This document shows positions 1 to 35,506 of a stretch of 35,506 bases of DNA, in pieces. The stretch spans positions 1 through 35,506 of the forward strand of contig JAMFRU010000104.1 in assembly GCA_026224875.1 (NCBI GenBank). The letters run 5' to 3'. Below the pieces are notes generated by a model. It ran no database searches and was not told where the DNA came from. It saw only the letters and a list, made by a program, of their open reading frames with translations. Both the position numbers and the translations under genes were made by a program. Position 1 is the stretch's first letter; the number at the start of each line of letters is the position of its first letter. Origin of the DNA: Acidocella sp. GTDB lineage: Bacteria > Pseudomonadota > Alphaproteobacteria > Acetobacterales > Acetobacteraceae.

Positions 1-121
1 CAGCGACATCATCAAAGCAAGACCCAAACCAACCCATTCAGCCTCTCCAAATTGAGAAGCCAAATCAGAATCAATGTGAAGCCGTGCCGCAAGAGCCAGG
101 AAAAATCCTAATGCGATTCCC
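1..121 (-). other. Partial open frame, membrane-protein-like, cut by window edge
   Basis: The minus strand is open for 40 codons from about 121 to the window edge and reads as two hydrophobic stretches around a polar segment (GIALGFFLALAARL, then HIDSDLASQFGEAEW, then VGLGLALMMSL). A GRRG just before the first stretch recalls the cytoplasmic loops of MFS transporters. No start codon is visible, and the frame differs from that of the exporter gene ending at 137, so this could be an internal or 3' remnant of another membrane gene. The segment is visibly richer in A+T than the next genes. The identification is weak; a chance open frame is possible. Confidence 0.25.
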
Positions 122-136
122 CTGCGGCCGGGCTGC

Positions 137-1354
137 CTAGCGCGGCGCCGGAGAGCGGTGCAGCCTGTGTGCCAGAGCGTACACTGCCACGATGGCGGCG
201 GCAAAACCGGAGGTGGCGCCGATGCCCAGGCCCCAGCGGGGGCCGAGATGGTCGGCGACCCAGCCGGTAAGGGGGGCGCCGATGGGGGTGCCGCCAAGGG
301 CGATGCCGATGCGCATGGCCATGACGCGGCCGCGCATGGCGGGCGGGGTGGTGAGCTGCATGAGGCTGTTGGTGGCGTTGGTGAAAGTGAGGGCCGCCAC
401 GCCGATGATGACGAGGGTGGCAGCGAACATCCAGTAGTTCCAGGCGAGCATGGCAAAAGTGAAGCCGAGGCCGAATACAGTCGAGCCGATGAGCAGGAAT
501 GAGAACCGGGGCTGGCGGCCGGCGCCGAGCAGGGCGCCGGACATGGTGCCGATGGCCATGATCGAGGACAGCAGGCCGTAGCTTCTGGCATTGGCATGGA
601 ACACGCCGACGGCCATGGTTGAGACGAAAATGGGGAAATTGAGCCCGAATGTGCCGATGAGGAATAGCATGAGCAGGATGGCGATGAGGTCCGGCCGGCC
701 CCGGACGTAGCGGAAGCCCTCCGTAAAACTGCCTTTGCCGCGTTGCGCCCGGGCGCTTGCCTGCAGCGCGTTTACCCGCAACAGAAAGAGCGAGGCGAGC
801 ACGGCGACGAAGGAAAGCCCGTTGGCGAGAAAAGCCCAGCCGGTGCCGGCCGCGGCGATGGCCAGGCCCGCGACGGCGGGGCCGGCCATGCGGGCACCGT
901 TATAGGAGGCGGAGTTGAGGGCTACCGCGTTGGGCAGGTCGGCATCGCCCACCAGCTCGGCCACAAAAGTCTGGCGCACCGGGGCGTCGAAGGCGGCGGC
1001 GGTGCCGAACAGGAAGGCGAAGAGATAGACGTGCCAGAGCTGCACCAGACCGGTGATGGTGAGCACCCCCAGGATGAGGGCGAGCGTGCCCATGGCGGCC
1101 TGCGTGGCGAGCAGGAGTTTGCGCTGGTTGAAATGGTCGGCGGCAAAGCCGGTCCACGGCAGGAACAGGAGCTGCGGGCCGTATTGTAGCGCCATGACCG
1201 CACCCAGGGCCGAGGCGCTGTGGTGCGTGAGCTGGGTGTAGACCAGCCAGTCTTGGGCTGTGTTCTGCATCCAGGTGCCGATGTTGGAGACCAGCGCGCC
1301 GGCTGCCCAGATGCGGTAGTTTGGATTGCGCAGGGAGCGGAAGAGGCCAGCCAT
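137..1354 (-). CDS. MFS exporter, enterobactin-exporter-like (MFS_3) family
   Basis: A 405-residue inner-membrane protein of the Major Facilitator Superfamily. The N-terminus (residues 1-40: RSLRNPNYRIW, then a glycine-rich helix and a GTWMQNTAQDWLVY stretch) is the hallmark of the MFS_3 'transmembrane secretion effector' group that includes enterobactin/EntS-like and drug exporters. About twelve hydrophobic segments can be followed, with the loop 2-3 motif degenerate (GFAADHFNQRKLLL, near residues 69-82) and a matching GWVADHLGPR in the second half. It is the last gene of an apparent marR-hydrolase-exporter operon: its ATG overlaps the TAA of the upstream hydrolase by one base, so translation is probably coupled. 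Family membership is secure. The substrate is unknown; linkage to MarR suggests efflux of a small aromatic or toxic compound under local repression. Confidence 0.9.
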   Translation of the reverse strand: MAGLFRSLRNPNYRIWAAGALVSNIGTWMQNTAQDWLVYTQLTHHSASALGAVMALQYGPQLLFLPWTGFAADHFNQRKLLLATQAAMGTLALILGVLTITGLVQLWHVYLFAFLFGTAAAFDAPVRQTFVAELVGDADLPNAVALNSASYNGARMAGPAVAGLAIAAAGTGWAFLANGLSFVAVLASLFLLRVNALQASARAQRGKGSFTEGFRYVRGRPDLIAILLMLFLIGTFGLNFPIFVSTMAVGVFHANARSYGLLSSIMAIGTMSGALLGAGRQPRFSFLLIGSTVFGLGFTFAMLAWNYWMFAATLVIIGVAALTFTNATNSLMQLTTPPAMRGRVMAMRIGIALGGTPIGAPLTGWVADHLGPRWGLGIGATSGFAAAIVAVYALAHRLHRSPAPR

Positions 1355-1911
1355 TACCGGGATAGCAAAGCGATGATGTCCTGTGCCGTGCCGGTTTCGC
1401 CTAAGCGGGGGAAGACGCTGTTCAGGCTGTAGTCATGGGCTTCGGGGCGGGTATCGGTCATGGCGTCGGTGGCGAGGGTGACGTTGAAGCCGGCTTCATA
1501 GGCTTGGCGGGCGGTGGATTCGACGCCTGTGCCGGTGGCGACGCCTGTAATTACAACGTGGGTGACGCCGAGGGTTTTAAGTTGGGCTTCGAGGTTGGTG
1601 CTGGCGAAGGCGCCCCAGCTGTATTTTGTCACCGCGATGTCGCCGGGCTGCTGGTTGAGTTCGGGGATGAGGTCGGTCCAGCCAGGGGGGAATTGCGCGG
1701 TGTTGCGCGGAGGGCGTTCCGTGCGGCCCGGGGCGCCGCCGGCGACGTTGACCAGCACGACGGGCAGGCCCCGCTTACGGAAGGCATCGGCCAGGGCGCG
1801 GGACTGCGCGATGACGCCGGCGATGGGGTGGACGACTGGCGAGGACATAAGGCCCTTTTGCAGATCCACCACGATGAGGGCGGTCTGCGGGTCGAGCTTG
1901 GTGAGGGGCAT
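1354..1911 (-). CDS. Isochorismatase-fold hydrolase lacking the catalytic cysteine
   Basis: A 185-residue protein with the isochorismatase/cysteine-hydrolase fold: ALIVVDLQ with Asp16, Lys96 in VTKYSWGAF, and the nucleophile loop GVATGTGVESTARQA (residues 123-137). In amide-cleaving members (nicotinamidase, N-carbamoylsarcosine amidase) the loop reads ATxxCVE; here the Cys position is Gly129. True isochorismatases such as PhzD also lack this Cys and use the Asp with water, so the protein may still be a hydrolase of vinyl-ether type, but classical amidase chemistry is unlikely. An AGGA ribosome site lies 7 bases before the ATG, just downstream of the marR stop. Middle gene of the marR-hydrolase-MFS operon. 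The substrate cannot be told from sequence. Confidence 0.85.
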   Translation of the reverse strand: MPLTKLDPQTALIVVDLQKGLMSSPVVHPIAGVIAQSRALADAFRKRGLPVVLVNVAGGAPGRTERPPRNTAQFPPGWTDLIPELNQQPGDIAVTKYSWGAFASTNLEAQLKTLGVTHVVITGVATGTGVESTARQAYEAGFNVTLATDAMTDTRPEAHDYSLNSVFPRLGETGTAQDIIALLSR

Positions 1912-1922
1912 TGGGAATTCCT

Positions 1923-2354
1923 TTAGCCGGTGATGCGTTTGAGCAATTCGATGGCGGCGGCGAGCTGTGCTTGCTCCTGTGGGGAGAGCTGCGCCTGGAT
2001 GGCGCGGGTAAGAAAATCCTGCCGGGCGGCGCGGCCTTCGCGGATCCAGGTGATGCAGGCTTCCGTGAGGGAGAGCAGGGTCTGGCGGCCATCATGCGGG
2101 TCCGGCGCGCCGGTGAGCATGCCGGCTGCTTCCAGCGGGGCAATGATGGCGCCCATGGATTGCGGACGCATGCCCTCCGCCCGGGCCAGGGCCGAGGCAG
2201 TCATGGGGCCGTCGCGTTCAAGGCGGACGAGCACGGCGATTTGCGATTGTGTGTGTTCACCGGCGCCGGCATGTTCGCGGAGGCGGCGTTTTAACCGGCC
2301 AATGATGGCGCGAAGCTCGCTGGCGATGGTGGCGGGGTCGGGCGGGGTGGTCAT
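1923..2354 (-). CDS. MarR-family transcriptional regulator
   Basis: A 143-residue winged-helix regulator: a helical N-terminus, then TQSQIAVLVRLERDGPMTASALARAEGMRPQSMGAIIAPLEAAGML as the helix-turn-helix region (roughly residues 38-82), a wing containing DPHDGRQTLLSLTEAC, and a C-terminal dimerisation helix. I chose the ATG at 2354 rather than the longer frame back to 2480 because homology to MarR begins here and the extension reads as low-complexity non-coding sequence. It is the first gene of a minus-strand operon with the hydrolase 11 bp downstream. MarR proteins usually repress their own operon and release DNA on binding phenolic ligands; an inverted repeat just upstream (2386-2404) is a possible operator. 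Confidence 0.85.
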   Translation of the reverse strand: MTTPPDPATIASELRAIIGRLKRRLREHAGAGEHTQSQIAVLVRLERDGPMTASALARAEGMRPQSMGAIIAPLEAAGMLTGAPDPHDGRQTLLSLTEACITWIREGRAARQDFLTRAIQAQLSPQEQAQLAAAIELLKRITG

Positions 2355-2385
2355 GCGGGGCGTGTAGCATGTGTTCAGGTAATAT

Positions 2386-2404
2386 GTACAGTTAGACTGT
2401 GTAC
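2386..2404. promoter_or_regulatory. Candidate MarR operator (nested inverted repeats)
   Basis: Between the divergent marR and AAA-ATPase genes lies ACAGT-TAG-ACTGT (2388-2400), a perfect 5+3+5 inverted repeat, overlapped by GTACA ... TGTAC (2386-2390 / 2400-2404). It sits about 32 bp upstream of the marR ATG, where a self-repressing MarR would block RNA polymerase. An AT-rich CATATT on the minus strand next to it could serve as the -10. The operator role is inferred from position and symmetry only. Confidence 0.4.
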
Positions 2405-2460
2405 TTTGCCTGAAGGGTTTTGGGGTGGACCTTGGACGGCTGCTGTGTTGGTCTGGCGGA

Positions 2461-3615
2461 ATGATTACGACACTTGCCATCGCCGGTTACCGGTCTCTGC
2501 GTGATGTTCGCATCGGGCTGGAGCAGTTGAATGTGGTTACCGGGGCGAATGGGAGCGGCAAGTCCAGCCTGTACCGGGCGCTGCGGCTGCTGGCGGATAT
2601 CGCGCAGGGGCGGGTGATCCAGTCGCTGGCGCTGGAGGGCGGGTTGCAGTCCACACTTTGGGCGGGGCCGGAGGCGTTTTCGCGCGGGATGTTGCAGGGT
2701 GTGCAGCCGGTGCAGGGGGTGGCGCGGAAGGGGCCAGTGAGTTTGAAGCTGGGGTTTGCTGGAGAGGATTACGGTTACGCGATCGATCTGGGGTTGCCGC
2801 CGCCGGTGCCGCCTTCGGCGTTTTCGGGTGACCCGGAGATCAAGGCTGAGAGCCTGTGGACCGGTGCTGTGCTGGGGCGCAACAATGTGTTTGCGGAGCG
2901 GGTGGGGCCTTCGGTACGGGTGCGGGATGAGAAGGGGCGCTGGGCCCAGGTGTTTGAGAACCTGGCTGGGTTTGACAGCATGTTGACGCATTGCAGTGAC
3001 CCGCGCGAGGCGCCGGAATTGCTGGCGCTGCGCGAGCGCATGCGCGGCTGGCGATTTTATGATCATTTCCGCACCGATGCGGGGGCACCTGCGCGGGCGC
3101 GGCAGATTGGCACCTATACGCCGGTGCTGGCGAGCGATGGCGCTGATTTTCCGGCGGCGGTGCAGACGATCCGCGAGATTGGTGACGAGGAAGGGTTTGA
3201 TGAGGCGGTGGCGGATGCGTTTCCGGGATCGAAGATCGAGGTTGCGGTTGCGGATGGGTATTTTGAAGTTGTGATGCGCCAGCATGGGTTGCTGCGGCCG
3301 CTGCGGACGGCGGAGCTTTCGGATGGGACGTTGCGGTATCTGCTGCTGGTGACGGCGCTACTGTCGCCGCGGCCGCCGGCGCTGATGATTTTGAATGAAC
3401 CGGAGGCGAGTTTGCATCCAGATTTGTTGCGGCCGCTGGCGCGGTTGATTGCCCGGGCGGCGCGGCGCTCGCAGACGATTGTGGTGTCGCATGCGGATGA
3501 ATTGGTGCTGGCGCTGACGGGGGAGGCGGGGAAGCGGATATTGTTGGCGAAGAGACTGGGGGAGACGTTGGTGGAGGGGGATGAGCTGCCCGGCTGGCAA
3601 TGGCCGGTGCGGTGA
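2461..3615 (+). CDS. AAA family ATPase, RecF/SMC-like (AAA_21)
   Basis: A 384-residue ABC/SMC-head type ATPase. Residues 1-40 give the classic opening (TTLAIAGYRSLRDV followed by Walker A GANGSGKSS at 28-36). Near the C-terminus are a signature-like ELSDGTLRYLLL, Walker B ALMILNEPEASLHPDLL and an H-loop-like VVSHADEL. The usual DEPE of Walker B is NEPE here, a mild deviation. The size and the absence of a long coiled coil fit the single-gene predicted ATPases (COG4637-like) rather than SMC or an OLD nuclease, and no TOPRIM domain is visible. I prefer the ATG at 2461 over the upstream GTG at 2425 because the family starts at this beta strand. No partner gene adjoins it, so the role (repair, defence, other) stays open. 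Confidence 0.85.
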   Translation: MITTLAIAGYRSLRDVRIGLEQLNVVTGANGSGKSSLYRALRLLADIAQGRVIQSLALEGGLQSTLWAGPEAFSRGMLQGVQPVQGVARKGPVSLKLGFAGEDYGYAIDLGLPPPVPPSAFSGDPEIKAESLWTGAVLGRNNVFAERVGPSVRVRDEKGRWAQVFENLAGFDSMLTHCSDPREAPELLALRERMRGWRFYDHFRTDAGAPARARQIGTYTPVLASDGADFPAAVQTIREIGDEEGFDEAVADAFPGSKIEVAVADGYFEVVMRQHGLLRPLRTAELSDGTLRYLLLVTALLSPRPPALMILNEPEASLHPDLLRPLARLIARAARRSQTIVVSHADELVLALTGEAGKRILLAKRLGETLVEGDELPGWQWPVR

Positions 3616-3655
3616 TGGGGAAGGATGGCGGATTCCGCTGCGCTCCATCCGCCCG

Positions 3656-6196
3656 TTAGAGGGGGAGTTTGGCTTCCATGATGTCGGGTTCGTCGGGGGT
3701 GCGGTGGAGCGAAAAGCCGAGGCGTTGGATGAAGGTACGCATGGGGGCGTTGTCGGCGAGGATTTGGCCTTGGATGGCCTCTACGTTTTTGGTTCGGGCC
3801 CAGGCGATGATTTGTTGCATTAATGCTGTGCCGAGGCCGAGACCCTTGGCTGCGGGGGCGACCAGTACGGCGAATTCGGCGGATTTGCCGTCGGTGTCGT
3901 TGCGCACCAGGCGGGCGACGCCCCAGGTGGCGCCGGATTCCGAATGTTTGGCGATGAAGGCGATTTCGCGGCGGTAGTCGACGTCGCACATGCGGGTGAT
4001 CTGCTCGGTGGTCAGGGATTTTACCGTGGAGAAGAAGCGGTAGCGCATGTCCTCGGGCGAGATGTGGGACATCATTTCTGTATGGGCGTCGGCATCTTCG
4101 GGGCGGATCGGGCGGATCAGGAAGTTTTGGCCCTTGGCTTCGTATGCGGTGAGCAGCTCGCTGGGGTAGGGGGTGATGATGGGCGATGCGCGCTGCTCAC
4201 CCGGCGGGCGCAGGATGATGCGCGCGCTGGCGGCGATCGCACCTTGGGCGTTGGCGAAAATCGGGTCGAGGTCGAAAAATTCGATGGCGGGCGTGTCGAG
4301 GATGAGCTGGCTGGTTTGCACGAGCATGGCGGCTATGGCGTCTTCATCGGCCGCGGGCTGGCCGCGATAGGCGGCGAGGGATGGGGCTACGGAAGAACGG
4401 CGGATGAGGGCGCGGGCGAGGGCGAGGTTGAGGGGCGGGAGTTCGGCGGTGAGGTACGAGATGTTGTCGGGATCACCGCCGCCGGGGCCGAAAGCGATGA
4501 GGGGTCCGAGGACCGGGTGATCGCTCACGCGGATGCGCAGCATGGTGCCGCGCGGGGCGCGGGCTTGCACCACGAAACCGGCCGGGCCGGTGGTTTTGCC
4601 CTGCTGTTCCAGCCTGGCGAGGATGGCGCGGGCGGCGTCGTGGACGGCGGCGGCATCCGGCAGATCGAGCACCACGGAGCCGGTTAGCAGATGGGTGGGC
4701 ACATCGGGGTGCGATAGTTTCAGGACCGCGGGAAAACCCAATGTGTTGGCGGCGTGGGCGGCGTCGTCGGGCGTGGTGACGTGCTTACTCGGCAGGGTGC
4801 TGATGTTGTAGGCGCTGGCGATGGCCAGGGCTTCGTTTTGTACGAGTTGTGTTTGCCCGGCGGCGCGGGCAGCGGCGATGCGGGTGGCCACACCGGCGCG
4901 GTCTGGCGTGATTTCCAGCACGGTGGCATCGGGCAGTTCGCGCGCGGCGGCGCGGTTGGCGCGGTTGCGGAGCAAATGGCGGAAACCGGCGATGGCGGAT
5001 TCGGGGGTGTCGAAACAGGCAAGGCGCGCCTGGCTGAGTTTGTGGCGGTGACGCAGGCCGGCAGCTTCGCCCATGGCTGCAAGCAGCAGCGGGATTTTCA
5101 CGGTTTTGGCGCAGGCGATCAGTGTCTCGATCGCGGCGTCGCCTTCGTTGTCCTGCGGGGCGTGGATAACCAGGATGCCGCCGACCTCGGGCGCTGCGGA
5201 GAGCATGGCCGCGGTGTTGGCGAGCTGGGTGGGCTCCTTGCCGGTGAAGATGGGGGCGGCGGGGGCTGGCGCGGCAATGATCATGCTGAGTACGCGGATT
5301 GTTTCGGGCGACAGTGTCGCCAGGGTCAGGCCGGAGCGCAAAGCTTCGTCGGCGGCGAGGCGGCCGATGGCGATGGAGTTGGTGATGATGGCCAAAGTGT
5401 CGGTGCGGGCGGGTTTTACGCGGGTGAGGGTTTCGGCGGCGGCCAGGAATTCGCTGATGGAGTTGGTGAGGAGCACGCCGGCGCGGGCCAAAGCTGCTTC
5501 CAGCGTGCCGGGGATGCCGCCGGCGCCGCGCAGGTGCATGCCCGGCGCGATGGCGACGACCGGGCGCAGCCGGGCCGCGGCGCGGGCGGCGGAGAAGAAG
5601 GTTTGCGGGTCTCGCAGGCGGTCTATCTCGATCATTATGGCGGCGGTGCCGGGGTGGCGGGAGAAATGGTCGAGGACCAGGCCGAAGCCCATGTCGGCAT
5701 TGCCGCCGATGCCCAGGATATGGCTGAAGCCGACGGCGTTGGGGACGGCCCAATCTATGACGGTGCGGGCGATGGAGGAGGATTGGCCGACGAAGGCGAC
5801 ACGGCCGCGCGGTGGCATGAGGGTGAAGGGGGTGGCGTTGAGGCAGGTGCCGGGCAGCATCAGGCCGAAGGAATTGGGGCCGAGGGTGCGTAGGCCGGCG
5901 GCGCGGGCCATGGGCCCCAGGTTTTGCACGCCGTGCGAGAGGACGATGGCGCCGCGCGCACCCATGCGGGCGTGGCGTTGGAGGGCAGCTGCGATGTGTT
6001 CGGGGGCGTCGGCCAGGAGGGCGAGGTCGGCGTTGGGGATTTCGGCGTCGTCGGTGCCGATGGGGCCGGAGAAACCGCCGGCGCGTAGGTTTGCCAGAAT
6101 TTGCTGGCCTAAGGCGGTGCTGGTGCCGCTAAGACTGAGGCTTTCCGGGTTGAACAGCCGGGCGGGGTCGAATTGGCGTTTGGCAGGTACAGTCAT
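3656..6196 (-). CDS. Pat-like protein: acyl-CoA synthetase (NDP-forming) halves fused to GNAT acetyltransferase
   Basis: An 846-residue protein in three parts: a CoA-binding and ligase region (about residues 10-470), an ATP-grasp region (about 480-680) and a C-terminal GNAT domain (about 692-846, acetyl-CoA loop AAKGLGLGTALM). This is the layout of bacterial lysine acetyltransferases Pat/YfiQ/Pka, which acetylate enzymes such as acetyl-CoA synthetase. In active ADP-forming acyl-CoA synthetases a catalytic His sits in SHTG; here the position reads GIPG (residues 227-230), so the synthetase half is probably a sensor, as in Pat. The ATG at 6196 is chosen over an upstream extension to 6397 because GGAGG lies 6 bases before it and a -10/-35 pair follows upstream. 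Target proteins cannot be read from sequence. Confidence 0.85.
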   Translation of the reverse strand: MTVPAKRQFDPARLFNPESLSLSGTSTALGQQILANLRAGGFSGPIGTDDAEIPNADLALLADAPEHIAAALQRHARMGARGAIVLSHGVQNLGPMARAAGLRTLGPNSFGLMLPGTCLNATPFTLMPPRGRVAFVGQSSSIARTVIDWAVPNAVGFSHILGIGGNADMGFGLVLDHFSRHPGTAAIMIEIDRLRDPQTFFSAARAAARLRPVVAIAPGMHLRGAGGIPGTLEAALARAGVLLTNSISEFLAAAETLTRVKPARTDTLAIITNSIAIGRLAADEALRSGLTLATLSPETIRVLSMIIAAPAPAAPIFTGKEPTQLANTAAMLSAAPEVGGILVIHAPQDNEGDAAIETLIACAKTVKIPLLLAAMGEAAGLRHRHKLSQARLACFDTPESAIAGFRHLLRNRANRAAARELPDATVLEITPDRAGVATRIAAARAAGQTQLVQNEALAIASAYNISTLPSKHVTTPDDAAHAANTLGFPAVLKLSHPDVPTHLLTGSVVLDLPDAAAVHDAARAILARLEQQGKTTGPAGFVVQARAPRGTMLRIRVSDHPVLGPLIAFGPGGGDPDNISYLTAELPPLNLALARALIRRSSVAPSLAAYRGQPAADEDAIAAMLVQTSQLILDTPAIEFFDLDPIFANAQGAIAASARIILRPPGEQRASPIITPYPSELLTAYEAKGQNFLIRPIRPEDADAHTEMMSHISPEDMRYRFFSTVKSLTTEQITRMCDVDYRREIAFIAKHSESGATWGVARLVRNDTDGKSAEFAVLVAPAAKGLGLGTALMQQIIAWARTKNVEAIQGQILADNAPMRTFIQRLGFSLHRTPDEPDIMEAKLPL

Positions 6197-6215
6197 GCTG
6201 GCCTCCGTTATCCCC

Positions 6216-6244
6216 ATTATACACAAGTGAGGGCGCGATGTTAC
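6216..6244 (-). promoter_or_regulatory. Sigma70-type promoter for the Pat-like gene
   Basis: On the minus strand TATAAT (6216-6221, perfect, preceded by TGTG like an extended -10) lies 17 bp after GTAACA (6239-6244, four of six matches to TTGACA). It is about 20 bp upstream of the ATG at 6196 and the GGAGG site. Seen directly in sequence; activity inferred. Confidence 0.6.
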
Positions 6245-6293
6245 GGTGGCTGCGCTGGCGTGTGGGTGGCAGTTCGGGCTAAGAAAACCGATC

Positions 6294-7781
6294 ATGAATT
6301 CGATTGAACCCTTGCCGTTTGGCCTGTCGCAGCGTCTGCCCCCCAGCAATACCCAGGCCGAACAGGCGCTGCTGGGCGCGTTGCTGGCCAATAACAAAGC
6401 CTATGACCGGATTTCCGAGTTTCTGGCCGCCGAGCATTTTGCCGACCCGGTGCATGGGCGGATTTACACAGCCATTCAGCGCCGCTGTGAGGCCGGGCAG
6501 ATTGCCGATGCGGTGACCCTGCGCGGTGAGTTCGAGCATAATGGCGCGCTCGATGAAGTGGGGGGCACGGCGTATCTGGCGCAGCTGCTCTCGGCGATGG
6601 TCGGGATTATCAATGCTGGCGATTATGGGCGGGTGATCCGCGACGCCTGGGTGCGGCGCCAGTTGATCGATGTCGGCGAGGTGATGGTGAACCGCGCCTA
6701 TGGTGCAGACCCGGAGCTGGACGGGGGAGATCAGATCGAGGCGGCGGAGCAGGTGTTGTTTGACCTGGCCACCCGCGGCGGCAATGGCGAGGGCAAGGGG
6801 ATTACGTTTGAGAAGGCGCTGACGATTGCCATCGATTTGGCCTCGCAGGCGTTTAAAAACCAGGGTTCGGTGTCGGGGTTGGATACCGGATTGCGGGATT
6901 TGAATAAGCGGACCGGCGGGTTGCATAAATCCGATTTGATTATTCTGGCCGGGCGGCCGGGTATGGGTAAAACAGCGCTGGCAACGAAGATTGCCTTTGG
7001 TGCGGCCAAGGCGATGCTGGCGAATGCCAGGGTGGACAACCCCAACGCCATGCCCAAGCAATGCGTGGCGATTTTCTCGCTGGAAATGAGCTCGGATCAG
7101 CTGGCGACTCGTTTGTTGGCGGAAGAGGCGCGGGTGTCGGCGGATAAGATCCGGCGTGGCGAGATTTCGACGCGGGATTTTGATAATTTCGTGAAGGTGA
7201 GCCGGGAGATTTCCGAAATCCCTCTGATTATTGACGACACGCCGGCGATTACGCTCTCGGCTTTGCGCACGCGCTGCCGGCGGTTGCAGCGAACCAATGG
7301 GCTGGGGCTGATCGTGGTGGATTATCTGCAGCTGATGCGCCCGGCGGCGGGGACCAAGCCTGAGAGCCGCGTGCAGGAGATCAGTCAAATAACGCAGGGG
7401 CTCAAAGCTATTGCCAAGGAATTGGCGGTGCCGGTGATCGCGCTCTCGCAGTTGTCGCGTCAGGTGGAAAACCGTGAGGACAAGCGGCCGCAGCTGGCGG
7501 ATTTGCGTGAATCCGGCTCGATCGAGCAGGATGCGGATATGGTTATGTTCATCTATCGTGACGAATATTATCTGCAGCAGCGGGAGCCGAAAATCACCGC
7601 CTTCGACCGGGATGATAAATACCAGGAGGCGATGGAGAAGTGGAAGTCTGACATGCAGGCGGTGTACCAGAAGGCCGAGTTGATTCTGGCCAAGCAAAGG
7701 CATGGTCCGACGGGTAAGATTGATCTGTTCTTCCAGGGCGAGTTCACGCTGTTTGCCGATCTCGATACGATCCACGAATGA
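6294..7781 (+). CDS. dnaB: Replicative DNA helicase DnaB
   Basis: A 495-residue hexameric helicase that unwinds DNA at the replication fork. The N-terminal helical domain is clear (PPSNTQAEQALLGALLANN..., residues 17-120), followed by the linker and the RecA-like motor with Walker A GRPGMGKT (220-227), the motif CVAIFSLEMSSDQLATR, Walker B LIVVDYLQLM (about 336-345) and the ALSQLSRQVENR / DLRESGSIEQDADMV motifs. Length and motif order are those of a complete chromosomal DnaB. I start at ATG 6294 (MNSIEPLPFG) because DnaB proteins begin shortly before PPxNxxAE; the frame upstream to 6246 overlaps the divergent promoter region. No intein is present. alr follows after 7 bp. Confidence 0.97.
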   Translation: MNSIEPLPFGLSQRLPPSNTQAEQALLGALLANNKAYDRISEFLAAEHFADPVHGRIYTAIQRRCEAGQIADAVTLRGEFEHNGALDEVGGTAYLAQLLSAMVGIINAGDYGRVIRDAWVRRQLIDVGEVMVNRAYGADPELDGGDQIEAAEQVLFDLATRGGNGEGKGITFEKALTIAIDLASQAFKNQGSVSGLDTGLRDLNKRTGGLHKSDLIILAGRPGMGKTALATKIAFGAAKAMLANARVDNPNAMPKQCVAIFSLEMSSDQLATRLLAEEARVSADKIRRGEISTRDFDNFVKVSREISEIPLIIDDTPAITLSALRTRCRRLQRTNGLGLIVVDYLQLMRPAAGTKPESRVQEISQITQGLKAIAKELAVPVIALSQLSRQVENREDKRPQLADLRESGSIEQDADMVMFIYRDEYYLQQREPKITAFDRDDKYQEAMEKWKSDMQAVYQKAELILAKQRHGPTGKIDLFFQGEFTLFADLDTIHE

Positions 7782-7788
7782 GTGATTT

Positions 7789-8859
7789 TTGACTGCCATT
7801 CTGACCATCGATCTGGGTGCGATCCAGGATAACTGGCGGCTGCTGGATGGGATGCATGCTGGCGAGACCGCTGGGGTGGTGAAGGCGGATGCTTATGGGC
7901 TTGGCGCGGCACGGGTAGGGCCGGCGTTGGCTGCGGTGGGGTGCGGGATTTTTTTCACGGCACATCTGGCGGAGGCGGTGGCGTTGCGGGCGGTGCTGCC
8001 GGATGTGCGGATTGGCGTGCTGAATGGGCTGTTTCCGCATGCGGCCGCCGCGTTTTATGCGCATGATTTGATTCCGGTGCTGGGCTCGCTGACCGAGGTG
8101 GTGGACTGGCGCGCGGCGGCGCGGGCGCTGGGGCGGGTGTTGCCGTGTTTTCTGCATCTGGAGACGGGGATGCACCGGCTGGGGATGACCGCGACCGAGC
8201 GGGCGGTTCTGGCTGGGGATACGAGCCTGCTGGATGGGTTGCGGCTGGAATATGTGATCACGCATCTGGTGGCGGCGGATGCGCCGGGGGATGCGGTGAA
8301 TGAGCGGCAAAAGACGCTGTTCCGGGAGCTGGCAAAGCAATTTCCGGGTGTGAAGACCAGTATCGGCAATTCATCGGGCATGTTTTTGGGGGCGGATTTT
8401 CATACCGATCTGGCCCGGCCGGGGGCGGCGTTGTACGGGGTGAACCCGACGCCGTGGGCTAAAAACCCGATGCGGCATGTGGTGACGTTACAGGCACCGA
8501 TTTTGCAGATTCATGATTTGGAACCCGGCGAATCTGTGGGGTATAGCGGCGTGTGGCGGGCTGAACGGCCGAGCCGGATTGCGACAATCGGGGTTGGATA
8601 TGCCGATGGCTACCACCGGGCGCTGAGCAACAAGGCCACGGCATGTTTTGACGATACACCCGTACCCCTGGTAGGCCGGGTGTCGATGGACCTGACGACT
8701 TTCGACGTGACCGATGTGGACGCCAGACCGGGGGACATGCTGACCCTGTTGGGGCCGCGCCATGATGCCGATGCGCTGGCGGCACAGGCGGGGACCAGTG
8801 GCTATGAGATTCTGACCTCGCTGCGGGGGCGCTTTGAGCGCCGATATATCGGCGCATGA
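7789..8859 (+). CDS. alr: Alanine racemase
   Basis: A 356-residue fold-III PLP enzyme that converts L- to D-alanine for peptidoglycan. The PLP lysine is Lys32 in VVKADAYGLG, and the second catalytic base is the Tyr of the GYSGVW segment; GVGYADGY and GRVSMDLTTFD complete the family signature. The only in-frame start near dnaB is TTG 7789 (LTIDLGAIQDNW follows at once), because the ATG at 7778 runs into a stop. The gene overlaps the dnaB transcription unit end by position (7 bp gap) and its own TGA overlaps the mlaE ATG, so it is probably part of a dnaB-alr-mlaE-mlaF run. Confidence 0.95.
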   Translation: MTAILTIDLGAIQDNWRLLDGMHAGETAGVVKADAYGLGAARVGPALAAVGCGIFFTAHLAEAVALRAVLPDVRIGVLNGLFPHAAAAFYAHDLIPVLGSLTEVVDWRAAARALGRVLPCFLHLETGMHRLGMTATERAVLAGDTSLLDGLRLEYVITHLVAADAPGDAVNERQKTLFRELAKQFPGVKTSIGNSSGMFLGADFHTDLARPGAALYGVNPTPWAKNPMRHVVTLQAPILQIHDLEPGESVGYSGVWRAERPSRIATIGVGYADGYHRALSNKATACFDDTPVPLVGRVSMDLTTFDVTDVDARPGDMLTLLGPRHDADALAAQAGTSGYEILTSLRGRFERRYIGA

Positions 8860-9641
8860 ATAAATTGCTGGATTTAGTGGCGCTGGTGGGCACGGTGGTG
8901 CTGGGTTCTGTCGCCTATATCGGCGAGCTGGGGCTGTTTGCGCTGAACGGCGTTAGTCATGTGTTCCGCCCGCCTTATTACCCGCGGCTGGTCGGCAAGG
9001 CGTTTATGGAGATTGGGTTTTACTCGCTGCCCATGGTGGCGCTGACGGCACTCTTCACCGGCATGGTGCTGGCGTTGCAATCCTATACGGGGTTCTCGCG
9101 GTTTGGGGCGGAGAGCGCGATTGCTTCCATTGTGGTGCTGTCGGTTACGCGCGAGCTGGGGCCGGTGCTGGCGGGGCTGATGGTGTCCGGCCGTGCGGGT
9201 GCGGCGATGGCGGCGGAGCTGGGCACGATGCGGGTGACCGACCAGATCGACGCGTTGAGCACGCTTTCGACCGATCCGATGAAGTATTTGGTGGCGCCGC
9301 GGTTGCTGGCGGGGACGATTGCGCTGCCGCTGCTGGTAGCACTTGCGGATATTCTGGGCGTTTGCGGCGGGTGGCTGGTGGCGACGAAGAAGCTGGGGTT
9401 TTCCTCCGGCGCCTATCTGTCCGCCACTTTCTCGACGATGCAGCCTCAGGACGTGATCTCGGGGCTGATCAAGGCGGCGGTGTTTGGGTTTATCATCGCG
9501 CTGATGGGGTGTTTTAACGGGTATCGCTCCAAGGGCGGGGCGCAGGGCGTGGGTACGGCGACGACCACGGCTGTGGTCTCGGCATCCATCCTGATTTTGG
9601 CGCTGGATTACATCCTTACCCAGGTGTTGTTCGTCAAATGA
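8856..9641 (+). CDS. mlaE: MlaE-type ABC permease, phospholipid transport
   Basis: A 261-residue integral membrane permease of the MlaE/YrbE family, the membrane part of the ABC importer/exporter that moves phospholipids between inner and outer membrane. The family core is visible: GFYSLPMVALTALFTGMVLALQ, SRELGPVLAGLMVSGRAGAAMAAELGTMRVTDQIDAL-like motif (here VTRELGPVLAG ... ELGTMRVTDQIDAL) and a last helix LILALDYILTQVLF. It starts on an ATGA overlap with alr and ends on an ATGA overlap with the ATPase gene, so the two are translated together. No mlaD (MCE) or mlaC gene follows; they must be elsewhere. Confidence 0.92.
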   Translation: MNKLLDLVALVGTVVLGSVAYIGELGLFALNGVSHVFRPPYYPRLVGKAFMEIGFYSLPMVALTALFTGMVLALQSYTGFSRFGAESAIASIVVLSVTRELGPVLAGLMVSGRAGAAMAAELGTMRVTDQIDALSTLSTDPMKYLVAPRLLAGTIALPLLVALADILGVCGGWLVATKKLGFSSGAYLSATFSTMQPQDVISGLIKAAVFGFIIALMGCFNGYRSKGGAQGVGTATTTAVVSASILILALDYILTQVLFVK

Positions 9642-10408
9642 GCCAGATGAAAATCCGCATTCGGGGGCTGAAGAAGGCGTTTGGGCCGAAGATCGTGCTG
9701 GATGGTGTCGATCTCGATATCGCGCAGGGCACCGGCATGGTGGTGATCGGCGGTTCGGGCACCGGCAAATCCGTGCTGATCAAATCCATCCTTGGGCTGG
9801 TGACGCCCGATGCGGGGGTTATCGAGATTGATGGCGAGGACGTGCTGAAGGCGTCCCGGAGCCGCGCCAAGGAATTGCGGTCGCAGATCGGCATGCTGTT
9901 TCAGAACGGCGCGTTGTTCGACTCGCTGCCGGTTTGGGAAAATGTGACGTTTGGGCTGCTGGCGCAGAAGCGGCTGAAACGTGCGGCGGCACGAGATAAG
10001 GCCGTTGAGGTGCTGGCGCAGGTGGGGTTGGATGCGGCAGTGGCCGGACTCTCACCCTCCGAACTCTCAGGCGGCATGCAGAAGCGCGTGGCGCTGGCGC
10101 GCGCGATTGCGTCCGAACCCGCGATCATCTTGTTCGATGAGCCGACCACCGGCCTTGATCCCATCATGGGCGCCGTTATCGACGAACTCATCGTGGATTG
10201 CGTGAAGCGTCTGGGGAGCACATCAATTTCCATCACCCACGACATGGCGAGCGCCCAGCGCATCGGCGACAACGCCGCCATGCTCTACCAGGGCAAAGTG
10301 AGCTGGACCGGCCCCGCCACCGAACTGCTCACCACCCCAGACCCCGTCGTCCACCAATTCACCCACGGCCTCGCTGACGGCCCCATCCGCATGGCGCTGC
10401 GCCGTTAG
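9638..10408 (+). CDS. mlaF: MlaF-type ABC ATPase, phospholipid transport
   Basis: A 256-residue ABC ATPase that powers the MlaE permease encoded just upstream (4-base ATGA overlap). Walker A GGSGTGKS at residues 38-45, a Q-loop in IGMLFQNGALFDSLPVWENV, signature LSGGMQKRVALARAI, Walker B IILFDEPTTGLDPI and H-loop SITHDM are all intact. The FQxGALFDSLxVxENV string and LDPI after Walker B are typical of MlaF/Ttg2A rather than of other ABC ATPases. Last gene of the run, followed by a hairpin cluster that separates it from the converging bioD. Confidence 0.93.
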   Translation: MSQMKIRIRGLKKAFGPKIVLDGVDLDIAQGTGMVVIGGSGTGKSVLIKSILGLVTPDAGVIEIDGEDVLKASRSRAKELRSQIGMLFQNGALFDSLPVWENVTFGLLAQKRLKRAAARDKAVEVLAQVGLDAAVAGLSPSELSGGMQKRVALARAIASEPAIILFDEPTTGLDPIMGAVIDELIVDCVKRLGSTSISITHDMASAQRIGDNAAMLYQGKVSWTGPATELLTTPDPVVHQFTHGLADGPIRMALRR

Positions 10409-10414
10409 AGAAAA

Positions 10415-10576
10415 GGGCCAGGGCTCTGCCCTGGACCCGCCAAGGGCCGAAAGGCCCTTGGATCCCATAACTTAAGAATTTGGAAGGGGCCTGCCTCCGT
10501 GCTGTTGAAACAGCGAGGTGGCAGGCCCCTTCCAAATTCTTAAAAGCTAATGGGGGCCTGGGGCCTCAGGCCCCAG
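10415..10576. repeat. Cluster of intergenic hairpins between mlaF and bioD
   Basis: The gap between the convergent mlaF and bioD genes is almost wholly palindromic. In order: GGGCCAGGGC/GCCCTGG-type hairpin (10415-10438); CCAAGGGCC-GAAA-GGCCCTTGG with a GNRA-type loop (10440-10461); a long hairpin at 10472-10543; CTGGGGCCT-C-AGGCCCCAG (10558-10576); and a shorter GGCGG/CCGCC stem near 10587-10600 followed by TTTTT. They can act as bidirectional terminators, but several in a row suggest an accreted family of short palindromic repeats, as I recall is common between genes in Acetobacteraceae. Confidence 0.8.
10472..10543. repeat. Long near-perfect 72-nt hairpin
   Basis: Two 24-base arms (10472-10495 and 10520-10543) are exact reverse complements. 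The 24-base loop itself folds further: GCTG at 10501-10504 pairs with CAGC at 10511-10514, leaving only two mismatches between the inner and outer stems. The whole is a single almost continuous hairpin, longer than a normal terminator stem and with short A/T-rich outer ends, so a miniature palindromic element is as likely as a terminator. Confidence 0.8.
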
Positions 10577-10605
10577 CGGGTCGAGGGCGGAGCCCCGCCT
10601 TTTTC

Positions 10606-11268
10606 CTAAAGCGTAGCCGCCAAACGCCGGAAGGAGCCGTCGTCGAAGTCGCGGGGGATGATGTGGATGGGGCAGGCGGCGAAGCGTTCCAGTGTGGCGG
10701 CGGTTTCTTCGGCCAGCACGGGGGCGTTCGGGCTTTCGTTGAGCACGATGGCGGCGACTTTGATGCCTTGTGCGGAGAGGAGTGTGCCGGCGGTGATGAT
10801 GTGGCTGAGTGTGCCGAGATAGGTACCGCCGACGAGGATGACGGGGATGCCGAGGGCGGACATCCAGTCCGAGACCAGGTCTTCATCGTTGAGGGGGACG
10901 GCGACGCCGCCGATGCCTTCGATGAAGAGGGTGCCCGGGGCGGCGGCGATGGCGGCTTCGCAGAAAGTTACAACGTCTTTGAGGACGATGCGCTTGCCTT
11001 CGCGGGCGGCGGCCATGTCTGGTGAGAGGGGGGCGGCGAAGCGCCAGGGGCTGATGGTGGCGATGTTGCGCGGGTTATTGGGCCGGCCCATGGCGTCCAG
11101 CAGGACGGAGGGGTCGGAATTGGCCGCGGTATCGTCGTCGTAGCCGGTGAGAACCGGTTTTATGGCGGCAAAATCGCGCTTGAGCTCACGCCCGGCGCGG
11201 ATGAGGCCTGCTATAGTGTGGGTCTTCCCGATGTTCGTGCCAGTCGCTGTAATAAAATAACTTGTCAT
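10606..11268 (-). CDS. bioD: Dethiobiotin synthetase
   Basis: A 220-residue P-loop enzyme that closes the ureido ring of dethiobiotin from DAPA, CO2 and ATP, the step before BioB. The start is MTSYFITATGTNIGKTHT with the P-loop GTNIGKT at 10-16; KPVLTGY (DAPA-binding loop) and FIEGIGGVAVPL (the E-G-x-G motif) follow. ATG 11268 is used because the P-loop sits at the usual distance from it; the extension to 11295 adds nothing conserved. The gene is divergent from bioB across 68 bp, so the two may share a control region. It converges with mlaF. Confidence 0.93.
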   Translation of the reverse strand: MTSYFITATGTNIGKTHTIAGLIRAGRELKRDFAAIKPVLTGYDDDTAANSDPSVLLDAMGRPNNPRNIATISPWRFAAPLSPDMAAAREGKRIVLKDVVTFCEAAIAAAPGTLFIEGIGGVAVPLNDEDLVSDWMSALGIPVILVGGTYLGTLSHIITAGTLLSAQGIKVAAIVLNESPNAPVLAEETAATLERFAACPIHIIPRDFDDGSFRRLAATL

Positions 11269-11302
11269 GATCCACTCTTTCGTCCTTTGAAGCACGGGAT
11301 TA

Positions 11303-11316
11303 GATTGACCTCAATC
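11303..11316. promoter_or_regulatory. Small inverted repeat between bioD and bioB
   Basis: GATTG-ACCT-CAATC is a perfect 5+4+5 inverted repeat in the 68-bp divergent bioD/bioB gap, and includes a TTGACC that could be a plus-strand -35. It does not look like the BirA operator or like the BioR site (TTATCTATAA type) of alphaproteobacteria. Weak, position-based call. Confidence 0.25.
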
Positions 11317-11336
11317 GACTTGTTGGAGATTTACGG

Positions 11337-12296
11337 GTGCCTGAGAGCCATATTGCGACAAAAATGCGTTGGAGCCGTGCGGATGTAGCCGCTTTGCTGG
11401 CATTGCCGTTTCCTGAGCTGCTGTTTAGGGCGCAGACCGTGCATCGCGAACACTTCGATCCGACGCGAATCCAGATATCGACGCTGCTTTCGATTAAGAC
11501 TGGCGGGTGTCCGGAGGATTGCGGTTATTGCCCGCAGGCGGCGGGGTATGAGACCGGGACCAAGGCCGGGCGGCTGATGGCGGTTGAGGCTGTGCTGGTG
11601 GAGGCGCGGGCGGCCAAGGCCAAGGGTGCGGCGCGGTTTTGCATGGGGGCGGCCTGGCGCAGCCCGAAGGAGCATGATCTGGATGCTGTGTGCGGGATGA
11701 TCGAGGGGGTGAAGGCGCTGGGGCTTGAGACCTGCGTTACCCTGGGCATGCTGACTGGGCCGCAGACAGCGAAATTGAAAGAGGCGGGGTTGGATTATTA
11801 CAATCATAACCTCGACACCTCGCCTGAATATTATGGGAAGGTGATTACCACCCGCACGTATCAGGACCGGCTGGATACGCTGGAACATGTGCGCGATGCT
11901 GGGATTAACGTGTGCTGCGGCGGGATTGTGGGCATGGGTGAGGATGAGAGCGACCGGGCGGGGTTGATTGCCACGCTGGCGAGCCTGCCGGAGCCGCCCG
12001 AGTCCGTGCCTATCAACGCGCTGGTGGCTGTGGAGGGTACGCCGCTGGCCAAGGCCGAGCCGATTGATGCGATCGATTTTGTGCGCGTGATTGCGGCGGC
12101 GCGGATTACCATGCCGCGCAGCTATGTGCGGCTTTCCGCCGGGCGCGAAGCGATGACCGACGAGGCGCAGGCCTTGTGCTTCATGGCCGGGGCGAATTCG
12201 ATTTTTCATGGCGAGAAATTGCTGACCACGAAGAATGCGACCGTGAACCATGATGAGGCGTTGTTTGCCAAGTTAGGCCTTAAGGCTGAGCAGTAA
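11337..12296 (+). CDS. bioB: Biotin synthase (radical SAM)
   Basis: A 319-residue radical SAM enzyme that inserts sulfur into dethiobiotin. The SAM cluster motif is Cys58-x3-Cys62-x2-Cys65 in [12 protein letters not shown]. Further family marks: the [14 protein letters not shown] loop, [32 protein letters not shown] and, near the end, [18 protein letters not shown] use GTG 11337, with GGAG 9 bases upstream; the ATG at 11364 would remove a little of the N-terminus but no motif. bioA follows on the same strand after a hairpin element. Confidence 0.96.
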
Positions 12297-12299
12297 GCA

Positions 12300-12419
12300 G
12301 CGCTTTTTTATAAAAAAGCGCGCAAAAAACTTTTGTTCCTCGGGGCATGGGCTGTGGCGGCGCCACAGCCCATGCCCCGAGTGGCAAAGTTTTTTGATTC
12401 TTTTTGTTCACAAAAAGAA
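12300..12419. repeat. Three-hairpin modular intergenic element (copy A), bioB-bioA
   Basis: Element between bioB and bioA made of three hairpins: a perfect 22-nt palindrome GCGCTTTTTTA/TAAAAAAGCGC (12300-12321); a long stem with 20-base GC-rich arms (12340-12359 / 12361-12380) framed by AAAAAACTTTTG (12324-12335) and CAAAGTTTTTTG (12385-12396); and TTCTTTTTGT-TC-ACAAAAAGAA (12398-12419). A second element at 16775-16885 has the same order and the same CAAAAACTTTTG frame but other stem sequences. The last stem runs into the bioA ribosome site (AAGGA, 12418-12422). Confidence 0.8.
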
Positions 12420-12430
12420 GGACTTTTTAA

Positions 12431-13699
12431 ATGACTTGGCTTGAAGACGGCTGGCGGCACGTTTGGCTGCCTTATGCACAGATGCAGACCGCACCATTGC
12501 CTTTGCCGGCGGTGCGGACCGAGGGTAGCCGCATATTTTTGGCCGATGGGCGGGTGCTGGTGGATGGCATCGCGAGCTGGTGGACGGCCTGCCATGGCTA
12601 TAACCATCCGCATATTGTTGAGGCGGTGACGGCGCAGGTGCGGGAGATGCCGCATGTGATGTTCGGCGGGTTGGGGCATGAGCCTGCGTATAGGCTGGCG
12701 ACGCGGTTGGCGGCGTTGATGCCGGGCTCGTTGAACCGGGTGTTTTTTAGCGATTCGGGGTCGGTGGCGGTTGAGGTCGCCATAAAGATTGCGGTGCAGG
12801 CTCGGCTGAACCATTGCCAAAGCGGGGGCGAGCGCGGGCGGACGAAGATACTTGCGTTTCTTGGCGGGTATCATGGTGATACCTTTGGCACGATGGCGAT
12901 TTGCGACCCGGAGGAGGGGATGCATTCGCTGTTTGCCGGGCTGTTGCAGGAGCACCCCGTTGTGCCGTTGCCGCGGGATGCGGCGAGCATTGCGGCGTTT
13001 GAGCTATTTTTGGAGGAGCATGCGGGCAGCCTGGCGGCGATAATTGTCGAGCCGCTGGTGCAGGGCGCGGGGGGGATGGTGTTTCATGCGCCGGCGGTGC
13101 TGCAGAGGTTGCGGGCAGCGGCGACGCATTATGGGCTTTCGTTGATTTTCGATGAGATTTTTACGGGGTTCGGGCGCACGGGCACGATGTTTGCGTTTGA
13201 GCAGGCGGGGGTGGTGCCGGATATCATCACCCTCTCGAAGGCGCTGACGGGGGGCACGAGCCCGCTGGCGGCGACGATTGCGACGGACGAATTGTTTGCG
13301 GCATTTTTGTCGGACAGTCCGGGGACGGCGTTGATGCATGGGCCGACGTTTATGGCCAACCCGTTGGGTTGTGCGGCCGCCAATGCTGGGTTGGATTTGT
13401 TTGAGCGCGAGCCGCGGCTGGCGCAGGCGGCGGCGATATCGGCGCAGTTGGCGCGCGAGCTGGCGCCGTGCCGGGAGTTGCCTGGTGTGCGCGATGTGCG
13501 GGTGCTCGGGGCGATTGGCGTGGTGGAGCTGGAGCGGATTGAAAACCCCGCGGCGTTGCGTATGGCGCTGGTGGCGCAGGGCGTGTGGGTGCGGCCGTTC
13601 AGGAATATTTTATATCTCACGCCGGCGCTGACGATTAGTACGGACGAGCTCTCGTTGTTGTGTACGGCGATATTTGCGGGGTTGAGCGCGGCGGCTTGA
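12431..13699 (+). CDS. bioA: Adenosylmethionine-8-amino-7-oxononanoate aminotransferase
   Basis: A 422-residue class-III PLP aminotransferase that makes DAPA from KAPA with SAM as amino donor. The N-terminal HVWLPYAQMQ and DGIASWWTACHGYNHPHI are characteristic of BioA (the WLPYxQ and SWW residues line the KAPA/SAM site). FSDSGSVAVEVAIKIA, the LGGYHGDTFGTMAIC motif, LIFDEIFTGFGRTG and the PLP lysine in TLSKALTGG are all present, as is HGPTFMANPLGCAAA. AAGGA lies just before the ATG. With bioB and bioD it supplies the last three steps of biotin synthesis; bioF and bioC are not in the window. Confidence 0.95.
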   Translation: MTWLEDGWRHVWLPYAQMQTAPLPLPAVRTEGSRIFLADGRVLVDGIASWWTACHGYNHPHIVEAVTAQVREMPHVMFGGLGHEPAYRLATRLAALMPGSLNRVFFSDSGSVAVEVAIKIAVQARLNHCQSGGERGRTKILAFLGGYHGDTFGTMAICDPEEGMHSLFAGLLQEHPVVPLPRDAASIAAFELFLEEHAGSLAAIIVEPLVQGAGGMVFHAPAVLQRLRAAATHYGLSLIFDEIFTGFGRTGTMFAFEQAGVVPDIITLSKALTGGTSPLAATIATDELFAAFLSDSPGTALMHGPTFMANPLGCAAANAGLDLFEREPRLAQAAAISAQLARELAPCRELPGVRDVRVLGAIGVVELERIENPAALRMALVAQGVWVRPFRNILYLTPALTISTDELSLLCTAIFAGLSAAA

Positions 13700-13715
13700 C
13701 TGGGTTAAGGGTTGA

Positions 13716-16706
13716 GTGCAACCTGAGGCTGAAAAAATGCCGCGCCCCGCACATGAAATACTGCATCCCGCTTGCCCCGTAAAACCCGCCTGGGGCGTGT
13801 TCGATGGCGGTTGGTACTTGAACCGTTATGCCGATGCGCGGGCGGTTTGCGCGGGCAAAGGCGGAGATGCGGCGTTGCTGTATTATCTGCGTGTGGGCGC
13901 GCGGCTGGGGCATAGTCCGAGTCCGTTGTTTGACGAGGTGTTTTATCTCGCGCGCAATCCGGATATCGCCGAGCTGGTGCGGGGCGGGGGTTATGCCTCG
14001 GGGTTCGACCATTTTTGCCAACATGGGCATCGCGGGGTTTCGCCGCACTGGCTGTTTGATGATGCACTTTATGCCGATTTGTATGAGGATATGACGATCG
14101 AGAATCTCGATCTGCACCAGTGCTACGGCCGGTACGATCATTATCTGAAATCGGGCCAGCGCGAGCGGCGGCTGGGGCATTATTTGTTCGATAGCGATTT
14201 TTATCGGGTCCAGGCGTTGGCTGCAGGTGTGTCCGCCGAGGAGGTGGATGCGTTGGGGCCTTATGTGCATTATCTCGCCCGGCTGGGGGCGGGCTTTGAG
14301 GAGATCGCACCTTCGGTTTATTTCGATCCCGGCTGGTATGGCGAGCATCATCCGGGGGCGAAGGCGGAGGTGATGCGTGGGCGGTATGGGGCGTTGCTGC
14401 AGCAGTATCTGACCAACGAGCGGCCGGCTGATTTTGATCCGGTGTCGGAATTTTCAGAGAGTTTTTACCGGCGTAGGCACGGCGATATTGCGGCGGCGAT
14501 TGAGGCTGGGCTGTACCGCAATGCGTATCAGCAATTTGTGCAATATGGTTGTTTTGAATTGCGCCAGCCGGGACCGGATATCGATCTCGCCTATTACCGC
14601 GACGTGAATGAGCGGGTGCGGCATGATTTGAATACTGGCGTGGTGCGCGATGCGTTTGCGCATTTGCGTCTGGTGGGATTGCGGGTGAAACTGCCCTATT
14701 GCCCGCCAGATGCACAGCCGAGCCCGGATGAGGGTTTTACGCGCGCGGCGTTTGTGGAGAAGGCGCGGGCGGATTTGGCGTTGTTTGCGCGGGTGAGGTT
14801 GGATTTTACCTGCACCGTGCCGCCTGTGCTCAGTGTTATTATGGTGGTGTTCAACCGGTTTGAACTGACGATGCGGGCGCTGGCCTCGCTGCGGCAGAAT
14901 TTTTCCGGGGCTATGGATCTGGTGGTGGTGGATAATGGTTCCACCGACGAAACCCGGCGGCTGGGGGATTTTGTGCTTGGCGCCAAGATTATCCGGGCGG
15001 AGAGCAATCTGGGGTTTTTGTGCGGGGCTAATTTGGGGTTGGCGCAGGTCAGCGCGCCGGTTTTGTTGTATTTAAATAACGATATTGAGATTGGATATGG
15101 CGCTGTGGCGCTGGCGTTGCGGCGTTTGGAGAGTGCCACAGAAATTGGCGCGGTTGGTGGGAAGATTATTCGCACTAATGGAAAGTTGCAGGAGGCGGGC
15201 TCAATTTTGTGGAATGAGGGCACTGCTGTTGGGTATATGCGCGATGCATCGCCGCTGGTGCCGGAGGCGAATTTTGTTCGCGAGGTGGATTTTTGCTCCG
15301 CGGTGTTTTTGCTGTGCCGTACCGCGCTGGTGCGGGATCTGGGCGGGTTCGATGAGGGGTTTGCGCCGGCTTATTATGAGGATGTCGATCTCTGCGTGCG
15401 GATGATTATTTCGGGGTTTCGGGTGGTGTATGATCCGGCGGTGAGTGTGACGCATCTGGAGTTTGGCAGTGCCAGTACGGCCGAGGCGTCGATGGCGTTG
15501 ATGCGGCGCGGCCGGCGAATTTTCCGTGAAAAACACGAGGTTTTTTTGCAGGGCCAGCTTGCGCCGGTGGGCCATCATCAGGTGGCGGCGCGTGGGCGGG
15601 GCGGGCGGAAACGCGTGCTGTTTATTGAGGATACGGTGCCGTTGCGCAGGCTTGGTTCGGGGTTTGTGCGCTCGAATGATGTGGTGCGTGCCATCGATGC
15701 GGCAGGGTACGAGGTGCATGTATTTCCGATGAACGGCGCGCCTTATGATGTGATGAGCCTGTATGGGGATTTGCCCGATACTGTGGAGGTGCTGACGGAC
15801 CGGTGTTTTGATGGGCTGGGGGAGTTCCTCAAGGAACGGCAGGGGATTTACGATATTATCTGGGTGGCGCGGACGCATAATCTGGCGAGGGCGTTGCCGC
15901 TGCTTGCAGATATGAAGCGGGTTCGCGTGGTGTTGGACACGGAGGCGGTGACGGCGCCGCGTGAGGCGCTGCGGGCGGCGCTGTTGGGTGAGGCGTTTGA
16001 TGTGAAGGCGGCGCTGGCGGCGGAATGCGAGGTGGCACGTAAGGCACATGCAGTGCTGGCGGTGAATGCGGCCGAGGCCTCGTTGCTGCGTAAGGGCAAA
16101 GTTAGGAAGGTTTCGGTGCTGGGAACGGCGCGGACGGTGGCACCTACGCCTGCGGGTTTTGCGGCACGTGAGGGGTTGCTGTTTGTCGGGGCGATACATG
16201 AGGCTGGTAGCCCGAACCATGATGCGCTGCGGTTTTATGTGGCGCGAATTTTGCCCGAATTGGTCAAGATTTTTGGCAAGTCACCGGTGTTGCATGTGGT
16301 GGGGCATGTGGCGCGGGATATCGATTTGAGCGAATTTTCAGGGCACGGGTTTTTGCAATTACATGGCGAGCTGAGTGATGTAACGCCGCTTTATAACGCA
16401 GCGCGGCTGTTCGTGGCGCCGGCACGGTTTGCGGCTGGAACACCGTATAAGATTTACGAGGCGGCGGCTCACGGTTTGCCTTGTGTGGCGAGCGCGTTGC
16501 TGGCGGGGCAGTTGGGCTGGGGGGCGGCCGAGATTCTGGCGGCACCTGCGGACGATCCGGCTTTGTTTGCGCAGGCGATTGCGCATTTGTATCGCGATGA
16601 GGCGTTGTGGTTGAGCTTGCGGCAAGGGGCTTTGGCGCGGATTGGCGCTGAGCATCGGATGGAGGATTTTAACGCTGCCGTGGCGGGGGTTTTGGGTAAG
16701 GCGTAG
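13716..16706 (+). CDS. Large two-domain glycosyltransferase (repeat region + GT2 + GT4-like)
   Basis: A 996-residue protein, not recognised as a named gene. Residues about 25-330 hold some six degenerate repeats of the type FDxxWYLxxYxDxxxA...HYLxxGxxxG..PxxLFD (FDGGWYLNRYADARA, LFDEVFYLARNPDIA, LFDDALYADLYEDM, LFDSDFYRVQALAA and so on), seen in N-termini of polysaccharide glycosyltransferases. Residues about 370-600 are a GT2 domain: VLSVIMVVFNRFELT, VVVDNGSTDET, the metal-site LNND (453-456) and EDVDLCVRM. From about 625 a second, GT4-like half follows (KRVLFIEDTVP ... LLFVGAIHEAGSPNHDAL ... AGTPYKIYEAAAHGLPCVA). The start may be GTG 13716 or ATG 13737. Probably builds cell-surface polysaccharide; it stands alone, without other glycan genes around it. 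Confidence 0.85.
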   Translation: MQPEAEKMPRPAHEILHPACPVKPAWGVFDGGWYLNRYADARAVCAGKGGDAALLYYLRVGARLGHSPSPLFDEVFYLARNPDIAELVRGGGYASGFDHFCQHGHRGVSPHWLFDDALYADLYEDMTIENLDLHQCYGRYDHYLKSGQRERRLGHYLFDSDFYRVQALAAGVSAEEVDALGPYVHYLARLGAGFEEIAPSVYFDPGWYGEHHPGAKAEVMRGRYGALLQQYLTNERPADFDPVSEFSESFYRRRHGDIAAAIEAGLYRNAYQQFVQYGCFELRQPGPDIDLAYYRDVNERVRHDLNTGVVRDAFAHLRLVGLRVKLPYCPPDAQPSPDEGFTRAAFVEKARADLALFARVRLDFTCTVPPVLSVIMVVFNRFELTMRALASLRQNFSGAMDLVVVDNGSTDETRRLGDFVLGAKIIRAESNLGFLCGANLGLAQVSAPVLLYLNNDIEIGYGAVALALRRLESATEIGAVGGKIIRTNGKLQEAGSILWNEGTAVGYMRDASPLVPEANFVREVDFCSAVFLLCRTALVRDLGGFDEGFAPAYYEDVDLCVRMIISGFRVVYDPAVSVTHLEFGSASTAEASMALMRRGRRIFREKHEVFLQGQLAPVGHHQVAARGRGGRKRVLFIEDTVPLRRLGSGFVRSNDVVRAIDAAGYEVHVFPMNGAPYDVMSLYGDLPDTVEVLTDRCFDGLGEFLKERQGIYDIIWVARTHNLARALPLLADMKRVRVVLDTEAVTAPREALRAALLGEAFDVKAALAAECEVARKAHAVLAVNAAEASLLRKGKVRKVSVLGTARTVAPTPAGFAAREGLLFVGAIHEAGSPNHDALRFYVARILPELVKIFGKSPVLHVVGHVARDIDLSEFSGHGFLQLHGELSDVTPLYNAARLFVAPARFAAGTPYKIYEAAAHGLPCVASALLAGQLGWGAAEILAAPADDPALFAQAIAHLYRDEALWLSLRQGALARIGAEHRMEDFNAAVAGVLGKA

Positions 16707-16731
16707 GGCTGTGTTTTTGGCACGGAGGTTA

Positions 16732-16759
16732 CCCCGATGTTCCAAGGGGAACATCGGGG
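16732..16759 (+). terminator. Hairpin downstream of the glycosyltransferase gene
   Basis: CCCCGATGTTCC (16732-16743), a 4-base loop and GGAACATCGGGG (16748-16759) form a perfect 12-bp stem 26 bp after the stop of the glycosyltransferase. It lacks a T-run immediately after it, so termination is likely but not certain. Confidence 0.55.
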
Positions 16760-16774
16760 CTTGATAAGTAAGCG

Positions 16775-16885
16775 GCAGCTTTTTGAAAAAAGCTGCACCA
16801 AAAACTTTTGGCCTTGTGGGCGTTGAACGGTCCAACGCCCACAAGGCCAAAAGTTTTTTGCGTTACTTTTTTGCAAAAAAGTAAC
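16775..16885. repeat. Three-hairpin modular intergenic element (copy B), convergent with comM
   Basis: Same plan as the element at 12300-12419. Hairpin 1: GCAGCTTTTT-GA-AAAAAGCTGC (16775-16796). Hairpin 2: 26-base arms 16800-16825 and 16833-16858, exact reverse complements with a 7-base loop; the outer ends are AAAAACTTTTG and CAAAAGTTTTT. Hairpin 3: perfect 24-nt palindrome GTTACTTTTTTG/CAAAAAAGTAAC (16862-16885). It lies between convergent genes and could terminate both ways. Stem sequences differ from copy A while the pairing and the CAAAAACTTTTG frame are kept. Confidence 0.8.
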
Positions 16886-16895
16886 TGCTTCTTCT

Positions 16896-18416
16896 TCAAG
16901 CCTGACGCTGTAGCGTGGCCTGTTTGGGCATGCGGTGGCGGTAGCGTAGGGCCTCGGCGATGTGCTGCTGCTGGATGTTATCCTGCCGGTCGAGATCCGC
17001 GATGCTGCGGGCGACGCGCAAGGAGCGGGTAAAGCCGCGGGCGGAGAGGCGCAGTTTGGTTGCGGCCATTTCCAGAAAATCTCTGGCTTTGTCGTCGATG
17101 AGGAAAATATCCGGGCTGGCTTCGGCATTGGTCCACGGGCCGTCAGCACCGCCGCGGTGGCGCTGGCGGGCGCGGGCTTCGGCCACGCGTGCGGCAACCT
17201 GTGCGCTGGATTCGCCCAAGGGCAGCCAAGTGAGGTCGTAGGCGTTGAGGGGAATGATGTCGATGACCAGATCCATGCGGTCGAGCAGCGGGCCGGAGAG
17301 TTTGGACTGGTAGTCCTCGCCGCAGCGCGGGGCGCGGCCGCAGGCACGGCCGGCATCATCCAGATAGCCGCAGCGGCAGGGGTTCATGGCGCCGACGAGC
17401 TGGAAGCGGGCGGGGTAGGTGACGTGCGCAGCCGCGCGGCTGACGGTGGTGTGGCCGGCTTCCATGGGCTGGCGCAAAGCCTCCAGCGTGGCGCGGGGAA
17501 ATTCGGGCATTTCGTCAAGGAACAGCACGCCGCGGTGGGCGAGTGAAACTTCGCCGGGCTTGGCGCGGTTGCCGCCACCGGCGATGGCGGCCTGGCTGGC
17601 GGAGTGATGCGGCTCGCGGAAGGGCGGGCGGGTGACGAGGCGGCCGTCTGACAGCATGCCGGCGACGGAATGGACCATGCTGACCTCCAAAGCCTCGCGC
17701 GGGGTGAGGTCTGGCAGCAGGCCGGGCAGACGAGCGGCGAGCATGGATTTGCCACCGCCGGGCGGGCCGATGAGGAGCAGGTTGTGGGCGCCGGCGGCGG
17801 CTATTTCCAGCACGCGGCGGCCGGAGTCCAGGCCACGTATGTCGCCGAGGTCTGCGTATTTGGTGCCGGTGCCGAGCTGGCCGGGTGGTGGGGCTGAGAG
17901 GAGCTGGGTGCCGCGGAAATGATTGATGAGGCAGAGCAGGTCCGGGGCAGCGAGCACGGTTAGGTCGCCGGCCCAGCTGGCCTCGGAGCCTTGGGATTCG
18001 GGGCAGATGAGGCCAAGGCCGCGCCCGGCGGCGGCGATGGCGGCGGGGAGCACGCCGGCGACCTGGTTGATGCGGCCATCGAGCGAGAGTTCACCGAGGG
18101 CTGCGAATTCGGCCAGCTCTTCGCGGGGGAGAATGTCCATGGCGGCGAGTACGGCCAAAGCGATGGGCAGGTCGAAATGGCTGCCCTCTTTCTGCATGTC
18201 AGCCGGGGCGAGGTTGACCAGCACGCGTTTGGGCGGGAGGGCGAGGCCCATAGCGGTAAGGGCGGCGCGGACACGCTCGCGGGCTTCGCCTACGGCTTTG
18301 TCTGGCAGGCCGACGACGAGGAAATTGGGCAGGCCGGTGGCGATTTGCACCTGCACTTCGACACGCTGGGCGTCGATGCCGGCGAAGGCAAAACTATTGA
18401 CGCGCGCAATGGACAT
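16896..18416 (-). CDS. comM: ComM/YifB family AAA ATPase (Mg-chelatase-like)
   Basis: A 506-residue protein with the ComM layout: an N-terminal Lon-like S16 fold (MSIARVNSFAFAGIDAQRVEVQVQ ... PADMQKEGSHFDLPIA), then a Mg-chelatase-type AAA+ motor with Walker A GPPGGGKS (217-224), the SVAGM/REPHHSAS region, Walker B GVLFLDEMPEF and an NPCRCGYLDD ... CGRAPRC cysteine cluster, and a C-terminal Mg_chelatase_C domain. In naturally transformable bacteria ComM is a hexameric branch-migration helicase that extends recombination of incoming DNA; the protein is also widespread in other bacteria. It converges with the glycosyltransferase gene and is followed upstream by the ydfG-like gene on the same strand. 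Confidence 0.93.
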   Translation of the reverse strand: MSIARVNSFAFAGIDAQRVEVQVQIATGLPNFLVVGLPDKAVGEARERVRAALTAMGLALPPKRVLVNLAPADMQKEGSHFDLPIALAVLAAMDILPREELAEFAALGELSLDGRINQVAGVLPAAIAAAGRGLGLICPESQGSEASWAGDLTVLAAPDLLCLINHFRGTQLLSAPPPGQLGTGTKYADLGDIRGLDSGRRVLEIAAAGAHNLLLIGPPGGGKSMLAARLPGLLPDLTPREALEVSMVHSVAGMLSDGRLVTRPPFREPHHSASQAAIAGGGNRAKPGEVSLAHRGVLFLDEMPEFPRATLEALRQPMEAGHTTVSRAAAHVTYPARFQLVGAMNPCRCGYLDDAGRACGRAPRCGEDYQSKLSGPLLDRMDLVIDIIPLNAYDLTWLPLGESSAQVAARVAEARARQRHRGGADGPWTNAEASPDIFLIDDKARDFLEMAATKLRLSARGFTRSLRVARSIADLDRQDNIQQQHIAEALRYRHRMPKQATLQRQA

Positions 18417-18466
18417 GAAACACCCGTTAAGAGTGTGTTCACGTTACGGGTGCGCGGTGGGGTTGT

Positions 18467-19216
18467 CTAGTTGCGTTTGACGGCGAAGGCGGCGGCGGCC
18501 TGGCAGGTGGGCATCATCTCTATCCGGTTGATGTTCATGTGGCGGGGCAGTGAGATGAGCCAGGACGCGGTTTCGGCGATGTCTTCCGGGCTGAGCGGGG
18601 TGATGCCGGCGTATACGGCGGCGGCGCGGGCCTCATTGCCGTCGAAGCGGACTTTGGAAAATTCGGAGCCGCCGACCATGCCGGGTTCGATGTCCGTGAC
18701 GCGGATGTTTTTGCCCACCAGATCGGCGCGCAGGTTGAGGGAGAATTGCTGCACGAAGGCTTTGGTGCCGCCGTATACATGGCCGCCGGGATAGGGGTAC
18801 ACGCCGGCGACGGAGCCGAGGTTGAGGATGATGCCGTCGTCGCGGGCGACCATTTGCGGGAGCACGGCCCGGGTCATGTGGATGAGGCCGGTGACGTTGG
18901 TGGCAATCATCGTGTCCCAGTCGGACAGATCGGCTTCCCAGGCGGGGGAGAGGCCGAGGGCGAGGCCGGCGTTGTTGATCAGCACGTCTATCTGGCGCCA
19001 GGCTTCGGGCAGGGACGCGGGGAAGGCGGCGACGGCGGTTTTGTCGGTGACGTCGAGCTGGAGGGGGAGCAGGTTTTCGCCGAGTTCGGCGGCGAGGGCT
19101 TCCAGGCGTTCGAGGCGGCGGCCGGTGGCGATGACGCGGTGGCCGTCACTCACGAGGCGGCGGGCGAAGGCGGCGCCGAAACCCGCGGTGGCGCCGGTGA
19201 CCAGAATTGTTTTCAT
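18467..19216 (-). CDS. ydfG: YdfG-type short-chain dehydrogenase (3-hydroxy acid / serine dehydrogenase)
   Basis: A 249-residue classical SDR. The nucleotide site is TGATAGFG (residues 7-14) with ATGRRLERL after strand 2 (an arginine pair that favours NADP). NNAGLALG, LGSVAG and the active-site YGGTK follow. The C-terminal half (RVTDIEPGMVGGSEFSKVRF and the closing NINRIEMMPT) matches E. coli YdfG, an NADP-dependent dehydrogenase acting on L-serine, L-allo-threonine and 3-hydroxy acids including the malonic semialdehyde of pyrimidine breakdown. Upstream of comM on the same strand with a 50-bp gap, so perhaps its own unit. Confidence 0.92.
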   Translation of the reverse strand: MKTILVTGATAGFGAAFARRLVSDGHRVIATGRRLERLEALAAELGENLLPLQLDVTDKTAVAAFPASLPEAWRQIDVLINNAGLALGLSPAWEADLSDWDTMIATNVTGLIHMTRAVLPQMVARDDGIILNLGSVAGVYPYPGGHVYGGTKAFVQQFSLNLRADLVGKNIRVTDIEPGMVGGSEFSKVRFDGNEARAAAVYAGITPLSPEDIAETASWLISLPRHMNINRIEMMPTCQAAAAFAVKRN

Positions 19217-19287
19217 CGCCTTGCTCCTTGTGATGCTGGGCGGGATATTGGCGAGGTTGCGGGATTAGGCAAGCAGGGGGTGGCGAT

Positions 19288-19701
19288 ATGGCAGGTGGGT
19301 TTTTGGCGGGCAAAGGGGCGGCGCCGGAGCGGTGGGCGGCGCTGGTGCCGGAGCTGCTGGTGAGCGATCTGGTGCGCAGCGTGCGGTTCTGGTGCGATTT
19401 ACTGGGGTTTGTTGTGGCGTATGAGCGGCCGGGGTTTGTGTATCTTACGCGCGGTGAGCTGCAGGTGATGCTGTGCGGGCGGGATGGGAGCTGGGAAACG
19501 GGTGAGATGCAGCCGCCGTTTGGGCGGGGGATTAACTTGCAGATGGTGGTGCCGGCGATTGCGCCGATTTTGAGCGCGTTGGCGGCGGCGGGGTGGGGAT
19601 TATACCAGGCACCGGTTGAGGCTTGGTATGAGGTGGGGCAGCGCGAGTTTTTGGTGCAGGATCCGGATGGGTATTTGCTGCGGTTTGCTGAGACGATTTA
19701 G
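19288..19701 (+). CDS. VOC-fold protein, bleomycin-resistance/glyoxalase-like
   Basis: A 137-residue protein with two beta-alpha-beta-beta-beta units: VPELLVSDLVRSVRFWCDLLGFVVAYERPGFVYLTRGELQVML in the first, INLQMVVPAIAPILSALAAAGW ... REFLVQDPDGYLLRFAE in the second. The EFLVQDPDGYLLRF ending is typical of bleomycin-binding (BLMA-like) members, which act as dimers and often bind rather than change their ligand. The residues for a metal site are only partly conserved (no clear His at the first strand), so antibiotic sequestration is more likely than enzymatic glyoxalase activity. ATG 19288 is divergent from ydfG by 71 bp. It is the last gene with the G-ending codon style of the core chromosome. 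Confidence 0.8.
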   Translation: MAGGFLAGKGAAPERWAALVPELLVSDLVRSVRFWCDLLGFVVAYERPGFVYLTRGELQVMLCGRDGSWETGEMQPPFGRGINLQMVVPAIAPILSALAAAGWGLYQAPVEAWYEVGQREFLVQDPDGYLLRFAETI

Positions 19702-19737
19702 GAGCGTAGCAACCATTAACTGCTGACTGCTTTTGCG

Positions 19738-19992
19738 GTGTCATTTTGTTGTTTCCATGGCGTCTCCCTTGTTGCCACGGAGGGCATCGTGCCCTGCATT
19801 CCCCCAACCAAAAGCCGCAAGCAGGCACTCGACTATGACAAAATCCTGTATCGCCAGCGCCACAAGATCGAGAACATGTTCGCCAAGCTCAAAGACTGGC
19901 GCCGCATCGCCACACGCTACGACCGATGTGCACACACATTCTTCTCAGCCATCTGCATCGCAGCCACTGTCGCCTTCTACCTCAAAGAATGA
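19738..19992 (+). pseudogene. IS5-family transposase remnant, C-terminal end
   Basis: About 70 codons, from around 19780 (GIVPCIPPTKSRKQ) to the TGA at 19990, encode the end of a DDE transposase of the IS5 group: DYDKILYRQRHKIENMF with the glutamate of the third catalytic motif, then KLKDWRRIATRYDRCAHTFFSA and a hydrophobic end. The two catalytic aspartates and the whole N-terminal part are missing, and the sequence before 19775 is unrelated. The ATGAGTCCTGACCCTAG stretch right after the frame may be the remains of the terminal repeat. It marks the left edge of the region whose composition differs from the core. Confidence 0.8.
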
Positions 19993-20297
19993 GTCCTGAC
20001 CCTAGTCCGGAATCATCCCTCTTAACCTACTCAAGCTTGCCCGTTGAGGGTGGCATGGATGACTGACCCGATGTCTGCTTCACACTCCTGCGGACCAGAA
20101 GCGGACCGTCCACTAACGACCATCCGTAGCAGCGGGACGCCTTGCGCCCATCGTGGGCATTCCGGCCGAATGCGCCTGCTCCGGATCGCTGCCATTCCGC
20201 TTGCTGAGTTAATCCAAAATCCTGCAGCACGCGGCAGGTCGTGTCTTCGAGATAACCTGTCTCATCAGCTTACCATCCGCCACATCTTTTGCCATTG
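19993..20297. other. Gene-free stretch behind the IS remnant
   Basis: About 300 bp without a convincing gene. The only open frame of some length (67 codons on the minus strand, 20027-20230) has no recognisable motif or ribosome site. It is probably debris from the insertion that left the IS5 remnant, leading into the promoter at 20298. Confidence 0.5.
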
Positions 20298-20326
20298 TTG
20301 ACACGCAAATAAAATCTTCCTACTAT
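20298..20326 (+). promoter_or_regulatory. Sigma70-type promoter for the sulfate-binding protein gene
   Basis: Perfect TTGACA (20298-20303), 17-bp AT-rich spacer, TACTAT (20321-20326, five of six with the key bases). The start codon follows 46 bp further on. One of the strongest matches in the window. Confidence 0.7.
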
Positions 20327-20372
20327 TCCTATATAAAAAGTGTTGTAAGGTACTCGAAGAGGCATTATTGAA

Positions 20373-21437
20373 GTGAACTCATCCAATCGATCGGTCGTTA
20401 GACGTCTTGCGCGAAACGTCTCCTGGTTAAACCTATTTGGAGCTATAGCCGTTCTTGTGGCTGCCGGTTTGATCATCGGTAAAAATTGGCCACATAACAC
20501 CTCGCAGGACATCGTGAATGTCTCTTACGACGCCACGAGTGCGCTTTATACAGCACTAGATCAGCAGTTCATCGCGCAATATCAAAAACAAACGGGAATA
20601 AAACTTCACATCATAGAATCGCATGGCGGCTCCTCTCGTCAGGCTCGAAGCGTCATCAGTGGTGAACAAAAGGCCGATGTCGTAACGCTTGGCCTCGTTA
20701 CGGATGTGGACAGCCTAGCCAAACACGGTCTCATTGCTGCCAATTGGCAAACCCGGCTGCCAAATAATTCCATTCCTTATACGTCGACGATCGTTTTCGT
20801 CGTGCGCAAGGGAAACCCAAAACATATACGAGACTGGCCCGATCTGATCCAGAACGGCGTTTCGATCATCATGCCAAGCCCGAACTCCTCTGGGAGTGGA
20901 AAGCTAAGTGTGCTCGCGGCGTGGGGCGCCATTACCACGCGCGGTGGCAGCGAAGCCGACGCCACTACCTATCTGAAAGCTCTTTTCCAGCACGTCGCCG
21001 TCTATGATGTCGGCGCCAGCGGCGCCACAACCACCTTCACGGTCGAAAATACCGGCGACGTCCAACTCGCCTGGGAAAACCAGGCATTACAGGAAGTCGC
21101 CGCGGATAAAGTCGATTTTGAGATTGTTTATCCGCCGGTTAGCATCCTCGCTGAGCCAGCTGTCGCCTGGGTCGATGCAAATCTGGCAAACGCGCGCAAA
21201 GCAGCCTACTCACAGGCCTATCTGGAATACCTCTTTACCGACCAGGCACAGGATATTATCGCCCGGTCCGGCTACAGGCCTGTCGATCCGACAATTCAAG
21301 CAAAATATGCCAGCACTTTTCAGAATATAAAGCTGTTTCCCGTTACCGCCATCGCGAAAGATTGGTCAGACGCGCAGGTGAAATTCTTCGCCCCAGACGG
21401 TATCGTTTCTGACATTCTGCCTAGCAAAACGAATTAA
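20373..21437 (+). CDS. Sulfate/thiosulfate-binding protein (Sbp/CysP family)
   Basis: A 354-residue protein of the periplasmic sulfate-binding family. The family core is exact: VSYDATSALYTALDQQFIAQY, then SHGGSSRQARSVISGEQKADVVTLGL and, further on, LVTDVDSLAKHGLI, SPNSSGSGKLSVLAAWG and the ligand-loop region GATTTFTVENTGDVQLAWENQAL. Residues 18-37 form a hydrophobic helix after a basic start; no obvious cleavage site follows, so it may stay anchored to the membrane. Starts at GTG 20373 downstream of a good promoter. Known partners are the CysT/CysW/CysA ABC proteins, but none is here: a SulP permease follows 41 bp later and is likely cotranscribed. Confidence 0.9.
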   Translation: MNSSNRSVVRRLARNVSWLNLFGAIAVLVAAGLIIGKNWPHNTSQDIVNVSYDATSALYTALDQQFIAQYQKQTGIKLHIIESHGGSSRQARSVISGEQKADVVTLGLVTDVDSLAKHGLIAANWQTRLPNNSIPYTSTIVFVVRKGNPKHIRDWPDLIQNGVSIIMPSPNSSGSGKLSVLAAWGAITTRGGSEADATTYLKALFQHVAVYDVGASGATTTFTVENTGDVQLAWENQALQEVAADKVDFEIVYPPVSILAEPAVAWVDANLANARKAAYSQAYLEYLFTDQAQDIIARSGYRPVDPTIQAKYASTFQNIKLFPVTAIAKDWSDAQVKFFAPDGIVSDILPSKTN

Positions 21438-21478
21438 GCTTCTAACCCGCATTACAACCACATCAGCCGAGGGCAATT

Positions 21479-23257
21479 ATGGGTTTGGCATTGTCATATG
21501 ATCTGACCAAAGGCCGCCGCGATCTTATCGCGGGCTTAACGGTCGCTGCAATTTCCTTGCCCCAGAGCGTAGCTTATGCGCTAATTGCCGGCGTCGATCC
21601 ACGGTTCGGCCTATATGCGGCAATCGTCGTGGCAACGGTCGCCGCCATTTTTGGCTCATCTTCCCACCTCATCAACGGTCCTACAAGCGCAATTTCGCTC
21701 CTGGTCTTCAGCTCGCTTGCCTTCCTTGACCCGGAAAACCACTTGGCTGTGCAAGAAGCTTTGTTCCTGCTGGCCGCCATGGCTGGCGCCATCCAGATCC
21801 TCATCGCCATTTTCAAGCTCGGAGATTTAACGCGTTATATATCGGAATCCGTTATCATTGGCTTCTTGGTTGCTGCCTGCTTCCAACTCGGTGTCGGCCA
21901 GATTCCAAATGCGCTTGGCCTGCATAATAAAGGCAACGCGCATATGGAGTTCTTGCACTCGCTCTGGCTTACTCTGCTCTACGGTGACCATATCAATTGG
22001 CGCGCGGTGACGTTAAGTGTCACCGCGATTGTTCTGGCAATCGCGCTACGCAAGATTGTGCGCAAATATCGCTTGCCTCAAATCGATATGCTGTTGGTGC
22101 TCGTGATCACGAGCCTCATTGCATATTTCGCTGGATGGTCGATCCCTCATCTTGGGGGACACACTGCCGTCGCGGTTGCGGCCAAGGTTCCGGCCAGCCT
22201 GCCGACGTTCCATATTCCTGTCCTTGATCCGGCTTGGTTGCCGAACCTGTCGGAAGGTGCGCTTGCGATTGCATTTATAGGCTTGATCGAGGCGCTTTCT
22301 ATCGCCAAAGCCATCGCCAACCAAAGCAAACAGAAGCTTGATTATAACCGCCAAATTTTAGCCGAGGGACTCGGCAATCTGGCCGGCGGCTTTTTCCAAT
22401 GCCTGCCGAGCTCCGGATCGTTGACGCGGTCTGCTGTCAATTTTCAGGCCGGTGCCGCCACCCGGTTCACGGGAATCATTGCGGCAGCAACCATAACCAT
22501 TGCCCTGCTGCTATTTGCGCCGTTGCTGCACTACATTCCCACGCCGGCGCTTGCCGGTATTTTGCTTGTCATCGCTGTGAGGCTGGTCGATTTTGAACGC
22601 TTGCGTTACACGCTACGCGCCTCAAATTACGACACTCTTCTCGTAATCGTAACAGCTGGCGTAGGCATTATTTTTAGTCTCGATACCGCTGTGCTGACAG
22701 GCGTTGCCTTGTCTATTCTCCTTTTTGTACCACGTGCCGCCAAGTTGAAAGGATCAGAGCTGCTTGTCACACCAGAACGTGTCGTTCGTGAAAGGTTGCC
22801 ATCTGACACCGTCGATCCGTCGATTATCATTTATGATCTTGAGGGTGAATTCTTCTTTGGAGCCGCTCCCGATCTCGATCGCTATCTCGAAACGCTAAAA
22901 GACCGGATTGAGACCCAGGGTAGCCAGTTTCTCGTTTTGAGATTGAAGCGCGTGAGGAACCCAGATGTGGTCTGCATCGAACGTCTCGAACATTTCCTCC
23001 GTGAAGAGAGTGCCAGAGGCGTGACAGTTCTTCTTGCCGGCATCCGTGCGGACACGCTACGCGGTTTAAAAAAGGTTGGCCTTGAAGCGTGGTTCCCCGT
23101 ATCTCAGATATTCCCTGAAGAGGACAGGGAATACTCAGCAACATTGAAGGCCGTGCGCTACGCTTATGCTAAGCGCGACGAGGGTGGTTCCCGCCAAAGC
23201 GCATCACCCGATCAGATTAATAAAATAAATGCCGAGAAGCTCTATTATCTCGTCTGA
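21479..23257 (+). CDS. SulP family anion permease with STAS domain
   Basis: A 592-residue permease. The first 430 residues carry the SulP core of about 14 spans (DLIAGLTVAAISLPQSVAYALIAGVDPRFGLYAA at the start, GPTSAISLLVFSSLA, and later LPSSGSLTRSAVNFQAGAATRFTGII). A C-terminal STAS domain (about 455-580) begins PSIIIYDLEGEFFFGAA. SulP proteins carry sulfate, bicarbonate or other anions, often with Na+ or H+. A GAGGG site precedes the ATG. Because the gene follows a sulfate-binding protein in the same probable operon, sulfate is the best guess. The pairing of a binding protein with a SulP permease is unusual, so bicarbonate or another oxyanion cannot be ruled out. Confidence 0.92.
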   Translation: MGLALSYDLTKGRRDLIAGLTVAAISLPQSVAYALIAGVDPRFGLYAAIVVATVAAIFGSSSHLINGPTSAISLLVFSSLAFLDPENHLAVQEALFLLAAMAGAIQILIAIFKLGDLTRYISESVIIGFLVAACFQLGVGQIPNALGLHNKGNAHMEFLHSLWLTLLYGDHINWRAVTLSVTAIVLAIALRKIVRKYRLPQIDMLLVLVITSLIAYFAGWSIPHLGGHTAVAVAAKVPASLPTFHIPVLDPAWLPNLSEGALAIAFIGLIEALSIAKAIANQSKQKLDYNRQILAEGLGNLAGGFFQCLPSSGSLTRSAVNFQAGAATRFTGIIAAATITIALLLFAPLLHYIPTPALAGILLVIAVRLVDFERLRYTLRASNYDTLLVIVTAGVGIIFSLDTAVLTGVALSILLFVPRAAKLKGSELLVTPERVVRERLPSDTVDPSIIIYDLEGEFFFGAAPDLDRYLETLKDRIETQGSQFLVLRLKRVRNPDVVCIERLEHFLREESARGVTVLLAGIRADTLRGLKKVGLEAWFPVSQIFPEEDREYSATLKAVRYAYAKRDEGGSRQSASPDQINKINAEKLYYLV

Positions 23258-23408
23258 CGTTGGTTTTTGTTTCGACACCTAGAGCATTCATATCAGGCTA
23301 TGGCGTAGAATCCAGCCTCTGGCACTGGTGGAGTCATCACCCTCAGACGAAGCAATTCGGCAGAAAATATCCGATACGAATAAAAAACCTTCCCGTGTGC
23401 GGAAACGA

Positions 23409-23890
23409 TCAATCTCGTAGCGGCCGGTCCTCACGCATGATAACGCCAACATCCCTGGCATACGCATCGTATGCGGCAATCAGCCTAACCTTATTTCAGG
23501 CTCCGCAGCACTCAGGTCTCGGGTCTCACCTGGGTCTTGAACGATGTTAAACAGCAGCCAGCGGCCGTTACCTCTGTCGGTTATCTTCCACTCGCCTTGG
23601 CGCACGGCACGCGATCCCATCAGCTCATGCACAATCATGGCATCGGCCGGATAGACCTGCGTTACCGTCTTCCGCAGATAGGGTGCCCAACTCCGCCCTT
23701 CGAGCGCCGCGACCGAACGGCCCTCAAAGCTCCTTCCCGGCACCGGTACGCCGGCAAGCTCCAAGAAGGTCGGTACGACATCCTTCACATTGAGATAGGC
23801 GTCAGCAATTCCAGCGTCCGAATCGGGCACAGGCAAAATAGCAGGCGTGTGTGTTCCGCCCTCGGTCTCATATGATTTGTAGAGCCAGGA
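23409..23890 (-). pseudogene. Arylsulfatase remnant, truncated and frameshifted
   Basis: On the minus strand the frame opens right after a TAG at 23891-23893 and reads WLYKSYETEGGTHTPAI ... NVKDVVPTFLELAGVPVPG ... a C-terminal half as in type-I arylsulfatases. Near 23490 the reading shifts: the first frame ends at 23480, but another frame continues with RLIAAYDAYARDVGVI, the usual sulfatase tail, down to a TGA at 23409-23411. The N-terminal two thirds, with the formylglycine CxPxR site, are missing. So this is a dead gene, broken at both its 5' side and near its 3' end. It stands next to the sulfate uptake genes, which hints at a former sulfate-ester scavenging locus. Confidence 0.75.
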
Positions 23891-24008
23891 CTAAGGGGTC
23901 AAGACCATCGGAGGAAGACCGACAACAACTATTATTTATATGATTTGTGATATGCACGACGCCCGGATCGTTCGAAGCCACGTGGCGCAGGCCCGAACTG
24001 ATTTGTGA
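23870..24008. repeat. Three direct copies of TGATTTGT around the sulfatase breakpoint
   Basis: ATATGATTTGT occurs at 23870-23880 and 23938-23948, and TGATTTGTGA at 23941-23950 and 23999-24008. The first copy lies inside the last recognisable sulfatase codons and the next ones just beyond the break. The 57 bp between the first two copies has no coding likeness. The pattern would fit deletion or insertion by short-repeat recombination. The rest of 23258-24131 outside the sulfatase remnant shows no gene. Confidence 0.45.
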
Positions 24009-24131
24009 GTGAGGCCATGGCATATTTTGCCTTTACTAAAGCTGACATACATCGTTTAAATGCTGGTGAATGCCCGGTGGGCCGAGGAACAAATTGCTTT
24101 CACAGCTTTGCAGGTTGGATAGGGTGATCCT

Positions 24132-24560
24132 TTGAGCAGCCGTAACCGCGACGAGATTTTATCGCCCTACCGCTACGGCCGCGCGCAATTCTTCAGTGAC
24201 GTTGCGTGGATGGGGTTGGACCGGGAACAGGCATTCTCTCGAACCGAGTTGCGGCGTCAGCGCGACCAGTTGATGCATATTCATCATCCCGACCGCGGCG
24301 GCTCGGAGGCGATGGCGGCACGGATCAACGTAACTTATGCCAGAATGCTCGACTGGCTTGATCGGCACCTGGACCATCGCAGCTATTTGCAAATGCGGCG
24401 TGACAGAGTCCTTGCACAGGAAGTGACCAGGACTGCCGAAAAGCCATTCGATCCGGGGAAGCGTAAAATCGAAGCTATCAAGCTTTATGCTGCAATATTG
24501 GGAGCCACTGCTACGGCGGTGGGATTAGGTTTTAGCAGTTTTGTCCGGCGCCGGCGTTGA
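24132..24560 (+). CDS. Tail-anchored J-domain protein
   Basis: A 142-residue protein. Residues about 25-80 form a J domain with the HPD tripeptide at 52-54 (HIHHPDRGGSEAMAARINVTYARML), which in DnaJ proteins stimulates the ATPase of an Hsp70. Helix I is short or divergent. Residues about 118-137 (AIKLYAAILGATATAVGLGF) form one hydrophobic helix followed by RRRR, so the protein is probably anchored by its C-terminus with the J domain in the cytoplasm. There are no Gly/Phe or zinc-finger regions, so it is not a general DnaJ. The start is most likely TTG 24132 (AGGG upstream; a TGA stop lies just before). No dnaK is nearby. Confidence 0.75.
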   Translation: MSSRNRDEILSPYRYGRAQFFSDVAWMGLDREQAFSRTELRRQRDQLMHIHHPDRGGSEAMAARINVTYARMLDWLDRHLDHRSYLQMRRDRVLAQEVTRTAEKPFDPGKRKIEAIKLYAAILGATATAVGLGFSSFVRRRR

Positions 24561-24628
24561 GTTTTTGCCCTTACCTTACCACAGATCACCGCTCGCTCCG
24601 CTGAACGGATAATCGTGTACAAAAATGC

Positions 24629-24949
24629 CTACTGTACAAAGCCCGCGGCAAGCAGGACATCCTGAATGCGCTCTTGAAGTTCCTTTTTACGCGCTTTGGT
24701 AAACAGCACGCGCGCCCAGGCAGGTGCAGCACCGTAGAGCTCGACGCGATCGTCATGAAACACGATCTCGACTGTCACCGGGTCAGCCAAGATGCGCAGA
24801 AACTTTTCCTCGCCCCGCTTCAGCCATTTATATTCCACTGTTTGCTCGAAGAGCTTCGCATTGTCGTTGATTTGCGCGTCGATTACTTTGCGCTTTTGTG
24901 CATTCAGCGTGGATTGGATCGGAAATACATAGAATTGCTCAAGCTTCAT
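24629..24949 (-). CDS. Small uncharacterised protein, downstream of the ExoD-like gene
   Basis: A 106-residue protein I do not recognise with certainty. It is mixed and charged, without a signal or membrane helix: a basic/acidic N-terminal half (NAQKRKVIDAQINDNAKLFEQTVEYKW) and a C-terminal half PVTVEIVFHDDRVELYGAAPAW ending in a Lys/Glu-rich helix. The beta-strand plus terminal helix pattern faintly recalls the polyhydroxyalkanoate granule system family, but I would not assign it. It begins 9 bp after the stop of the ExoD-like gene, so the two form an operon on the minus strand. Converges with the J-domain gene. Confidence 0.6.
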   Translation of the reverse strand: MKLEQFYVFPIQSTLNAQKRKVIDAQINDNAKLFEQTVEYKWLKRGEEKFLRILADPVTVEIVFHDDRVELYGAAPAWARVLFTKARKKELQERIQDVLLAAGFVQ

Positions 24950-24958
24950 GCGCTGAGA

Positions 24959-25891
24959 TTAGCATGCGGATTCGTTTAGACCAGTGGCAATCAGTGCCAG
25001 TTGCGCCCGCTGCTTCAACCGTCCACCAAACTCGCCCATACGCTGCGCAACACCAGGCTCACCGGGGGTTACCAGCAGCAAAAGCAACCCACCCCAGCGA
25101 ATGCGCACCAAATCCCCCAGCCCATCGCTGATCCTGTCGAGCAGGCTCGCCAGGAAATTCAGATGCAGCCGGCGCACGCAGCGGACCAGCCAGGATTTTA
25201 CCCGGCTCCAGAGCTTACGTCCCGTAATGACGCTGAAAACTGCGAAAGCGATCGAGGCCATGCCGGCGACGGCACCGATCATGACCGTGAGCCCATCCCG
25301 TTCGGCAAGACCGATGCCTATCAAAAAAGCCGAAGCCGCGTGCTGAATCCCGCCACCGATCACCGGCGCCATGCTGACGATGCCGAGCAGGAACAGCATC
25401 ACCCCAAGCGCTACGCTCATCGCCGGGTGGAACACCCAGCTCCAGCGCTCCCGCAGTTTGCCGCCTGCCGTGTCCATGGCCGAGACAATTCCTTGGACCA
25501 AAATAGATAAGGAGTTGCGCGGAATCTTCCGCCGCAGCAGCCGCCGCGGCAGGGTTATGCTACGCCGGCCCAGCGCCAGCCCCGCGCCAAGCGCGCTGAT
25601 CATGCGGCCGGAAACGCTGGCGGCATCAGGAATTTCAAAAAGCCCAGCCGCGGAAAACATCACCAAGGCTGACGGTGTAGCATCGGTTTGCAGGGCGTCG
25701 ATAAGCTTGTGAACCGAAAACTCCCTTGTGTTGGGATGGTCGGTTAACACCCCCCGCAGCCGGGCGATGAGCGTGGCGCGCGCCGACACCGGACTGCCCC
25801 AAGAAAACCTCAGAGAATCAATGTTTGATAGATTTTTACGGCTGATTGAATCAATTCTTTCAATTGCCTTAATCGGACTATACATTGTCAT
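24959..25891 (-). CDS. ExoD-like membrane protein with C-terminal extension
   Basis: A 310-residue protein. Residues about 45-215 fit the ExoD (exopolysaccharide synthesis) family: a cytoplasmic lead (LRGVLTDHPNTREFSVHKLIDAL), a helix with LVMFSAAGLFEIPDAASVSGRMISALGAGLALGRRSI, a basic stretch RRLLRRKIPRN and hydrophobic helices ending in the family-typical SAFLIGIGLAERDGLTVMIGA. After it about 90 residues with another hydrophobic stretch (RIRWGGLLLLLVTPGE) and a basic amphipathic region are not part of ExoD as I know it. The role of ExoD is poorly defined (alkali sensitivity and exopolysaccharide in rhizobia). First gene of a two-gene minus-strand unit, divergent from the permease gene. Confidence 0.75.
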   Translation of the reverse strand: MTMYSPIKAIERIDSISRKNLSNIDSLRFSWGSPVSARATLIARLRGVLTDHPNTREFSVHKLIDALQTDATPSALVMFSAAGLFEIPDAASVSGRMISALGAGLALGRRSITLPRRLLRRKIPRNSLSILVQGIVSAMDTAGGKLRERWSWVFHPAMSVALGVMLFLLGIVSMAPVIGGGIQHAASAFLIGIGLAERDGLTVMIGAVAGMASIAFAVFSVITGRKLWSRVKSWLVRCVRRLHLNFLASLLDRISDGLGDLVRIRWGGLLLLLVTPGEPGVAQRMGEFGGRLKQRAQLALIATGLNESAC

Positions 25892-26035
25892 ACTAGTGAC
25901 ATAAAGCCTTTACTCTACAAATATAGTGGGTATAGTATGGATTATGAGCACGGGTGTCAATCTACGACAGAAGGCGGCCTACGATAGAGGGTGGTGAGAC
26001 GATTGTACGAATGGTCTGACGCAGGAGAGAAGTGA

Positions 26036-27463
26036 ATGGTGCCTCCGGTTGGAGTTGTTTATGCGGAGACACCACCGGCGCCGGGCCTGCGGGCCGAGTG
26101 CCTCAGCTATCCTGAAGTCCTGGCACAATCGGTCTCGGTAATCGCGCCATCCACCGTACCTGCCGCCGTTCTCGGCCTGATATTCGCCTCTGCTGGCAAC
26201 GGCACCTGGCTCAGCTTTCTGTTTGGCATGCTAGGTCTGACTTTGGTCAGCCTGAACATTAACCAGTTCGCGCGCCATTCCTCTTCCTCCGGCTCGCTTT
26301 ACAGCTATATTTTCACGGGATTGGGACCGACATTCGGGCTGATCGGCGGCTGTGCCTTGCTCTTCGGCTATATGGTTACCGGCATGTCCACACTTTGCGG
26401 TTTTGCCCTTGCCATGAACAGCCTACTCGCCAGCGCCGGGCTGGATATTCCCCCTTTGGTGCTTTCGACGGCCGCGGTCGTTCTGGTGTTCATCTTCGGC
26501 GCTGGCGACATCCGGCTTTCAAGCAAAACCATGTTGTTCCTTGAAGGTGCAGCAATCGTTGCGATACTGGCGCTCGGGATCGTGATCCTGCGGCACAAGG
26601 GTTTCATGATCGATCGCGCGCAGCTGACCCTCTCCGGCACGAGCCCCGGCGGGGTGCTGGTGGGCGTGGTGCTCGTGGTCTTCGGTTTTTCGGGCTTCGA
26701 AAGCTCAACCTCGCTCGGTGATGAAGCCAAGGATCCGCTCCGCTCGATTCCACGCTCGATCACGCAGAGCGTGCTGCTGTCCGGCGGCGTTTTCATATTT
26801 ATGGCCTATGTGGTGGTTCTGGGTTTCCAGGGCCTGCATGTTAATCTTGCAACAACCGAATTGCCGCTGTCTGTCCTTTCCAGCCATTACAACCTGCCTT
26901 GGCTCGGAGAATTCATCAGCGTCGGCGTACTGCTGAGTTTCTTCTCCTGCACGCTCGGCTCGATCAATGCCACCGGCCGGATCATCTTTTCCATGGCGCG
27001 GCACGAGTTAGTTCCAAAGGCCCTTGGCAAGGTGCACGCGCGCACCAAATCCCCCTACTTCGCCATCGGCTCTGCCGCCTTGCTCACATTGCTGGTCACG
27101 CTCAGCCTGTCGTTGTTCGGCGTCTCTGATTACGATGCACAAGGCTATTTCGGCACGTTGTGCAGCTTCGGCTTCCTTGTCGCCTATATGCTAATCTCAC
27201 TTGCCGCCCCCATCCATCTATACAAGCGCGGCAAACTCACCAAACGCGCACTGCTCATCTCTGCACTTTCCGTGCTGTTCATGGTGGTCCCCATACTGGG
27301 AACGATTGGCATACCGGGCTCCGCTACATTTGCACCGCCGACCTACCCGTCCAACATACTCATCTGGATATTCTTCGGCTTCATGCTGCTCAGTGTCGGC
27401 TGGCTTGTGACGGTGCAAAAATCCCGTGCAAAAGACATCATCGATGTGTTCAAGGAGAATTGA
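26036..27463 (+). CDS. APC-superfamily amino acid permease
   Basis: A 475-residue permease with about twelve hydrophobic spans. The first helix pair (SYPEVLAQSVSVIAPSTVPAAVLGLIFASAG) and the helix-3 region QFARHSSSSGSLYSYIFTGLG match amino acid/polyamine/organocation transporters; the SSSSGSLYSY segment stands where APC members have the S-x-G-G-x-Y substrate loop. A helix-6 type VFGFSGFESSTSLGDEAKDPLRSIPRSI and the cytoplasmic RIIFSMARHELVPKALGKVHARTKSPY are textbook features. AGGAG lies 8 bases before ATG 26036. The substrate cannot be told. It is followed by a separately controlled gene with its own repeats and promoter. Confidence 0.9.
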   Translation: MVPPVGVVYAETPPAPGLRAECLSYPEVLAQSVSVIAPSTVPAAVLGLIFASAGNGTWLSFLFGMLGLTLVSLNINQFARHSSSSGSLYSYIFTGLGPTFGLIGGCALLFGYMVTGMSTLCGFALAMNSLLASAGLDIPPLVLSTAAVVLVFIFGAGDIRLSSKTMLFLEGAAIVAILALGIVILRHKGFMIDRAQLTLSGTSPGGVLVGVVLVVFGFSGFESSTSLGDEAKDPLRSIPRSITQSVLLSGGVFIFMAYVVVLGFQGLHVNLATTELPLSVLSSHYNLPWLGEFISVGVLLSFFSCTLGSINATGRIIFSMARHELVPKALGKVHARTKSPYFAIGSAALLTLLVTLSLSLFGVSDYDAQGYFGTLCSFGFLVAYMLISLAAPIHLYKRGKLTKRALLISALSVLFMVVPILGTIGIPGSATFAPPTYPSNILIWIFFGFMLLSVGWLVTVQKSRAKDIIDVFKEN

Positions 27464-27492
27464 GCGGCCGGCCCGGCCATATCGACAAGTTT

Positions 27493-27521
27493 TTGACTAT
27501 GCAATAAGTTCGCTAAACAAT
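27493..27521 (+). promoter_or_regulatory. Candidate promoter for the Ala/Lys-rich protein gene
   Basis: TTGACT (27493-27498), 17-bp spacer, AACAAT (27516-27521, four of six). The -10 lies inside the first and second units of a tandem repeat (27509-27544), so a protein bound to the repeats would directly affect polymerase. Confidence 0.45.
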
Positions 27522-27544
27522 TCGTTACACGCTTCGTTAAACAA
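27509..27544 (+). repeat. Three tandem 12-bp direct repeats upstream of the Ala/Lys-rich gene
   Basis: TTCGCTAAACAA (27509-27520), TTCGTTACACGC (27521-27532) and TTCGTTAAACAA (27533-27544) are head-to-tail copies differing at one to four positions. They end one base before the AGGAG ribosome site (27545-27549 region) of the gene at 27559. Evenly spaced by 12 bp, slightly more than one helical turn, they look like stacked binding sites for a regulator; an iteron role is less likely as no replication gene is near. Confidence 0.6.
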
Positions 27545-27558
27545 GGAGATTAAAATTT

Positions 27559-28002
27559 ATGAGCGCTCAATCAACGACTAAGCATGCCGATCCACTGAAC
27601 AGTTTGGGCGAAGCCATTGAGTCGGCCGCGGGATCGCTAGGAGACGCTGCCGGCAACGCGAAAGCCACCGCCAAGGCTGCAGCAAAGCGGGTCAAAAAAA
27701 CTGCGCATTCCGGCGCCTACCATGCCACCTATGGCCTGGCATTCGGTGTCGTCTTCGGCGCTGTCTTCCTGGTTGAACTGCTGCCGGAAGGAAACGTTTT
27801 CCGCAGAGGCTTTGAGGATGGCGCCGATGAAGGGTTTGACGCCGCCATCGCCAAAACCGCGGCACGTAAAGCCAAACGCCGTGAATTGACCGATTCGGCA
27901 GAGGAGTTGGAGCTGGAGGAAGAGGACGAGCCCGCCGCCCCGGTTCGAGCCGCCCGCAAGGCCCCGGTGAAGGCAAAAGCCACACGGACCACCAAGCGTT
28001 AA
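27559..28002 (+). CDS. Ala/Lys-rich single-span membrane protein with acidic patch
   Basis: A 147-residue protein of unknown function. Residues 12-50 are Ala/Gly/Lys-rich and helical (SAAGSLGDAAGNAKATAKAA, then KRVKKT). Residues 53-77 form one small-residue helix (YHATYGLAFGVVFGAVFLVELL), followed by FRRGFEDGADEGFDAA. The tail has a strong acidic patch at 115-124 (ELELEEEDE) and a basic Ala/Pro/Lys end (139-147). No cysteine or other classic metal site is seen. AGGAG precedes the ATG. It converges with the P-type ATPase operon over a shared terminator. Its make-up (small-residue span plus acidic cluster) resembles proteins of bacterial iron organelles in style only; homology is not shown. Confidence 0.7.
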   Translation: MSAQSTTKHADPLNSLGEAIESAAGSLGDAAGNAKATAKAAAKRVKKTAHSGAYHATYGLAFGVVFGAVFLVELLPEGNVFRRGFEDGADEGFDAAIAKTAARKAKRRELTDSAEELELEEEDEPAAPVRAARKAPVKAKATRTTKR

Positions 28003-28020
28003 TTCGTCCGGTTTTACTGC

Positions 28021-28051
28021 GCCGGCCGCCGCCAAAAAAGCGGCGGCCGGC
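28021..28051. terminator. Bidirectional terminator between convergent genes
   Basis: GCCGGCCGCCGC (28021-28032), loop CAAAAAA, GCGGCGGCCGGC (28040-28051): a perfect 12-bp GC stem. AGAATTTTA follows on the plus strand. Placed between the stop of the 27559 gene and the stop of the P-type ATPase gene, it can serve both. Confidence 0.75.
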
Positions 28052-28142
28052 AGAATTTTAGCACGGTCTAGGATCGATTGCGACAAGCCAGACTCGCTTC
28101 GCCCGATCGCTCAGCAACTATCTTTCAGATGCCTTGAAATCG

Positions 28143-30713
28143 TCAACCTAGCTGCGCGGCGAGAAGCGCTGTCAGCTCATCCTTCTCCCGTTGCAGGGCA
28201 GAGGCCTTGCGTAGAGGAATGAGCCCGTTGGCAACGGCTGCCATTCCGCCGATCTGGTTGAAAACCATCGAATGCATGACACCGAAATTGCCGAACAGTG
28301 CGCCGCCGATGCAGAGCGCATTAGCCCCCACAATCATCCGCCAACTGCGTTTGATATTCCGTTGTAAATCCTTGGAGATGTCATAGAGCTGCAGAAGTTT
28401 CTCCAGGCTTTCTTCCATGAACACGATCTCCGCCGTATCCGTCGCAATGCTCGACGCACCGCGCAACGAGATCGAGACATCCGCTTGCTTCAAAGCAATC
28501 GAGTCATTGATACCATCGCCAATAAAGCAGACCTTTCGGCCTTCCTTCTGCAATGTCCGCACATAGCGCGCCTTATCTTGAGGCAATACCTCAGCAAAAT
28601 AGCGGTCCATGCCAAGGCGATTCGCTAAATTCCGCGTTGGCCGTTCATGATCGCCGGAGATGATGGCAAGATGTTTGGCCCCGCGCGCGCGTAGGCCCGA
28701 AATCACGAGCTGAGCTTCATTGCGTTCCGCCGCGCGCAATTCCAGCGCGCCGCCAAGCTCGCCATCCACCCCGATCATGATCAGCGAGTGCCCTTCGTCA
28801 TGGACCTCCTCAATCTCCCGGTCGAGCGAGGCGGGAAGCTTGATACCTTCATGCGCCATGAAGCGCGCACTGCCGACCCGGACGATATGGCCGTCCACCC
28901 CCACGGTCACACCATACCCAACCGCATATTTGGTCTCGTCGGTCTGCGGCATCTCCAGGTCGAGCGTATGGAATTTATCGAGAATGGCTTTCGCGATCGG
29001 ATGGCTGAACCTGTTTTCCGCTGCCGCAGCCCAGCTTAGTATGGTATTCTCATCATGCTTGCCGAAGGTCAGAATTCTGCCCACCTCCGGCCGTTCGCGC
29101 GTCAGCGTTCCGGTCTTGTCGAACAGAAAAGTATCAATCTCGCTCATCGCCTCCAGCGCCCGGCCGGATTTCACCAGCACGCCCTGCTGCGCCGCAAGCG
29201 TGAGCGAAGACAGCATCGCGATGGGTGCCGCCATGCGAATACCGGTGCCGAGATCGCAATTCACAACCGCAACGGCGCTGGAAGCGCCACGCAAGGCCAA
29301 GCTGACGCCACCCAGGGCCAAAGTCGGTATAACCGCACGATCCGCCAGCTTCTGGCCGCTGGATTGTGCCTTCAACGTGTGCCCAGAGGTCTCGTTCAGA
29401 ATTTTCGTAAGCCGGGCGGCAGTGGTCTCAGCGCCGGCGCTGGTCACCGACACCCGGATCTTACCGGCAATCACCGTGGTCCCGGCGAAGACTTCATCGC
29501 CCGCGGTTTTCTCCACCGGTGCGGATTCCCCCGTCAGCGCATGCTGGTCAATCATCGCCATGCCATCAAATACTGTACCATCCACCGGCGCGGACTCACC
29601 GGTATGGACGATAATGATGTCGCCGGGCTTGACCTTCTCAAGCGGCGTTTCAACCGCCGTTCCATCGGCATCCAGCCACACAAAGCGCGCTTGCTTGCCA
29701 AACACATTCAACAGCATGCGTTTGGAGTTGCTTTCGGTTCGCTCCACTAGTTTGCGGGACGCGCTCAGCGTTAGCGCCAGTACCGAGCCGGCGAGGATCT
29801 GACCGGTCACCAGGCAGGCGGCAACGACGATGGCATCCAGTACGTCGACCCCGAGCCGCTTCTCCTTGACGAGCAGGTCGTAGGCACCCTTGAAGCTTGG
29901 GATCACCGAATACATGAACAACACAGCACTCAGCGGCGTCAGCCAGGGGAAGGCAAACCTGCTCAGGCCGGAAACAGCCACCGTCGCCAGTGCCACGGGC
30001 AGATCGTAATCGATCGGCGCCACCGCAAAATCCTCGGTCCTTTCCAGAGCGGAGTCCAAAAGGGCGATAATCTGATGCTTCTGGATCTGCCGCGTATTGT
30101 AATGCACAAGCACCGTGCCCGTGAATTCCTGAACCGAAAATCTATCGATCCCCAAGGCATTGACCAGCTCGCCTTCAATCGCCTGCCGCAAGGCCCGCCT
30201 GCGGATCAGAATGGGATTTTCAAACCGGATGCGCCCGGTGATTTCATGCTTGATTTTCCAGCCGGATAATTGATTGCCATAGCGCTGCAAATAAACCTGG
30301 CCGCCGGCGCCATGGCCGAAGGTCGATGGCAATCTGCGCTGCATGGAGATTTCCCCGGCACCGCTGATGATCTTCGAAATATTCTGGACTTCTTCCTGCG
30401 GGCCGTCATCGCCGAACCGGTAATGGATCTCCGCTTTGCCGCGCTGCCCATCGATGAAGACGCTGCGCACGGCATCAGCCGAAAATGCCCGCTCAAAAAA
30501 CAACCTTCCCGTCGGCCCTGTCGGATCGGAGAGAAAGGCCGCGCCAAAAATCTCGATCTTGCCAGGCTCGGCGGCATCGACGAAAGCGCCAGATTGCAAT
30601 CGCCGTTTGCCAACAGCCCTCGTCCGCACGGGAGCCAAAGGGGCGGCCAATTCCGGCCGCGCAATGCCGGAGCGGTTGCGCTGCGCCGCGAGGCGCGTCT
30701 TCAGGGATGACAT
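28143..30713 (-). CDS. Heavy-metal-type (P1B-like) P-type ATPase with intact catalytic motifs
   Basis: An 856-residue metal-pump-type P-ATPase. Two ferredoxin-like HMA-type domains without CxxC come first (about 55-120 and 155-225). Then come membrane helices, the actuator TGES (394-397), the phosphorylation site DKTGT (Asp532), the P1B-specific Ser-His-Pro (570-572) and the hinge GDGIND (732-737), all intact. The membrane motif that is CPC in copper/zinc pumps reads CDLGTGIRMAAP (486-497): LGT stands at the CPC site, and the pattern D-x5-R-x3-P resembles the DYSC-type motif I recall from CtpC/P1B-6-like pumps. The ATG at 30713 has AAGG 7 bases upstream, 9 bp after the stop of the 80-residue gene, so translation is coupled. 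The metal is unknown; iron, manganese or zinc are possible. Confidence 0.9.
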   Translation of the reverse strand: MSSLKTRLAAQRNRSGIARPELAAPLAPVRTRAVGKRRLQSGAFVDAAEPGKIEIFGAAFLSDPTGPTGRLFFERAFSADAVRSVFIDGQRGKAEIHYRFGDDGPQEEVQNISKIISGAGEISMQRRLPSTFGHGAGGQVYLQRYGNQLSGWKIKHEITGRIRFENPILIRRRALRQAIEGELVNALGIDRFSVQEFTGTVLVHYNTRQIQKHQIIALLDSALERTEDFAVAPIDYDLPVALATVAVSGLSRFAFPWLTPLSAVLFMYSVIPSFKGAYDLLVKEKRLGVDVLDAIVVAACLVTGQILAGSVLALTLSASRKLVERTESNSKRMLLNVFGKQARFVWLDADGTAVETPLEKVKPGDIIIVHTGESAPVDGTVFDGMAMIDQHALTGESAPVEKTAGDEVFAGTTVIAGKIRVSVTSAGAETTAARLTKILNETSGHTLKAQSSGQKLADRAVIPTLALGGVSLALRGASSAVAVVNCDLGTGIRMAAPIAMLSSLTLAAQQGVLVKSGRALEAMSEIDTFLFDKTGTLTRERPEVGRILTFGKHDENTILSWAAAAENRFSHPIAKAILDKFHTLDLEMPQTDETKYAVGYGVTVGVDGHIVRVGSARFMAHEGIKLPASLDREIEEVHDEGHSLIMIGVDGELGGALELRAAERNEAQLVISGLRARGAKHLAIISGDHERPTRNLANRLGMDRYFAEVLPQDKARYVRTLQKEGRKVCFIGDGINDSIALKQADVSISLRGASSIATDTAEIVFMEESLEKLLQLYDISKDLQRNIKRSWRMIVGANALCIGGALFGNFGVMHSMVFNQIGGMAAVANGLIPLRKASALQREKDELTALLAAQLG

Positions 30714-30722
30714 GGCGGAACC

Positions 30723-30965
30723 TTAACTCCTCGATCGGGGCGGTTTTGTACCGCTGACATACTGCCTTGCGGCCGCCGCATTAAGTTCCCGCAACCGCCG
30801 CGCCGCGGCAGCGTCCGCAACATCCTCAGCACCGCCGATCAGCAATCGCGCCACGGCCGCATAGACGGCGGAAAATCCGGCAACGGAGGATTGGCCTAGC
30901 CGCACCAACCGCTTTCCAGCTGGCAAACCCTGCTCAGCCGCGTGGGAAACCGTCTTGAGCGCCAT
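30723..30965 (-). CDS. Small Ala-rich protein, first gene of the P-type ATPase operon
   Basis: An 80-residue protein not recognised. It has a basic start (MALKTVSHAAEQG, KRLVRLGQ), a moderately hydrophobic Ala-rich helix (SSVAGFSAVYAAVARLLIGG, about residues 26-45), an Ala/Arg helix (DAAAARRLRELNAAAARQY) and a basic end. I choose ATG 30965, with GGGGG 6-7 bases upstream, over a TTG at 31004. It ends 9 bp before the ATPase gene. As a small amphipathic partner of the ATPase it could be an adaptor or membrane-coat protein; this is inference from position alone. Confidence 0.65.
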   Translation of the reverse strand: MALKTVSHAAEQGLPAGKRLVRLGQSSVAGFSAVYAAVARLLIGGAEDVADAAAARRLRELNAAAARQYVSGTKPPRSRS

Positions 30966-31002
30966 ATGCAAACCCCCGTAAAAAGGCGGTACAAGGTATG
31001 AC

Positions 31003-31030
31003 AATTTAATGACATCACCCGGATAGTCAA
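31003..31030 (-). promoter_or_regulatory. Candidate minus-strand promoter for the ATPase operon
   Basis: On the minus strand TTGACT (31025-31030), 16-bp spacer, TAAATT (31003-31008, four of six). It overlaps the plus-strand promoter at 31009-31037, so the two divergent units cannot easily be started at once. Confidence 0.45.
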
Positions 31031-31037
31031 CTATAAT
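31009..31037 (+). promoter_or_regulatory. Promoter for the pseudo-ATPase gene
   Basis: ATGACA (31009-31014, five of six), 17-bp spacer, perfect TATAAT (31032-31037). It is 33 bp upstream of ATG 31071. Overlaps the opposite promoter of the ATPase operon. Confidence 0.65.
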
Positions 31038-31070
31038 AATAGAGATAGTGGTTTTTTGCAGGATTGTTCA

Positions 31071-33581
31071 ATGCCGCCCGTGACGAAGAATTTACCCCGT
31101 ACATCGGGCGCAACGCCGCCATCTGTCCGCATCATCGGTGATCAGCTGATCCTGCAGAATGACGCTTTGTTCGGCGGCGAAACATCCGCCGCCACACGCC
31201 GGCTGCTGGAGCTGGCCTTCTCTTTGCCCGAGGTCAAATCCGCGACCATCAGAGGCGAGAGGGGGCTGGTGACGTTCATCGTGTCCAGCAACGCCATACC
31301 GGGCCAGATCTGGCAGCGCCTGGGCGCCCTGCTGCGGCAAAAGCAGGTGCCTGAGCCCTCCCGCGAAATCCGCGCGGACAGACTGCCGCTGCAACCCCCG
31401 GCCCCGGGCCTGCCCGTGCGCATCAGCCGCTTCGGCCAGACCTTGACCACCTTCCGCGTCCGCGCACTGGCCTCGGAACGCATCCGCATCGCCCATCCCC
31501 TGCTCAGGGACAGGGACATCAAATCCCGTGTGCTGGAGAGCCTCGGCTCCGTGCGCGGCGTGGTTTCGGTGCGCTCCATCCGGCTTTGGGGTAGCGTGAT
31601 CATCGTTTACGACCCGCAACTCATCTCCCCGGAGCAGTTGTTGCGGTTCCTAGACGATTCCTGGGCCGGTTTACTGGTAGGCCCCCCTTCCCCGCCCTTG
31701 CCGCGCAAACTGGCTGTTGCCGGCTCCCTACTCGCTTTGTCCTTCACAGCGCAGTTCTTCCGCCTCGCTTTGCTGCCCTGGGCCACCGCCGCGGTGGCCC
31801 TGTACAACCTACCCAATGTCATAGCCGCCATCCGTGACTTGCGCCGCCGCCGCATCGGCCTGCCGGCGATGTACACATTGGGATTCAGCTTCCTCCTCTA
31901 TTTCAGGCTGCCCTTCGCCTCCAGCCTGTTCTCAACCGTCACACAAACCTGGCCGGCGCTCAGCAATCATCTCGCCATCAGCAGTGAAAATCGGCTTTTC
32001 GCGCCGCAAAGGCGCCGCCAGATCTGGGCCCGGCTGAGTGAAGGGCAGGCCGGTGAGGTCGAGATCGATATCGCGGCACTGCGGCCCGGCATGATCATCA
32101 CCGCGCGCAAGGGTGACTACATCCCGGCGGATGGCGCGGTTGTCGAAGGCCTGGCCTCCGTACACGAGTCTTTTCTGACCGGCGGGCGCGGCGGTGCCGA
32201 TAAATTGCCTGGCGATCCGGTCTATGCCGGCGCCTTTGTCGGTGATGGCAATATCTCCATCCGCATAACCCATGCCGGCCACGCCACGGCAGGCGCCGCG
32301 CTGGCGCGTTTGCTACCGCGCCGCGCCATCAGCAATCTACCATCCACGCAGGATGTGGACCGGGCCGGCCACCGCAATGCAAAACCAGCTTTGCTTGCTG
32401 CCCTGATCATGCTGGCTGTGACAAGAACGCCAAGATATTCCCAGGTGATCATCCGGCCGGATTATCTTTCCGCCCCGCGTTTGAGTGCGCATCTGTCTGC
32501 TCTGGCCGCCGTCGCCGAAGCCCTTTCCGGCGGCGCGCTTATCCGCAACCCGGCGGCGCTGGACCGGCTGCTTGCCGCCGATATCATCGTCCTCGATGAC
32601 GGCGTGAACTTTGTTAAGCGCCGCGTGCAGGTTTCTGAAATATTAAGTCAGGATCGGACCGCTGGTAACGAGACTTTGCGCTTTGTTGCCGCCGCCCTGG
32701 CCGGCGGCGACGATCCGCGCACGGGCGCACTGAAGCGGGAGGCGAAACGGCGGCGGATCGTCATCCCACAGGGCAGCGACTACCGCCGGCAGGCCGGGAC
32801 GATTTTATTCCGTGATGAAACCGGTTCGGAAATTCGCGTCATGGCGCCGGCTTCGGCCCTGAAGCGCGGGCTGTATGCGCCTAATGCAGCGTTCGCGGCA
32901 CAGTTGAAGGCGGAAGCCGCACTGCCGCAAACCGACCCCGCAACACGCAGCTTCGTTGTCTCCCGTGCCCGCAACATACTCGGCCTCGTCCGCTTCGCGC
33001 GCAACGGCCCCCTTGAGACCACCGATGCGGTCGCAGCACTACGGCTCGAATTCCCCAACACAAGATTTGTCTACCTCTCTTCCGCGCCGCAGGTGGAAGC
33101 CGAGGCGCGTGCAGAGGAATTGGGGCTGGATGCAGTGTTCGGAGGGCTGACGGCGAACGCTAAAACCGAAGTGATGCGCTCGCTCAGCGCCCGCGCTGTG
33201 TGGATAGGGGATGGCACAGATCCGAGCACTGCGCCCACCCGGGCGGCCGCCGCCGTCAGCGTTTCAATCGCCGGCCTCGAAAAACTAGCTGATGACTTTG
33301 CGGATATCCTTCTACTCGGTGGGGACCTACGCGCCTTATCGCCGGCCCGGCTCGCCGCGAAGCGGCGGTTTGGCCAACTCAAGGCTGATTACCGGACCGT
33401 CTACCTGGCTAATCTCGCTGCCGTGGCCGGCGGGTTTGTGGCCGGGTTTGGAAGCCTTCAAGCTGGCTTCACCTCCAACCTCGGCACTGCCGCAGTCTTT
33501 CTCGCGCGCTGGCGTGCGCTCAACAATCTAGCTCATCACAACGAGAAAGCGGAACTGGCACAACGCCCCGGCAGGATCTGA
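31071..33581 (+). CDS. P-type ATPase-like pseudoenzyme, all catalytic motifs lost
   Basis: An 836-residue protein that can be followed alongside the neighbouring ATPase from end to end: two HMA-like domains (about 20-90 and 125-195), membrane helices, actuator, P-domain and final helices. Yet the key motifs are gone: TGES is TGGR (370-373); DKTGT is DDGVN with only the Asp (509) kept; the Ser-His-Pro is absent; GDGIND is GDGTDP (713-718). In the metal-site helix D-Y and R-L remain (DYLSAPRLSAH, 464-474) but the Pro is His. It cannot be a normal ion pump. The long undamaged frame, AGGA site and strong promoter argue for a real protein, perhaps a regulatory or structural partner of the active ATPase. 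ATG 31071 is preferred to TTG 31056. Confidence 0.85.
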   Translation: MPPVTKNLPRTSGATPPSVRIIGDQLILQNDALFGGETSAATRRLLELAFSLPEVKSATIRGERGLVTFIVSSNAIPGQIWQRLGALLRQKQVPEPSREIRADRLPLQPPAPGLPVRISRFGQTLTTFRVRALASERIRIAHPLLRDRDIKSRVLESLGSVRGVVSVRSIRLWGSVIIVYDPQLISPEQLLRFLDDSWAGLLVGPPSPPLPRKLAVAGSLLALSFTAQFFRLALLPWATAAVALYNLPNVIAAIRDLRRRRIGLPAMYTLGFSFLLYFRLPFASSLFSTVTQTWPALSNHLAISSENRLFAPQRRRQIWARLSEGQAGEVEIDIAALRPGMIITARKGDYIPADGAVVEGLASVHESFLTGGRGGADKLPGDPVYAGAFVGDGNISIRITHAGHATAGAALARLLPRRAISNLPSTQDVDRAGHRNAKPALLAALIMLAVTRTPRYSQVIIRPDYLSAPRLSAHLSALAAVAEALSGGALIRNPAALDRLLAADIIVLDDGVNFVKRRVQVSEILSQDRTAGNETLRFVAAALAGGDDPRTGALKREAKRRRIVIPQGSDYRRQAGTILFRDETGSEIRVMAPASALKRGLYAPNAAFAAQLKAEAALPQTDPATRSFVVSRARNILGLVRFARNGPLETTDAVAALRLEFPNTRFVYLSSAPQVEAEARAEELGLDAVFGGLTANAKTEVMRSLSARAVWIGDGTDPSTAPTRAAAAVSVSIAGLEKLADDFADILLLGGDLRALSPARLAAKRRFGQLKADYRTVYLANLAAVAGGFVAGFGSLQAGFTSNLGTAAVFLARWRALNNLAHHNEKAELAQRPGRI

Positions 33582-33606
33582 GAGGCCGTTTGATGACAGG
33601 GGGTCC

Positions 33607-33957
33607 TTAACCCCTTAGCGCGATGATCGTCAGACGCAGAGGATGCGTGGCTACCAGGCACGTGTAGCGCCCATTCTGCAAATACTTAAATCTGACAACC
33701 AATTCTGGGTCGTTGCCCGTAAACAAAGCCGCTCTGTCGATGGCTGATAGCTCCCCTTGCGTCAGCCCTCCGATACGGAACCCAGTACCTGACCAGGTCA
33801 CCTCAAGGCCCTGGCCATCCTTCAACCGGTAGTGACCAATCAGGCGATCACGATCCTTCTCGGCCAAAGTGATTTGCTCCGGCGCAGAGAACCAGCCATT
33901 TGCAACGGTCACGAATTTTCGAAGACCTTCAGTCACACTTTGGAAAACCGCGTCCAT
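33607..33957 (-). CDS. Small beta-rich protein, DUF3471-like
   Basis: A 116-residue protein. After an N-terminal helix, ITLAEKDRDRLIGHYRLKDGQGLEVTWSGTGFRIGG, LSAIDRAALFTGNDPELVVRFKY and a closing YTCLVATHPLRLTIIALR follow the strand order of the small beta domain found at the C-terminus of many serine beta-lactamase-type hydrolases (DUF3471-like). No catalytic serine domain is attached here, so it is either a free-standing version or a remnant. AAGGAG lies 7 bases before the ATG; the leader holds three GGAGCAA copies. Convergent with the pseudo-ATPase gene (25-bp gap). Confidence 0.6.
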   Translation of the reverse strand: MDAVFQSVTEGLRKFVTVANGWFSAPEQITLAEKDRDRLIGHYRLKDGQGLEVTWSGTGFRIGGLTQGELSAIDRAALFTGNDPELVVRFKYLQNGRYTCLVATHPLRLTIIALRG

Positions 33958-34014
33958 CTATTGCTCCTTGCTCCGAGATTGCTCCGTTGATTATCTCGCT
34001 GAGACTGCCTTAAA

Positions 34015-34800
34015 CTAAGCCGTGAGCATCTTTATGCCGACGATGGTCAGGATAAGACCAAGCGAAGGTTTTAAGACCCATTCTGGTGCATGACGCGCGG
34101 CTAGGCTGACGACAATAATGCCGGGAATGGACCCCACCAGCAACGACTCAAGCAGATGAAAATTCACAGAAGCCAACAATCAATGGCCCACACCGGCCAC
34201 AAACGTCAGCGGTACCGCATGCGCGATATCGGAGCCAACAATACGGACGACAGGTAGCCGCGGATAGAGAAAGAAAAGTGCAATCGTACCCAACGCACCA
34301 GCGCCGACAGATGAAAGCGAAACCAAAACCCCAACGACAAATCCCGCCAGCACCGTCAACCAGAATGATGTATGCAACCCAAAGTCCGGATTACGTTTGA
34401 CGGCAATCGCAATGACCTTATCCTTTGCCAACAAAGACACCGCGCTAATTATCAGCGCAACACCTAGTGTCAACGAAATCGCCGTCGCAACGCCCTTGCT
34501 CTCCACACCGAAGTGATGAATCGCAAGCAACGTTAGAATAGTCGCCGGAAGCGATCCCGTCGCGAGGCGGCCGACGATGCTCCAGTCGACCGATTTGCCG
34601 GAGCTGTGAATAGCCGTGCCAACCACCTTTGTCGTGGATGCAAAGAGCAAATCGGTGCCAACGGCTGTAGACGGGTGAAATCCGAAGAGCAGAACCAGCA
34701 ACGGCGTCATGAGTGCTCCACCGCCGACGCCGGTTAACCCCACAAGAAAACCTACAAGCGCGCCTGACGTTATATAAGCCGGCTGGATAATGGAATGCAT
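34015..34800 (-). pseudogene. TauE/SafE (TSUP) permease interrupted by one in-frame TGA
   Basis: The frame from ATG 34800 encodes a TSUP sulfite/sulfonate exporter: SGALVGFLVGLTGVGGGALMTPLLVLLFG at the start, the second GAGALGT half-motif, and LPVVRIVGSDIAHAVPLTFVAGVGH. A TGA at 34177-34179 (codon 207) stops it. Without any shift the same frame goes on as LLASVNFHLLESLLVGSIPGIIVVS to a normal TAG at 34015. Family members have Trp at the stopped place (GHW), so one TGG-to-TGA change explains it. The truncated product would lose its last two helices. Either a recent pseudogene, a readthrough case or a sequencing error. TSUP members handle sulfur compounds, in line with the sulfate genes at 20-23 kb. 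Confidence 0.8.
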
Positions 34801-35186
34801 CAGAACCTTCTTCTAAAAAGCTTATAAACTCTATTGATATTATATTTTTATTATATCTTGGCAAGAGTATAGATAATTCTGGCAAAGTTTTGGGCTCAGC
34901 AGAGGCCTCATAAAACTTGAATGAAAACAATCGCCTATGTTGGACTTACCTTAGGCCAGGATCGTCATTCATTTCATACTTGCGTGGAGTAGCCTGCATC
35001 GGCGATTTTGAGTGCCCAGCGGGCGGAAATTGACGCGGAATGAGCCAAATCGATTCAGGGGCGCACCCATCACCTGAGCCGCCATCTCGGGTCGCCCTTA
35101 ATATTCTCTATAATATCAGCGGATTGATCCTGACTGGCTACCATAAAGACAATTGGCTCGACACCATGACCGCTTGCGGAAACGCA
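34801..35186. other. AT-rich leader of the TSUP gene and gene-free DNA to the IS3 remnant
   Basis: 34801-34880 is the most AT-rich part of the window; on the minus strand it holds two TATAAT boxes in tandem and GAAGG ahead of the TSUP ATG, so it is the probable promoter region, though no -35 stands out. From about 34930 to 35186 no gene is seen; the sequence leads into the transposase remnant and is likely insertion debris. Confidence 0.5.
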
Positions 35187-35387
35187 TAGCCATTGCGTGG
35201 CGTAGTCTTGTGCCTCCTCTATGCTTTCGATGATATGCTGGTCGAGCCATTCATGGCGGACCGTTCGGTTGTAGCGCTCGACATAAGCGTTCTGCTGCGG
35301 CTTGCCCGGCTGGATGTGCCGGATGCTGATGCAGTGCTTCTCGGCCCAGGCCAGCAGCTTCCCACTGATATATTCCGGGCCGTAGCA
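35187..35387 (-). pseudogene. IS3-family transposase (OrfB) remnant
   Basis: Sixty-seven codons on the minus strand match the integrase core of an IS3-family OrfB: GPEYISGKLLAWAEKH, IRHIQPGKPQQNAYVERYNRTV (with the third catalytic Glu) and HEWLDQHIIESIEEAQDYATQWL. The usual DNGPE is CYGPE, so the second catalytic Asp is gone. After QWL the expected YNxxRPH-type end is missing and unrelated sequence follows; the residues before GPE are also foreign. It is a fragment joined at both sides to other DNA and marks the right edge of the accessory region. Confidence 0.8.
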
Positions 35388-35415
35388 CATTTCGAACGAG
35401 GCTACGGACTTCGGA

Positions 35416-35456
35416 ATGCGGGGCGCGGAGCCCTTGCGTAGCGCAGCGCCCCGCAT
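35416..35456. repeat. Inverted repeat next to the IS3 remnant
   Basis: ATGCGGGGCGC (35416-35426) and GCGCCCCGCAT (35446-35456) are perfect 11-bp inverted arms around a 19-base loop, lying just upstream (on the minus strand) of the IS3 fragment where transposase sequence should continue. It could be a terminator or small palindromic insert that broke the transposase. Confidence 0.55.
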
Positions 35457-35506
35457 AAGGCGGCCATGGTAGGGCAAAGAATCTCTAGAATGCAGGTGTT
35501 CGAAGC

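Follow-up and report, generated by a model that had tools for sequence, protein, structure and literature searches.

The gene at positions 31071..33581 of the window (the whole stretch of 35,506 nucleotides of Acidocella sp. DNA that was analysed) encodes a full-length relative of the P1B-type heavy-metal ATPases which, judging from its sequence, can very probably no longer run the phosphorylation cycle. Our analysis leans slightly towards the view that this pseudo-ATPase is a conserved pseudoenzyme dedicated to serving the active HMA_2-type P1B ATPase of the neighbouring gene as a partner. Most likely it would regulate that pump, or belong to it as a subunit that does no pumping itself, with one or two small helical proteins completing the module. 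Table 1 lists the features of the locus.

Table 1. Features of the ATPase pair and its surroundings in the window
Feature	Positions	Strand	Basis or remark
Pseudo-P1B-ATPase (dead paralogue), 836 aa	31071..33581	+	ORF; E1-E2_ATPase, TIGR01525; orthologues in 3 of the other 37 genomes of the genus
TGGR replacing TGES (A domain), residues 370-373	32178..32189	+	Orthologues: TGGR, TGGR, TGGN, SAAA
M4 segment IIRPDYLSAPRLSA of the pseudo-ATPase	32448..32489	+	Near-identical in 4 orthologues, unlike M4 of the active partner
DDGVN replacing DKTGT, residues 509-513	32595..32609	+	Orthologues: DDGVN, DDGVN, DDGVD, DNTSD; D509 kept in 4/4
GDGTDP replacing GDGIND, residues 713-718	33207..33224	+	Orthologues: GDGTDP, GNGADP, GDGSDA, GNGAAP
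Active paralogue, HMA_2-type P1B ATPase, 856 aa, M4 segment VNCDLGTGIRMAAP	28143..30713	-	ORF; TIGR01525; in the same 4/38 genomes
Small 80-aa ORF with a single hydrophobic stretch; its end lies 9 nt ahead of the start of the active ATPase	30723..30965	-	Kept in G013 and G028
Ala/Lys-rich accessory protein of 147 aa with a single hydrophobic segment; its gene and the active gene converge	27559..28002	+	Homologues
Amino-acid permease (APC family)	26036..27463	+	Near the pair in 4/4 loci
Promoter-like site of the pseudo-ATPase gene, ATGACA-17-TATAAT, 11/12	31009..31037	+	Sigma-70-like scan, window only
Overlapping promoter-like site towards the small ORF and active gene, TTGACT-16-TAAATT, 9/12	31003..31030	-	Window only

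Reading frame and domains

The reading frame of the pseudo-ATPase runs from an ATG at 31071 to a stop codon ending at 33581 with no stop or frameshift inside, in agreement with a preliminary description of this DNA, which spoke of a full-length fold over 836 open codons; the frame is open from five codons ahead of the ATG. The Pfam family E1-E2_ATPase matched the protein with 76.9 bits and TIGR01525 with 129.9 bits (profile positions 57-555), below the cut-off of 346.25, and a search of the protein for PF00702, the HAD hydrolase domain, gave no match. The active neighbour, to which the pseudo-ATPase is 24% identical over 822 columns, scored 421.6 bits with TIGR01525, above the same cut-off, and contains PF00702. 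One N-terminal domain in each protein was matched by Pfam HMA_2, with 39.7 bits in the active ATPase (above the cut-off of 30) and 22.9 bits in the pseudo-ATPase (below it), and the first HMA-like domain (residues 18-89) was recognised by its predicted beta/alpha pattern only.

The same description had the neighbour carry all its motifs but no CxxC, and this held: TGES, DKTGT, SHP and GDGIND are intact in the active protein, and an N-terminal CxxC is absent from both. An additional TGES is found in the active ATPase, earlier than the catalytic one. A CPC-like metal site is absent from the M4 segments of both proteins. The pseudo-ATPase of the window has no cysteine, and the counts across its four orthologues are 0, 0, 2 and 1; the cysteines of the active ATPase are C300, C486, C729 and C801. 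As to the non-pumping roles initially suggested (heteromeric partner, metal sensor or scaffold), a heteromeric or regulatory partner would fit best and a soft-metal sensor looks the least likely, being disfavoured by these cysteine counts. We also considered the M4 segment of the pseudo-ATPase as an outstanding conserved block and rejected it, because 15 of 20 residues are identical between the window's protein and the most distant orthologue, yet 292 of 2000 shuffles reached the same value.

Catalytic motifs

In all four orthologues the E and S of TGES, the K, G and last T of DKTGT, the S and H of SHP, the Y and second G of GYG, the G and D of SGD and the I, N and D of GDGIND are lost. The first T of DKTGT is lost in three of them and present in G004, the first D of GDGIND is replaced by Asn in two, and the T and G of TGES as well as the P of SHP are lost in one (G004). 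At the position of SHP in the active protein the orthologues have DDP, DDP, DDP and ASA, so that the Ser-His-Pro reported as missing is aligned with DDP in the protein of the window. The enzyme motifs of a P1B-type ATPase (DKTGT, TGES, the SxHP/GxG ATP-site and GDGxND) were found in none of the four orthologues. Six motif residues were kept in all four, namely D509 (the phosphorylated Asp), G576, S670, K698 (the P-domain Lys), G713 and G715, and D509 and K698 were invariant in an alignment of 30 rows including 26 other P-type ATPases. The original claim that every catalytic motif had been lost was therefore slightly too strong, since TGGR, DDGVN and GDGTDP are real but D509 and K698 remain.

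The conservation of D509, S670 and K698, which we take to be the nucleophile, Ser and Lys of the HAD fold, could point to a still active enzyme of altered chemistry in which these residues would act on another phosphate donor. We consider this very improbable, because Asn replaces the first Asp of GDGxND in two orthologues, neither the ATP-site His nor the TGES Glu survives in any of the four, and the retention of motif positions (6/25) is not significantly above that of the 484 active-invariant columns overall (74/484; Fisher p = 0.25, one of the 25 positions being I or V in active proteins and hence outside the 484 columns). The kept residues were consequently rejected as a sign of activity.

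Orthologues and co-occurrence with the active gene

Orthologues of the pseudo-ATPase were detected by protein search (E <= 1e-25) in 4 of the 38 genomes of the genus, those being the window's own (G000) and three others with identities of 80% (G013), 71% (G028) and 38% (G004). A separate profile search (E <= 1e-90) found the active ATPase in exactly the same four genomes and no others, which leaves 34 genomes with neither gene at the limits used, some of them with a completeness down to 73%; when only genomes with a completeness of 90% or more and a contamination of 5% or less were counted, the figure was 3/23 in both searches. The two genes are adjacent in all four loci, in a divergent arrangement in G000, G013 and G028 and in tandem in G004. 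All four frames, of 806-836 codons, are uninterrupted, and they share the broken motifs while differing in the residues found there, which argues strongly against a reading error. The proposed check for orthologues lacking these motifs next to the active form was thus positive in three further genomes.

A scan of genome contigs from six short peptides recovered one orthologue (JAMFRO010000033.1, a contig equal in length to that of G013) and one active P-type ATPase. In wider samples, which overlap and in which scoring was limited to the top two or three candidates of each genome at an E limit of 1e-40 or 1e-45, matching genomes, the window's own included, numbered 3/385 for the class, 6/398 for the phylum and 2/299 for the order. 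The matches of these three samples outside the window's genome (L036, L037 and L044-L051) all retain DKTGT; L051 has TGEE for TGES. Within the families of G363 and G284, 0/5 and 1/17 genomes matched, the single one being G284 itself. Weaker matches (E <= 0.001) occurred in 47 of 61 genomes, and the part of them that was inspected had DKTG. Viral contigs scanned with A1 and A2 yielded no relative. The class, phylum and order samples may have passed over dead pumps of greater divergence, because their E limits were strict and few candidates were scored per genome.

Selection and distribution of constraint

Among G000, G013 and G028 the dN/dS values of the pseudo-ATPase gene (Nei-Gojobori) were 0.147, 0.193 and 0.222, and those of the active gene 0.063, 0.050 and 0.068 for the same three pairs, with dS of about 0.9-1.4, a value near 1 that limits the precision of these ratios. 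The pairs with G004, where dS is near saturation, gave 0.47-0.56 for the pseudo-ATPase and 0.22-0.30 for the active gene. The dN of the pseudo-ATPase was 2.5-3.1 times that of the active gene, and its dN/dS two to four times that of the neighbour. Simulation of neutral change in one lineage (0.48 changes per site, n = 300) produced a mean of 13.6 stops and a minimum of 6. The dN/dS values far below 1, together with the stops of the neutral simulation, indicate that the pseudo-ATPase gene is under purifying selection; both the proposed dN/dS check and the argument that decay would have left stops, which at least 6 did in each of the 300 simulations, came out in favour of the preliminary description.

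These results also bear on the view that the gene is a decaying relic or an assembly error. A relic would agree with an amino-acid change faster than in the active gene and with the failure to find the gene in 34 of the 38 genus genomes, but the 806-836 open codons in four genomes, the dN/dS of 0.15-0.22 among three of them and the stops found in every neutral simulation make such an origin next to impossible, and it was rejected.

The location of the conserved residues was compared between G000 and G004, with p values that treat residues as independent, domain borders set by hand before the identities were known and contrasts chosen after the table had been seen. In the pseudo-ATPase the membrane part (107/242 identical) was more conserved than the motor formed by the A, P and N domains (126/375, p = 0.008), and in the active protein it was less conserved than the motor (160/245 versus 280/374, p = 0.011). 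When the whole cytosolic portion including the N-terminal domains was taken, the difference persisted in the pseudo-ATPase (107/242 versus 190/557, p = 0.008), and the active protein showed no contrast (160/245 versus 359/568, p = 0.58). For the M3-M4 pair compared with the P1/N region the figures were 36/70 versus 33/131 (p = 0.0003) in the pseudo-ATPase and 52/69 versus 97/133 (p = 0.74) in the active protein. This pattern fits a protein in which the motor may have been released and the membrane part kept.

Conservation of the membrane part above the motor, as well as an M4 segment that differs from that of the partner, would also be expected of a stand-alone non-pumping membrane protein (a passive pathway, a lipid- or ion-binding protein or a sensor) merely co-regulated with the active gene, and human TMEM94 has been argued to be a P-type-like protein without a catalytic cycle (accessible part of PMC12134183). 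Such a protein is unlikely here, because within the genus the pseudo-ATPase gene was not found apart from the active one (both genes in 4/38 genomes and neither in 34/38 at the limits used, some genomes having a completeness down to 73%).

The active neighbour and the surrounding genes

P1B6 ATPases have an SCA motif in M4 and an HN motif in TM6. The M4 of the active ATPase reads NCDLGTG, with no SCA, and the C-terminal part of the protein contains HSMVFNQ. Its branch, of HMA_2 type, has odd M4 segments and is perhaps related to P1B6. Plasmid pMRAD05 of Methylobacterium radiotolerans encodes a homologue of the active ATPase with 43% identity, and in the plasmid records scanned, pMRAD05 included, no place covers 80% of the pseudo-ATPase. 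The active branch is thus present without a dead partner on at least one replicon, pMRAD05.

The 80-aa ORF has counterparts in G013 and G028 (56% and 44% identity), no clear match in G004 and no match in Pfam or NCBIfam. Homologues of the 147-aa protein were found in the other three pair loci, with 93, 79 and 44% identity; the one of G004 lies beyond the permease, about 3.5 kb past the dead gene and not beside the active one. On pMRAD05 a 35% homologue of the 147-aa protein directly precedes the active homologue, with no dead partner on the plasmid. We infer from this arrangement a base unit in which the active pump goes with a small helical protein, the dead pump being an addition of this lineage. 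An ExoD protein is encoded near the pair in three of the four loci (four ORFs were scanned in G004), and the record of pMRAD05 names an "exopolysaccharide biosynthesis protein" beside the homologue.

The small proteins encoded alongside the active gene, each with a single hydrophobic segment, recall the PacL and DUF6110 proteins that accompany P1B and P1B6 ATPases (accessible part of PMC9374683), and they would suit a pseudo-ATPase acting as scaffold or assembly factor of an efflux platform, which, in a role similar to that of PacL, would gather the active pump and its neighbours without touching the cycle. We regard this as distinctly unlikely, because a whole pump fold under selection exceeds the needs of a scaffold and the small proteins could themselves fill the role, the one on pMRAD05 accompanying an active pump without a dead partner on the plasmid. 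A search of four small proteins for DUF1490 and DUF6110 (Pfam, limit E 10, with HMMER filters that drop most matches above E 0.1) found neither.

In the window, three sigma-70-like sites were observed in the intergenic region, compared with 0.3 in shuffles. Three genomes share a conserved sequence between the 80-aa ORF and the dead gene, although in G028 the TATAAT is displaced.

Predicted structure

The AlphaFold2 model of the pseudo-ATPase obtained with a 30-row alignment (pLDDT 78.5, pTM 0.59) had the A, P, N and membrane domains in the P1B order; an alignment of four rows gave a pLDDT of just 38.9. The best PDB match in Foldseek was the P1B ATPase 7r0g_A (E 2.1e-30), with TM-scores of 0.45/0.55 and an rmsd of 9.8, values which imply that the relative placing of the domains is poorly matched, and the agreement in fold is partly built in because the alignment behind the model consists of P-type ATPases. 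Judged by their titles, the PDB matches include oligomeric P-type ATPases, among them a MgtA dimer and a hexameric plasma-membrane H+-ATPase. In a library of viral structures, five viral P-type ATPases and nothing else were matched at E <= 0.001.

Origin of the pseudo-ATPase

The tree began with 36 rows, of which one long row (L003_0) was dropped after the first tree; rows from other loci were admitted only if they had DKTG, and all 28 loci given yielded one row. In the resulting tree of 35 rows the dead proteins formed their own deep, long branch within the HMA_2-type ATPases whose M4 lacks a CPC-like site, a position that is unsure because the branch is long. Grouping the dead proteins with their own partners was rejected (AU p = 0.022), and a recent duplication of the neighbour is thus unsupported by the tree, although the test is weak given the long branches, the unlike letter make-up of several sequences including three dead proteins and its having been named after the first tree.

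Discussion

The usual picture of a P-type ATPase is that of a catalytic chain which suffices by itself, in some cases joined by small helper subunits. The shared loss of motifs, the purifying selection, the co-occurrence and adjacency of the two genes, the inverted constraint and the overlapping promoter-like sites speak for a dedicated partner of the active ATPase, and the presence of the active branch without a dead partner on pMRAD05, the faster dN, the own deep branch and the dN/dS of 0.47-0.56 with G004 speak against it. As such a partner, the dead protein would bind the active one in the membrane; the active ATPase would supply the ATP-driven movement, and the dead protein would contribute membrane helices and cytosolic domains that stabilise, gate or tune the active pump, in a way that may be likened to that of dead paralogues in other enzyme pairs. 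Assembly of this pump module may be assisted by the small helical proteins. A bolder proposal, possible but in our opinion doubtful, is that of a bacterial P-type ATPase that would function only as a heteromer, with a live and a dead subunit, for a substrate other than a soft metal, the dead half being kept for its membrane part and regulatory surfaces only.

Among known systems, the P1B-type heavy-metal ATPases (TIGR01525; CopA 7r0g and the zinc pump 4umv) have the same fold and domain order and gave the best structural matches, the HMA_2-type branch, perhaps related to P1B6, being the closest of them, and the pseudo-ATPase differs from them in its lost motor motifs, its TIGR01525 score (129.9, below 346.25), an M4 without a CPC-like site and the missing CxxC. 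The other comparisons made here refer to the accessible parts of the sources cited. Human TMEM94 has been described as having a P-type-like architecture without TGES and no catalytic cycle under the conditions tested (PMC12134183), and ERMA has been presented elsewhere as an active Mg2+ ATPase (PMC13322241); the standing of TMEM94 as a P-type-like non-pump is accordingly disputed. Set side by side by description only, TMEM94/ERMA resembles the pseudo-ATPase in its P-type architecture without TGES and differs in being eukaryotic and having ten helices. The AdoMetDC of T. brucei and its prozyme, a paralogue that has no catalytic activity and is retained together with the active enzyme, form a functional complex (PMC5201418); this pair resembles the ATPase pair in joining dead and active paralogues, the complex being shown there and presumed here. 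In the PacL/CtpC and DUF6110/P1B6 modules a P1B ATPase is encoded with a small protein of a single transmembrane segment, PacL being a mycobacterial DUF1490 protein (PMC9374683); they share with our locus the small-protein partner and differ in having no dead ATPase, and the small proteins described here gave no match to DUF1490 or DUF6110. The guanylyl cyclases of Plasmodium and Toxoplasma have an appended P4-ATPase-like domain, that is, a P-type-like module tied to another activity, but this domain is part of the cyclase protein, of P4 type and eukaryotic. PcrP of P. aeruginosa is said to have a non-catalytic function.

Among the papers listed in searches of the open-access literature on inactive, pseudo- or degenerate P-type ATPases and on inactive paralogues, no such bacterial pair appeared in titles and beginnings of abstracts, and within the limits of these searches a pseudoenzyme pair is new for bacterial P-type ATPases. 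In the accessible parts of the literature consulted there was likewise no known substrate for the HMA_2-type branch with odd M4 segments to which the live partner belongs. If the proposed partnership is true, the retention of a dead full-length copy next to a live one would represent a novel means of constructing or controlling a P-type pump, and the pair would offer a natural case of separation of function, in which it could be seen which surfaces of the fold matter without the motor.

Neighbourhood of the ATPase pair

A CPC-like metal site was absent from membrane segment M4 of the active pump, and other odd M4 segments were found in its relatives from other genomes. The pump gene starts 9 nt past the end of the 80-aa ORF that lies between it and the gene of the apparently dead ATPase. 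On the far side of the latter, the 116-aa ORF had no Pfam match, and among the retrieved loci searched its homologue (66% identity) was found only in G013, another genome of the genus bearing the pair.

Features in the neighbourhood of the ATPase pair
Feature	Position	Strand	Basis or occurrence
ExoD-like gene	24959-25891	-	close to ATPase pair in 3 genomes
147-aa protein, Ala/Lys-rich, single hydrophobic segment	27559-28002	+	ORF and homologue comparison
M4 of active pump, residues 484-497, VNCDLGTGIRMAAP	gene 28143-30713	-	sequence
80-aa ORF between the ATPase genes	30723-30965	-	kept in 3 genomes
116-aa ORF, convergent with apparently dead ATPase gene	33607-33957	-	ORF
Integrase core domain fragment (rve_3), end of window	35070-35477	-	domain match

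In G004, another pair-bearing genome, a phage-type integrase was close to the pair. Besides the ExoD-like gene close to the pair, an exopolysaccharide biosynthesis gene adjoined the pump homologue on the Methylobacterium radiotolerans plasmid pMRAD05.

The 147-aa protein gave no significant match in either Pfam or NCBIfam. Within the genus it was found with the ATPase branch of the active pump in four genomes, and it occurred with this branch on pMRAD05 as well. It represents a candidate new accessory family.
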